Under the pieces are notes generated by a model, which was given only the letters and a program-made list of their open reading frames with translations, was not told the origin of the DNA and made no database searches. A DNA stretch of 46,375 bases, taken from contig ONXC01000019.1 in the NCBI GenBank assembly GCA_900321715.1, positions 1-46,375 on the forward strand, written 5' to 3'. Shown in pieces: positions 1 through 46,375 of this stretch. Made by a program: the position numbers and the translations under genes. This DNA is from an uncultured Bacteroidales bacterium (GTDB taxonomy: Bacteria; Bacteroidota; Bacteroidia; Bacteroidales; UBA932). Numbering within the stretch: the stretch's first letter is position 1; each line of letters opens with the position of its first letter.

Positions 1-20
1 GGCTTAATTAAAATACCCAT
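1..20 (-). CDS. rplW: Ribosomal protein L23, first codons only (runs off the window)
   Basis: Reading the minus strand from position 20 gives an ATG followed by codons for MGILIK, which resembles the usual N-terminus of Bacteroidetes L23. A strong purine-rich ribosome binding site (AAAGGAGAAAAG) lies just upstream, between it and the rplD stop. Gene order L3-L4-L23 is the standard S10-operon order, so identity rests mainly on context. Confidence 0.75.
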
Positions 21-33
21 TGTCTTTTCTCCT

Positions 34-660
34 TTACTTTACTCTTGCTGCGAGGATGTCCTGCACGCCGTCCACAAGCACCAGGGAATGGGCATTCATA
101 ATGGCGTAGGTATTGATCTCGTCAACGGTTATAACCTGCACATTGGGCAGATTGCGGGATGACAGGAAAATATTGTTGGAGTTCTCAGGAAGTACAACAA
201 GAACCTTGCGCTCACCAGCCTTGATGGCGGAGAGGATGTTCTTAAGCTCCTTGGTCTTGGGGGCGTCCATTGCGAAGGGCTCCACAAGGATGATCTTGCC
301 TTCAGCGGCCTTGTATGAAAGGGCGCTTACGCGAGCGAGCTGCTTTACTTTCTTATTGAGCTTGAAGCGGTAATCGCGGGGCTTGGGGCCGAAAACGTTG
401 CCACCACCTACGAAGATACCAGCCTTGAGGGAGCCGTGACGTGCACCGCCGCCGCCCTTCTGGCGTCCGAGCTTCTTGGTGGAATATGCAACCTCACTGC
501 GGTCCTTGGCCTTGGCAGTGCCCTGACGCTGAGCTGCGAGGTACTGGAGAACATCCAGATAGATGACGTGGTCGTTGGGCTCTACGCCGAACACCTTTTC
601 GTCAAGGACAACTTTCTTTCCTGAAAGTGTGCCGTCAATCTTATAAACAGAAAGTTCCAT
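34..660 (-). CDS. rplD: 50S ribosomal protein L4
   Basis: L4 binds 23S rRNA early in large-subunit assembly and its extended loop lines the peptide exit tunnel. The 208-residue product has the usual length; the glycine- and arginine-rich loop (KLGRQKGGGGARHGS, around residues 63-77) and the following GPKPRDYRFKLNKK segment are typical of bacterial L4. It lies 3 bases after rplC and 13 bases before rplW on the same strand, so it is part of the same ribosomal operon. In enterobacteria L4 also represses its own operon; nothing here shows that this happens in this organism. Confidence 0.98.
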   Translation of the reverse strand: MELSVYKIDGTLSGKKVVLDEKVFGVEPNDHVIYLDVLQYLAAQRQGTAKAKDRSEVAYSTKKLGRQKGGGGARHGSLKAGIFVGGGNVFGPKPRDYRFKLNKKVKQLARVSALSYKAAEGKIILVEPFAMDAPKTKELKNILSAIKAGERKVLVVLPENSNNIFLSSRNLPNVQVITVDEINTYAIMNAHSLVLVDGVQDILAARVK

Positions 661-663
661 AGT

Positions 664-1290
664 TTAGTCCTCCAGAATTAAGTAAGAACCTTTGGCTCCG
701 GGAACGGAACCCTTTACTACTACGAGGTTGCTCTCAGGGATAACTTTCAGAACCTCAAGGTTGAAAACCTTAACGCGTTCGTTACCCATGTGACCTGCCA
801 TACGCATTCCGGGGAATACGCGTGAAGGCCATGAGGAAGCACCCATGGAACCAGGGTGACGGAGACGGTTGTGCTGACCGTGGGTCACACCACCGACACC
901 GGCGAATCCGTGGCGCTTTACGACGCCCTGGAAACCCTTACCTTTAGAAGTACCAACAACGTCGATGTACTTAACATCCTCTGTGAAGATGTCAGAGACG
1001 GTGATGGTGTCTCCAAGCTTGACCTCTCCGGCGAAGTCTGCGGGGAATTCCACAAGCTTCTTCTTGGGAGTGGTGCCAGCCTTCTCAAAATGACCCTTCA
1101 GGGCCGCGCTTGTCCGTTTCTCTTTCTTTTCGTCATAGGCAAGCTGCACTGCGGCGTAACCGTCGGTTTCCACGGTGCGGATTTGCGTGACAACACACGG
1201 ACCAGCCTCGATGACGGTGCACGGTATATTCTTACCGTCGGCACCGAAGACGGAAATCATTCCGACTTTCTTTCCAATAATACCAGGCAT
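664..1290 (-). CDS. rplC: 50S ribosomal protein L3
   Basis: L3 is an early-assembly 23S rRNA-binding protein whose loop approaches the peptidyl transferase centre. The 208-residue product is the expected length and contains the diagnostic stretch [17 protein letters not shown] followed by [17 protein letters not shown]. Unlike the usual Bacteroidetes arrangement, rpsJ (S10) is not directly upstream: the next gene starts divergently at 1590, and a good promoter lies 70-100 bases before the rplC start. The ribosomal operon therefore appears to begin with rplC here. Confidence 0.98.
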
Positions 1291-1363
1291 TGGTGTTTGT
1301 TAATTAATTGTTTATTAATACTTTAACGCTCATTGTAGGCCTCTTGGGCACAATTGCGGACCG

Positions 1364-1395
1364 CAAAGATACGGATAAATATTTTATTTTCCAAA
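1364..1395 (-). promoter_or_regulatory. Promoter of the rplC-rplD-rplW operon
   Basis: On the minus strand TTTG (1395-1392) and TATCTTTG (1371-1364) are separated by 20 bases, an exact match to the Bacteroidetes -33/-7 consensus (TTTG, 19-21 bases, TAnnTTTG). Transcription would start near 1357, giving a leader of about 65 bases before rplC. Confidence 0.8.
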
Positions 1396-1533
1396 AGTTA
1401 TGAACATCATTTTCAACAGTTTTCCCCTACCCGTCCCCTCTTTCCTTCATGACGAAGGAAGGGGCGGGCAGGGAGATGGACGGGCAGAGCGAAAGCGGAA
1501 CGTGGGAAATCGAAACAAAAAGAAACGAAAAGG

Positions 1534-1564
1534 CTTGTTTTATAGGAAGTTTTTACTACTTTTG
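1534..1564 (+). promoter_or_regulatory. Promoter of the membrane iron-sulfur protein gene
   Basis: CTTG (1534-1537) and TACTTTTG (1557-1564) are separated by 19 bases, fitting the Bacteroidetes -33/-7 pattern. The predicted start of transcription near 1571 lies downstream of the longest possible ORF start (1449) and so supports the ATG at 1590. Confidence 0.7.
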
Positions 1565-1589
1565 TATAACTAACCGAAACTGTTCAACC

Positions 1590-3596
1590 ATGAAGTCTCC
1601 TGTTAAGAAGAACTGGCCCCGCTATGTACTGCAATGGGGCGCTCTTGCTGCAATCATTTTCTTTGTAACCGGCCTTGCACGACTCATTTTCACAAAGATG
1701 GAACCCGCAGACCCTGAGGCCTTGTGCCCCATGGGAGGGCTGGAGGCCTTCACCACCTTCCTGGTAAGGGGTTCGCTTCCCTGCAGCATGAGTTCCCTAC
1801 AGATTATCCTGGGAATATGCCTTGCGGCGGCGGTAATCCTGTTCAGCAAGCTGTTCTGCGGCTATCTATGCCCTGTGGGCACGGTGGAAGACCTCCTCAT
1901 GAAACTCCGCAAGGGAATTGGCATAAAAGCCATCCGCATCAAAAACGGAAGCATCGCAGACAAGGCGCTGCGCATAGTGAAGTACATCCTGGTGTTCTGG
2001 ATTTTCTACATGACCGCAACGGCCAGTGAACTTTTCTGCAAGAACCTGGACCCTTATTACGCCATTGCAACGGGCTTCAAGGGAGAGATAACACTTTGGA
2101 TGTCAATTGTTACCGTAACGTTCCTCATCCTTGGCGGCTTCATTGTGGACATGTTCTGGTGCAAGTACCTGTGTCCGCTTGGAGCCATCTCCAACTCCCT
2201 TAAGTTCTGGGCATGGATACTTGGAATCACCGTAATCTGGTGGCTCCTTGGCCTCATCGGCCTCCATCTTCCCTGGTGGGTGCTCCTTGGCGTCCTTTGC
2301 CTTGCCGGATACCTCCTGGAAATCCTTTGCGGGAAGCCTAAGCTCCAGGTCATGCACGTTGTCAAGAACGACGCCCTGTGCACCGGCTGCGGCCTCTGCA
2401 ACAAACAGTGCCCCTACCACATCAACATTGCCGAAGCCAAGGGCAAGGTGGAATGCGTGGACTGCACCCTCTGCGGCGAATGCGTAGGCGCCTGCTCCAA
2501 AAAAGCAATTGAAATAGGCCTCAATCAAAAGGCCAAGGGCGGCGCCTGGAAATTCGTCCCCGCCATCATCACCATAGTGCTTCTGTGTGTGGGCATATAC
2601 ATTGGCGGAAAGACGGAACTTCCCACCATCAACGAGGAATGGAACATGGAAAACGTGGATGCCGGCGCCCTCAAGAGCTTTGACATAGAGCCTCTCAGAA
2701 GCGTCAAGTGCTTTGGCAGCTCAATGGCCTTCAAGGGAAAACTCACCCAGATTCCCGGCACCCACGGCGTAAAGACCTACGTGGGCAAGCACCGCGTCCA
2801 TATCACCTACGACCCCTCCGTCACCTCCCCGGAAAAGATTCAGGAAGCCATCTTCGTACCCACCAAGTTCAAGGTTTCGGCCCCGGATCTTGGAAGCGTC
2901 ACCCAGGTGAAGAAGGTAACCATCCGCACGGAATCCATGCCGGACAAGATGGACCTCAACAACTTCGGCATGCAGCTTCGCCTCTCCGGCAAGAAGATTT
3001 ACGGCGTGGAGAGCGAATTCGGCTGCCCGCTGTATATCCGCGTTTACATGGACCCTGAAGAGCAGGCCGATGCCAAGTGGTTCAAGCAGATTGTAGAGAA
3101 AAAGGCGCTTGAAATGCCCCTCCCGGACGGTACCGTCAGGACCACTCCTCTTTCCTTCAAGTTTGTGGAAATGGAAGAAGGCGAGGAACTTATCCCCGTG
3201 GAAGACTATGTCCGTCACATGTTCTCCCCCTTCAAGGCCGAATTCAACGGCAAGTACGATGACGGCATCAAGAAGCGCGCCCTGGTGTACGAAGGCAAGC
3301 CCCAGTTCAAGTACGAGATTGCCGACGCCAACTACGAGAAACCAGTCTTCACCCGCAACCTTCCCTTCCTGAGCAACCACATCTCCAGGGAGGAAGGCGT
3401 GATTGGCGTGTACCTCAACCTCAACGAGGAACTGACCCCCGCCCTCCAGATAAGGTTTGCGGCTCCCTGCACCGAGGCCCGCATATGGGAACTTCTCAAT
3501 GAGGATCCCTGGACCATCACCTACAAGGAAGACGACGTACGCGAGGAAGCCGCCAAGCTAAGCTTCAAGAACCCCGGAGTTGTAAAGCCCTGGTAA
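1590..3596 (+). CDS. Polytopic membrane 4Fe-4S protein (NapH/CcoG-like core) with a periplasmic-like C-terminal region
   Basis: About 668 residues starting at MKSPVKKNW. The N-terminal half has several hydrophobic helices and two CxxxCP motifs (CGYLCPVG and CKYLCPLG), the signature of NapH/NosR/CcoG-type membrane electron carriers. Two ferredoxin-type clusters follow (CTGCGLCNKQCPYH and CVDCTLCGECVGAC, near residues 255-305), then one more membrane helix. The C-terminal half (about 300 residues) includes a stretch resembling the ferredoxin-like fold of heavy-metal-associated domains, but with CFGSS instead of a CxxC metal site. It probably moves electrons across the inner membrane; donor and acceptor cannot be told from sequence. 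The family assignment is firm, the role is inferred. It precedes a TonB receptor operon but has its own promoter. Confidence 0.85.
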   Translation: MKSPVKKNWPRYVLQWGALAAIIFFVTGLARLIFTKMEPADPEALCPMGGLEAFTTFLVRGSLPCSMSSLQIILGICLAAAVILFSKLFCGYLCPVGTVEDLLMKLRKGIGIKAIRIKNGSIADKALRIVKYILVFWIFYMTATASELFCKNLDPYYAIATGFKGEITLWMSIVTVTFLILGGFIVDMFWCKYLCPLGAISNSLKFWAWILGITVIWWLLGLIGLHLPWWVLLGVLCLAGYLLEILCGKPKLQVMHVVKNDALCTGCGLCNKQCPYHINIAEAKGKVECVDCTLCGECVGACSKKAIEIGLNQKAKGGAWKFVPAIITIVLLCVGIYIGGKTELPTINEEWNMENVDAGALKSFDIEPLRSVKCFGSSMAFKGKLTQIPGTHGVKTYVGKHRVHITYDPSVTSPEKIQEAIFVPTKFKVSAPDLGSVTQVKKVTIRTESMPDKMDLNNFGMQLRLSGKKIYGVESEFGCPLYIRVYMDPEEQADAKWFKQIVEKKALEMPLPDGTVRTTPLSFKFVEMEEGEELIPVEDYVRHMFSPFKAEFNGKYDDGIKKRALVYEGKPQFKYEIADANYEKPVFTRNLPFLSNHISREEGVIGVYLNLNEELTPALQIRFAAPCTEARIWELLNEDPWTITYKEDDVREEAAKLSFKNPGVVKPW

Positions 3597-3613
3597 TATC
3601 CCCAATAATTGGG

Positions 3614-3645
3614 ATTGACGGTAAACGCCGTATCCTGTATCTTTG
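3614..3645 (+). promoter_or_regulatory. Promoter of the TonB receptor operon, nearly leaderless
   Basis: ATTG (3614-3617) and TATCTTTG (3638-3645) are 20 bases apart. The start codon at 3655 lies only 9 bases beyond the -7 box, so the transcript would have almost no 5' leader. Confidence 0.7.
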
Positions 3646-3654
3646 CACTCCTAT

Positions 3655-6441
3655 ATGAAACGGACCATCCTCATACTTATTCTTTTCCTGGCGTCTACGG
3701 CGGCGGCACTTGCCGCCGGCGGGCTGGAGATTTCCGGCAAGGTGGTGGATGCCGCCAGCGGAGAGCCCGTGCCGGGAGTCATAGTGCGCCTGGACGAAAA
3801 CTACCTTTGGGCCATAACGGATGAAGACGGAGAGTTTGAGCTGGAAGGTGTCCAGAAGGGAACTTACGCCCTGGAGGTCTCCTGCCTGGGATACGTAACC
3901 TACACCCGGGAAATAAAAGTGACAAGGGACATCGAGGACATCGTAATCAAGATCTCCGAAAACACCCTTGCCCTCAAGGAAGTTGTCGTTACGGCCGAAA
4001 CCTCCAAGGACAACCTCAACACCACCCAGAAGATTGGCCGCACGGCCCTGGACCACCTCCAGATGAGCGGTATGGACGGCATAGCAGCCCTGCTCCCCGG
4101 CGGCAAGACCATTAATCCGGACCTTACTCAGAATAACGCCCTGTCGCTGCGCGCGGCGGGCTCCGACGCCGGCAACGCCGCATTCTCCACGGCCGTGGAG
4201 GTGAACGGCGTAAGAATGGGAGACAACGCCAACTTTGCCGGGATGGCGGGAATCGGCACTAGGAGCATCTCCGTTGAGAACATAGAGAGCGTGGAGGTGA
4301 TTACGGGCGTACCAAGCGCAGAATACGGAGACCTTGGCAGCGGTATGGTCCGCGTCACCACCAAGAAGGGCCGCACGCCCTGGAACATAGTGTTTGCGGT
4401 GAATCCCCGCACCTACGAGGTATCGGCCTCAAAGGGATTTGAAATAGGGAAGGGCGTGATGAACGTGGGCCTTGAATGGGCCAACGCCACCTCAAAACTC
4501 ACCTCACCATATACTTCGTACACGCGCAGGGGCTTCACCCTGGACTACACCCGCACCTTCGCAAAGGTGCTGCGTCTGGAGGCCGGCCTGAACGGAAATA
4601 TAGGCGGAATGAACTCCAAGAGTGACCCTGACGCATTCTCCGAGGCCTATTCAAAGGTGAACGACAACCTCCTCACCCCTCACTTCAAGCTCACCTGGCT
4701 CCTCAACCGAAGCTGGATCACAAACCTTACGCTGGAAGGCAGCGTCTATTTCCACGACTCCCGCTCGCTGGACCACGCATACAACTCCAACGCCGCCGCC
4801 CTTCCTGCGGTACACGCCACCCAGATGGGATACTGGATGGCCGATGCCCTCCCCACCACCTACTATTCAGACCAGGTTGTAGACTCAAAGGAGCTGGATT
4901 ATTCCGCCTCCCTCAAGTATCATTGGCTGCATCACTGGGGCGCCGTCAAGAACCTCCTCAAGGCCGGCGTGCAGTGGAAGGCCGATGGCAACGTGGGCCG
5001 CGGCGAATGGTACGAGAACCCCGCCCTTGCCGCCAACGGCTACCGCTCCAGGCCTTACTCAGATTACCCCTATATGCACACCCTCTCCGGCTTTGTGGAG
5101 GATAACGTGACCATTCCCATCGGCCGCACAAAACTTAACCTTATGGCGGGCCTGAGGTACGAGAACGTGTTTGTTGCGGGGTCCATGTACAACGGCCTCA
5201 ACATACTGTCCCCGCGTTTCAACGCCAAGTGGGAGCTTTCAAAGAACGTTTCTCTCCGCGGCGGCTGGGGCGTTGCCGGAAAGCTTCCCTCCTTCTACAT
5301 CCTCTACCCCAAGCCTGAGTACAGGGACATCCGCACAATTGACTACTCCCACGGGAGCTCCGCCTCCTATATCTATTATACGCAGCCCTACAGGATGGAG
5401 TACAATCCTGAACTGAGGTGGCAGCGCAACCAGAACGCGGAGGTGGGCCTGGACATAGACTGGAAGGGCTTCAAGATCGGCCTTGTGGGGTTCAGCAACA
5501 TAACCAAGGCACCGTATGAGATGGGAACGGTGTACACCCCCTTCTCCTATAATATATATCAGGTGCCCGCGGGATACGCCATGCCAGATAATCCCCAGGT
5601 GCAGGTGGACCACCAGACCGGCATGGTCTACTTCATGGATCCGGAAGGGTACTACGTGCCGTCGGAGCTAAAGCTCACGGACCGTTCCTTTGCGGCTTCC
5701 CGGCGTCAGGAGAACGGGGCCGATATCCACCGCTACGGCATGGAACTCACCGTGGACTTCCCGGAAATCAAACCCATCAAGACCACATTCCGCCTGGATG
5801 CCGCCTGGAACCACACGCAGTACACATCCAACGTTTCTTCAAACCTCTACAGGGAAGGATGGTCCCACAGCATCCTGCCCGGAAGGTCGTATGAATATGC
5901 AGCCATCTACCGCGGCGGCATCTCTGTGTACAACGGCCGCATCACGGACAACGTAGACGCCAACCTCACCGCCATCACCCACATCCCCAGGGCGCGCATG
6001 GTAATCACCGTACGCCTTGAGGCGGCGCTTCTCAGAAATTCCCGTTACACGTCAGACAAAGCCTTCACGGTGGATGATAAAGGAAACATGACCGGCGGAA
6101 ACATCTATGACGGCAATTCCTACACTGCAATATACCCGGACGCCTATATGGACCTTGACGGTGTGGTACATCCTTGGACCGCGGAATCGGCCCAGGATCC
6201 TGCCCTCCAGAGACTTATCATACGCTCCGGCAACATCTACACCTTCGCACAGGACGGATACAATCCCTACATGTGCGCCAACCTCAGCGTGACAAAGGAA
6301 ATAGGAGACCACGTGTCCCTGTCCTTCTTTGCCAATAACTTCACAAACGCCCGTCCCATGGTCACAAGCCGCGCAACAGGCGTGAGCGCCATCTTCACCC
6401 CCAACTTCTATTACGGACTCCGATGCAGAATAAAATTCTAG
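3655..6441 (+). CDS. TonB-dependent outer membrane receptor with carboxypeptidase-regulatory-like domain
   Basis: About 928 residues starting at MKRTILILIL. A signal peptide (residues 1-20) is followed by a beta-sandwich carboxypeptidase-regulatory-like domain (about 24-107: GKVVDAASGEPVPGVIVRL ... VSCLGYVTY), a plug domain (about 115-230, with ENIESVEVITGVPSAEYGDLGSG) and a long beta-barrel ending in phenylalanine (RCRIKF), as outer membrane barrels do. It imports a ligand using energy from TonB. No SusD-like partner follows, which argues against a classical polysaccharide SusCD pair. The gene overlaps the next one by 19 bases and heads a five-gene operon. The substrate is unknown; metal or siderophore is possible given the company of DUF4876 and DUF6850 proteins, but this is a guess. 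Confidence 0.93.
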   Translation: MKRTILILILFLASTAAALAAGGLEISGKVVDAASGEPVPGVIVRLDENYLWAITDEDGEFELEGVQKGTYALEVSCLGYVTYTREIKVTRDIEDIVIKISENTLALKEVVVTAETSKDNLNTTQKIGRTALDHLQMSGMDGIAALLPGGKTINPDLTQNNALSLRAAGSDAGNAAFSTAVEVNGVRMGDNANFAGMAGIGTRSISVENIESVEVITGVPSAEYGDLGSGMVRVTTKKGRTPWNIVFAVNPRTYEVSASKGFEIGKGVMNVGLEWANATSKLTSPYTSYTRRGFTLDYTRTFAKVLRLEAGLNGNIGGMNSKSDPDAFSEAYSKVNDNLLTPHFKLTWLLNRSWITNLTLEGSVYFHDSRSLDHAYNSNAAALPAVHATQMGYWMADALPTTYYSDQVVDSKELDYSASLKYHWLHHWGAVKNLLKAGVQWKADGNVGRGEWYENPALAANGYRSRPYSDYPYMHTLSGFVEDNVTIPIGRTKLNLMAGLRYENVFVAGSMYNGLNILSPRFNAKWELSKNVSLRGGWGVAGKLPSFYILYPKPEYRDIRTIDYSHGSSASYIYYTQPYRMEYNPELRWQRNQNAEVGLDIDWKGFKIGLVGFSNITKAPYEMGTVYTPFSYNIYQVPAGYAMPDNPQVQVDHQTGMVYFMDPEGYYVPSELKLTDRSFAASRRQENGADIHRYGMELTVDFPEIKPIKTTFRLDAAWNHTQYTSNVSSNLYREGWSHSILPGRSYEYAAIYRGGISVYNGRITDNVDANLTAITHIPRARMVITVRLEAALLRNSRYTSDKAFTVDDKGNMTGGNIYDGNSYTAIYPDAYMDLDGVVHPWTAESAQDPALQRLIIRSGNIYTFAQDGYNPYMCANLSVTKEIGDHVSLSFFANNFTNARPMVTSRATGVSAIFTPNFYYGLRCRIKF

Positions 6442-7625
6442 GTTTATTTGCCGCCCTGGCCATTCTGGCCGGCTGTATGGACAACGGAGAGCCGTATGCC
6501 CCGGGCAGCCTCAACATCCTCACGGTAAAGGCCGTGTATCCTGACGGCATCTCCGCCAAAGGAGGCGCCACGGTATCCATCGTGGAGGTCTCCGGAATCA
6601 CTTCATATACGGTGAGTACGGGGGCCGATGGCAGCGTTGTCACGGAGGTTCCAAACGGCATCTACCGCATCACCGTAAGGGACCGCAATGAAGATTTTGT
6701 GTTCAACGCCGCAAAGGACAAGGTCCTCATTTCCAATGAGAATGTAAGCCTTGACATGGAGCTCAAGGCGTCCAAGGCCGGCGCCATAGTTGTGAAGGAA
6801 ATCTACTGCGGAGGCTGCTCCAAGGCCCCCAAGGAGGGCACTTACCAGAGTGACAAATACATCATCCTCCACAACAACAGCCTTGACACGGAATATCTTG
6901 ACGGGCTTTCGATGGGAACCCTTTCCCCCTATAACAGCAATGCCGCAAACCCGTGGCTTAATGACGGGGAACTTCCGGAATTCCTCCCTGTGATCCAGGC
7001 CATCCTGGCCATTCCGGGAAAAGGCACGGATTTCCCGCTAGAGCCCGGAGAAGATGCCGTGATAGCCCTTAACGGTGCCATAGACCACACTGCGGAATAT
7101 CCGCTTTCGGTAAATCTGAACAGGCCGGACGTATTCGCGCTCTATGACCCCGTCCTCTTCCCCAACGCCTCCTACCATCCGGCTCCGGGGCCTCTTGTCC
7201 AGGCGGCAAGATATCTTGACATCATCATAAAGACCGGCCAGGCAAACGCCTACACCCTTTCCGTCAACTCCCCCACCTTCATCCTGTTCAGGGCTCCTTC
7301 GGGCACGGACATCAGGGATTACGTGCAGCAGGCCCAGAACCAGCCGCAGGTTCCCGGCGGCGCCGAAAAAGTGATTGCGATCCCCCAGGACTGGGTAGTG
7401 GACGGGGTGGAAGTATTCAACGGCGGTTCCTCCGGCAACCAGAAGCGTCTCCCCGCCACCATTGACGCCGGCGCAGTATCGCTGAGTGAGACCTTCAAGG
7501 GCAGAACGCTCATGAGAAAGGCCGATGAATCCCTCTCCGCGGAGCAGGGCTTCGAGGTTCTTCAGGACACCAACAATTCAACAGAAGACTTTTATGAACG
7601 CGAGACACAGTCACTTCACCAGTAG
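6423..7625 (+). CDS. DUF4876-like surface lipoprotein
   Basis: 400 residues with a lipoprotein signal peptide (LAALAILAGC, cysteine near residue 18). A short beta-sandwich region (about 27-115) resembling a carboxypeptidase-regulatory fold is followed by a region starting AIVVKEIYCGGC and SDKYIILHNNS, reminiscent of lamin-tail-like DUF4876 proteins that accompany TonB receptors in Bacteroidetes. The start overlaps the receptor stop by 19 bases and its own end overlaps the next gene by 32 bases, indicating translational coupling. It is probably anchored to the outer membrane and may assist the receptor in ligand capture. The family call comes from recognition of pattern and neighbourhood; the biochemical role is unknown. 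Confidence 0.7.
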   Translation: MQNKILGLFAALAILAGCMDNGEPYAPGSLNILTVKAVYPDGISAKGGATVSIVEVSGITSYTVSTGADGSVVTEVPNGIYRITVRDRNEDFVFNAAKDKVLISNENVSLDMELKASKAGAIVVKEIYCGGCSKAPKEGTYQSDKYIILHNNSLDTEYLDGLSMGTLSPYNSNAANPWLNDGELPEFLPVIQAILAIPGKGTDFPLEPGEDAVIALNGAIDHTAEYPLSVNLNRPDVFALYDPVLFPNASYHPAPGPLVQAARYLDIIIKTGQANAYTLSVNSPTFILFRAPSGTDIRDYVQQAQNQPQVPGGAEKVIAIPQDWVVDGVEVFNGGSSGNQKRLPATIDAGAVSLSETFKGRTLMRKADESLSAEQGFEVLQDTNNSTEDFYERETQSLHQ

Positions 7626-9117
7626 AGCACTGCTGGTGGTCCTGGGCGCTTGTCTCTGCGCTCAGGCCGCCTCTGCCCAGGGTCACTGGGGAGAGGGCAT
7701 CAACATAGCCGGAGAAGCCGTAAACGCAGGTCTTGGCCATGAGGCCGAAGCCTCCGTGGGCGGCACTTTCACCTCCGGAAACTTCCGTTCCCCCTCCATG
7801 GGAAAGACCGTCTGGAGCACGCAGGCCCAGGCCGCGGCAACATCGGCCTTTGAAGACCTATATCTTACCGGCGTCTTTGGATTTGACCTTTCCTACGGTA
7901 AGGGAATGATGGGCTCCATGTTCTCAGACCCCGGATTCTATCCTATAGACGTGCTGGAATTCACCCCTGGAGACAAGGTGAAGCAGACCTACACCATAGG
8001 CGGCGGCTTCGCATGGAAAAACGGCAGCCGCTGGACTCCCGGTGCCACGGCCTCCTTCCAGGGCGTGAACTACGCAAAGCGCAAGGACCTCCGCCACACC
8101 ACCTACAGGCAGGAATTTGAGATTGCTCCTTCCGTCCACTATAGGGGAGACGCCTTTGAAGCAGGCCTCACCGGCATTTTCCGCAAGGACTCTGAATTCA
8201 TCACCGCAGAGCAGGTGGGCCAGGCCAAGGCCGATTCCTACATGGCCTTCCTTGACAAGGGCATGCGCTACGGCACCATGCAGGTCTGGGACGGCAGCGG
8301 CATCCACCTCAATGAACCCGGCGTAAACCGCCTCCCCGTGAAGCAGTACACCTACGGCGCAGCCCTTCAGGCCAGCTACGGAAAACTCCTCTACGGAGAC
8401 CTCCAGTATACCCATTCAATAGGCGAGGTTGGAGAAAAAGGCTACAACTGGTTCCGCTTCCCCGGCAATAACCTTGAGACAAAACTCATCCTCACTCTCC
8501 CCGGAGACGGCATGGTCCATAAAATAACGGCAAGTTATGAATGGCATTCCATGGAAAACTATGAAACCGTCACGGAGAAAGTGACGGAGGGCGGCGTCAC
8601 AACTCCCCGCTTACACGGAAGCAACATTATCTACAGGCATAAGGACATGAGCGCCAGCATGCAGTATGCCCTTGGCCACAAAAACGGCTGGAGGGCCATG
8701 GGCGGCATTTCCTTCGACCACGCCCGTGACCTAAGCACCCTCATGTACCCCTATTATGACGACGATCGCTCCCTGCATATGAGCCTGAATGCAGGCGGCG
8801 CGGTAGCTATCGGCCGGTTCCTCATAAGGGGCAACGTGAAGTTTATCCAGAAGATTGGAGAGCACAGCCATGTTGTGGATGTGGCCGATGCCTCCCTTGG
8901 CGTCAAAGAGCCCCCCACCCGCCTCCAGGACTGGTGGGACAGGGAGCAGGAAGCGGCCGATGCAACAAGGTTCGTTGTCATAGCGGCCGTAAGGTACAGC
9001 TTCCCCAGCGGCATCTACCTTGAGGCCAACACCTTCTGGATCCACGCCTTCAAAGTGGTCCTCATCTCCGGCAACGACCGCCAGACTTCAGGCCTTAAAC
9101 TAGGTTATAATTTTTAA
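7594..9117 (+). CDS. DUF6850-like outer membrane beta-barrel protein
   Basis: About 507 residues when started at MNARHSHFT (7594), which gives a clean signal peptide ending QAASAQ; the longer frame from 7525 would add an unlikely charged N-terminus. The mature protein alternates short aromatic and polar strands (for example YGKLLYGDLQYTHSIG) and ends GLKLGYNF with a terminal phenylalanine, as expected of an outer membrane barrel. Barrels of this kind are commonly found beside DUF4876 proteins and TonB receptors. It overlaps the preceding gene by 32 bases. Function is unknown; a role in the same uptake or surface process is inferred from the operon. Confidence 0.7.
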   Translation: MNARHSHFTSRALLVVLGACLCAQAASAQGHWGEGINIAGEAVNAGLGHEAEASVGGTFTSGNFRSPSMGKTVWSTQAQAAATSAFEDLYLTGVFGFDLSYGKGMMGSMFSDPGFYPIDVLEFTPGDKVKQTYTIGGGFAWKNGSRWTPGATASFQGVNYAKRKDLRHTTYRQEFEIAPSVHYRGDAFEAGLTGIFRKDSEFITAEQVGQAKADSYMAFLDKGMRYGTMQVWDGSGIHLNEPGVNRLPVKQYTYGAALQASYGKLLYGDLQYTHSIGEVGEKGYNWFRFPGNNLETKLILTLPGDGMVHKITASYEWHSMENYETVTEKVTEGGVTTPRLHGSNIIYRHKDMSASMQYALGHKNGWRAMGGISFDHARDLSTLMYPYYDDDRSLHMSLNAGGAVAIGRFLIRGNVKFIQKIGEHSHVVDVADASLGVKEPPTRLQDWWDREQEAADATRFVVIAAVRYSFPSGIYLEANTFWIHAFKVVLISGNDRQTSGLKLGYNF

Positions 9118-9131
9118 ACTATATGATGCTT

Positions 9132-10757
9132 ATGAAAAAAGTACTTTTGTTCCTTGCTTTCGCAGCTGCACTTGCAGCCTGCGAAAAGAACCAGGTTCCC
9201 ACATGGACCAACCCTGACCAGCAGGCTGTAACACCGGATGGCCAGACCTATGACGTACGCATCCTTCCCGTCATGACAAAGGTCACGGACACCGCATTTG
9301 AGAGCGGTGATGCAATCGGCGTTTCCATCGACCGCACGGCAGGCGCCTATGCCACCAACGAGAAACTCACCTACAACGGGACGGAGTTCTCCGGCAGCCT
9401 CAAGTGGTATGCAGAGGGCACCGATGGTGCAACCGTAAGCGCATACTATCCTTACGCCGCCGCAGTTCCCGCATCCTTCAGCGTCCAGGCCGACCAAAGC
9501 GCAGGAACATCGGCCTCAGACTTTGTGGCAGGTGCAAAGACTGGCGTCCTTCCTTCAGCCTCACCCGTTGTGATTCCCTTCAAGCACAAACTCACCAAGA
9601 TCATCCTCAACGTCACCAAGAATGTTGACGGAGACCTTGGCGCCGTAAAGCTTGGCGGAGCACGCCTTGCCGCAACTCTGGATGCCGATTTCAATGCAAC
9701 GGCCGACGCATCCGCCGCAGAAGGCACAGTAACCGCCTTCAAGAAGGATGCATCCACCTACTGCCTCATCCTTCCTCCCCAGACCGTGGCTCTTGTTGCC
9801 ACCGTGGTCACAACCGGGGACAACGAGCTTTCCCAGATACTTGAGGAAACCGCCCTTGCTGCCGGCAAGCAGTACACCATCAATATGATCGTGAACCCTT
9901 CAGACCTCAAGGTAACCTTCTCCGGAGACATCGAGGACTGGGAGGACGGCGGCACCCTTGGCGCCGACAACACCCTCATCGAGAAACTTTCCGACGGCTA
10001 TATCACCTATCATGAGGCAAAGTACACCGTTGCCAAGATGAAGGACGGCAAGTGGTGGATGACCCAGAACCTCCGCTATGTTCCGGAAGGAATCACCGTA
10101 GACGGCTCCCTTGACGGCAAGACCGTCACCAAGGTTGACGCCGGCATCTACTACCCCGTGGTTGTCAACGCTGAAAACACCCAGGCGGTATTCTCCAAGG
10201 ACGTTGAGGTTATCGCGGCACGCGGCTATCTGTATCAGGCCGAAGTAGCCCTTGGACTGAGCGTCGGCGCAATCACCTCCGTAGCCCAGGCACAGGCACT
10301 TGAAGGTGCACAGGGTCTCTGCCCTAAAGGCTGGCACGTTCCCACCGGGGACGATATAATCGGCCTTGTAGGAAAAGCCGTGAGCCCGCTCACAAATGAC
10401 ACTACCGCTCCTTACTATGACGGATCCAACGGTTCCATAGCCCTCCTGAATGCCGACGGCTTCAACATGGACGCATTCGGCGCCGTTTCCATCCAGGACA
10501 ACACCAAGACTTCCGGAACCCTTATGGGCTGGGCAAGCGGTTATCCCGACAAGATTTCTTCCGGCATGTTCATCGGCTCCACCTATGGCGGTGTAACCTA
10601 CAACACCAGCGGCGACGAAACCTCCGGCATCAAGAACCTGCAGTTCATGGGATTTTTGCCTATGACCAACAAGGCCACTGAGGCAGAATACTCCTGCAAC
10701 GGAACCAAGGTGAGTTACCGCATCGCCGGCCCTCTCCGCTGCGTCCGTAACAACTAA
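9132..10757 (+). CDS. Fimbrillin-like lipoprotein with C-terminal FISUMP domain
   Basis: About 541 residues starting at MKKVLLFLAF; two in-frame ATGs at 9123 and 9126 are alternative starts. A lipoprotein signal (ALAACEKN) is followed by a fimbrillin/Mfa-like N-terminal domain (about 25-260: FESGDAIGVSIDRTAG, LTYNG, YYPYAA, FKHKLTKIILNV) and then a FISUMP domain (about 290-541) with KDGKWWMTQNLRYVPEG, GLCPKGWHVPTGDDI and the terminal GPLRCVRNN. FISUMP (Fibrobacter succinogenes major paralogous) domains occur in surface proteins. It is probably surface-exposed and may be an adhesin or fimbrial tip-like component. It is the fourth gene of the operon and lies 6 bases before the peptidase gene. 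Confidence 0.82.
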   Translation: MKKVLLFLAFAAALAACEKNQVPTWTNPDQQAVTPDGQTYDVRILPVMTKVTDTAFESGDAIGVSIDRTAGAYATNEKLTYNGTEFSGSLKWYAEGTDGATVSAYYPYAAAVPASFSVQADQSAGTSASDFVAGAKTGVLPSASPVVIPFKHKLTKIILNVTKNVDGDLGAVKLGGARLAATLDADFNATADASAAEGTVTAFKKDASTYCLILPPQTVALVATVVTTGDNELSQILEETALAAGKQYTINMIVNPSDLKVTFSGDIEDWEDGGTLGADNTLIEKLSDGYITYHEAKYTVAKMKDGKWWMTQNLRYVPEGITVDGSLDGKTVTKVDAGIYYPVVVNAENTQAVFSKDVEVIAARGYLYQAEVALGLSVGAITSVAQAQALEGAQGLCPKGWHVPTGDDIIGLVGKAVSPLTNDTTAPYYDGSNGSIALLNADGFNMDAFGAVSIQDNTKTSGTLMGWASGYPDKISSGMFIGSTYGGVTYNTSGDETSGIKNLQFMGFLPMTNKATEAEYSCNGTKVSYRIAGPLRCVRNN

Positions 10758-10763
10758 AAAGCC

Positions 10764-12767
10764 ATGCGTAAGTGGCTCATAGCCCTTGCCCTCGGCCTGT
10801 GCATCCTTCCGGGTGCGCGGGCCGATGAGGGTATGTGGCTGGTCCAGTGCCTGGACAGGGCTCTGGAGAAGAACATGAAGGCCCGCGGCTGCAAGCTTGG
10901 CGCCCGTGAAATCTACAACGAGGAAGCGGGCGGCCTCACGGACGCAATAGTGTCCCTTGGCTTCTACTGCTCCGGCAGCATGATTTCCAATGACGGCCTC
11001 CTCATCACCAACCACCACTGCGCCTATTCCGACGTCTCAAGGCTCTCCACCCCGGAAAACAACCTTCTGGAAAACGGATTCTTCGCCCTCTCCAGGGCCG
11101 ATGAAATCCCCGTCCCGGGCCTGGAGTTCTTCTTCCTGAGGCGCGTCATAGACGTGACGGAGGAGGTGGCGGCGCTGAAGGCGGAGCTTGAAGCCGCCGG
11201 GAAGCCCGCCGGAAGCCGCAGGCTGAGTTCCATCCTTGAAAAGAAGTACAAGGACGAAACCGGCCTGGAGGCAGGCCTGCAGGGCATGTGGGCCGGGGAG
11301 AAGTACTACATGTGCCTCTACTCCAAGTACACAGACATCCGCCTTGTGGGCGCCCCGCCCGTGCAGGTTGCGGCTTTCGGCGGAGACGAGGACAACTGGG
11401 AATGGCCGCAGCACAAGGCCGATTTCGCGCTGTACCGCATCTACGATGGCGGTGAGCCCCTGCATCCCCGCCGTCACCTCAAGATTAGCACCAAAGGCTA
11501 CAAAGAAGGCTCCTACGCCATGATCATGGGATATCCGGGCCGCACGCAGAGGTATATATCGGCCGCGGAACTGGACCAGATGATTTCTGTGGAAAGGCCG
11601 GAAGTGAACCGCATCAGGGCTGCCCAGATGGAGATTATCCGTAAGTGGATGGACAAGGACCCCTCGGTTCGTTTCAAATACTCCGACAACTTCTTCTCCC
11701 TCTCAAATGTTGCAGAGCTTCAGGAAGGTGAACTTGAATGCGTGAGGCGCTTTGGCGTAATTGAAAAGCGCCGCGCGTTTGAGGCCGGAATGCCGGACCA
11801 GGATCTTCTGAAACGGCTTCAGGAGGAGGTATCGGCCACATCTTCCATAGAGAAGCAGAAGCTGTATTTCCGTGAAGCCATCTTCCGCGGGCTCATCATT
11901 TCCCGTACGCTCATGCGCATAGGAGGGGCCTCCAAGGACCTTTCCCAGCAGAAACGTTTCCTTGCCCGGGGGCTTGCAGAAACGGACCCCAGGGTGGAGC
12001 GTGAACTTCTGGAGGCATCCGTGAAGGAACTCTTCGGGGGTATTGACCCGGAACTCCTCCCTCCTTTCCATAAGGAGCTTCGTGAGCGCTTCGGGCAGGA
12101 TTACAAGGCCATGGCAGCCTGGATATGGGAGGGCTCTTTCCTGAAGGACTTTGGCGCCGTGCCGGATTCCACAATTGTGGATGGGTTTGACGGCAATATT
12201 GCCGATGATCCCCTTTTCCGCTATGTGAAGGACATCAACATGAACCTTTTCAACGGGAAGGAGCAGCATGTGGGGGATCCCATGCAGCTGCATAGGGACT
12301 ATGTCCACGCGCGGTACCGCTACCTTGAAAGCCTTGGAGTGCCGCAGTACCCGGATGCCAATTCCACAATGAGGCTTACCTACGGAAGGGTGTGCTCCAT
12401 GCGCCCCAAAGACGGTGTGTATACCCACTGGCAAAGCACCGCGGCGGGGTTAAGGGAGAAGTACTCAGAATCGGCCTATGACTTCCATTACCCGGATGCC
12501 TTCCGTGACGCGCTTCCTCCCATGGATTTCCCCGTGAACTTCCTCACGGACAACGACATAACGGGCGGAAACTCCGGATCTCCGGTCCTCAATGCGCGCG
12601 GGGAGCTTATCGGCCTTGCCTTTGACGGCAACAAGGAGTCCCTGGCCTCCAACTTTGAGTCCGTTCCCGGCTACAACATGTGCGTGTGCGTGGACATCCG
12701 CTACATCCTCTGGATCCTGCGTCACTACGCCCACCAGGACTACGTCCTCCAGGAACTTGGCCTCTAA
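10764..12767 (+). CDS. S46 family dipeptidyl-peptidase, DPP7-like
   Basis: 667 residues with a signal peptide ending near GARADEG, so periplasmic. S46 peptidases release dipeptides from the N-termini of oligopeptides and feed amino-acid fermentation in Bacteroidetes. The catalytic triad is visible: His85 in TNHHC, an Asp in GGDEDNWEWP (around 207-210) and Ser604 in GGNSGSPV. Eighteen residues after the serine there is Gly622 (LAFDGN), the position that is Gly in DPP7 (hydrophobic P1 preference) and Arg in DPP11 (acidic P1 preference), so DPP7-type specificity is expected. Last gene of the operon beginning at 3655; a large hairpin element follows. Confidence 0.92.
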   Translation: MRKWLIALALGLCILPGARADEGMWLVQCLDRALEKNMKARGCKLGAREIYNEEAGGLTDAIVSLGFYCSGSMISNDGLLITNHHCAYSDVSRLSTPENNLLENGFFALSRADEIPVPGLEFFFLRRVIDVTEEVAALKAELEAAGKPAGSRRLSSILEKKYKDETGLEAGLQGMWAGEKYYMCLYSKYTDIRLVGAPPVQVAAFGGDEDNWEWPQHKADFALYRIYDGGEPLHPRRHLKISTKGYKEGSYAMIMGYPGRTQRYISAAELDQMISVERPEVNRIRAAQMEIIRKWMDKDPSVRFKYSDNFFSLSNVAELQEGELECVRRFGVIEKRRAFEAGMPDQDLLKRLQEEVSATSSIEKQKLYFREAIFRGLIISRTLMRIGGASKDLSQQKRFLARGLAETDPRVERELLEASVKELFGGIDPELLPPFHKELRERFGQDYKAMAAWIWEGSFLKDFGAVPDSTIVDGFDGNIADDPLFRYVKDINMNLFNGKEQHVGDPMQLHRDYVHARYRYLESLGVPQYPDANSTMRLTYGRVCSMRPKDGVYTHWQSTAAGLREKYSESAYDFHYPDAFRDALPPMDFPVNFLTDNDITGGNSGSPVLNARGELIGLAFDGNKESLASNFESVPGYNMCVCVDIRYILWILRHYAHQDYVLQELGL

Positions 12768-12790
12768 CCCCTTTATGGTTCTCCCCTTTT

Positions 12791-12898
12791 GGTGGAGCCT
12801 AAAACATTAACACTCAGTCACTTATGAGGGCTTCTACCAGAACTTTTTCTAGTAGAAGCCCTCATAAGTGACTGATACAGAAGCGTTTAAGCTCCACC
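12791..12898. repeat. Palindromic MITE-like element, copy 1 (possible bidirectional terminator)
   Basis: Termini GGTGGAGC (12791-12798) and GCTCCACC (12891-12898) are inverted repeats. Inside is a 23-bp perfect stem (12815-12837 with 12852-12874), extendable to 28 bp with one mismatch and a 4-base loop. A related element lies at 39819-39924. It lies between convergent genes and its right end forms the last codons of the GH43 gene, so it may also end transcription from both sides. Confidence 0.8.
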
Positions 12899-14431
12899 GC
12901 ATTCCTTGTAATTAAACCCCTGGAAGGAAGCCGTGCCCTTCTGGCAGTAAGGCCCCACTGTAACTCCGGTGAAGCCGCCGGCAATCTCAGTGCTTATGAG
13001 TTTGGAATCAAGGCGGGCAATCTCCCTGCCGTCAAGGAGGAACTCATAGTGGTCTCCAAAAGCTTTGACTTCAAGATTGGCTTTGGCCGATGAAAGGGGC
13101 ACAGAGGCCTGTGTGTGAAGGATGCTGTGAAGGCGTATCCTCACTTCCGCGCAGGGCTTTCCGCCCTTTTCACGGGAAACATAGAACTCAATGTGGCCGG
13201 AATGAGTCTGATAGATTGCAATGCCGGCTTCACCTTCTCCCTGAAGTGATACCGTTGTCCAGAATGTGCAGTCGGGACTCTGCTGACGCCTGAGGAGTGC
13301 CGTGGGCCGGGGATTTCCCCAGTCAAAACCGCTGCCGCTTCCTTTGAGGGTAAGGATACCGTCGGAGGCGCTGTAATTGTCTTCCACGGGGTGCTGGATA
13401 TGCATCCATTCCGGGCCTATAGAAGAGAAGTCGTATTCAACGGAAACGGCCTCAGGCACTGCCGGAGCCGTGCTCAGTGGCACCATCATCTCTTCCGCCA
13501 CGGGCTTTCCACCGTTCACTACGGGCCAGTCCTTTTCCCAGGTTACAGGGGCAAGGAATGTCTCACGTCCAAGGTGATGGAAGTCTCCGCCGTACCTTCT
13601 GTATGCCAGGAAAACCATCCACCAGGAGCCATCGGCCGCCTGGAACATATCCCCGTGACCGGTTCCCTGGATATTGCTCTCCTGTCCGGCAAGGGAGCAG
13701 TGCGTGAAGATGGGGTTGCCGGGGAAGGCCTCGTACGGGCCGTAGATCTTGCGGCTCCTTGCAACTGTCAGTTTATGGGCAAGTTCCGTTCCGCCTTCAG
13801 AGATGAGAAGGTAGTACCACCCGCCCCTTTTGTAGATGTGGGGGCCTTCGGGGAATCGGCCACCAGTACCTCTCCAAAGGGCTTTCCCTGGGCTTAGGGT
13901 GGCGCCGGTTGAAGGGTCAATCTCACAGAGGGTGATGGTGGCGTCCGGGTTGGAGACCATATAGCACTTGCCATCTTCAAAGTATAGGGACGGGTCTATT
14001 CCCTGCTGCTCCAGCCAGATGGGCTCGCTCCACGGGCCGGCCGGGTCCGTAGCCGTGACCATGAAATTGCCGCCGCCGGAAACGTTTGTCGTGATCATAT
14101 AGAACACCCCGTCATTGTAGCGGATGGTAGGGGCATAGATGCCAAGGGAGGCATTGGCATCGTCCAGCGGCAATTGTGAGGGCCTTTCCAGCACATTTCC
14201 TATCTGCTCCCAGTTCTGGAGATCGCGGCTGTGATACACCGGAACGCCGGGGAAGTAGTGGAAAGTGGAGTTTACAATGTAGTAGTCTTCACCCACGGCA
14301 ACAATGGAAGGATCCGGATTGAAGCCGGGAATGATGGGATTCCTGAGGAGGCATTCCGGAGTGGGCTCAGTGTTCTGCGTGCATGCAAGTGCAACAACCA
14401 GTACAGCAATGAAGGCCGGGAGTTTTTTCAT
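12887..14431 (-). CDS. GH43 family glycoside hydrolase lipoprotein (beta-xylosidase/arabinofuranosidase-like)
   Basis: 514 residues with a lipoprotein signal (VALACTQN). The five-bladed propeller shows the three GH43 acidic residues: Asp40 in NPDPSI (base), Asp146 in GIDPSL (pKa modulator) and Glu195 in FPEGPHI (acid). Residues after about 330 form a C-terminal beta-sandwich of the xylosidase C2/DUF1349 type (FWTTVSLQGEGEAGIAIYQ). It most likely removes xylosyl or arabinosyl units from plant polysaccharide fragments at the cell envelope. It stands alone rather than in a polysaccharide utilization locus. Its last codons lie within the right end of the palindromic element at 12791-12898. Confidence 0.9.
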   Translation of the reverse strand: MKKLPAFIAVLVVALACTQNTEPTPECLLRNPIIPGFNPDPSIVAVGEDYYIVNSTFHYFPGVPVYHSRDLQNWEQIGNVLERPSQLPLDDANASLGIYAPTIRYNDGVFYMITTNVSGGGNFMVTATDPAGPWSEPIWLEQQGIDPSLYFEDGKCYMVSNPDATITLCEIDPSTGATLSPGKALWRGTGGRFPEGPHIYKRGGWYYLLISEGGTELAHKLTVARSRKIYGPYEAFPGNPIFTHCSLAGQESNIQGTGHGDMFQAADGSWWMVFLAYRRYGGDFHHLGRETFLAPVTWEKDWPVVNGGKPVAEEMMVPLSTAPAVPEAVSVEYDFSSIGPEWMHIQHPVEDNYSASDGILTLKGSGSGFDWGNPRPTALLRRQQSPDCTFWTTVSLQGEGEAGIAIYQTHSGHIEFYVSREKGGKPCAEVRIRLHSILHTQASVPLSSAKANLEVKAFGDHYEFLLDGREIARLDSKLISTEIAGGFTGVTVGPYCQKGTASFQGFNYKECGGA

Positions 14432-14451
14432 ATCAGTTTAATTGTGTTACG

Positions 14452-14484
14452 CAAAGATAATCCATTGATAATAATTGAGGCAAA
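14452..14484 (-). promoter_or_regulatory. Promoter of the GH43 gene
   Basis: On the minus strand TTTG (14484-14481) and TATCTTTG (14459-14452) are separated by 21 bases, matching the Bacteroidetes promoter consensus. The start codon lies 20 bases downstream of the -7 box. It overlaps in opposite orientation with a -7-like TATATTTG (14493-14500) for the plus-strand gene at 14532, so the region is a divergent promoter. Confidence 0.7.
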
Positions 14485-14531
14485 TTTTTTGCTATATTTG
14501 CATAGGAAAACATTTTAAAAATCTAATAGTT

Positions 14532-14720
14532 ATGCTTGGAACAATCCTTTACATCGCCGGTCTGGTACTGGCCATCCTGGCAGTTCTTGACATCCTCAAG
14601 AAGCCCATCTCCCTTGTTGGAAAGATCATCTGCTGCGTGCTTGTGCTTATCACCAGCTGGGTAGGTCTTCTGGTTTACTATCTCTACGCAAAGGACCATA
14701 TCGTAGAGTGGTTCAAGTAA
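14532..14720 (+). CDS. Small two-helix membrane protein, phospholipase D N-terminal-like (PLDc_N)
   Basis: 62 residues starting at MLGTILYIAG; a longer frame from 14475 lacks a promoter upstream of it, while TATATTTG at 14493-14500 fits this start. Two transmembrane helices (about 3-20 and 30-51) flank a short charged loop (LDILKKPISLVGK), with YYLYAKDH at the end, the layout of free-standing PLDc_N domains. Such proteins have no known enzymatic activity. It lies 6 bases before the next gene and is probably co-transcribed with it. Confidence 0.65.
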   Translation: MLGTILYIAGLVLAILAVLDILKKPISLVGKIICCVLVLITSWVGLLVYYLYAKDHIVEWFK

Positions 14721-14726
14721 GACTCT

Positions 14727-15224
14727 ATGAAAAAACTTTTTTTAGCGGTTGTACTTGCGTGTATGGCCGTTATTTCTTACGCCCAGCGTGATGTAAAGCC
14801 GGGACGCAGCCTGGAAGTTGCCAGCGTAGAGCAGAACGACAACAACTTTTACATATACAAGGTAAAGGACAACGATGGCAACCCCGCTTACTACCTCAGC
14901 GTGAGCCGTGTGGAGTATGCTTTTGAGGCGGAGATCCTGAATTCCACCACCACCTTCAGCTCTTCAAACGGCACGGTGCTGCTGTTTGGGGAAACCTATG
15001 AGGATGCCCTGGAAAACCTTGAGGAGCTCCTTGAGATGTTCACGGAAGATGACGGGGAGCAGAAGGAATTCACCTGCCTGGACGGCAGCAAGGTCCTCTG
15101 CACCCTTCACAAGGGCTGCCTTGGAAAGCACCTCAGCATTGGAGAGGCTTCCCTCACAAAGGGCAGCATCAAATCTCTCCGCTACTCCCTGAAAGTCTCC
15201 AAGAAACTGCACCCGGATATTTAG
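14727..15224 (+). CDS. Secreted protein of unknown function
   Basis: 165 residues with a clear signal peptide (MKKLFLAVVLACMAVISYAQ). The mature part is mixed alpha/beta and acidic, with an acidic helix (ETYEDALENLEELLEMFTEDDGEQ, about 92-115). I do not recognise a family. It follows the small membrane protein by 6 bases and is followed by a strong hairpin, so the two genes form a short operon. It resembles many small Bacteroidales periplasmic proteins but no motif suggests a function. Confidence 0.7.
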   Translation: MKKLFLAVVLACMAVISYAQRDVKPGRSLEVASVEQNDNNFYIYKVKDNDGNPAYYLSVSRVEYAFEAEILNSTTTFSSSNGTVLLFGETYEDALENLEELLEMFTEDDGEQKEFTCLDGSKVLCTLHKGCLGKHLSIGEASLTKGSIKSLRYSLKVSKKLHPDI

Positions 15225-15251
15225 CCGTTTTTACTAAACGCCTGATTATTA

Positions 15252-15298
15252 GCGAATTACAGCATTTACTCCCGCCCAAACAGGCGGGAGTAATTCGC
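15252..15298 (+). terminator. Nested hairpin after the two-gene operon
   Basis: ACTCCCGCC (15268-15276) pairs perfectly with GGCGGGAGT (15283-15291), and the flanking GCGAATTAC (15252-15260) is complementary to GTAATTCGC (15290-15298). There is no clear U-tract, so termination is likely but not certain. Imperfect copies of CTGATTATTAGC flank the hairpin (15243 and 15307). Confidence 0.55.
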
Positions 15299-15405
15299 AT
15301 AAAGAGCTGATAATTAGCATGTTAACTTTTACGCCTTTTCTCTTTTGCGGACGTTTTTGAGAGCGGGAGCTTCGCGTCACCGTTTTTTTTAGTTATTTTT
15401 GTGGT

Positions 15406-16122
15406 ATGGAACTGTTTTATGCTTATGAAGTAGAGGGAAGCGTGTGCCGCCTGGATCCGGATGAAAGCGCGCACTGCGTGAAGGTGCTGCGCCACAGGGC
15501 TGGGGACGCAGTGGATATCATTGACGGGCTGGGGACGCTCTATCACTGCCGCCTCACGTTGGACAGCCCTAAGGGAGCGGAGGCCCAGATTCTTTCAATG
15601 GAGGCCGATTGGGGCTCCCATCCCTACCGCCTTACCATTGGCTGCTGCCCCACAAAGAACAATGACCGCTTTGAGTGGTTTGTGGAAAAGGCCACGGAAA
15701 TTGGCGTGGACAGAATTGTCCCCTTAATTGGAGACCACTCTGAGCGCAAAGTCTATAAGACGGAGCGCGCGCAGCGCATTGCCCTGTCGGCCACAAAACA
15801 GTCCTTGAAGGCCAGGATTCCGGTAATCGATGAGCCGGTGAGCGTAAAGGATTTCATTGCCGATGGCGGCGACGGAATTAAACTCATAGCCTACTGCTTT
15901 GAGGATGAAACGCATCCGCGCAGGAGCATAATGGACGCGCTGAGGGCATTCCAGGGCCGGGAGGTGACGGTAATCATCGGCCCGGAAGGAGACTTCTCAA
16001 AGGAGGAGGCCGATAAAGCCCTCGCAGCAGGCTACATCCCCGTGCATCTTGGCCCGTCCCGCCTCAGGACGGAAACTGCGGCAGTTACCGCCGCGGAGGC
16101 AGTGTATCTGAATTTTATTTAG
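15406..16122 (+). CDS. rsmE: 16S rRNA m3U1498 methyltransferase RsmE
   Basis: RsmE methylates N3 of U1498 in the decoding region of 16S rRNA using S-adenosylmethionine. The 238-residue product is standard length: an N-terminal PUA-like part (ESAHCVKVLRHRAGD) and a SPOUT knot (IGPEGDFSKEEADKALAAG and LGPSRLRTETAAVTA, about 185-225). A -7 box TATTTTTG (15394-15401) sits 4 bases before the ATG, so the mRNA is probably leaderless. The adenosylhomocysteine hydrolase gene follows, which removes the by-product of such methylations; with 55 bases and its own -7 box between them, co-transcription is uncertain. Confidence 0.95.
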   Translation: MELFYAYEVEGSVCRLDPDESAHCVKVLRHRAGDAVDIIDGLGTLYHCRLTLDSPKGAEAQILSMEADWGSHPYRLTIGCCPTKNNDRFEWFVEKATEIGVDRIVPLIGDHSERKVYKTERAQRIALSATKQSLKARIPVIDEPVSVKDFIADGGDGIKLIAYCFEDETHPRRSIMDALRAFQGREVTVIIGPEGDFSKEEADKALAAGYIPVHLGPSRLRTETAAVTAAEAVYLNFI

Positions 16123-16143
16123 TAACTTTGCACTCTAAATGAG

Positions 16144-16164
16144 ACCCCCGGTGAGGCCGGGGGT
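16144..16164 (+). terminator. GC-rich hairpin between rsmE and ahcY
   Basis: ACCCCCGG (16144-16151) pairs with CCGGGGGT (16157-16164), loop of 5 bases. It lies downstream of a -7-like TAACTTTG (16123-16130) and would therefore be in the ahcY leader as well as behind rsmE. It may be a terminator, an mRNA stabiliser or a dispersed REP-like repeat; no U-tract follows. Confidence 0.45.
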
Positions 16165-16177
16165 GACGTAGACATTT

Positions 16178-17413
16178 ATGAGCCACATCAGAGACATAAA
16201 CCTTTGGGAAAGCGGAGAACTCAAGCTGAGCTGGGTACGCTCCCACATGCCCCTTCTGGACGGAATTGAGAAGGATTTCCGTAGGACACTGCCCTTCAAG
16301 GGCCTTAAAGTAGCCCTCAGCGTGCACCTGGAGGCCAAGACCGCGCATCTGTGCGAGGTTCTGGCTGCTGGAGGGGCCGATATGTACATCACCGGTTCCA
16401 ACCCCCTCAGCACCCAGGACGACGTAGCCGCCGCTCTGGTTCACGAAGGCCTCAACGTCTTTGCAATCCACGGCTGCAATGAAACGGAGTACTTTGAGGA
16501 TATCCGCAAGGTTTTATCGGCCGGCCCCAATATCATAATTGACGATGGCGGAGACCTTGTAACCACCATCCACAACGAATTCCCGGAGCTTATCCCCGGG
16601 GTCATAGGCGGCTGCGAGGAAACAACCACCGGCATCCTGCGCCTGAAGGCAATGGACGCCGCCGGAAAACTCCGTTTCCCCATGATGCTGGTGAACGACG
16701 CAGACTGCAAGCACCTCTTTGACAACCGTTACGGCACCGGCCAGAGCGTATGGGACGGCATCAACCGCACCACCAACCTGATTGTGGCCGGAAAGAACGT
16801 GGTTGTGGCCGGTTACGGCTGGTGCGGCAAGGGCGTCGCAATGCGCGCAAAAGGCCAGGGCGCAAGCGTGATTGTCACGGAAATAGATCCCATCAAGGCC
16901 ATGGAGGCCGTGATGGACGGCTTCAAGGTGATGCCCATGAAGGAAGCCGCCGCCCTTGGAGACATCTTTGTCACAGTCACCGGCTGCGAGGATGTTATCG
17001 GCCCGGAACACTTCCTGAGCATGAAGGACGGTGCCATCTGCTGCAACGCCGGGCACTTTGACGTGGAGGTTGCCGTGGCAAAGCTCCGCGCCATGTCCGT
17101 GAGCCACGCCCCCGCAAGGGCCAACATAGAGGCCTATACCCTTGAGAACGGAAAACGCATCTACATCATTGCAGAAGGCCGATTGGTGAACCTTGCCGCC
17201 GGAGACGGCCACCCCGCAGAGATAATGGACATGTCCTTTGCAATCCAGGCCCTGAGCGCAAAGTATCTGGCCGATAACAAGGGCCGCATCACAGAGAAAC
17301 TTAACCTTGTCCCCCGGGAAGTTGACCTTGACGTAGCACGCAGGAAACTTGCCGACTGGGGCATTGAGATTGACACTCTGACAGAAACTCAGCATAAATA
17401 TCTGTTTGGATAA
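16178..17413 (+). CDS. ahcY: S-adenosylhomocysteine hydrolase, short form
   Basis: The enzyme reversibly splits S-adenosylhomocysteine to adenosine and homocysteine with bound NAD, relieving product inhibition of methyltransferases. The 411-residue protein has the conserved VNDADCKHLFDNRYGTGQSVWDGI and the NAD-binding GYGWCGKGVAMRAKGQGA. It is about 50-60 residues shorter than the long-form enzymes: it lacks the internal insertion and the C-terminal KPxxYRY tail and ends HKYLFG, resembling the archaeal/Thermotoga type. Its stop overlaps the ATG of nhaA (TAATGG, by one base), suggesting coupled expression. Confidence 0.93.
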   Translation: MSHIRDINLWESGELKLSWVRSHMPLLDGIEKDFRRTLPFKGLKVALSVHLEAKTAHLCEVLAAGGADMYITGSNPLSTQDDVAAALVHEGLNVFAIHGCNETEYFEDIRKVLSAGPNIIIDDGGDLVTTIHNEFPELIPGVIGGCEETTTGILRLKAMDAAGKLRFPMMLVNDADCKHLFDNRYGTGQSVWDGINRTTNLIVAGKNVVVAGYGWCGKGVAMRAKGQGASVIVTEIDPIKAMEAVMDGFKVMPMKEAAALGDIFVTVTGCEDVIGPEHFLSMKDGAICCNAGHFDVEVAVAKLRAMSVSHAPARANIEAYTLENGKRIYIIAEGRLVNLAAGDGHPAEIMDMSFAIQALSAKYLADNKGRITEKLNLVPREVDLDVARRKLADWGIEIDTLTETQHKYLFG

Positions 17414-18752
17414 TGGCACTAATTCCTATTCACTGGTGGAACAAGGAAGTTCGTAACTTCAAGATTTCACAGGAAAGCTTCAGAAAACAGCCCTGGGCAA
17501 ACGGCATCATCCTGCTTGGATGCGTGGTGATTGCAATGCTCCTGGCAAACCTCCCCTTCACAAAACACCTGTACCACGGTTTCCTTCACACGGAACTTAC
17601 CATCCACGTGGCGTCTCCGGACGGCCTTCTGGACTGGTATTTCCCGCACGGAATGACCATGGAGAAGTTTATCAACGACATCCTCATGGTGATCTTCTTC
17701 TTCACCGTGGGCCTTGAGATCAAACGTGAGGTTGTGTGCGGGGAACTTTCCTCCTTCAAGAAAGCCATCCTCCCCGTGATTGCGGCTTTTGGCGGAGTAA
17801 TTGTACCTGCAACCATTTACGCCATTGTGAACCACGGCACTGCCGCCGCTTCCGGCTGGGGCATCCCTACGGCAACGGATATCGCGTTTGCTATCGGCAT
17901 ACTTTCAATCCTTGGAGACAAAGTTCCCGTATCCCTTAAGGTATTCCTGACGGCACTAGCCATTGCCGATGACCTCATAGCCATCCTTGTGGTGGCCTTC
18001 TTCTACGGCGGGCATATCAATCTTCCTCTGCTGTTTATTGCCCTGGTTGTCATTCTCGCGGTATCCACGCCACCATGACCGGTGTTGTGATTGCCCTCCT
18101 CATCCCCATGGACGCCCGCTACAACAAGGCAAAATTCCACCGCAGGGCAAAGATCCTCTACGAAGGCCTTGTGGAAAGCGAGGAAGTCCACACGTCGGAA
18201 TCCTTCCCCAACGGTCCCCAGAGGTATTATCTCAGGCACCTGAGCGGCCTCACCAAGAGAACCATACCCCCGTCCTACAGGCTTGAGCACAGGCTTAATC
18301 CGGTTGTGAACTTCTTCATTATGCCGGTCTTCGCCCTTGCAAATGCCGGTGTTGAAATTACGGACATCTCCTATTTCAACGTGTTCCAGTGGAGCCCCGC
18401 CCTTGGCGGAGTGGGCCTTGGAATATTCCTGGGACTGCTTCTTGGAAAGCCCATCGGCATAACACTTGCCTCATGGCTTGCAATCAAGCTTAAGGTTGGA
18501 GCAATGCCTTCCAAGGCATCCTGGCCCATGCTCTTTGCCGTTGCCTGCCTTGGCGGTATAGGATTTACAATGTCCATCTTTGTGGACACCCTGTCTTTTG
18601 GCGGGGCCAATATCACCCCGGAACTCACGCAGCACCTCAGGGACGCCGGCAAGATTGCCGTGCTTCTGGGATCGCTTGCTGCAGGCATTCTGGGCTCACT
18701 GGCCATCACGGTTGTATCGGCCATAGAAAAAGGTAAAAAAGCTAAAAAATAA
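17413..18752 (+). pseudogene. nhaA: Na+/H+ antiporter NhaA, disrupted by an internal out-of-frame deletion
   Basis: Two frames together encode NhaA. The first (17413-18078) contains FFFTVGLEIKREV, GWGIPTATDIAFAIGIL and LTALAIADDLIAILVVAFFY, which includes the conserved ion-binding aspartate pair. The second reads from about 18063 to 18752 with IHATMTGVVIALLIP, NPVVNFFIMPVFALANAGV and the C-terminal helices. At the junction (18058-18064) the segment that normally lies between them (about 25-30 residues with NRLG ... LWxxxLxSGVHAT, one membrane helix) is missing, and the reading frame changes. It would not make a full antiporter unless the lesion is an assembly error. An internal ATG at 18075 could start the second half. 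Confidence 0.85.
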
Positions 18753-19499
18753 ATGGGACTGTTAAACGGAAAAGTGGCCCTCATAACAGGCGCCGCACGC
18801 GGCATTGGCAAGGCCATTGCCCTGAAATTCGCCTCTGAAGGGGCTTCAATCGCATTCACGGACCTTGTGATCAACGAGTCCGCAGAGGAAACCGTAAAAG
18901 AACTTGAAGCCTTTGGCGTAAAGGTTAAGGCTTACGCCTCCAATGCGGCCGATTTCGAGGCCACGCAGGAGGTTGTAGCAGAGATAGAGAAGGAATTCGG
19001 CCGCGTTGATATCCTTGTAAACAACGCCGGAATCACCAAGGACGGTCTTGTGATGCGCATGAGTGAGGCTCAGTGGGACGCTGTCATAGATGTCAATATG
19101 AAGAGCGCCTTCAACTTCCTTCATGCAGTTGTGCCCATCATGGCACGCCAGAAGGGAGGAAGCATCATCAATATGGCATCCATCGCCGGCCAGACCGGTA
19201 ATCCCGGCCAGGTGAACTACTCGGCCTCCAAAGCCGGCCTCATTGCAATGGCAAAGTCCGTTGCAAAGGAGATGGGCCCCCGCGGAGTGAGGGCAAACGC
19301 CATTGCCCCCGGATATGTCATCACTGAAATGACGGAAGTCCTGCCCCAGGCCGTGAAGGATGAATTCATCAAGCTTATCCCCCTCAAACGCGGTGCAACC
19401 GTGGAAGAGATAGCCAATACCGCACTGTATCTGGCATCTGACCTTTCCTCATATGTCACAGGTCAGGTAATTGCCGTAAACGGCGGAATGTACTGCTAA
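18753..19499 (+). CDS. fabG: 3-oxoacyl-[acyl-carrier-protein] reductase
   Basis: 248-residue short-chain dehydrogenase that reduces 3-oxoacyl-ACP with NADPH in fatty acid elongation. Visible motifs are TGAARGIG (cofactor binding, residues 12-19), NNAG, the catalytic Ser in INMASIAGQTG and YSASKAG (Tyr and Lys). The ending VTGQVIAVNGGMYC is typical of FabG. The start codon directly follows the nhaA stop, and its own stop overlaps the AraC-family gene by one base, so the genes 16178-20530 form one tightly packed block. Confidence 0.92.
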   Translation: MGLLNGKVALITGAARGIGKAIALKFASEGASIAFTDLVINESAEETVKELEAFGVKVKAYASNAADFEATQEVVAEIEKEFGRVDILVNNAGITKDGLVMRMSEAQWDAVIDVNMKSAFNFLHAVVPIMARQKGGSIINMASIAGQTGNPGQVNYSASKAGLIAMAKSVAKEMGPRGVRANAIAPGYVITEMTEVLPQAVKDEFIKLIPLKRGATVEEIANTALYLASDLSSYVTGQVIAVNGGMYC

Positions 19500-20530
19500 T
19501 GTACCACCTTGCATCAGTTATGCCTTTTATGGTGTGTCTGGTATGGACCACCATATTTCTCCTGGAGTACAGGAAGTCAGACCCCGCGCGTAGGGCCCTG
19601 ACAGTTTTCGGCATAGCTGCAACGCTGCTGTATTTCTGTCACTATCTGCATTTCAACGGCCTGCAAAGCGTTTATTCAGAGAGCATGTACTACCTTTGCA
19701 ACCTCTCCGTCTATCCGCTTTACTCTCTTTACGTGAAATGCCTTACGGAAAAGAGGGTTCCCGGCGCACTGAACCTTCTCTGGTTTTTGCCGGCAGCAAT
19801 AGTCCTGGTCATTTCGCTCACCGGACTTGTAAGGGACAGTTACGTGTTCCAGCTCACGGAGCAAATTCTGTTTGCGCTCATTTCCATGTCCGCAACCATT
19901 GTGGCGGCAATCAATCTTTTCCGTTTCAGGGCCAGAGTAGACAACTACTACTCCAATCCCGGAGAAAAGAGGCTGAACCCCATTATGTCCCTGATTGCGC
20001 TCCTGCTTGCCACAGCCCTTGCCTCTTTTACGGTCAATATCATCGGCCGGGATAATTTCATGGCGACGGACAACCTCTTCATCCCCGCGGCACTGTTTTC
20101 CGTCCTGCTGTTCACAATCTTCTACGTTGGCTATAAGACTGCGCTCCCGCGTGAGGAGGTGAGACTGGAGACGGCACCCGCGCCCGAAGACCAGGATATA
20201 TCGGCCACGGAGGCACTTATGGAGAAGATTCACCAGCAGATGGAAGTCCAGCAGATCTTCCGCTCAAAGGGCCTTACGGTTGCCGATCTAGCAGAGTCCG
20301 TGGGCTCCAACAGGACGTATGTATCGGCCTGCATAAACAATGAGGCGGGGCAGTCTTTCTCAGACTACGTGAACAAATGGCGCATTGATTATGCCATGAA
20401 GCTGTTGAAATCCGACCCAACCCTTACAATTGCAGAGGTGGCCGATAAAGCCGGTTTCACAGACCGCACAACGTTCTACCGGAGCTTCAAGAAGATCTCC
20501 GGAATGAGCCCTACCGAATGGCTTAAATAG
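19499..20530 (+). CDS. Membrane-anchored AraC-family transcriptional regulator
   Basis: 343 residues. The first 215 carry six or seven hydrophobic helices; the last 100 form an AraC/XylS DNA-binding domain (LTVADLAESVGSNRTYVSACINNEAGQSFSDYVNKWRIDYAMKLL ... TIAEVADKAGFTDRTTFYRSFKKISGMSPTEW). This arrangement is common in Bacteroidetes and suggests that a signal at the inner membrane controls a DNA-binding domain in the cytoplasm. ATG overlaps the fabG stop. The target genes are unknown; the divergent or adjacent envelope lipoproteins (20534-22973, convergent) are not obviously controlled by it. Confidence 0.88.
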   Translation: MYHLASVMPFMVCLVWTTIFLLEYRKSDPARRALTVFGIAATLLYFCHYLHFNGLQSVYSESMYYLCNLSVYPLYSLYVKCLTEKRVPGALNLLWFLPAAIVLVISLTGLVRDSYVFQLTEQILFALISMSATIVAAINLFRFRARVDNYYSNPGEKRLNPIMSLIALLLATALASFTVNIIGRDNFMATDNLFIPAALFSVLLFTIFYVGYKTALPREEVRLETAPAPEDQDISATEALMEKIHQQMEVQQIFRSKGLTVADLAESVGSNRTYVSACINNEAGQSFSDYVNKWRIDYAMKLLKSDPTLTIAEVADKAGFTDRTTFYRSFKKISGMSPTEWLK

Positions 20531-20533
20531 GGA

Positions 20534-21784
20534 TTAATAGTACTCTATTGTCCTTGAGAGAGAGCCGTCCTCCACTTCTCCGTTTGGACCGCCAACGGCA
20601 ATCATATACTTAGTCTTGTAGGAGGTCCAGTTGCCGTGGGAGTCGTATTCGAATTCCCAGGTAGTGGGACGGGTCCAGGGCTCATCTGAATCCTCATTGA
20701 AACGCTCCTGCATCTCTACAAGGTCTCCGGCTTCATTGTATTTATAGGTCTCCCAGTAACCGAACACGAATAGGGAGTCGTGGGGTTTTCCGGGCTGGCA
20801 GTCCCATCTATTGGTGCAGATATAGCGTTTCTGGTCTGTGTAGAACTCCGTTATACCGTCCGGACCTTCCAGCCTGAGGGGCATTCCGTTGTCCTGCCAG
20901 GTCATGGAGGTAATCTCATAGAAAATCCTTCCATCGGAACCGATTGCTCCGGATGAGGGATAATTGCCGCTGTAGATTATGGGGTCATAGGCCAGTTCCC
21001 AATCCTGATCGTTCGGCACCCTCTCTCCCGACTCAGGATCGATGTGGTAATTATTGGTGGAATATACCAGGTTCCCGTCACCATTAAACTGGTAAGTAAC
21101 GTCCGTGACTGGCCAAATGTTGTTAATTGAGTTGCAGTTGACTATTTGAATGGCAGAAAGGTCCTTCATTATGATGGCGTTGCCATACATCTCAACATCG
21201 TGCTCGCAGAATGATTCCGGGCTCAGGTGGCGGAAGGCATAGAAACTGGAGAAGGAAGAATCGTCAGGACGCACCCACACGTATTTTCCAGGATTGTTAT
21301 ACTCATACGTCCAGGTATAAAGGCTCGCCCAATTGTCAAACTCCATCCCGCCTTTCTGCGTGCTGCGGCCGAAGGTTTTCTTAATCAAGCGACCGTTATC
21401 GTCATATTCGTATTGTTCCATCCATTCTCCGCGGGGGCTGTCGGGGTCTACATCGCGGATGATGGTGAGGTTGCCGGCCTCGTTATACTCGTACTCCCTA
21501 TGGGCTTTGAAAGACATGTACCATTTCTTCACCGGACCACGGAAACCGGCCCTTTCGCGGTCGGAGCGCTCCCAGTAATTGGTCTCATACCAGGCTTCGG
21601 GGGCGAACTTATCATCTCCGCCGCCGGGATTTGTATCATCTCCTGGGGTTGTGTCATCACCGGGGGTAGTATCATCACCGGGGTTCTGCTCATCCTGCTT
21701 CTCATCGGGCTTGTGTTCAGGCTGGACGGGGGCGGTGCAGGCAAACACCAGACACGCTGCCGCAAATAACAAGATCCGTTTCAT
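20534..21784 (-). CDS. YD-repeat-like lipoprotein, paralog 1
   Basis: 416 residues starting at MKRILLFAAA, with a lipobox (LVFACTAP). A low-complexity acidic linker with repeated NPGDDT-type hexapeptides (about 30-55) follows, then beta-hairpin repeats of the RHS/YD type (YEYNEAGNLTIIRD, YEYDDNGRLIKKTF, YKYNEAGDLVEMQE, FEYDSHGNWTSYKTKY). It is a surface or periplasmic protein of unknown function. It directly follows its paralog (stop at 21786, start at 21784, with an overlap-free spacing of one base). The linker looks like a stalk holding the repeat domain away from the membrane. Confidence 0.78.
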   Translation of the reverse strand: MKRILLFAAACLVFACTAPVQPEHKPDEKQDEQNPGDDTTPGDDTTPGDDTNPGGGDDKFAPEAWYETNYWERSDRERAGFRGPVKKWYMSFKAHREYEYNEAGNLTIIRDVDPDSPRGEWMEQYEYDDNGRLIKKTFGRSTQKGGMEFDNWASLYTWTYEYNNPGKYVWVRPDDSSFSSFYAFRHLSPESFCEHDVEMYGNAIIMKDLSAIQIVNCNSINNIWPVTDVTYQFNGDGNLVYSTNNYHIDPESGERVPNDQDWELAYDPIIYSGNYPSSGAIGSDGRIFYEITSMTWQDNGMPLRLEGPDGITEFYTDQKRYICTNRWDCQPGKPHDSLFVFGYWETYKYNEAGDLVEMQERFNEDSDEPWTRPTTWEFEYDSHGNWTSYKTKYMIAVGGPNGEVEDGSLSRTIEYY

Positions 21785-21785
21785 A

Positions 21786-22973
21786 TTACTCAAAATATTC
21801 TATTTCATTGTAAACGGTATGGGTACTTTTGCCATACTCCGTGCCATCCCAGAAGAGGGGCGTGATGGCTTCCTTACGGCTGGTCCAGTTGCCGTATTTG
21901 TCGTAGGTATAATCAGTAAAGTCGTTGTAATGGAGACCAAACTGCTCATCTCCTATATCAAGGCTGCTTTTCACAAGGTCAAAATGCTCATCATAGAAGT
22001 ATTCCTGCCCGCGCATTCCGCCCCAATCTGAATATCCGTAGTGCTTCAGGGGCAGGACCGTACGGCTGTTCTGAGCATATTCGTATGTTTCCCCTCCGTG
22101 AACCCACTTGGCGGGAAGTCCGTTAGGCTGCCACTCAACTTCAATCTCAGTTGTGCCAAGGTCTGTTGAATAACGGCTGTAGACGGGAAGTCCATCCTTG
22201 TAGGTCAGATAATGTATTTCAACTTCCTCGGCGAGATTATTGTTATCCTGCCCGTATTTCCTGGTGAGGGTAATGGTGAGGTTTCCGTCTTCTCCAAAGA
22301 CATATTCATAGTCGCGGATATCTGTCCAGAAGCCCTCTCCGATCCTTTCAAAATGCACCTTGGAGAGCCCTTTCATTATGCCAAAAAGGTCCTGGCAATC
22401 GGCATAGCCACCATCTTCATCCACAAGCACCCCGTACATATGAATCCAGTTACTGCCGTTCACGGCCACATAACGGTCTCCGTTATTGTACTCACAGGTA
22501 TAACCGTATTTCTCGTAAGGGGTTTGGAACTCCATTTTTATCCTATGGCCGGCATCGTCATAGGTGTATGTATAGGAATGGTTGTATTCGTCCGTATCAA
22601 TATGTTTGTACTCGTTCTTGATGAGGTGACCGGCTTCATCGAAGGTGTAGATGTTGTAGCGGTCGTCCACGTATTGGGGTGTACTCCGGTGAATGGATTT
22701 GACCGGGCCGCGGATTCCGGCCTTCTGACGGTCCGTGCGGTCCCAGAAGAAGGTGTTATACCAGTCCGGATCCGAGAAATCAGGGTCTACGGTTCCGGGG
22801 TTGGTATCATCCCCGGGATTAGTATCATCCCCGGGATTAGTATCATCACCTGGATTGGTGTTGTTTCCGGGATCCTGATTATCCTGCCCCTGAGGTTTCT
22901 GCTCCGGCTGTGCAGGGGCGGTGCAGGCAAAAGCCAAAGCGCCCATAATAAGTACTGACAAAATACGTTTCAT
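21786..22973 (-). CDS. YD-repeat-like lipoprotein, paralog 2
   Basis: About 395 residues starting at MKRILSVLIM (22973); upstream in-frame codons to 23039 lie over the promoter. Signal peptide with lipobox LAFACTAP, a stalk of tandem NPGDDT hexapeptides, then YD-like repeats (YTFDEAGHLIKNEY, YTYDDAGHRIKMEF, YTYDKYGNWTSRKE). About half of the framework positions match the downstream paralog, so this is a tandem duplication with diverged repeats. A -7-like TATATTTG (23008-23001) lies upstream. The pair is likely one transcription unit; function unknown. Confidence 0.78.
   Translation of the reverse strand: MKRILSVLIMGALAFACTAPAQPEQKPQGQDNQDPGNNTNPGDDTNPGDDTNPGDDTNPGTVDPDFSDPDWYNTFFWDRTDRQKAGIRGPVKSIHRSTPQYVDDRYNIYTFDEAGHLIKNEYKHIDTDEYNHSYTYTYDDAGHRIKMEFQTPYEKYGYTCEYNNGDRYVAVNGSNWIHMYGVLVDEDGGYADCQDLFGIMKGLSKVHFERIGEGFWTDIRDYEYVFGEDGNLTITLTRKYGQDNNNLAEEVEIHYLTYKDGLPVYSRYSTDLGTTEIEVEWQPNGLPAKWVHGGETYEYAQNSRTVLPLKHYGYSDWGGMRGQEYFYDEHFDLVKSSLDIGDEQFGLHYNDFTDYTYDKYGNWTSRKEAITPLFWDGTEYGKSTHTVYNEIEYFE
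22796..22855 (-). repeat. 18-bp tandem repeat encoding the NPGDDT stalk
   Basis: Units containing TATCAT recur at 22805, 22823 and 22841, a period of 18 bases, each encoding NPGDDT. A shorter, more diverged version occurs in the downstream paralog near 21630-21685. Such a repeat can change copy number by slippage without breaking the frame. Confidence 0.8.
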
Positions 22974-23012
22974 ATAACTCGTAATGTTATAGTTAACGCA
23001 CAAATATAAAAA

Positions 23013-23039
23013 ATGCCACTCAAAAAAACGGAGTGGCAT
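23013..23039. promoter_or_regulatory. Inverted repeat in the divergent region before glnN
   Basis: ATGCCACTC (23013-23021) and GAGTGGCAT (23031-23039) form a 9-bp perfect stem around an A-rich 9-base loop. No gene ends here, so it is more likely an operator or leader structure than a terminator. Confidence 0.5.
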
Positions 23040-23088
23040 ATATCAAAAGATAAATAATATGTTGCAAATCGTAAAAATGCCGGTTTTT

Positions 23089-23120
23089 CTTGATTATTCC
23101 GGAGAAAATAGCCAACTTTG
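23089..23120 (+). promoter_or_regulatory. Promoter of glnN-pyrG
   Basis: CTTG (23089-23092) and CAACTTTG (23113-23120) are 20 bases apart; the -7 box differs from TAnnTTTG only in its first base. The ATG at 23147 is 26 bases downstream. Confidence 0.55.
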
Positions 23121-23146
23121 AGTCCCGTATTGATTTTTTGATCATT

Positions 23147-25303
23147 ATGGGAAATCTAAGATTTGACGTGGTGCAGGACGCCTTTAAAAAGAAGGCCGCC
23201 ACAATAGACACCCCCGCAGGCAAAACCTCGGAATTCTTTGGGTCTCAAGTCTTTAACCGCTCCAAAATGAAACAGTACCTGGACGCCTCCACATATGAGA
23301 GGCTGGTCCACTGTATTGACCAGGAAGAGCCGCTTGATGCCAAGACGGCCGACAAAGTTGCCGCCGGAATGAAAAAATGGGCTCTGGAGCACGGAGCCAC
23401 TCACGTAACCCACTGGTTCCAGCCCCTCACTGAGGGAACCGCAGAGAAACACGACTCCATAGAACAGTTTGACGGCAAGGCCCTTGTGCAGCAGGAGCCA
23501 GACGCATCGTCCTTCCCTAACGGTGGTATCCGCGCCACTTTTGAAGCACGCGGATATACTGCCTGGGATCCAACCTCACCGGTATTCATCCAGGACGATA
23601 CGCTATGTGTTCCGTCTGTGTTTATAGCATACACAGGAGAAGCGCTGGACTATAAAACCCCTCTCAAAAAGGCCCTGAAGGCCGTTTCAGACGCTGCTGT
23701 GCCTATCTGCCGCCTCTTTGACCCTAAGGTAAACCGAGTGTTCTCTTACCTTGGCTGGGAGCAGGAGTATTTCCTTGTGGATGAGGACCTTTATGCGGCA
23801 AGGCCGGACCTTATGCTCACCGGACGCACCCTCATGGGGCATTCATCCTCCAAGAACCAGCAGCTGAGCGACCACTATTTTGCAGCCATCCCTTCACGCG
23901 TGGCCGCGTTCATGAAAGATGTTGAAGTGGCCGGGCTCAAGCTGGGAATTCCCCTACGAACACGCCACAACGAGGTTGCCCCCAACCAGTTTGAAATGGC
24001 CCCAGTCTATGAAGAAGCCAACCTCGCCAACGACCATAACCAGATGATTATGAACGTGATGACGCGCATCGCGCGGAAGCATGGCTTTGTGGTCCTCTTC
24101 CACGAGAAACCCTTTGAGGGGATCAACGGAAGCGGCAAGCACAACAACTGGTCGCTGGGGACCGACACCGGAGTTCAGCTTCTGGCCCCCGGCAAAGACG
24201 CTAAAGGCAATCTCCAGTTTGTAACGTTCTTCGTAAACATCCTGGCTGCCGTGCAAAGGCACAACGGTCTTCTCAAAGCTAGCGTAGCAAGCGCCAACAA
24301 TGCCCACAGGCTTGGCGCGCATGAAGCGCCGCCGGCCATCGTATCGGCCTTCCTGGGTCAGACTATGACGGCCGTGCTCCGCAAACTCCTTGAGGTTCCG
24401 TCAGATACGCCCATTGAGATTGCCGGTAAGAAAGGCCGAAAGGTGGGGCTGGTGGAAATCCCGGAAATCTTTGTGGACAATACGGACCGTAACCGCACAT
24501 CACCATTTGCCTTCACCGGCAACCGTTTTGAATTCAGGGCTGTAGGATCAAGCGCCAACTGCGCCGGTTCCCTCACTGTGCTGAGCGCTGCCGTCGCGCA
24601 GCAGTTCAAGGCCTTCAAGGCCGATGTTGACAAAGCCATGGCCGCCGGAAAACCCGTGGAAACTGCCGTAATGGACTGCCTGAAGCCGCTAATCGCATCG
24701 ATTCTTGACACAATCTGCTTTGAGGGCAACGGCTATTCGGATGAATGGAAGGCCGAGGCCGCCCGCCGCGGTCTTGACACGGAATCCAGCGTTCCCAAGA
24801 TGTTCTGCAAGTTTACGTCGGCCGAGGCCGTGGAGCTTTTCACCGGCCAGGCCATCTGCAGTCTTAGAGAGCTTGAAGCCAGGGCCGACGTCAGGTGGCA
24901 GACCTACTCCACCAAAGTGCTTATAGAAGCCCGTATGGCCGCGCGTATGGCCCTCAACCACGTCCTACCCGCAGGCCTCGCATATCAGCGCAAACTGCTT
25001 GAGAACCTGGACCTTATGCGCCAGAACTTCCCTGGAGAGTACATGGTGATGGGCGCAACGCAAATCGGCCTCATAAAAGAATGCTCTGAGATTATAGACA
25101 GCATCCGCAGCCGGGCCGGAGAACTTGACCGCGCAAGGGAAAAGGCCGAAGCCCTGGAAGAGGCCTATCCCAAGGCCATTGCAGCGGAGAAAGCCGCATC
25201 GGCCCTTATGTGCCTGAGGGAAAGCATTGACGCCCTTGAAGAAATTACCGATAATGCCATTTGGCCCCTGCCCAAATACAGGGAACTGCTATTTATCAGT
25301 TAG
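23147..25303 (+). CDS. glnN: Glutamine synthetase type III
   Basis: ATP-dependent synthesis of glutamine from glutamate and ammonia. About 718 residues when started at MGNLRFDVVQ (23147), close to the roughly 700-730 residues of Bacteroides GlnN; the longer frame from 23090 lies over the promoter. Type III signatures include FNRSKMKQYL at the N-terminus, GWEQEYFLVDE, RHNEVAPNQFEMAPVYEEANLANDHNQ, and GSGKHNNWSL. The stop is 2 bases before the pyrG start, so both are co-transcribed. The product supplies glutamine for the two amidotransferases encoded next. Confidence 0.96.
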   Translation: MGNLRFDVVQDAFKKKAATIDTPAGKTSEFFGSQVFNRSKMKQYLDASTYERLVHCIDQEEPLDAKTADKVAAGMKKWALEHGATHVTHWFQPLTEGTAEKHDSIEQFDGKALVQQEPDASSFPNGGIRATFEARGYTAWDPTSPVFIQDDTLCVPSVFIAYTGEALDYKTPLKKALKAVSDAAVPICRLFDPKVNRVFSYLGWEQEYFLVDEDLYAARPDLMLTGRTLMGHSSSKNQQLSDHYFAAIPSRVAAFMKDVEVAGLKLGIPLRTRHNEVAPNQFEMAPVYEEANLANDHNQMIMNVMTRIARKHGFVVLFHEKPFEGINGSGKHNNWSLGTDTGVQLLAPGKDAKGNLQFVTFFVNILAAVQRHNGLLKASVASANNAHRLGAHEAPPAIVSAFLGQTMTAVLRKLLEVPSDTPIEIAGKKGRKVGLVEIPEIFVDNTDRNRTSPFAFTGNRFEFRAVGSSANCAGSLTVLSAAVAQQFKAFKADVDKAMAAGKPVETAVMDCLKPLIASILDTICFEGNGYSDEWKAEAARRGLDTESSVPKMFCKFTSAEAVELFTGQAICSLRELEARADVRWQTYSTKVLIEARMAARMALNHVLPAGLAYQRKLLENLDLMRQNFPGEYMVMGATQIGLIKECSEIIDSIRSRAGELDRAREKAEALEEAYPKAIAAEKAASALMCLRESIDALEEITDNAIWPLPKYRELLFIS

Positions 25304-25305
25304 TT

Positions 25306-26919
25306 ATGAACGCAAAATACGTATTTATCACCGGAGGCGTTGTGTCCTCCCTGGGAAAAGGAATAATTGCGGCCTCGCTTGCAAAGCTTCTGCAGGCCCG
25401 CGGGCTTCGAGTCACAATCCAGAAATTTGACCCGTACATCAATATAGATCCGGGAACTCTCAATCCATACGAACACGGGGAATGCTACGTAACCGACGAC
25501 GGGGCTGAAACCGACCTTGACCTGGGCCATTACGAGCGTTTCCTGGGCGTTCCCACCTCCCAGGCCAACAACGTCACCACCGGGCGCGTTTACTATACCG
25601 TCATTACGCATGAACGCGAGGGCGCATACCTTGGAAAGACCGTCCAGATTGTGCCCCATATCACGGATGAAATCAAGCGCCGGATGCTCCTGCTTGGCCA
25701 GACCGGCAAGTATGATGTAATTATCACCGAGGTTGGCGGCACGGTTGGCGATATGGAAAGCCTCCCCTTCATTGAGGCCATGCGCCAGTTGCAGTGGGAA
25801 CTTCCGGAAGGCGACTGCATGTGCATCCATCTGACTCTTGTGCCGTACCTGAGCGCCGCAAAGGAAATCAAGACAAAGCCCACTCAGCACTCCGTCCAGC
25901 AACTCCAGCACGCAGGAGTGATGCCGGATGTGATTGTATGCCGAACGGAGCATCCCCTGGGGCCGGAACTAAGGCGCAAGATTGCCCTTTTCTGCAATGT
26001 CAAGCCCGGTCACGTGATAGAGAGCCAGGACGCCTGGAGCATCTACCAGGTACCGCTGAACATGCACGCGGAGCATCTGGATGACCTTGTGGTGCGCCAA
26101 CTTGGAATAGAGAATTTCAACCAGCCGGACCTGGGCCGATGGAAGGATTTCCTGGAGAATCTCCAGAATCCGTTCCAGGAGGTAAATATCGGCCTTGTGG
26201 GCAAGTACGTTGCCCTTCAGGACGCCTATAAGTCCATTCAGGAAGCCTTTGTGCACGCCGGCGCCGCCTGCCGCTGCAAGGTGAAAGTGCATCTATTCCT
26301 GAGCGACGACATAACGGCCGATAATGTAGCCGGCAAGCTCTCCGGAATGAACGGCATCCTTGTTGCCCCGGGCTTTGGCGAGCGCGGCCTGGAAGGAAAG
26401 ATCCACGCTATTAAGTACGTCCGTGAAAACGGCATCCCTTTCCTTGGAATTTGCCTTGGAATGCAGATGTGCGTGGCGGAATACGCCCGTAATGTTATTG
26501 GCTGGGTCGATGCATCCTCAACAGAACTCAACCCCAAGACCACCCATCCGGTGATAGACCTTATGGAGGAACAGAAAAAGACCACGCTGAAAGGCGGCAC
26601 AATGCGTCTTGGCGCCTATGAGTGCAAACTCACACCGGGTTCACTAGCGGCCAAGATATACGGCTCAGAACTTATCCACGAGCGTCACCGCCACCGCTAT
26701 GAGTTCAACGGAAAATATGCGGCCGATTTTGCCGCCGCCGGTCTTGTGGCTTCAGGCACAAACCCCTCCACCGGCCTTGTGGAAGTGGTGGAACTCCCTA
26801 ATCATCCCTTCTTCATCGGCGTACAGTTCCATCCGGAATACAAGAGCACTCCTGAGAACCCGCATCCACTGTTTGTAGCACTGGTAAAAGCTGCGCTGGA
26901 GAAGAATGCGCGAGGCTAA
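25306..26919 (+). CDS. pyrG: CTP synthase
   Basis: Converts UTP to CTP with ATP and glutamine. About 537 residues from MNAKYVFITG. The N-terminal amidoligase domain has the P-loop-like GGVVSSLGKGI and the conserved DPYINIDPGTLNPYEHGE and EVGGTVGDME. The C-terminal class I glutamine amidotransferase has the nucleophile Cys383 in GICLGMQ and the His/Glu pair in VQFHPEYKS. The start lies 2 bases after glnN; the 5' codons of the longer frame overlap glnN and are not used. Confidence 0.97.
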   Translation: MNAKYVFITGGVVSSLGKGIIAASLAKLLQARGLRVTIQKFDPYINIDPGTLNPYEHGECYVTDDGAETDLDLGHYERFLGVPTSQANNVTTGRVYYTVITHEREGAYLGKTVQIVPHITDEIKRRMLLLGQTGKYDVIITEVGGTVGDMESLPFIEAMRQLQWELPEGDCMCIHLTLVPYLSAAKEIKTKPTQHSVQQLQHAGVMPDVIVCRTEHPLGPELRRKIALFCNVKPGHVIESQDAWSIYQVPLNMHAEHLDDLVVRQLGIENFNQPDLGRWKDFLENLQNPFQEVNIGLVGKYVALQDAYKSIQEAFVHAGAACRCKVKVHLFLSDDITADNVAGKLSGMNGILVAPGFGERGLEGKIHAIKYVRENGIPFLGICLGMQMCVAEYARNVIGWVDASSTELNPKTTHPVIDLMEEQKKTTLKGGTMRLGAYECKLTPGSLAAKIYGSELIHERHRHRYEFNGKYAADFAAAGLVASGTNPSTGLVEVVELPNHPFFIGVQFHPEYKSTPENPHPLFVALVKAALEKNARG

Positions 26920-26974
26920 CCTTGCGCAATGTTTTTTGCCAAAGAATTTGTAACTTGCAGCATATTTCTGGGCT

Positions 26975-28546
26975 ATGGAAAAAATCATCATACTGGACTT
27001 TGGCTCCCAGGTGACACAGCTGATAGGGCGGCGGCTGAGGGAGATTAACGTTTTCTGCGAGATATATCCCTATAACAAGGTCCCGGCGCTGGATGATTCC
27101 GTGAAAGGCATCATCCTTTCCGGCAGCCCATGCTCAGTGAGGGATGCTAACGCGCCCAAGGCGGAGATCACAACAGGCAAGATTCCCGTGCTGGGAATAT
27201 GCTACGGGGCACAGTATCTGGCTCATACCCGCGGGGGAAAGGTAGAGGCTTCCAATACCCGTGAATACGGCAGGGCCATCCTCCGGAAGGTGGCCGATTC
27301 GCCTCTTCTGAAGGACATAAGCCCGAAAACGCAAGTGTGGATGTCCCACGGAGACACCATCTCCAAATTGCCGGAAGGAGCGGAAGTCATCGCCTCCACA
27401 GCCGATGTTGAAAACGCTGCATATCAGTTCAAGGATGAGCCCACATATGCCGTCCAGTTCCATCCTGAGGTGTACCACACCACGGAAGGCGCCAAAATAC
27501 TGGCCAATTTTGCGCTGAATATCTGCGGTTGCAAGGGAGACTGGACTCCGGATTCATTTATAGAGACAACGGTGGCGGAACTCAAGGCCATCATCGGCCA
27601 GGATAAAGTGATTCTTGGCCTCAGCGGCGGTGTGGATTCCACGGTTGCGGCCATGCTGCTGAATAAAGCCATCGGCAGTCAGCTCACCTGCATCTTTGTC
27701 AACAACGGCCTTCTTCGCAAAAACGAGTTCAAGGACGTCCTTGCCTCATATAAAGACATGGGTCTCAATGTGATAGGGGCCGATGCCGCGGCGGATTTCC
27801 TGGCAGCCCTCAAGGGCGTAACGGAGCCGGAAGCCAAGCGCAAGGCCATCGGCCGGCTGTTTGTGGAGACCTTCGACAAATACGCCCGGCAGATTGACGG
27901 CGCCCGCTGGCTGGCCCAGGGAACCATTTATCCGGACGTGATTGAATCGGCCGGAATCCCAGGCATTGCGTCAAAAATCAAGAGTCATCACAACGTGGGC
28001 GGCCTGCCGGAACATATGAACCTCAAGGTTGTGGAACCCCTCAGGATGCTGTTCAAGGACGAGGTACGTCGCGTTGGCCGCGCCCTTGGCATCAAGGAAG
28101 AGTTGGTGAGCCGTCACCCCTTCCCCGGCCCGTCGCTGGCAATTCGCATTATAGGCGAAGTCACGGAAGAAAAACTGGCTGTCCTTAGGGAGGCCGATGA
28201 CATCTTCATTCGCGGGCTCCGGGGTTACGACTGCGCCGGTATGGGCTTTCCATCGGCCTCAGACCCACGTGAAATGGCCACAAACCTGTACGACGCCATC
28301 TGGCAGGCTGGCGTTATCCTGCTACCGGTAAAAAGCGTTGGCGTGATGGGGGACGAGCGCACTTATGAGAACCCTGTTGCCCTTCGCGCCGTGGTTTCTA
28401 CGGACGCAATGACGGCCGACTGGTTCCCCTTCCCGTACGATTTCCTGCGGGACGTTTCCAACGAGATTATCCGGAAGGTGCGCGGCGTGAACCGCGTAGT
28501 CTACGACATCTCCTCCAAACCCCCTTCTACCATAGAGTGGGAGTGA
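26975..28546 (+). CDS. guaA: GMP synthase (glutamine-hydrolysing)
   Basis: Aminates XMP to GMP with ATP and glutamine. The 523-residue protein has a class I glutaminase domain (Cys76 in GICYGAQ, VQFHPEV), an ATP pyrophosphatase P-loop ([11 protein letters not shown], near residue 213) and the C-terminal dimerisation domain ending [11 protein letters not shown]. It lies 55 bases after pyrG in the same direction, forming a glnN-pyrG-guaA group that couples glutamine supply to nucleotide amination. The matching IMP dehydrogenase gene lies nearby on the other strand. Confidence 0.97.
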
Positions 28547-28598
28547 TGCGCTTCATACTTGCGGGGCGGACGTTGCTCGTACTCATATCTGTTAAAAA

Positions 28599-29249
28599 TT
28601 AAAATGCGTAAGTGAATCCCACGATGACTGCGCCAAGACCTGCTCCGAAAATGTTGTTGCTGTTGGCGCCGAGACCGAGGTTGAAGTCACCCTCGTCCCT
28701 GATAGTAAAGGCATTGCCGCCCTCGGGGGTGTTGGTCTCCTTCACGCTGCCAAAGCCAAGGTCGAAGTTGAGCACGTTGATATCGGCCTCAAGGGCAATG
28801 TGCTCATTAAGCTGATAGAGGACTACGGGCACTGCGCCAAGAGAGAAGTTGAAATTGGAGACTTTGTTCACGCCTACACCGCCAATCTTATTGGTTGTGG
28901 TAGAGGTGGCGATGCCCACATTGGCTTCTGCAGCAAGGGAGAATTTTCCGATGTTAAGCACTTTGTAACGCAGGTAAGGCTGAAGGCCAAGGCCGAATGT
29001 GCTGTTGTTTGCGCCGGTAGAGCCGAAGTTCAGGCCCACACGGGCACCGACGAGCATCTTGTCATTCAGGATATAACCAACGTTGGGGAGAACGCTCACG
29101 GTGGTGTTGCTGGTTGTTACAACGGGGTTTACGTTTTTATCGGTGTTGCTTGTGGCGTTGATGCCAAGCTGACCGCCGACGAAAATCTGTGCAGACATGC
29201 TTACGCTGACTGCAAGACCCAGAAGGGCTGTAAGTAATAATTTTTTCAT
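28599..29249 (-). CDS. Small outer membrane beta-barrel protein
   Basis: 216 residues with a signal peptide (LLGLAVSVSMSAQ). Alternating strands such as LPNVGYILNDKMLVGARVGLNF and LGLQPYLRYKVL, and a terminal phenylalanine (IVGFTYAF), indicate a porin-like barrel of about eight strands. No partner or ligand motif is visible. The start lies 19 bases after the guaB stop, with no clear promoter between them, so it may be read from the apt-guaB transcript. Its sequence style resembles the three barrels at 35.4-37.6 kb but it is not a close copy. Confidence 0.75.
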   Translation of the reverse strand: MKKLLLTALLGLAVSVSMSAQIFVGGQLGINATSNTDKNVNPVVTTSNTTVSVLPNVGYILNDKMLVGARVGLNFGSTGANNSTFGLGLQPYLRYKVLNIGKFSLAAEANVGIATSTTTNKIGGVGVNKVSNFNFSLGAVPVVLYQLNEHIALEADINVLNFDLGFGSVKETNTPEGGNAFTIRDEGDFNLGLGANSNNIFGAGLGAVIVGFTYAF

Positions 29250-29268
29250 GCTAAATAAAGTTTAATAC

Positions 29269-30342
29269 TTATTTACTGTAGTTGGGTGCATTTTTAGCTA
29301 TCGCTACGTCGTGGGGATGGTTTTCCTTCACGGTGGCGGGACTTATCTTCACAAACTGAGCTTTATGAAGGGCTGCAAGATCCCTGGCGCCGCAGTAGCC
29401 CATACCGCTTCTGAGGCCGCCCTCCAACTGGAAGATTACATCCTCTACGGAGCCTTTGTACGGGACACGGGCTACAACGCCTTCCGGGACCAGTTTCTTG
29501 GCGCCTTTCTGGAAATAGCGGTCTGCGCTTCCAGCCTCCATAGCATCTATGGACCCCATTCCGCGATATCCTTTCATCTTCACGCCGTCCACCTCAACAA
29601 TGTCTCCGGGGGCTTCGTCGGTGCCTGCGAACATGCTGCCGCACATCACGCAGGAGGCGCCTGCAGCAAGGGCCTTCACCACGTCTCCGGAGTAGCGGAG
29701 GCCGCCGTCGGCGATGACGGGGATGTCTCCGGCAACGTCGGCGACATCGGCAATGGCGGTAAGCTGGGGCATCCCTACGCCGGCAACTATGCGGGTGGTG
29801 CATATACTTCCGGGGCCGATTCCAACCTTGAGGCCGTCGGCGCCGGCAGCGATGAGGTCTTTGGCTGCGGCGGCGGTGGCAATGTTGCCAACCACCACGT
29901 CAAGGGCGGGAAATGCGGCTTTTACGGCCCTGAGGGCATCCAGGACGCCCTTTGAGTGGCCGTGGGCGGAGTCCAGGACAATGGCGTCCACACCGGCCTT
30001 CACAAGCTTTTCAACGCGGTCAAGGACGTCGGGGGTAATGCCCACTCCGGCGGCAACCTTGAGGCCTTCGGCCTTAACCTTGGAAACTTCATCGGCCTGC
30101 ATTTGCGCCGACATATTCTTATGGATGACGCCAATTCCGCCCTTCCGAGCCATGGCTATTGCCATAGAGGCCTCCGTGACGGTGTCCATGGCGGCCGATG
30201 CAAATGGGCTTTCAAGGCCGATATTACGGGAGAATCGGCCCTTAAGGGACACCTCGCGGGGAAGGACCTCGGAGTATGCGGGGACAAGGAGGACATCGTC
30301 GAAGGTAATGCCTTCCTGCATTATGCGCTCTTTCAGGCTCAT
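29269..30342 (-). CDS. guaB: IMP dehydrogenase lacking the CBS (Bateman) domain
   Basis: Oxidises IMP to XMP with NAD, the committed step to GMP. The barrel is complete: [15 protein letters not shown] at the start, [13 protein letters not shown], the catalytic loop GPGSICTTR with Cys181, [20 protein letters not shown], and the flap GYRGMGS. The protein has only 357 residues against about 490 for typical bacterial enzymes: the two CBS motifs normally inserted after the [14 protein letters not shown] helix (about residue 90) are absent, with the barrel resuming at LKVAAGVG. Natural CBS-less enzymes exist (for example in Borrelia). Starts within the apt stop (4-base ATGA overlap). Confidence 0.93.
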
Positions 30343-30914
30343 CCTTCAGTTACGTGAATAAGTGATTTGACGGGGGCGATTCCTTCCAGCTTGGCGCGGC
30401 CGGGGAGGTCATCAATCTCTACCAGGAAAACAAAGTCCTTTACCTTTACCTTATATTCTTTGCCGTCGATTATAACTTTCTGGGCGTTAAGGCCTTCTGC
30501 GAGGCCCTTTGCGGTGCCGCCCGTTGCAAGGATATCGTCAAAGAATGTTATTTCCACGGTGTCACCGGTGGGTTTGCTGGCAGCAAGGTCACTGTTACGG
30601 AAATACACGTGGTCCGGGCCGTATTCCTTCATTATTTCCACCTGAACAAGGTCTCCTTCACTGAAGGGAAGCTTGCCTTTCTTACGGAGAGGAATCACGT
30701 TGTGAACGTTTGCCTGGCTGTAAAGCATAGGGGCGGCGAAGAGGAAACCGCGAGCCTCGGGGGCGGCCACGTTTGGAGCTGCGCACATTGAGGCAAGGTC
30801 ATCCACAAGGCTTCTGAAAAGCTGCTTGTCCTGAAGGAAAGGGATGATGTCAACAAAGTTCACTCCCTTGATGGGGAAATCCGGATAGAATTTGATGAAT
30901 TTAGTGTAGTCCAT
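30339..30914 (-). CDS. apt: Adenine phosphoribosyltransferase
   Basis: Salvages adenine to AMP using PRPP. 191 residues; starts with [15 protein letters not shown], typical of Apt, and has the PRPP-binding motif [17 protein letters not shown] (about 123-139) and the [10 protein letters not shown] substrate region. The acidic pair in [10 protein letters not shown] is the usual PRPP site. It overlaps guaB by 4 bases and starts 3 bases after the regulator gene, giving a regulator-apt-guaB operon devoted to purine supply. Confidence 0.9.
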
Positions 30915-30917
30915 AAC

Positions 30918-31847
30918 TTATTCTATTGAGTTCATGTCTATCAGGTTGTTAAGGAGGGCATACACCGTGAGGCCGGCAACGGTTTTGATGCCGGTCTTGC
31001 GGGTTATGTTCTTGCGGTGGGAAATGACGGTGTAGATGGAGATGTTGTAAAGATCGGCAATCTCCTTGTTGAGCATACCCTTGGCAACGGCCACAAGGAT
31101 TTCCTTTTCACGGGCGCTGAGCTCCCCGCCTTCTCCCCTGGGGGCATCCGACTCATCCTCCATCCGGCTCACAACGGGCACCAGGATGCCGTCTTCTATG
31201 AAGGTGTGGCGCTCCAGGTCACTCTCCAGGCTGTAGAGGTAGAAAAGCACCCTGAAGCAGTCCTGGGAGCTGCTCTGGGAGGGCTGATACATGGTGACCA
31301 GTTTCTTTAGGTCATCCAGTTTTTCCTCCACGTTGGAGTGGTTCTTCTCATATTCCCCAATGGTGTAGGGCTCCCTCTCACGGCTGTCAATCATAGCCTC
31401 TACATACGGGAAAACCGTCTTTTCCTCATAGTCAAAGTGACGCTCCAGCTCCTCCTTGTAATCCCCGAAGAACTTACGGATCACCTTCTTGTGCATATCG
31501 TCGCAGGGGGAGATCATTTCCTCAATGGCGGCGGCAAGGGCCGGCACCATTGTTTCCAGATAATAGGTGTGGGACAGACGCAGATAGCGGACAATATCCT
31601 CAAGGCAGGCTCCTTCCATCTGCTCCCTCGAAGGCCGATAACCATCAAAAGCGTAAACCTTGCAGATGATGAGGAAGGTTTCCGGGTCTATGCCCATGCC
31701 GTCACAGACCTCTTTCACCGTGGCTTCACCAAAGCCGTAACTCATCCCGAATCGGGAAAACACCCCAAGAATAGAAAAATTGACGTCCAGCAGGTCTGCC
31801 ATCTTCATGGCCGGACTGATGGACGTTATGGACACCTGAGGTTTCAT
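30918..31847 (-). CDS. Hemerythrin-domain regulator with C-terminal LuxR-type HTH
   Basis: 309 residues. An N-terminal region (about 1-85) resembles the DUF1858/ScdA-type domain; residues about 90-225 form a hemerythrin-like four-helix bundle with spaced His and Glu (SHTYYLE, RHFDYEEKTVFPY, KNHSNVEEKL, RHTFIEDGILVP), which could hold a di-iron centre sensing oxygen or nitric oxide. The C-terminus is a LuxR helix-turn-helix (LSAREKEILVAVAKGMLNKEIADLYNISIYTVISHRKNI). A -7 box TAATTTTG (31859-31852) lies 4 bases before the ATG. It is followed by apt after 3 bases. Fusion of an iron-redox sensor to a DNA-binding domain is clear; its targets, possibly this operon, are inferred. Confidence 0.85.
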   Translation of the reverse strand: MKPQVSITSISPAMKMADLLDVNFSILGVFSRFGMSYGFGEATVKEVCDGMGIDPETFLIICKVYAFDGYRPSREQMEGACLEDIVRYLRLSHTYYLETMVPALAAAIEEMISPCDDMHKKVIRKFFGDYKEELERHFDYEEKTVFPYVEAMIDSREREPYTIGEYEKNHSNVEEKLDDLKKLVTMYQPSQSSSQDCFRVLFYLYSLESDLERHTFIEDGILVPVVSRMEDESDAPRGEGGELSAREKEILVAVAKGMLNKEIADLYNISIYTVISHRKNITRKTGIKTVAGLTVYALLNNLIDMNSIE

Positions 31848-31898
31848 CTTACAAAATTAGAAAAAATTTGGATAGTCTGTGCCGATTTTTCCGGAAAT

Positions 31899-32125
31899 GT
31901 CGCAGGTCAGAGCGAGGGCCGTCGCAGGTGGCAGCACCGTGCGTCGCAGGTCAAGCAGTGATTCGTCGCAGGTGGCGGGGCAAAACGTCGCAGGTCTGCG
32001 TTTTTGGCGTCACCTGCGACGCAAATCGGCCACAGGAGCAAAAAAGCGTCGCAGGTCCAGCGTTTTTTGCAGACCTGCGACGAAGCAGACGGTCACCTGC
32101 GACGGAATGAGCCCGAACCTGCGAC
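31899..32125. repeat. GTCGCAGGT array A: 22-bp periodic arms around a double-hairpin core
   Basis: Copies of GTCGCAGGT start at 31899, 31921, 31943, 31965 and 31987 (period 22), followed by its reverse complement ACCTGCGAC at 32012, a forward copy at 32048 and reverse copies at 32073, 32095 and 32117 (period 22). Start-to-start spacings in the core are 25, 36 and 25. The 13-base spacers between arm copies differ. The core holds two hairpins with 9-10 bp stems and 16-base loops. It begins 40 bases upstream of the -7 box of the hemerythrin regulator and ends 23 bases from the transposase stop. Confidence 0.92.
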
Positions 32126-32148
32126 ACAGGGAGCTCCCGGCTGCGGCG

Positions 32149-33108
32149 CTATACCATCGGCACCATCTTTCCGGCCGATGTTTTTGCCCCCATTGAAGAG
32201 AGCAATCCGGCCACTACATCGCGGGGCATTCCCAGGCATCTTGAGAGCTGCGGTACCGTGGTCCTGTACGACCTGTACAAATATGGCAGGAGTCTAGCCT
32301 TTACCTCCGGGGTCATTTCGGGGATGGTTTTATGGTACCATTTATCGGCCAGTTGCTTTATCACGGCCAACATCTCGGTGTCTGTCTGAGAGTGGCGTCC
32401 GCTGCTTACCAGCATCTGCTGTATTTCCGGGACATTGACAGAGCCGATCGTTTTGAGAAAGAACGCCTGGTCATTGGAAAAAGCACTCTCCAGATAAGCA
32501 TAGTCGCAGGCGCTTGCGGGCTCTACACCGCCATCGGCATTTACGAGCCAGGGCACACCGGACAAATCTTCATGGGTATGGAAGACCGCTTCCCGTTCCC
32601 GCCGGCTCATATCGGCAACCCGACGCACGGCTTCCGGACATCGGCCATCAGCAAACATTCCCCGGTAGCCGGACCAGCGATAGTCCTCCACGCGCGAGCC
32701 GGCGTCTATTGCGTTACGGGGAATATACGCCAGCGCATTACGGACGTACCAGTCAGAATCCAGATACTTCACGCTTATATCCGAACGGGCCAGGACAGCC
32801 TTCTCCTTATATTTCCAACTCAAGTATTGGGAATGGCGCTTTGTTATCAGGGAAGCCGTATTGAAGGCCGATTCAATACTCTCTGCCAGCAAGGAGCAGT
32901 GCCCGTGATTAGACATTGCTATTGCAATTATTACAATGCAATTAGCCATATGGGCCGATACATAAAAGCACTTTTCAAGATGGTCATAGTCTTCATCGTC
33001 CTTGCATAGCAGAGCAGTCTCCATCCCCTCCAGACTTATATGAAATGGAAACACTTTGCACACTTTACCGTCAGGCAAAGTGCGCGTTACGATTCGCTGG
33101 AATGCCAT
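32149..33108 (-). CDS. REP-associated (Y1/HUH-like) transposase family protein
   Basis: 319 residues. The order of motifs matches REP-associated tyrosine transposases: an initial FHISLEG strand, a DDEDYDHLEKCF helix, the metal-binding AMSNHGHCSLLAES (His-Gly-His where most have MPNHVHLL), ITKRHSQYLSWKY, and the tyrosine helix NALAYIPRNAIDAGSRVEDYRWSGYRGMF (compare YIHxNPVRAG ... YPWSSYR). The last 150 residues are an added region, including a possible helix-turn-helix (TVPQLSRCLGMPRDVVAGLLSSMG). Such enzymes cut single-stranded hairpins in REP elements. Here it lies between two repeat arrays of opposite orientation and follows a partner gene by 2 bases. Family is likely; activity is not proven since the middle residue of the HUH motif is Gly. 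Confidence 0.8.
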   Translation of the reverse strand: MAFQRIVTRTLPDGKVCKVFPFHISLEGMETALLCKDDEDYDHLEKCFYVSAHMANCIVIIAIAMSNHGHCSLLAESIESAFNTASLITKRHSQYLSWKYKEKAVLARSDISVKYLDSDWYVRNALAYIPRNAIDAGSRVEDYRWSGYRGMFADGRCPEAVRRVADMSRREREAVFHTHEDLSGVPWLVNADGGVEPASACDYAYLESAFSNDQAFFLKTIGSVNVPEIQQMLVSSGRHSQTDTEMLAVIKQLADKWYHKTIPEMTPEVKARLLPYLYRSYRTTVPQLSRCLGMPRDVVAGLLSSMGAKTSAGKMVPMV

Positions 33109-33110
33109 AG

Positions 33111-33536
33111 TCAGTTCACCGGCTTGCCGATATCCGAGAATGACAACCCCATAGGGAAGACCCCGCTGATCGGACGGATTATATTTGACGGGTCAAAACC
33201 ATAAGGCTTCTTCAGCGAAGAGGAATACTTCTCATAATGAGGAATGAAACTGAACATCATTGTACTCCATAGTTGCTCGGCATTGTCGTAAGGCTCGGCA
33301 CAGGAGATAATCTCACCCATTGACAGATAGCGGATAGCCTTGCTGACATTCAGGTTGTGATCCCTCCATATTGCATTCACAAGCCCGCGCATCACCTGCC
33401 TGTACCTCTGGTCTACGAGTTTTGCCTCCTCATCTAAATCCATAGGAGGCGATTCCAGGGAGTCGGAAAACTCAAAATCAGTACTGAACAGCATCTCGCC
33501 GTTGTCGTCCACCAAGACTTCCAAAAACTTTTTCAT
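33111..33536 (-). CDS. Unknown protein encoded in one operon with the REP transposase
   Basis: 141 residues, starting MKKFLEVLVDDNGEML, no signal peptide or membrane helix. The N-terminal third is acidic (SDSLESPPMDLDEEAKLVD), the middle forms helices (RYRQVMRGLVNAIWRDHNLNVSKAIRYLSMGEIIS), and the end is proline- and glycine-rich. I do not recognise a family. The stop is 2 bases before the transposase start and a good promoter lies 100 bases upstream, so it is the first gene of a two-gene unit flanked by arrays A and B. It could be a DNA-binding or regulatory partner; this rests on position only. Confidence 0.7.
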   Translation of the reverse strand: MKKFLEVLVDDNGEMLFSTDFEFSDSLESPPMDLDEEAKLVDQRYRQVMRGLVNAIWRDHNLNVSKAIRYLSMGEIISCAEPYDNAEQLWSTMMFSFIPHYEKYSSSLKKPYGFDPSNIIRPISGVFPMGLSFSDIGKPVN

Positions 33537-33633
33537 AACAGTAATAATTATATGGTTTATATGATTGTGCCCGGCCTGGCAGGATTGCCTTGAAGCACCT
33601 GGATTGCAAGATTATTTGGGGGCTGCCCGATTG

Positions 33634-33665
33634 CAAACATATGTTATTTAATGTCCCGCAGCAAG
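33634..33665 (-). promoter_or_regulatory. Promoter of the transposase operon
   Basis: On the minus strand CTTG (33665-33662) and TATGTTTG (33641-33634) are separated by 20 bases. Transcription from near 33627 would give a leader of about 90 bases, longer than most in this window. Confidence 0.6.
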
Positions 33666-33702
33666 ACGCCGATGCAGATTTTTACGTTTTTTGTGAATAA
33701 TG

Positions 33703-33736
33703 TGTTGTTTCACGGGTATAAACACCTGAAACAACA
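33703..33736. repeat. Inverted repeat between the transposase promoter and array B
   Basis: TGTTGTTTCACGGGT (33703-33717) and ACACCTGAAACAACA (33722-33736) pair over 15 positions with two mismatches and a 4-base loop; the outer 10 bp are perfect. No gene ends here. It could be an operator or a transposon end. The rest of the 33537-33852 gap shows nothing else apart from the promoter and a C/G-rich tract at 33823-33850. Confidence 0.55.
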
Positions 33737-33852
33737 AACAAAGTATGAACGCCCACTGATTTTTTTGTGTTGTATTAGCCTCCCTCCAAGGCTTATGGCC
33801 GATGGCTCTTGAAGATAATTGCCCCCTGGGGGGCTGGCGGGCGGGGCGAAGT

Positions 33853-34054
33853 GTCGCAGGTGACGGGGCGAAGTGTCGCAGGACGGACGGGGTGTCGCAG
33901 GTGACGGGGCAAAGTGTTGCAGGTCTGCAAAAAACGACGGACCTGCGACAGTATTTTGCTTCTGTGGCCGATTTGCGTCGCAGGTGACACCAAAAACGCA
34001 GACCTGCGACGGTTTATCGAAGGACCTGCGACGTGGAGTGATGAGACCTGCAAC
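33853..34054. repeat. GTCGCAGGT array B, inverted relative to array A
   Basis: Forward copies start at 33853, 33875 (one mismatch), 33894 and 33916 (one mismatch), then ACCTGCGAC at 33941, forward at 33977, and reverse copies at 34002, 34024 and 34046 (one mismatch). Spacings are 22, 19, 22 then 25, 36, 25 then 22, 22. The reverse complement of the core is nearly identical to the core of array A, including the same ATCGGCCACAG linker. Left-arm spacers resemble each other (GACGGGGCGAAGT type). The last copy ends 8 bases before the queH -7 box (34063-34070). Confidence 0.92.
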
Positions 34055-34074
34055 GAATTTATTATCTTTGTACC

Positions 34075-34677
34075 GTGAAAAAGATATTTCAGATAGAAGT
34101 TCCGGGAGGCAGCGGGAAGATCCTTCTTCACGCCTGCTGCGCTCCGTGCTCCGGGGCCATTGTGGAATACCTGGTAAAGCACGGCGTGAGGCCCGTAATC
34201 TTCTTCTCAAACTCCAACATCACCCCTTTTGACGAGTACAGTCACAGGCTTAACGAATGCATCCGCTACGCCAGGGAGTTCGGCCTTAAGGTGGTTGAGG
34301 ATAACTATGATCACGATTCCTGGCTCACCTGCGCCGCCGGGTTGGAGACAGAGCCGGAACGTGGTGCACGCTGTCTGGAGTGCTTCAAACACAGACTCCT
34401 GAGAGCAGCGCAGTATGCTGCGGCAAATGGTTTTGATGTGCTCACAACCACCCTGGCATCTTCCCGTTGGAAGAGCCTGGAGCAGGTGAACGAGGCCGGC
34501 ACATGGGCCTGCGCTCAGGTAAGCGGCGTGACGTGGTGGGGCCAGAATTGGAGAAAAGGCGGCCTCCAGGACCGCCGTAATGAAATTATCAGGGAGCAGA
34601 ACTTCTACAATCAGCTGTTCTGCGGCTGCGAGTTTTCTCAGAGAACAGGTTCTGCAGAGCCGTCGGAGGCTTTGTAG
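34075..34677 (+). CDS. queH: Epoxyqueuosine reductase QueH
   Basis: QueH reduces epoxyqueuosine to queuosine in tRNA, the last step of the modification, replacing QueG. 200 residues with the family cysteine motifs: HACCAPCS (Cys21, Cys22, Cys25), GARCLECF, and FYNQLFCGCEFS near the end, which bind an iron-sulfur cluster and metal. It starts with GTG at 34075; a -7 box TATCTTTG (34063-34070) ends 4 bases before it, so the mRNA is probably leaderless. The 3' end overlaps the convergent gene at 34638 by 40 bases. Array B abuts its promoter. Confidence 0.93.
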   Translation: MKKIFQIEVPGGSGKILLHACCAPCSGAIVEYLVKHGVRPVIFFSNSNITPFDEYSHRLNECIRYAREFGLKVVEDNYDHDSWLTCAAGLETEPERGARCLECFKHRLLRAAQYAAANGFDVLTTTLASSRWKSLEQVNEAGTWACAQVSGVTWWGQNWRKGGLQDRRNEIIREQNFYNQLFCGCEFSQRTGSAEPSEAL

Positions 34678-35141
34678 TCAAACTTGGAGCCGTGCCAGGT
34701 CCAGGAGAGCAGGGCGCTGCCGCTGCGGATGGAAAGGACCTGACGGAACACACGGATCTCAGTTGCATCCGGAGATCCAACCTTGCCGGCAAGCTTCCAT
34801 TCATCACCATCCAGAGTATACACATTGGCATAAACGCCGCCATCCCTGCGCCTTGCAACCACAAGGTCCGGAGCGCGGTTTCCGGTGAAATCATGAATGC
34901 CGATAACAGTGTCTCCCTCCCCGGATTCCAAGTCTGTGCCATTTACAGAAACGGCCCCGGAAGCCAGCGAGGCCTTGAAACTGGCCTTGTCAATAGAGAA
35001 GTCAAGCGTTCCGCTTTCACCAAAGAAATAGCTCTCAAGACCCACGATAAAGGTCTTGGACTCATTGTCTGAATAAGTACGCATTTGGGCATAGGCCGTT
35101 AGCCCGGCCAGAAGGCATATTATGGTTAGTAGTCTTTTCAT
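34638..35141 (-). CDS. Secreted FG-GAP-like protein of unknown function
   Basis: About 167 residues starting at MKRLLTIICL with a signal peptide ending TAYAQ. A central segment (GDTVIGIHDFTGNRAPDLVVARRRDGGVYANVYTLDG) resembles one FG-GAP/VCBS calcium-binding propeller repeat, but a single repeat is too little for a full propeller. No enzyme motif is seen. Its last 40 bases overlap the 3' end of queH on the other strand, so the two transcripts are antisense at their ends. Confidence 0.65.
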   Translation of the reverse strand: MKRLLTIICLLAGLTAYAQMRTYSDNESKTFIVGLESYFFGESGTLDFSIDKASFKASLASGAVSVNGTDLESGEGDTVIGIHDFTGNRAPDLVVARRRDGGVYANVYTLDGDEWKLAGKVGSPDATEIRVFRQVLSIRSGSALLSWTWHGSKFDYKASDGSAEPVL

Positions 35142-35147
35142 TAACTG

Positions 35148-35177
35148 CAAATATACACATTTTACGCGTTATGGCAA
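35148..35177 (-). promoter_or_regulatory. Promoter of the FG-GAP-like gene
   Basis: On the minus strand TTG (35177-35175) and TATATTTG (35155-35148) are separated by 19 bases. The start codon follows the -7 box by 6 bases, again giving almost no leader. Array C begins 46 bases upstream of the -7 box. Confidence 0.6.
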
Positions 35178-35200
35178 TACCCCCGTTCCAGATATGGCAC

Positions 35201-35383
35201 GTCGCAGGTCCGGGCACGGAACGTCGCAGGTCTGCGTTTTTGGCGTCACCTGCGACGCAAATCGGCCACAGGAGAAAAAAAGTGTCGCAGGTCCGGCAAA
35301 TTTTGCAGACCTGCGACGAAAACGCTTGTGACCCGCGACGCAAAAGGGCAGGACCCGCAACAAAAAAGTGCTGGACCCGCGAC
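35201..35383. repeat. GTCGCAGGT array C, same orientation as array A
   Basis: Forward copies start at 35201 and 35223, ACCTGCGAC at 35248, forward at 35284, reverse at 35309, then degenerate copies ACCCGCGAC (35331), ACCCGCAAC (35353) and ACCCGCGAC (35375). Spacings are 22, 25, 36, 25, 22, 22, 22. The core is almost identical to that of A, including a shared first loop. The outermost right copies all carry the same T-to-C change, so they look as if they multiplied after that change. It ends 9 bases from the stop of the barrel gene. Confidence 0.92.
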
Positions 35384-35392
35384 GCTGATGGC

Positions 35393-36097
35393 TTAGAAGG
35401 AGAACCCTATTCCAACCTTGATCTGGGAGCGGGAGGTGCTTGAACCACTCACCTTGGAGAAGTTGAGCAAGCTGTGATCATAGCCGATGATAACCTGAAG
35501 GTCACCAGCCTGGATGCCCACGCCACCGCCGAGGTAGATGTTGAAAGGATTGGAGATACCGCCCTCGTTCAGGGTGACAACTTCCTTCTTATCCGAGCCG
35601 TACACTTTTCCGTCAAAGTAGTTCAAAGTGTATTTTCCGGTAGATTGGACAAAGGTGCCGATTCCGGCAGAGGCTTCATAGGATCCCTTGCTGCTGAACG
35701 CAATCTGGAAAACAGGGCCGCCATAAACGAAGAGATTGACATCCCGGCCCAACTCGAATGTATAATTCAGGTTGATGGGGACATTGAAGGCAAATTCCCT
35801 GTAGGTTTCCCTTTCGTTCTTAAAGGTACCATAAATGGCCTCACCGTTGTTCCTTCTGTCAAAAAGGGTGCTGAAATACACTCCGGGAGCGACGCCAAGA
35901 CCGGCAACCAGATTGAGGTTGTACTGGCCACCGAGGTAAAGACCATTGAGGTTGGTCTTGTCGTCAGGATCTCCGTTTGTGTATTTTGTTATTTCAGTTG
36001 AGTTGAGCCAGCCTGCACCAAACGAGAGCTGGGCATGAGCCTGGGTTCCAAGAAGCAGTGCCGCAGCGCTGAAAACAATAGCAAATACTTTCTTCAT
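35393..36097 (-). CDS. Outer membrane beta-barrel protein, tandem paralog a
   Basis: 234 residues with a signal peptide (ALLLGTQAHAQ). Strands typical of an OmpX/PorT-like barrel (LNGLYLGGQYNLNLVAGLGVAPGVYF, FNVPINLNYTFELGRDVNLFVYGGPVFQIAF) end in SQIKVGIGFSF with terminal Phe. It is a clear paralog of the next gene upstream (36169-36867): the N-terminal LSFGAGWLNSTE, the YNLxLVxGLGVAPG and the IIGYDHSLLNFSK segments agree. A terminator-like hairpin separates the two. Function unknown. Confidence 0.8.
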   Translation of the reverse strand: MKKVFAIVFSAAALLLGTQAHAQLSFGAGWLNSTEITKYTNGDPDDKTNLNGLYLGGQYNLNLVAGLGVAPGVYFSTLFDRRNNGEAIYGTFKNERETYREFAFNVPINLNYTFELGRDVNLFVYGGPVFQIAFSSKGSYEASAGIGTFVQSTGKYTLNYFDGKVYGSDKKEVVTLNEGGISNPFNIYLGGGVGIQAGDLQVIIGYDHSLLNFSKVSGSSTSRSQIKVGIGFSF

Positions 36098-36113
36098 TTT
36101 CTTACTGTTTTAC

Positions 36114-36146
36114 AGAAAAAGCCCTTTACTGGAAAGGGCTTTTTCT
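36114..36146 (-). terminator. Intrinsic terminator between barrel paralogs a and b
   Basis: AGAAAAAGCCCTTT (36114-36127) pairs perfectly with AAAGGGCTTTTTCT (36133-36146), 14 bp with a 5-base loop; the stem ends in a U-tract on either strand, so it could act in both directions. It lies between genes in the same direction and with no obvious promoter behind it, so it may lower rather than end expression of paralog a. Confidence 0.85.
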
Positions 36147-36168
36147 AATTGGCTTCTCACCTGAGAGA

Positions 36169-36867
36169 TTAGAAGGCGTAACCTACACCAAGCTTAATCT
36201 GGGAACGGGAAGCTGTTTCGTTGCTGTTCTTGGAGAAGTTGAGGAGGCTGTGATCATAGCCGATGATAACCTGGAAAGCTCCGGACTGGATACCTGCGCC
36301 GCCACCAAGATAGATGTTGAAGGGATTCTGATAGCCACCGTCGTGCTGGCCAACTTCTTCATTCTTTGCGTTGTAAGTCTTTCCGCTGTAGTTGTCGGTG
36401 GTATACTTTCCGGTAGATAAACCAATACCGCCAGCGCCAATAGATGCCTCATAAGAAGCCTTGCTCACGATACCGAGCTGGAAAACGGGGCCTGCATAAA
36501 CAAACACCTTGAAATCTCTGCCGATTTCAAATGCATAATTCACGTTTACAGGAACATTGAGATCAAACTCCCTGCTGTCGGCATTTGTGCTACCTGTAAC
36601 ACCATAAAGAGAATCGCTGTTGTTCACTTTTGCGAAAATACCGGAGACATACAGTCCGGGGGCTACGCCAAGACCGGAAACAATGGGAAGGTTGTACTGG
36701 CCACCTACGTAAAAACCGTTAAGGTTTGTATTGGAGGGATTGTTATTTCCACTCTTTACAGTCTCTGTTGAATTGAGCCAGCCTGCACCAACTGAAAGCT
36801 GTGCAAAGGCGTTAGTTCCGGCCAGCATGAGGGCTGCGCCAAGAACAATTGCAAAAATCTTTTTCAT
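36169..36867 (-). CDS. Outer membrane beta-barrel protein, tandem paralog b
   Basis: 232 residues with a signal peptide (MLAGTNAFAQ). The same barrel plan as paralog a: LSVGAGWLNSTE, LNGFYVGGQYNLPIVSGLGVAPGLYVSG, VPVNVNYAFEIGRDFKVFVYAGPVFQLG, and IIGYDHSLLNFSK, ending in SQIKLGVGYAF. The differences are concentrated in the loops (about 125-165), as expected of surface loops. It starts 17 bases after the stop of paralog c, so b and c are likely co-transcribed. Function unknown. Confidence 0.8.
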   Translation of the reverse strand: MKKIFAIVLGAALMLAGTNAFAQLSVGAGWLNSTETVKSGNNNPSNTNLNGFYVGGQYNLPIVSGLGVAPGLYVSGIFAKVNNSDSLYGVTGSTNADSREFDLNVPVNVNYAFEIGRDFKVFVYAGPVFQLGIVSKASYEASIGAGGIGLSTGKYTTDNYSGKTYNAKNEEVGQHDGGYQNPFNIYLGGGAGIQSGAFQVIIGYDHSLLNFSKNSNETASRSQIKLGVGYAF

Positions 36868-36884
36868 TGTAAAACTATATTAGG

Positions 36885-37559
36885 TTAAAAATTATATCCA
36901 AGTCCTATCCTGAGGATGTTGCGGGTAACCTTTCCGTTGGGATTTGTGCTGAGGTTGAGAAGGCCGAAGTCATATCCGACGTTCACGTGGATCAGTTCAG
37001 AAACCTCAACGCCAAGGCCGATTCCCAGATAGAGATTGAAGCGGTTACGCGCAGCAATCTCCCTTGACTTGACGGTACCGGGGATTGTCTTGTACTGGTT
37101 GTAGATCATGGTAGGGTTGTCGTCGGTGTCGATGACGCGGTCATAGATTCCAAACTGGAAAGTGGGACCTGCCCAGGCCTCAAGCTTGAAATCAGGGGTG
37201 ACCTCAAACAGATACTGGATATGCAGCGGGGCATTCAGGGCAATCTGGTTCATGACGGCTTTGTCGTCAAGGGGATCGAAGACATCCATCTGGGCGTGGC
37301 GGCCAAAGAGGAAAGACACATTGGCACCAGGTGCAAGGCTGAGACCTTCCGTGATGCTGTCAAGGCCGATACGATATTTTGCTCCGGCATAGAAACCGTC
37401 AAGCAGATCAGTGCCGGAAACCGTAACGTCACCGCTTGTGAGTTTTTCCGTGAATGTGCTGTTTTCCGTAGCGTGGAGGTATCCTCCGTTAAAAATGAGC
37501 TGTGCGTTTGCCTGCATTCCAATGAGCAGTGCAGCTGCAATTACAATGAGTTTTTTCAT
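36885..37559 (-). CDS. Outer membrane beta-barrel protein, tandem paralog c
   Basis: 224 residues with a signal peptide (AALLIGMQANAQ). More diverged than a and b but with the same plan: LIFNGGYLHATEN, LDGFYAGAKYRIGL, GLSLAPGANVSFLFG, LNAPLHIQYLFEVTPDFKLEAWAGPTFQFG, NVGYDFGLLNLS and a final LRIGLGYNF. A -7 box TATCTTTG (37588-37581) precedes it. It is probably the first gene of the c-b(-a) unit and the oldest branch of the duplication. Ligand and function are unknown. Confidence 0.8.
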   Translation of the reverse strand: MKKLIVIAAALLIGMQANAQLIFNGGYLHATENSTFTEKLTSGDVTVSGTDLLDGFYAGAKYRIGLDSITEGLSLAPGANVSFLFGRHAQMDVFDPLDDKAVMNQIALNAPLHIQYLFEVTPDFKLEAWAGPTFQFGIYDRVIDTDDNPTMIYNQYKTIPGTVKSREIAARNRFNLYLGIGLGVEVSELIHVNVGYDFGLLNLSTNPNGKVTRNILRIGLGYNF

Positions 37560-37623
37560 TTAACCTTCATTTTAATCATACAAAGATACAACATTTTTTG
37601 AAAACATTGTACCGGGGCCTGTC

Positions 37624-39717
37624 CTACATACCCGTGTTGTGCATTATGAAGGAGTAGATATCGGCCTGCTCCTCAAGCACTTTGGCAAGGGGCTTGCCGC
37701 CGCCGTGGCCTGCCTTTGAGTCTATCCTGATGAGTTGCGGTTTGTCGCCGGAATTACACTCCTGGAGGGTTGCGGCAAACTTGAAGGAATGGGCGGGAAC
37801 CACGCGGTCGTCGTGGTCGGCGGTGGTGACAAGCGTTGCGGGATAGGCCGTTCCGGGCTTCAGGTTATGGAGCGGGGAATAGCCAAGGAGGTAGCGGAAC
37901 ATTTCCTCCGAATCCTCTGACGTGCCGTAATCCGGGGCCCAGTTCCAGCCAATTGTGAACTTGTGGTAGCGGAGCATATCCATAACGCCAACCTGGGGAA
38001 CAGCAACTGCGTAAAGTTCAGGTCTTTGCGTCATACAGGCGCCAACCAGGAGGCCACCGTTGGAGCCGCCCACGATGGCAAGCTTTTCAGAACTGGTGTA
38101 GCCATTTGCGATGAGCCATTCAGCCGCGCCGATGAAGTCGTCAAACACGTTCTGCTTATTCATCTTGGTACCTGCAAGGTGCCAGGCTTCTCCGTACTCT
38201 CCGCCGCCGCGAAGGTTCACCTGCGCGTAAATGCCGCCGGCCTCAAGATAAGGCACCCTCATTGAGCTGAATGACGGGGAAAGCGAGATGTCAAAGCCGC
38301 CGTAGCCGTAGAGGTAAACGGGGTTGGAACCGTCCAGTTTGATACCCTTCTTATAGGTAAGGAACATGGGGATGCGGGTGCCGTCCTTTGAGGGGAAGAA
38401 CACCTGCACCGTCTCAAATCCGGAGAGGTCAAAAGCGGTCTTGGGCTGCTTGTACACAATGCTGTCGCCGGTTTCAATGTTCCAGAAATAGATGGTTCCG
38501 GGGGTAGTGAAACTGGAATAGGAATAGTAGCACCAGGGCTCTCCAAGCTTTGCGCTGAAGGAAGCGCTGCCAACGCCCGGAAGGTGCAGCTCCTCTACAC
38601 GCCGGCCGTCACTACGGTCATAGAGGTAGGCGTGCGTGGAGGCGTCCTTGGAGTAATTGGCAATGATGAAACCGTCCGTTATGAAGGACACGCCGTTAAG
38701 CACGCAGTCCCATTCCGGGATAAGGTCCTTCCACACTTTTGGATTGCCGATAGTTGTGACAACCAGCTTGTTCATGGGGGCGTCCACGTTGGTGAAAAGG
38801 TAGATCAGTTCGCCGTCCGTCTCCACGGGGTAGCAGGCGTTCTTCATGTCACGGGTTATCTGCACAAACGGGGAATCGGCCTTCCTTAAATCCTTGACAT
38901 AGAGATTGTTGCCGATATCGGCCCCGTCCTCATAAAGGAAGCCCATAGTCTCTGCCTCGTTGACCGTGAACTGGTAGAAGCGGAGGGGTTCGGCCGGATT
39001 TTCAAAGAACAGGACGTCTTCCGACTGAGGTGTGCCGATCTTATGGTAGTAGATCTTGTGACCCTCGTTCTTACCGCTGTAGGCGTGGTCCTCGCCGGGG
39101 CGGTCATACGCGCTGTAGTAGAAGCCGTCTCCGCACCAGGCCGCCTCAGTGAACTTGGCCCACTCTATGTGGTCCGGAAGGAGTTCCTTTGTACGGGCGT
39201 CCATGACGTAGATTTCCTCCCAGTCGGAGCCGCTGCGGGAGATGGTGTAGGCCATGTATCGGCCATCATTTGAAAAATAGCAGCCCTTCAGGGCAACCGT
39301 GCCGTCTTCTGAAAGGGTGTTGGGGTCCAGGAAAACCACCGGGACATCCTCCGGAGATTCCATCTCATAGAGGACGCTCTGGTTCTGGAGGCCGTTGTTC
39401 TTATAGATGTACCACTTGCCGTTTTTCTCATGGAAGGGAATGCCAACCTTCTCATAGTTGGCCACTTCCGTGAGGCGCTTCAGGAGTTTCTCACGGCCCG
39501 GAAGGCGCTTGAGGTAGTAGTCCGTCACCTTGTTCTGGGCCTTCACCCACGCGGCGGTTTCTTCGGAGGAATCGTCCTCCAGCCAGCGGTAAGGGTCCGG
39601 AACCTCTGTGCCGAAATATGTGTCTACGGTGTTGTCTTTGCGCGTCACCACAGGTTTGGGCGCGCAGGCGTCAAATGCAATTGCTGCCATCAGGAATAGA
39701 ATCAGTGAACGTTTCAT
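37624..39717 (-). CDS. Prolyl oligopeptidase family serine peptidase (S9A), lipoprotein-like
   Basis: 697 residues. Cleaves short peptides after proline; the N-terminal region (about 25-100, DPYRWLEDDSSEETAAWVKAQN) and a seven-bladed propeller cover an alpha/beta hydrolase domain. Catalytic residues are visible: Ser in GGSNGG (near 550), Asp in DHDDRVVP and His in GHGGGK. The signal peptide ends FDACAP, an atypical lipobox, so the protein is probably membrane-anchored and periplasmic. A -7 box TATCTTTG (39730-39723) lies 5 bases before the ATG. With the S46 peptidase it could contribute to peptide use. Confidence 0.94.
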   Translation of the reverse strand: MKRSLILFLMAAIAFDACAPKPVVTRKDNTVDTYFGTEVPDPYRWLEDDSSEETAAWVKAQNKVTDYYLKRLPGREKLLKRLTEVANYEKVGIPFHEKNGKWYIYKNNGLQNQSVLYEMESPEDVPVVFLDPNTLSEDGTVALKGCYFSNDGRYMAYTISRSGSDWEEIYVMDARTKELLPDHIEWAKFTEAAWCGDGFYYSAYDRPGEDHAYSGKNEGHKIYYHKIGTPQSEDVLFFENPAEPLRFYQFTVNEAETMGFLYEDGADIGNNLYVKDLRKADSPFVQITRDMKNACYPVETDGELIYLFTNVDAPMNKLVVTTIGNPKVWKDLIPEWDCVLNGVSFITDGFIIANYSKDASTHAYLYDRSDGRRVEELHLPGVGSASFSAKLGEPWCYYSYSSFTTPGTIYFWNIETGDSIVYKQPKTAFDLSGFETVQVFFPSKDGTRIPMFLTYKKGIKLDGSNPVYLYGYGGFDISLSPSFSSMRVPYLEAGGIYAQVNLRGGGEYGEAWHLAGTKMNKQNVFDDFIGAAEWLIANGYTSSEKLAIVGGSNGGLLVGACMTQRPELYAVAVPQVGVMDMLRYHKFTIGWNWAPDYGTSEDSEEMFRYLLGYSPLHNLKPGTAYPATLVTTADHDDRVVPAHSFKFAATLQECNSGDKPQLIRIDSKAGHGGGKPLAKVLEEQADIYSFIMHNTGM

Positions 39718-39818
39718 ATTCCCAAAGATAGTGAAATTGCGGTAATTAACGAAATTTCCGATGGGCAGCCCGGTTTGGTTCTGAGTTGGAGGTTTCCATT
39801 AGTGGTTCTCGGTGGGCA

Positions 39819-39924
39819 GTGGAGGCTAAGCTGCTGACACTCTGGCGTTTACAGAGGTTTCTCCCAGAATTATTTCTGGTAGAAACTCTTGTAAGTAATT
39901 ACAAATGAAGCACTTAGCCTCCAC
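39819..39924. repeat. Palindromic MITE-like element, copy 2
   Basis: GTGGAGGCTAAG (39819-39830) and CTTAGCCTCCAC (39913-39924) are perfect 12-bp inverted ends, and an inner stem (about 39850-39895, TTCTCCCAGAA with TTCTGGTAGAA) is imperfect. The ends and the central TTCTnCCAGAA / TTCTnGTAGAA parts match the element at 12791-12898. It occupies the gap between the prolyl oligopeptidase promoter and the hip operon. Confidence 0.8.
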
Positions 39925-39948
39925 CGCCGTTATTGTCAGTTACTTGAA

Positions 39949-40006
39949 AATCGTCAAGGGGTTATTGACGATTCTGCGACACCAATTCTTCAGCAAGATG
40001 CTGAAG
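39949..40006 (-). terminator. Two hairpins behind the hip operon
   Basis: AATCGTCAA (39949-39957) pairs with TTGACGATT (39965-39973), and CTTCAGCA (39988-39995) pairs with TGCTGAAG (39999-40006). Both lie 55-115 bases past the hipT stop on the minus strand and probably end its transcript. No coding region is seen in 40007-40061. Confidence 0.55.
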
Positions 40007-40061
40007 TTTTCAATATCATCTTCAATATACCTGTGCCCTTGTTAATGAGGTCGACGGCTAC

Positions 40062-40988
40062 TTATACCTTCAGTCTCCTGTGAAGCAGATCAATATACGA
40101 TGCTTTGAATTCCTCGGAAAGGAACGAGCACTGAATCTCTTCCTCAAACTTAGGAAGGAGATTCACATACTTCTTCCTGACGCGGTCAAATACAATTTCA
40201 GGGACTCCGCACGTTCGGTAGGCAGCCCTAAAATCAGCATCCTTAATACGCCTTTTTTTCCCGTTCAGATTAAGTGCCAGTTCTTCGTCATCGTCAGGAT
40301 TGCTCAATACGGCGTTCAGAAGGTCGTAGGCCGGAGTGAGAACGGGCTCGTCCGCAGGAGAATACAAGGAGAAATTCTTCAGGTGCATATCGTTGTTCCC
40401 TGTCAGCCAGGAGAAAAACACCAGTTCAAGGAAATCCACCATATCCAACTGGGCAGAGGTTGAATATTTCCGGATGGCCTTGCCTATCTGTTCGTAGGAA
40501 CTACGATACTTGTTCTCTGTCTGCCGTTCCGTTAACTGGCACATATCTTCCATCGCAATCTTCTCACCATCGGCCTTACGGTCAATCCGCTTAGTCAGGT
40601 AACCAATGCTGCCGTCTTTCATTCGGATGAGCGTGTGTGGAACAATCTTGATTTTTGCGATTTCAGCCAGATGCATAGTCAAGTCTTCATTCTCGGGCAG
40701 CATCGCAAAGCGATCCGTCTGAGGCTTGAAGATATAATCGCCCCAAAGGCCGACGATGGTCAGCTTCTGTGAGTCCTTGTGCTTATCCAGATTCAAGGAC
40801 AGTTTTGGCTGGACGCCGGTCAAGGTGGTCTGCGACCGGATGACTTGGGCCGCCAATTCATCCATCTGTGCACGTGTATAATCAAGCGAAGGAGCCGTGG
40901 GGGTTCCGAAGAACTTCCGGCAGCAGGATTTGTGGAAGTCGACCTCTCCGGGCCCGAGTTCCTTGTAGCAATACAAACACTTACTCAT
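40062..40988 (-). CDS. hipT: HipT-like serine/threonine kinase toxin (split HipA)
   Basis: 308 residues covering the kinase part of HipA. Motifs: TLTGVQPKLSL (Thr55-Leu-Thr57 where HipT proteins carry a Ser-x-Ser autophosphorylation pair), YIFKPQ, the catalytic GNNDMHLKN with Asp200 and Asn205, and LTPAYDLLN with the metal-binding Asp222. The N-terminus has a Cys/His cluster (CLYC, HKSCC) not needed in HipA. The N-terminal subdomain of HipA is missing here and is encoded by the preceding gene, with an 8-base overlap, the layout of HipBST systems, in which the kinase phosphorylates tryptophanyl-tRNA synthetase in E. coli. The target here is not known. Confidence 0.9.
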   Translation of the reverse strand: MSKCLYCYKELGPGEVDFHKSCCRKFFGTPTAPSLDYTRAQMDELAAQVIRSQTTLTGVQPKLSLNLDKHKDSQKLTIVGLWGDYIFKPQTDRFAMLPENEDLTMHLAEIAKIKIVPHTLIRMKDGSIGYLTKRIDRKADGEKIAMEDMCQLTERQTENKYRSSYEQIGKAIRKYSTSAQLDMVDFLELVFFSWLTGNNDMHLKNFSLYSPADEPVLTPAYDLLNAVLSNPDDDEELALNLNGKKRRIKDADFRAAYRTCGVPEIVFDRVRKKYVNLLPKFEEEIQCSFLSEEFKASYIDLLHRRLKV

Positions 40989-41313
40989 CGCCGTCCTCCT
41001 TTATGGGTATTACACTTACAGCGCCAATGCAGTCCTTGCAACACAGAAGAAGCAGGGAGAACCTGTCCAGTTCACTGATGTCCGTGTTGCGCAGCGCTAC
41101 ATCCAGGAGCCACCCTTCCGGGATGAGGCCGTCAAAGAACGGGAAAAGAACCGTAGATTTGTAGGGCTTCACCGACAAAGGAAGTGTAAGGCTGACGGGC
41201 TTGGAGGTCTCATCAGCAAGATACTCATTGTCATACTGGAACTCATAGCCTTCATCCGTCTCTTTTAGGATGCCTGCCGCCTTCCCTTTGTATTGAATCA
41301 ACGCTTTACTCAT
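40981..41313 (-). CDS. hipS: HipS-like antitoxin (HipA N-subdomain 1)
   Basis: 110 residues corresponding to the N-terminal subdomain of HipA (SKPVSLTLPLS, LFPFFDGLIPEGWLLDVA, DRFSLLLLCCKDCIGAVSVIP). In HipBST systems this small protein, not HipB, neutralises the kinase. It overlaps hipB by 4 bases and hipT by 8 bases, so all three are translated in tight coupling. Its size matches known HipS proteins (about 100 residues). Confidence 0.88.
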   Translation of the reverse strand: MSKALIQYKGKAAGILKETDEGYEFQYDNEYLADETSKPVSLTLPLSVKPYKSTVLFPFFDGLIPEGWLLDVALRNTDISELDRFSLLLLCCKDCIGAVSVIPIKEDGDE

Positions 41314-41516
41314 CTCACCTTCTTTTGAGGAACCAGTTCGTATCCGAACAAATCAAACACCTGGGCAACTTTATCCATACGGACAGTGGCCTTTCCCTGC
41401 TCCAACTCACGGACGAAGTTCAGGCCTACGCCGGACTTCATTGCAAGGTCAACCTGCGTCAGACCGTGCTCTTTCCGCAGTTTTTTTAATGCTGAAGATA
41501 TGACGTTACTATTCAT
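41310..41516 (-). CDS. hipB: HipB-like HTH regulator
   Basis: 68 residues from MNSNVISSAL (41516); the upstream ATG would add residues over the promoter. It is an XRE-type helix-turn-helix protein (LKKLRKEHGLTQVDLAMKSGVGLNFVRELEQGKATVRMDKVAQVFDLFG). Its DNA-binding sites are probably the ATTACATTCG repeats in 41518-41610. It is the first gene of hipB-hipS-hipT and likely represses the operon together with the other two proteins. Confidence 0.9.
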   Translation of the reverse strand: MNSNVISSALKKLRKEHGLTQVDLAMKSGVGLNFVRELEQGKATVRMDKVAQVFDLFGYELVPQKKVR

Positions 41517-41517
41517 A

Positions 41518-41610
41518 ATTACATTCGTTCGAATGCAAATATATAAATTATTTCTCAAATTACATCACAACGAATGTAATTTTCAAAGATTGAGGCCAAT
41601 TACATCCGAA
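41518..41610. promoter_or_regulatory. Promoter and operator repeats of the hip operon
   Basis: ATTACATTCG occurs at 41518-41527 with an inverted CGAATG at 41530-41535 (CATTCG-TT-CGAATG palindrome); ATTACATCAC at 41559 faces CGAATGTAAT at 41571-41580; ATTACATCCG lies at 41599. On the minus strand TATATTTG (41543-41536) is a -7 box between the palindromes. Sites around the -7 box suit repression by HipB. Confidence 0.75.
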
Positions 41611-41615
41611 AGGAT

Positions 41616-41982
41616 CTACTTTACCCTCACAAAGTGCCGATAGTCAGAGCCCCATGAGCCCACAGAATACGTTGTACCCTCTTTCTGCCATTCCATCTCC
41701 TTTGACGTCAGTTTCACAAGCTTGTAGGTGACATTGCTGTAGTCCGACATAGCCGGGTTAATGGTAATGGTCCCCTTGTCAGCCACTTAATGCATCATAT
41801 ACGTGAAGCTGATAACCATTGTTCCCGTCAAAGGTGTACTCCACGGAACCATCCATCGCAAAGACCGTGGGGTCATATTGCTCAGACCAGGTTCCTTCCA
41901 ACTTGTTCACATCGATCTTCTCACAACCGCTCAGCCCTGCCACCAGCAGCGCTGCGCAAATCAATGTTCTTAGTATCTTCAT
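41616..41982 (-). pseudogene. Small lipoprotein, copy 1, broken by an internal deletion
   Basis: The signal peptide and lipobox are intact (MKILRTLICAALLVAGLSGCEK), followed by IDVNKLEGTWSEQYDPTVFAMDGSVEYTFDGNNGYQLHVYDALSG and then a stop at 41779. Comparison with the copy at 45431-45834 shows that about 43 bases after DALSG were lost and replaced by two; the rest of the protein (KGTITINPAMSDYSNVTYKL ... YRHFVRVK) continues in another frame to 41616. The family looks lipocalin-like (LEGTW near the N-terminus, beta-rich). It follows the GLUG gene by 12 bases on the same strand. Confidence 0.85.
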
Positions 41983-41994
41983 TGTTTTCGTATA

Positions 41995-44475
41995 TTAGTT
42001 GGCCGATATGGTCACATCAGCGGCCGGCATGGTGAGGGTATAGGAACCGCCTCCGTTGTCTGTCAAGGTGACGTTGTTGCTCGAGCCATCTACGGCGCTG
42101 TAGGAAGAGCCGCCGGACAAGGTCAGGGTAACGGACTTACCGGAGACAAAGTATTTGACACCGTCGTGTTGCACGTCCTCTGTCGTGGTAGGAGTCACCG
42201 TCACGCCACCGGCGCCGACAATCTTGTAAGCACCCCTGGCGCCCTCCTGGTCAACGCCGTTCACGCCGCCGGAGACTATGCTGGCTGAAGTATAAAAGTT
42301 GGACACATAGTTGAACTGGCCATACGTGTCATTATGCAGTCCCCCTGCGATTCCACCTTTATATGAAGTTCCGGAAACAGCCCCCAGATTGAGATTGTTC
42401 TCAAGATTGTTCTTGGACGGTCCTGCACCGCTGATTTCCGCATAGTCATACGTGGTTCCATTCAATTGTCCGGCGATGCCGCCCACATAGTTGACTCCGG
42501 TGACAGATTCAGTATTTACACAAGAGAGGATTCGGATAATGGCGTTCTTTCGCCCTACGGAAGTGGCTCCAACAATACCGCCGACACAATTCTTTGCCGA
42601 TTGCACCGCGCCGTTATTCTTACAACCGGTAATTGTTATGTAAGTATCATGATTGTCCGTAGAGCTATTAGTTAAGGAGGCCCAGCCTATGATGCCACCG
42701 ACATAATTGTCAACGGCCTCTACGGCTCCATTATTAATGCAGCCGGATATGGTCGTCTCGCTTCCTTCATGATCGTTCCATCCGACTATACCACCCGTAA
42801 AACTGCCATATAAGTTCTCGCTGCTTGAAGAGTTATGAGAAAACCATCCTTTACCATTACTCTTTACCTTCCCGTGATTAGTGCAATTGATAATCCCCAT
42901 TGCTCCGGTGGCTTGGCCGACAATACCGCCTACGCGCGTTCTTCCTGTCACATCACCATAGTTTATGCAGGAGGTGATTGCATCCACGGCGGAGTTCTGG
43001 GTTTGCGATGTGATACCTCCGGCTCTTTCCGTTCCAGTAACCGTTCCGTAATTGGTGCAATTCACTAGTTTAGGACCACAAAGACTGACGATTCCGCCGG
43101 CATTGCCTCCATTGGCTTTCTCAGCAGTTACAGAGCCGTGAAAAGTACATCCACTTATTGAAACATTATTATTTGATGCATTGCCGATGATGCCGCCAAC
43201 ACTTGTTTGCCCAGTGACGCTCCCGGTCACGTGACAATTAGTAAACGCGCCTTCAGCGTAACCGGCTATCCCACCTGTTTTATTATCATTGTTTGATGAG
43301 ATGGCACAATTGGCCAGCGTGAGGTCATAGACAGAAGTTGCAGTTCCGGATATATAGCCAAACAGGCCTGTGTAATTTGCAGAACTGCTTTCCGTAGTAA
43401 TCTTCAGGTTGGAGATGGTCTTGTGATTACCGTTGAAACTCCCTTTGAAAGGAAGGGAGGCAGTTAAGCCAATGGGCTGGAAATTATCTATTTCAGAAAG
43501 GTCAAGATTACTGTTCAATGTTACAGTCTGACCCTCATAAGTCTTGCCGATACTCACTTCATTGGACAACTGTACCAAATCCGATACAGTGTTGATTTCT
43601 GTAATGAAGTTTGCATCGATGGGCTCCATTGTCAGCGTAGAAGTATAATACTTCCCGGATTGAAGGTTCCCTTTCTTGACACAACTCAGTTTCCTGGAAT
43701 CGGACGTGACGCATTTGATTACATAGTTATTATCACGATTCATAGAACTGACGGCCACCCATATTTCATTAGTAGATGTTGCAGGAGTAATGTTTATCTG
43801 CCCTACAAAAGCCAGGCTACCGCTTGTATAGTTCTTAATGTAGTCTGCGGCAATCGTGACACTTGTCACGTTAATGTCGCCATTCGCATCCTTGAACTTC
43901 ATTTTCCAGATGGCCTGGCAGTTTTTGAAGGCAGCATTGGTAGTAGTGATCACTTTCGTATCCGTGTTCAACTCCGTAATCTCCACCTCGGCAAAAGAGA
44001 AGTTGCAATGATCGGAGATATACTGCAGCGTGCCATTCTGGCCCCGATAATCAGTATTGTAATCTGGATATGACAGACGCAACTTCGACCCTACGGAGAG
44101 ACCATCGACGGAAGTCAGAGAGCCGGAGAATGTGGTATGGGCACCGCTTGTTTCAGCTGAGAGTGTCCCGATGTTGGCAACGAGCGTTAGTTGCCCGTTA
44201 TCCAGATACTTATGGACAACGACCTCATCATTCTGCGTCCATTCCGACTTGATAGTGCCATTGTCGTTCAACGACAACGCTTTGGTGACGGCATCACCTT
44301 TCTCGCCGGCTTCCACCTTCAGTGTCCAGACTTCTTCCTCTACTACAACGGGATCAGTAGTCTCCTCTTCTATAACGGGGGCTTCCTCCTCGATAATCTG
44401 TTCCACCTTGCCACAGGAGGCAAAACACAGGCACAGGCACAAAGATGCCGATATGATAGTCTTACTGTTTTTCAT
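41995..44475 (-). CDS. GLUG-repeat surface lipoprotein with fimbrillin-like N-terminus
   Basis: 826 residues. Lipoprotein signal (CLCFASCGK); an acidic spacer with repeated EEE; a fimbrillin/Mfa-like region (about 50-290: WTQNDEVVVHKYL, KLRLSYPDY); then about ten GLUG-type beta-helix turns (TGGIAGYAEGAFTNCHVTGSV, VGGIIGNASNN, VGGIVGQATGAMGIINCTNHGKV, VGGIAGQLNG), and a C-terminal bacterial-repeat-like domain (YSAVDGSSNNVTLTDNGGGSYTLTMPAADVTISAN). It is probably a surface adhesin. A strong GGAGGAGGAG ribosome binding site is formed at the end of the 41-residue peptide gene. Only one ATCGGCC motif falls here (at its end), unlike the rest of the window. Confidence 0.85.
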   Translation of the reverse strand: MKNSKTIISASLCLCLCFASCGKVEQIIEEEAPVIEEETTDPVVVEEEVWTLKVEAGEKGDAVTKALSLNDNGTIKSEWTQNDEVVVHKYLDNGQLTLVANIGTLSAETSGAHTTFSGSLTSVDGLSVGSKLRLSYPDYNTDYRGQNGTLQYISDHCNFSFAEVEITELNTDTKVITTTNAAFKNCQAIWKMKFKDANGDINVTSVTIAADYIKNYTSGSLAFVGQINITPATSTNEIWVAVSSMNRDNNYVIKCVTSDSRKLSCVKKGNLQSGKYYTSTLTMEPIDANFITEINTVSDLVQLSNEVSIGKTYEGQTVTLNSNLDLSEIDNFQPIGLTASLPFKGSFNGNHKTISNLKITTESSSANYTGLFGYISGTATSVYDLTLANCAISSNNDNKTGGIAGYAEGAFTNCHVTGSVTGQTSVGGIIGNASNNNVSISGCTFHGSVTAEKANGGNAGGIVSLCGPKLVNCTNYGTVTGTERAGGITSQTQNSAVDAITSCINYGDVTGRTRVGGIVGQATGAMGIINCTNHGKVKSNGKGWFSHNSSSSENLYGSFTGGIVGWNDHEGSETTISGCINNGAVEAVDNYVGGIIGWASLTNSSTDNHDTYITITGCKNNGAVQSAKNCVGGIVGATSVGRKNAIIRILSCVNTESVTGVNYVGGIAGQLNGTTYDYAEISGAGPSKNNLENNLNLGAVSGTSYKGGIAGGLHNDTYGQFNYVSNFYTSASIVSGGVNGVDQEGARGAYKIVGAGGVTVTPTTTEDVQHDGVKYFVSGKSVTLTLSGGSSYSAVDGSSNNVTLTDNGGGSYTLTMPAADVTISAN

Positions 44476-44486
44476 TTCTCCTCCTC

Positions 44487-44612
44487 CTAAAAACCTATAG
44501 GTCCTTCATACTGCGGTGCATCACCAGAGACAACGAGGATGGCTCCCTCGGCTTTTACCTCTATTACTGTCGCTACAGGGGCTTCATACAAATCTTGTTC
44601 AATCGTTTCCAT
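44487..44612 (-). CDS. 41-residue peptide gene ahead of the GLUG lipoprotein
   Basis: Minus-strand ATG at 44612, stop TAG at 44487; the peptide starts METIEQDLYEAPVATVIEV and ends APQYEGPIGF. The METxE-YEAPxxxVxEV pattern with a small polar tail is a common form of tiny proteins placed ahead of surface protein genes in Bacteroidetes. The stop lies 11 bases before the GLUG start, within its ribosome binding site, so it may act as a leader cistron. Too short for ordinary gene callers. Confidence 0.7.
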   Translation of the reverse strand: METIEQDLYEAPVATVIEVKAEGAILVVSGDAPQYEGPIGF

Positions 44613-44640
44613 TTTCTTGAAGGTTCTACTAACTGGAGTG

Positions 44641-44712
44641 CAAAGATACTAAAAAGTATGCTAATAACATACCGAACAGTATGCTAATAAAGAAAAAAAG
44701 TGCGTATCTTTG
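44641..44712. promoter_or_regulatory. Divergent promoter with direct and inverted repeats, likely TetR operator
   Basis: AGTATGCTAATAA occurs twice (44655-44667 and 44678-44690, 23 bases apart), and GTATG/CATAC half-sites at 44656, 44668 and 44679 form overlapping palindromes. A minus-strand -7 box TATCTTTG (44648-44641) and a plus-strand one (44705-44712) flank the sites. The layout suits a TetR protein repressing both its own gene and the GLUG operon. Confidence 0.75.
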
Positions 44713-44733
44713 TGAAAACCTACATTATTGGCA

Positions 44734-45342
44734 ATGAGAGAGAACAATAAGGAGAAGCTCTTCGCGCAAACCTTTTCGCTGCTGCTCACCCGCAACATCG
44801 GTGACCTGACTTTGGACGAGGTTGAAAAGGCCACGGGCTTCACCCGCGGCGCCATCTTCTATTATGCCAAGACCAAACTGGACTTCTTCCGCCAGGTCAT
44901 CATCAACGAGGTACTGGAAAAGCAGGACATCCACCGCAAAGTGAACTACACGGAGGGGATGTCCCTCAAGGACTTCATCCAGGCCTATCTGGAGGGTGTC
45001 GTTCACACCAGGACATACTATCTGGATGCTGTCAGTGGGGATTTACCCGAGAACCCCACCCACGCCTACCTTCTCCTCATCCTGCAAATCAAGCGCTACT
45101 ATCCGGACCTGGGCGAACGTTATTATGCCATTATGCAAGAAGAAGTCGCCCTCTGGAAGAGAGTTCTCACCGATGCCGTGACCTCTGGTGAAATCGCCGC
45201 CCAGCAGGATCTCGATACCGTTGCCGCTACCTTCCAGTCCCTCTTCTACGGCTACTCCTTCCACGCCGCCGTCGGCAAAGCCTTCGACCCCGCCGCCCTC
45301 AAAGCCCAGATGATAGGCTTCTACCGGAGCCTGTGTAAGTAG
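44734..45342 (+). CDS. TetR-family transcriptional regulator
   Basis: About 202 residues from MRENNKEKLF. The N-terminal helix-turn-helix is clear (FSLLLTRNIGDLTLDEVEKATGFTRGAIFYYAKTKLDFFRQVI, about 12-55), followed by an all-helical ligand-binding domain with many aromatic residues. It is divergent from the peptide-GLUG operon, with repeats between them that suit its binding, so it probably represses that operon and itself. The ligand is unknown. Confidence 0.9.
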   Translation: MRENNKEKLFAQTFSLLLTRNIGDLTLDEVEKATGFTRGAIFYYAKTKLDFFRQVIINEVLEKQDIHRKVNYTEGMSLKDFIQAYLEGVVHTRTYYLDAVSGDLPENPTHAYLLLILQIKRYYPDLGERYYAIMQEEVALWKRVLTDAVTSGEIAAQQDLDTVAATFQSLFYGYSFHAAVGKAFDPAALKAQMIGFYRSLCK

Positions 45343-45362
45343 TCTTTAAAACCGAATCAAAT

Positions 45363-45400
45363 AAACTGCCGCCACCTCGGGCCCGAGATAGCGGTAGTTT
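45363..45400. terminator. Hairpin between convergent genes, with a repeat-like tail
   Basis: AAACTGCCGC (45363-45372) pairs with GCGGTAGTTT (45391-45400) with one G-U or mismatch, around an inner CTCGGGCCCGAG palindrome (45376-45387). It probably ends transcription from both sides. Next to it (45405-45432) CGTCCTGAGGCGCAGCCGAAGGATC-like DNA resembles a dispersed repeat seen in many bacterial genomes; I could not confirm this here. Confidence 0.6.
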
Positions 45401-45430
45401 CTCTGTCGTCCTGAGGCGCAGCCGAAGGAT

Positions 45431-45834
45431 CTATTTTCCCCGAACAAAGTGCCTGTAATCAGATCCCCAGGTTCCAACAGAATAGGTTGTGCCCTCCTTC
45501 TGCCACTCCATCTCCTTTGACGTCAACTTCACAAGCTTGTAGGTGACGTTGCTGAAGTCCGACATCGACGGATTGATGGTAATAGTGCCCTTGTTAATTA
45601 GGTCGATGGCATAGTGGCCGCTGTAGTCGTGAGATTCGCCACTTAGGGCATCATATACGTGAAGTTGGTAGCCATTGTTTCCGTCGAAGGTGAACGTGAC
45701 AGATCCATCCATCGCGAAAACCGTGGGGTCATACTGTTCGGTCCAAGTGCCTTCCAGCTTGTTCACGTCGATCTTCTCACAACCGCTCCTGCCACCAGCA
45801 GCGCCGCACAAATCAAAGCTCTCAGTATCTTCAT
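45431..45834 (-). pseudogene. Small lipoprotein, copy 2, frameshifted in the signal peptide
   Basis: The body (SGCEKIDVNKLEGTWTEQYDPTVFAMDGSVTFTFDGNNGYQLHVYDALSGESHDYSGHYAIDLINKGTITINPS ... HFVRGK) is complete. At the N-terminus the ATG at 45834 begins MKILRALICAALLVAG, but 4 bases are missing compared with copy 1 (CTGGTGGCAGGAGCGG against GGCAGGGCTGAGCGG), so the frame changes before the lipobox. Copy 1 at 41616-41982 has the opposite lesion. Without a frame correction the lipoprotein could not be exported. Confidence 0.8.
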
Positions 45835-45905
45835 CATCGTCTTTTTCTTAGTAAACGTATAAAAGTACAAAATCTTGCCTGTAAATATTCAGTTTTTCTC
45901 CTTCC

Positions 45906-45937
45906 GCCAGGCAGGACCCTCCCAGGCCCCGCCTGGC
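45906..45937 (-). terminator. Hairpin behind the permease gene
   Basis: GCCAGGC (45906-45912) pairs with GCCTGGC (45931-45937) around an 18-base loop containing further short complementary runs. It lies 45 bases past the permease stop on the minus strand. No U-tract is clear. Confidence 0.45.
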
Positions 45938-45981
45938 ATCAGGATAGAAAGTATTTATGTTTAACTGCTTATGAAGCCTAC

Positions 45982-46375
45982 TCATTCTTCAGCGTCTCTG
46001 CCGGATTCATCCTGATTCTTCAGCGTCTCTGCCGGATTCATCCTGGCGGTTTTGAGGTAGTGGTACAGCACGACGGCCGAACACAGTACTCCCACAATAA
46101 CCAGCGCCAGCAGGAACACCGACGGCATGAAGCCCACCCGGTGGGAGAACTGCTGCAGGTAATACCTCACTACCAGCCAGCCGATGGGCGCCGCAATCAC
46201 GTAACAGATGGCCACCGTCCGCAGATACAGCATCAGTCCCTCCGAGGTAATCTGGCCCATATCGGCCCCAAACACACGCTTTACGGAAATCTCCATCCGC
46301 TTGTACTGCACGTCCATCAGCACCTGGCCCCAGATGCCCACCAGCGACAGCAGCACCGCCAGCAGGGAGAACAGC
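45982..46375 (-). CDS. FtsX-family ABC transporter permease, C-terminal part (runs off the window)
   Basis: The last 130 or so residues of a MacB/FtsX-like permease: LFSLLAVLLSLVGIWGQVL (membrane helix), VQYKRMEISVKRVFGADMGQI (the coupling region typical of these permeases), and two more helices (TVAICYVIAAPIGWLVVRYYL, FLLALVIVGVLCSAVVLYHYL), then ARMNPAETLKN. A 31-bp tandem duplication changes the end: the usual finish NPAETLKNE followed by stop is read on as NPAETLKNQDESGRDAEE. The frame is open to the right edge, so the 5' part lies outside. Confidence 0.9.
   Translation of the reverse strand, partial: LFSLLAVLLSLVGIWGQVLMDVQYKRMEISVKRVFGADMGQITSEGLMLYLRTVAICYVIAAPIGWLVVRYYLQQFSHRVGFMPSVFLLALVIVGVLCSAVVLYHYLKTARMNPAETLKNQDESGRDAEE
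45984..46045. repeat. Perfect 31-bp tandem duplication at the permease 3' end
   Basis: The segment 45984-46014, starting ATTCTTCAGCG and ending ATTCATCCTG, is repeated exactly at 46015-46045. Identity over 31 bases indicates a recent event or an assembly error. Confidence 0.95.

Follow-up and report, generated by a model that had tools for sequence, protein, structure and literature searches.

The closest described systems are the modules of RAYTs (REP-associated tyrosine transposases, TnpA_REP) with REP and REPIN elements, or REPtrons, of which E. coli TnpA_REP (PDB 4ER8) is an example: a transposase with a Y1 HuH-type fold is encoded by a gene flanked by its own palindromic repeats, copies of which lie elsewhere in the genome, with one repeat family per transposase. 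How RAYTs choose their repeats has been approached by SELEX for pairs from E. coli, Stenotrophomonas and Marinomonas (PMC8266576). In Bacteroidetes, the text of Quentin et al. (2018; PMC6006769) describes TnpA_REP subclass 2.6 (RAYT group 5) as adjoined by “atypical secondary structures” that are copied in the genome, and its Table 1 gives the consensus NH[LIV]H, WQ and YIH[QN]NP with a length of ~179 aa. Flanking inverted repeats also accompany the transposases of the TIRYT/TIRtron group, whose terminal repeats have GGGGWSAS in common (Di Nocera et al. 2013; PMC3733652), and of subclass 2.1, which has a C-terminal helix-turn-helix (HTH) and is reported without REP-like repeats.

Here we analyse a window of 46,375 nucleotides (the whole stretch of DNA under study, contig ONXC01000019.1) from a Bacteroidales bacterium of the ruminant gut. 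It holds three repeat arrays, A, B and C, which are copies of one dispersed element, and between A and B lies a two-gene module of a 319-aa RAYT and a 141-aa companion (Table 1). The system shares with REPtrons the predicted Y1 HuH-type fold and a gene bordered by a repeat family of its own with dispersed copies. In contrast, its repeats lack a 5′-foot GT[AG]G, centre-aligned consensuses placing an invariant AGGT inside the stem; its RAYT lacks the canonical WQ/WE motif and has a long C-terminal region; and it includes tandem 22-bp arms, a companion gene and, as far as searched, a distribution confined to one Bacteroidales genus. Compared with the Table 1 consensus of subclass 2.6, whose motifs NH[LIV]H, WQ and YIH[QN]NP do not occur in our RAYT alignments, the proteins here have NHxH with a mostly small x, no WQ, Y[IV]PRN and ~300-320 aa; the comparison of flanking structures draws on the text description in that paper rather than its drawings. 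A putative HTH in the C-terminal region would recall subclass 2.1, whereas hairpin pairs built on G-N4-AGGT take the place of GGGGWSAS repeats or of an absence of REP-like repeats. Iterons, cited as an analogy only, are likewise direct repeats of about 22 bp on one helix face, but the window arrays are inverted, two-sided and dispersed, and no replication initiator was noticed among the ORFs of the window.

Results

Arrays A, B and C

A preliminary description of this DNA had listed the 9-mer positions of the three arrays and proposed a fixed core spacing of 25-36-25, an arm period of 22 bp with a single 19-bp step in B, and degenerate outer copies in C. All of this was confirmed by position checks in the window, where 9-mers at 33875, 33916, 34046, 35331 and 35375 carry one mismatch and that at 35353 (array locus L032) carries two. 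At one mismatch or fewer the window contains 42 matches to the 9-mer against 9.1 expected (sd 3.0), the maximum among 100 shuffled windows being 17. Array B lies in the opposite orientation to A, and C in the same orientation as A; by the ORF list all three are intergenic, B ending ~20 bp before queH. Folded as single-stranded DNA, array A reaches z = -7.0 relative to 200 shuffles. A known RNA family was set aside, as an Rfam scan of 31500-35700 returned no match at the gathering threshold, and a CRISPR was set aside because the layout is inverted and two-sided with repeats of 9 bp.

Table 1. Coordinates of the arrays and of the RAYT module in the window
Feature	Position	Strand	Basis or remark
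Array A	31899..32125	+	9-mer positions, core and arm spacing
Array A left arm, 4 direct 22-bp units	31899-31986		
Array A core, two hairpins	31987-32081		
Array A right arm, 2 inverted units	32082-32125		
Array B	33853..34054	-	core 33916-34010; left arm with one 19-bp step
Array C	35201..35383	+	core 35223-35317; outer right units degenerate
RAYT/TnpA_REP-like protein, 319 aa	32149..33108	-	Y1 HuH-type catalytic region and C-terminal helical region
HuH-like motif S66-N67-H68-x-H70 of RAYT	32899..32913	-	alignment of 47 proteins
Y128 in Y-[IV]-P-R-N, tyrosine presumed to be catalytic	32725..32727	-	alignment of 47 proteins, no exception
RAYT residues 169-179, candidate N4-reading element	32572..32604	-	residue-base co-change, held-out prediction
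RAYT residues 283-311, C-terminal helices resembling helix-turn-helix	32176..32262	-	by eye and predicted helices
Companion protein, 141 aa	33111..33536	-	two bases upstream of RAYT

The RAYT and its companion

The closest fold to the structure model of the RAYT is PDB 4ER8, and the predicted structure has the HuH/Y1 catalytic fold of the RAYT/TnpA_REP superfamily. Scanned directly against Pfam and NCBIfam, the window RAYT had no Y1 match; a paralogue 44% identical to it scores over the PF01797 cut-off. The RAYT is under strong sequence constraint. Across the 47 aligned proteins S66, H68 and H70 are invariant and N67 is present in at least 90%, and Y128 is presumed to be catalytic by analogy with the family. 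The bulky hydrophobic residue that marks the superfamily between the two histidines is replaced by Gly69 in the window protein, and relatives carry Gly, Cys, Ser, Ala, Val or Phe there. Two helices predicted at 285-292 and 296-311, within a run of predicted helices at 267-311, resemble an HTH by eye; that region has no HTH family match above cut-off.

The structure model of the companion consists of a beta-hairpin and three helices, and we make no fold claim for it, the best Foldseek match to the PDB having E = 2.4 and none reaching 0.001. It adjoins the RAYT in many relatives, whereas the outer neighbours queH, hhe and orf170 recur only in three sister species. PADLOC, Pfam and NCBIfam scans of the RAYT and companion gave nothing usable; PADLOC matches of one HRDC companion to DpdF are due to the HRDC domain and were not taken as a sign of defence. 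The preliminary description was right about the repeat pattern but had missed the RAYT between A and B, the companion, and the N4 versions described below.

Dispersal of the element

The 2.04-Mb draft genome contains 15 full copies, each with a 25-36-25 core and 22-bp arms, scattered well beyond the RAYT module. Among 17 array loci inspected in this genome the core is complete in 15 and partial in two (L047 and L003), so that, as two inverted hairpins in a dispersed element, it is REPIN-like, in line with the earlier comparison of the core to a REPIN. Pairs of the form GTCGCAGGT-N13-GTCGCAGGT (at most two mismatches) occur 35+31 times genome-wide and never for the reversed control. The spacing is not random, and the 22-bp arms are real. 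Nor are the three arrays a local artefact, since sister-species genomes G061, G062 and G063 hold 10, 14 and 12 arrays. Inversions were noticed adjoining arrays; there is no background rate to compare them with and we claim no role of the arrays in inversion. One array in L309 adjoins a fully conserved stretch of 77 bp, in which ARAGORN found no tRNA.

A variable tetranucleotide that tracks the RAYT

In 80 of 158 relatives, mostly ruminant-gut Bacteroidales, we sampled RAYT loci and found them adjoined by hairpin pairs built on G-N4-AGGT. Eight of the 80 loci, with fewer than two hairpins and hence no hairpin group, were dropped from scoring; AGGT falls in one register at 67 of the 72 remaining loci and is missing from it at five. 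The N4 takes 19 forms, the window 9-mer being one version among many, and over 65 coded loci the version tracks the RAYT, differing even between RAYTs of one genome.

On a tree built without the tested columns, three residues of the RAYT change together with N4: residue 169 with base 1 and more weakly with base 2, residue 173 with base 3, and residue 179 with base 4. Among 276 columns they come first for bases 1, 3 and 4. For base 2 the fit is weak, column 102 (1.0e-4) scoring better than 169 (2.4e-4). Reconstruction placed one change from E to L at 173 together with base 3 going from C to A, and three changes of base 3 from C to G without a change at 173; Gly173 and Asp173 are found with C, a pairing that no simple contact explains. 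The tree test and a held-out test were added because a mutual-information scan was insufficient alone, its effective number of sequences being ~24; the Mantel and mutual-information tests excluded L115-L117, which are near copies of the window protein.

Held-out input comprised 37 loci, from which we dropped five with fewer than two hairpins, four without AGGT in register (L310, L311 and L315 of a self-palindromic GGACC class, and L337, which reads ACGGT) and nine identical to training proteins. The 19 remaining rows reduced to 16 distinct RAYTs (L320=L105, L323=L103, L329=L104), at 57-91% identity. Base 4 was predicted correctly in 16/16 and base 3 in all 13 that were called, the three with Gly173 being left uncalled; the rule from Leu173 to A was added after L106 had been seen, and without it the base 3 score is 11/11.

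Occurrence and turnover of the arms

Arms are present at 34 of 67 loci (29/32 with CAGGT codes, 5/35 with other codes), and therefore cannot be needed by the RAYT family; where they occur in unlike codes the 22-bp step and side-specific orientation are preserved. Some shuffle controls, including those of the arm analysis, preserve base composition only. In 15 of 19 orthologous comparisons between sister species the number of arm units is not the same, in line with the earlier expectation that it would vary among relatives, while cores stay and 9-mers are conserved. These counts allow one missing unit and follow 22-bp steps, so that array B with its 19-bp step is undercounted. A separate queH comparison with L115 was out of frame, hence invalid, and was left out. 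Arm 9-mers are 93% identical between orthologues against 70% for arm spacers, a difference inflated by defining 9-mers at two mismatches or fewer.

Discussion

We consider it likely, on the evidence of sequence and structure models, that the arrays belong to the RAYT module (companion gene and RAYT with arrays on both sides) as non-autonomous, REPIN-like elements, the arms adding duplex sites for the RAYT. The neighbouring RAYT, a domesticated transposase, probably recognises the repeats base by base, because the adjacent repeat version can be predicted from a handful of its residues. It would bind the 9-mer G-N4-AGGT, residues 169-179 reading N4 and other, conserved residues presumably reading AGGT. 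Under the proposed code, base 3 would be G with Glu173, C with Arg173 or Lys173 and A with a small or aliphatic residue; base 4 would be C with His179 or Arg179, A with Gly179 or Ala179 and G with Cys179; and bases 1 and 2 would be governed by residue 169. Shared ancestry is a quite improbable source of this association: close RAYTs do have code and residues in common and the effective number of sequences is small, but the changes coincide on branches of the tree, the three residues are confined to a stretch of 11 positions, and held-out proteins fit the code.

The two core hairpins would be the single-strand substrate cleaved by the HuH/tyrosine nuclease. The arms are extra 9-mer copies at about two helical turns, which may load several RAYT molecules on one duplex face; they lengthen and shorten through tandem duplication and loss. 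The earlier suggestion of a protein bound along one face of the double helix suits arms in which 9-mers are conserved, spacers much less, and numbers unequal. The element may be mobile, and the companion may play a part. The stronger proposal, of a near one-to-one code in residues 169-179 and of the same duplex reader using 22-bp-phased arms as an adjustable loading array, we hold to be slightly better than an even bet.

That the arms are neutral slippage by-products beside a functional core is unlikely, even though adjacent units are more alike than random ones (0.56 vs 0.37), about half of the loci have no arms and arm number turns over; the conservation of arm 9-mers over spacers, with the upward bias noted above, and the preserved step and orientation in unlike codes speak against it. 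Arms acting by base pairing, the whole array forming one long hairpin of single-stranded DNA or RNA, would account for the fold of array A, in which left arms pair with right arms. Left and right arm numbers are however unequal in 10 of 15 arrays of this genome, which argues that arms are not simply pairing partners; spacers are no more alike between the two sides of one array (0.32) than between arrays (0.39), so that only the 9-mers could pair, and with the empty Rfam scan we regard this as improbable. It is very improbable that the arrays are sites of another host protein, in the manner of an iteron or operator, with the RAYT merely nearby. A 22-bp step between direct repeats, close to two turns of the helix, and intergenic positions, including that of B before queH, would fit such a system, but the 9-mer version follows the RAYT within and between genomes, three RAYT residues change with it, and it is the companion rather than queH, hhe or orf170 that stays beside the RAYT.

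The preliminary description called the architecture undescribed. This holds for the arms, as far as the literature search reaches, and they would form a second, duplex-type set of sites; the text of PMC6006769 had already described RAYTs with repeats of their own on either side. The RAYT reading bears on the choice of repeats by RAYTs and on why several pairs can exist in one genome without crossing: natural variation among ~20 RAYT-repeat pairs in one genus points to three residues, and the code predictions can be checked on any new genome. If true, the stronger proposal would give a repeat-transposase pair that can be decoded and perhaps re-targeted, and that has diverged into about 20 specificities inside a single genus. 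The orthologous arrays of the sister species give a direct look at repeat growth.

Array layout and common repeat grammar

The 9-mer starts reported for arrays A, B and C in the preliminary description were all found at those positions in the window, where a single mismatch is present in five listed copies and two in the copy at 35353; matches with at most one mismatch number 42 against 9.1 expected. The draft genome (2.04 Mb in 29 contigs, 81% complete) has 35+31 occurrences of the 22-bp pair of 9-mers and none of its reversed control. BLAST recovered 15 full-length copies of the array A core on several contigs, every one with exact 25-36-25 spacing; two more loci are partial. Each core pairs two hairpins of the form GTCGCAGGT-16-ACCTGCGAC around a 27-base spacer with ATCGGCC as a recurrent motif, and 9-mers are exclusively forward in left arms and exclusively inverted in right arms. 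Across unlike 9-mer versions ("codes"), ATCGGCC/GGCCGAT is the commonest 6-mer family of spacers between hairpins; TCGGCC is present in 26 of 117 full cores, and the family recurs in flanks too.

A motif-free search for groups of similar hairpins was made 1.5 kb to each side of 80 REP-associated tyrosine transposases (RAYTs), the 80 listed of 158 relatives found in named genomes, on which the locus survey rests. At least two similar hairpins were found at 72 of these 80 loci, compared with 0 of 80 shuffles. Alignment on hairpin centres places AGGT in one register in 67 of the 72, preceded by four variable bases (N4) and, in 66 of the 67, a G; these 67 loci hold 20 distinct versions of the 9-mer and 19 of N4. 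Convergent copies lie 25 or 26 apart (204 pairs), divergent copies 36 or 37 (69) or 49 (29), and direct copies 22 (151). Full cores occupy both sides of the RAYT at 41 of the 67 loci, one side at 24 and neither at 2. Arms are a trait of part of the family, being present at 34 of the 67 loci (CAGGT codes 29/32, other codes 5/35).

Proposed residue-to-base code

Among 65 proteins, N4 distance grows with RAYT distance (Mantel r 0.58, 0/2000 permutations). At base 3, G coincides with Glu173 (35/35), C with Arg or Lys173 (24/27) and A with Ala or Ile at 173 (3/3); at base 4, C coincides with His or Arg179 (30/30), A with Gly or Ala at 179 (32/32) and G with Cys at 179 (3/3); at base 2, C coincides with Arg169 (23/23) and G with Lys169 (23/27). 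To control for ancestry, a tree built without columns 164-182 was used (80 proteins, 24 9-mer versions, 276 columns). The top columns were 169 for base 1 (p 3.7e-8; 10/14 code changes on the same branch), 173 for base 3 (p 7.3e-9; 9/12, the other three lacking a corresponding residue change) and 179 for base 4 (p 1.4e-6; 4/4), while for base 2 column 102 ranked first (p 1.0e-4) and column 169 second (2.4e-4). In 16 distinct held-out proteins base 4 was predicted correctly throughout, and base 3 in all 13 called, with 3 uncalled; the base-3 score includes a Leu173-to-A rule added after seeing one locus (L106), and is 11/11 without it. Contacts of Glu with C, of Arg with G and of small residues with T are familiar from duplex recognition, which would fit a RAYT whose residues read base pairs.

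In the window the companion gene upstream of the RAYT (ORF141) is constrained (dN/dS 0.019-0.080), and tblastn places its relatives directly upstream of the RAYT at 34 of the 80 loci (80 of 158 listed). By sequence pattern, 59 of these 80 carry one of three kinds of companion (26 ORF141-like, 25 that are 117 aa long and 8 carrying an HRDC domain, confirmed in 5/5 tested at E 7e-16 to 2e-18), and tblastn adds five, giving 64/80. Companion kind does not track N4, the GTCGC code occurring with six ORF141-like and three HRDC companions, so the companion is unlikely to be the specificity determinant. In RecQ helicases and RNase D the HRDC domain is a nucleic-acid-binding module, which by analogy suggests a helper in strand handling.

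Arm turnover

For eleven of the genome's 15 arrays, the orthologous position in one or more of three sister species is also occupied by an array, which yields 19 comparisons. Arm copy number, whose variation between strains the preliminary description had proposed checking, is equal on both sides in 4 of them and different in 15. Identity between orthologues is 669/684 for core 9-mers and 1010/1121 for core spacers, and 594/639 and 647/923, respectively, in arms. Neighbouring units within an arm are alike (0.56 vs 0.37). Together these observations indicate that arms turn over by tandem duplication with the 9-mer kept. Left and right spacers show no likeness (0.32 vs 0.39) and left and right arm numbers are unequal in 10 of the 15 arrays, which argues against arms built for lengthwise pairing. 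On sequence evidence this combination favours reading the arms as putative binding sites on duplex DNA, spaced by two helical turns.

Dispersal and neighbourhood

Where flanks are traceable, four arrays lack an intact sister counterpart (C16:113.3k, C16:41.0k, C10:134k, C16:3.2k), which may reflect either gain here or loss in the sister species. The place of C16:113.3k holds 245-283 bp of other DNA in sisters, and the C10:134k array forms the right end of a 5-kb stretch that they lack. The C16:3.2k site looks as if it were an insertion site common to two repeat families. The four inverted segments tabulated each have one breakpoint ~0-28 bp from an array; misassembly may be an alternative source of these inversions. 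The element adjoining array B resembles the Bacteroidetes -7 promoter element, and arms could contact the queH promoter.

Features at the loci examined (L numbers) and in the window
Locus	Positions	Feature
Window	33111-33536 (-)	ORF141, 141 aa, two bases upstream of RAYT
Window	32021-32047	Example of inter-hairpin spacer with ATCGGCC/GGCCGAT family
Window	34060-34075	queH start; TATCTTTG directly after outermost copy of array B
L235	426-620	Place of C16:3.2k in sister genome G062; one exact GTCGCAGGT, different hairpin repeat on GCCGTGTTG/CAACACGGC
L308	7063-12272	~5 kb lacking in sister species, with helicase-like and other genes; ends beside full array
L244	1711-2787	Inverted vs at least one sister species; 1.08 kb, with pheS
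L263	2940-4081	Inverted vs at least one sister species; 1.14 kb, with symporter gene
L262	2982-5680	Inverted vs at least one sister species; 2.70 kb, with surE-lpxB
L307	5607-7662	Inverted vs at least one sister species; 2.06 kb
L308	3941-4094	Half array 40 bp past tRNA-Leu gene
L262	2629-2743	Full array ~40 bp past tRNA-Glu gene
L309	3950-4026	77 bp from first base past array, 100% identical in three sister species; no tRNA called by ARAGORN
L104	6325-6444	Contig end; 14-bp tandem repeat with CAGGGGTAG
L109	2685-4000	Distant RAYT-like gene with other flanking repeats
L110	2748-2904	Distant RAYT-like gene with other flanking repeats
L108	2681-3860	Distant RAYT-like gene with other flanking repeats

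Range and place among known systems

Of 61 genomes, 31 matched at E 1e-5, every one from the window's genus; the 24 that belong to other families within the order gave no match. In the genus itself, close homologues of the paralogous C13 RAYT are present in 87 of 300 genomes, and a profile search of the order matched 3 of 393 genomes, all of that genus (1 of 206 genera). Most of the relatives listed (80 of 158) come, by title, from ruminant-gut assemblies of Bacteroidales or Bacteroidia. One contig each bears the label Prevotellaceae, Fibrobacter or Lachnospiraceae, of which the last two, both short, are perhaps misbinned.

The window protein is a member of the RAYT/TnpA_REP superfamily on three grounds: its fold, its catalytic residues and the cognate repeats that flank it. 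Its motifs nevertheless differ from those of every TnpA_REP subclass for which motifs are given in the text of PMC6006769, which reports "atypical secondary structures" for subclass 2.6; these may overlap with the present repeats. The arrays are REPIN-like in working but, unlike canonical REPs, lack the GT[AG]G foot. The repeat-transposase pairing is real, widespread and so far undecoded, and to it we add two new points, the proposed residue-to-base code and phased arms. More distant RAYT-like genes of the same genus (~25% identity) carry other repeats at their flanks, either tandem arrays (51 and 52 bp) or an inverted pair.
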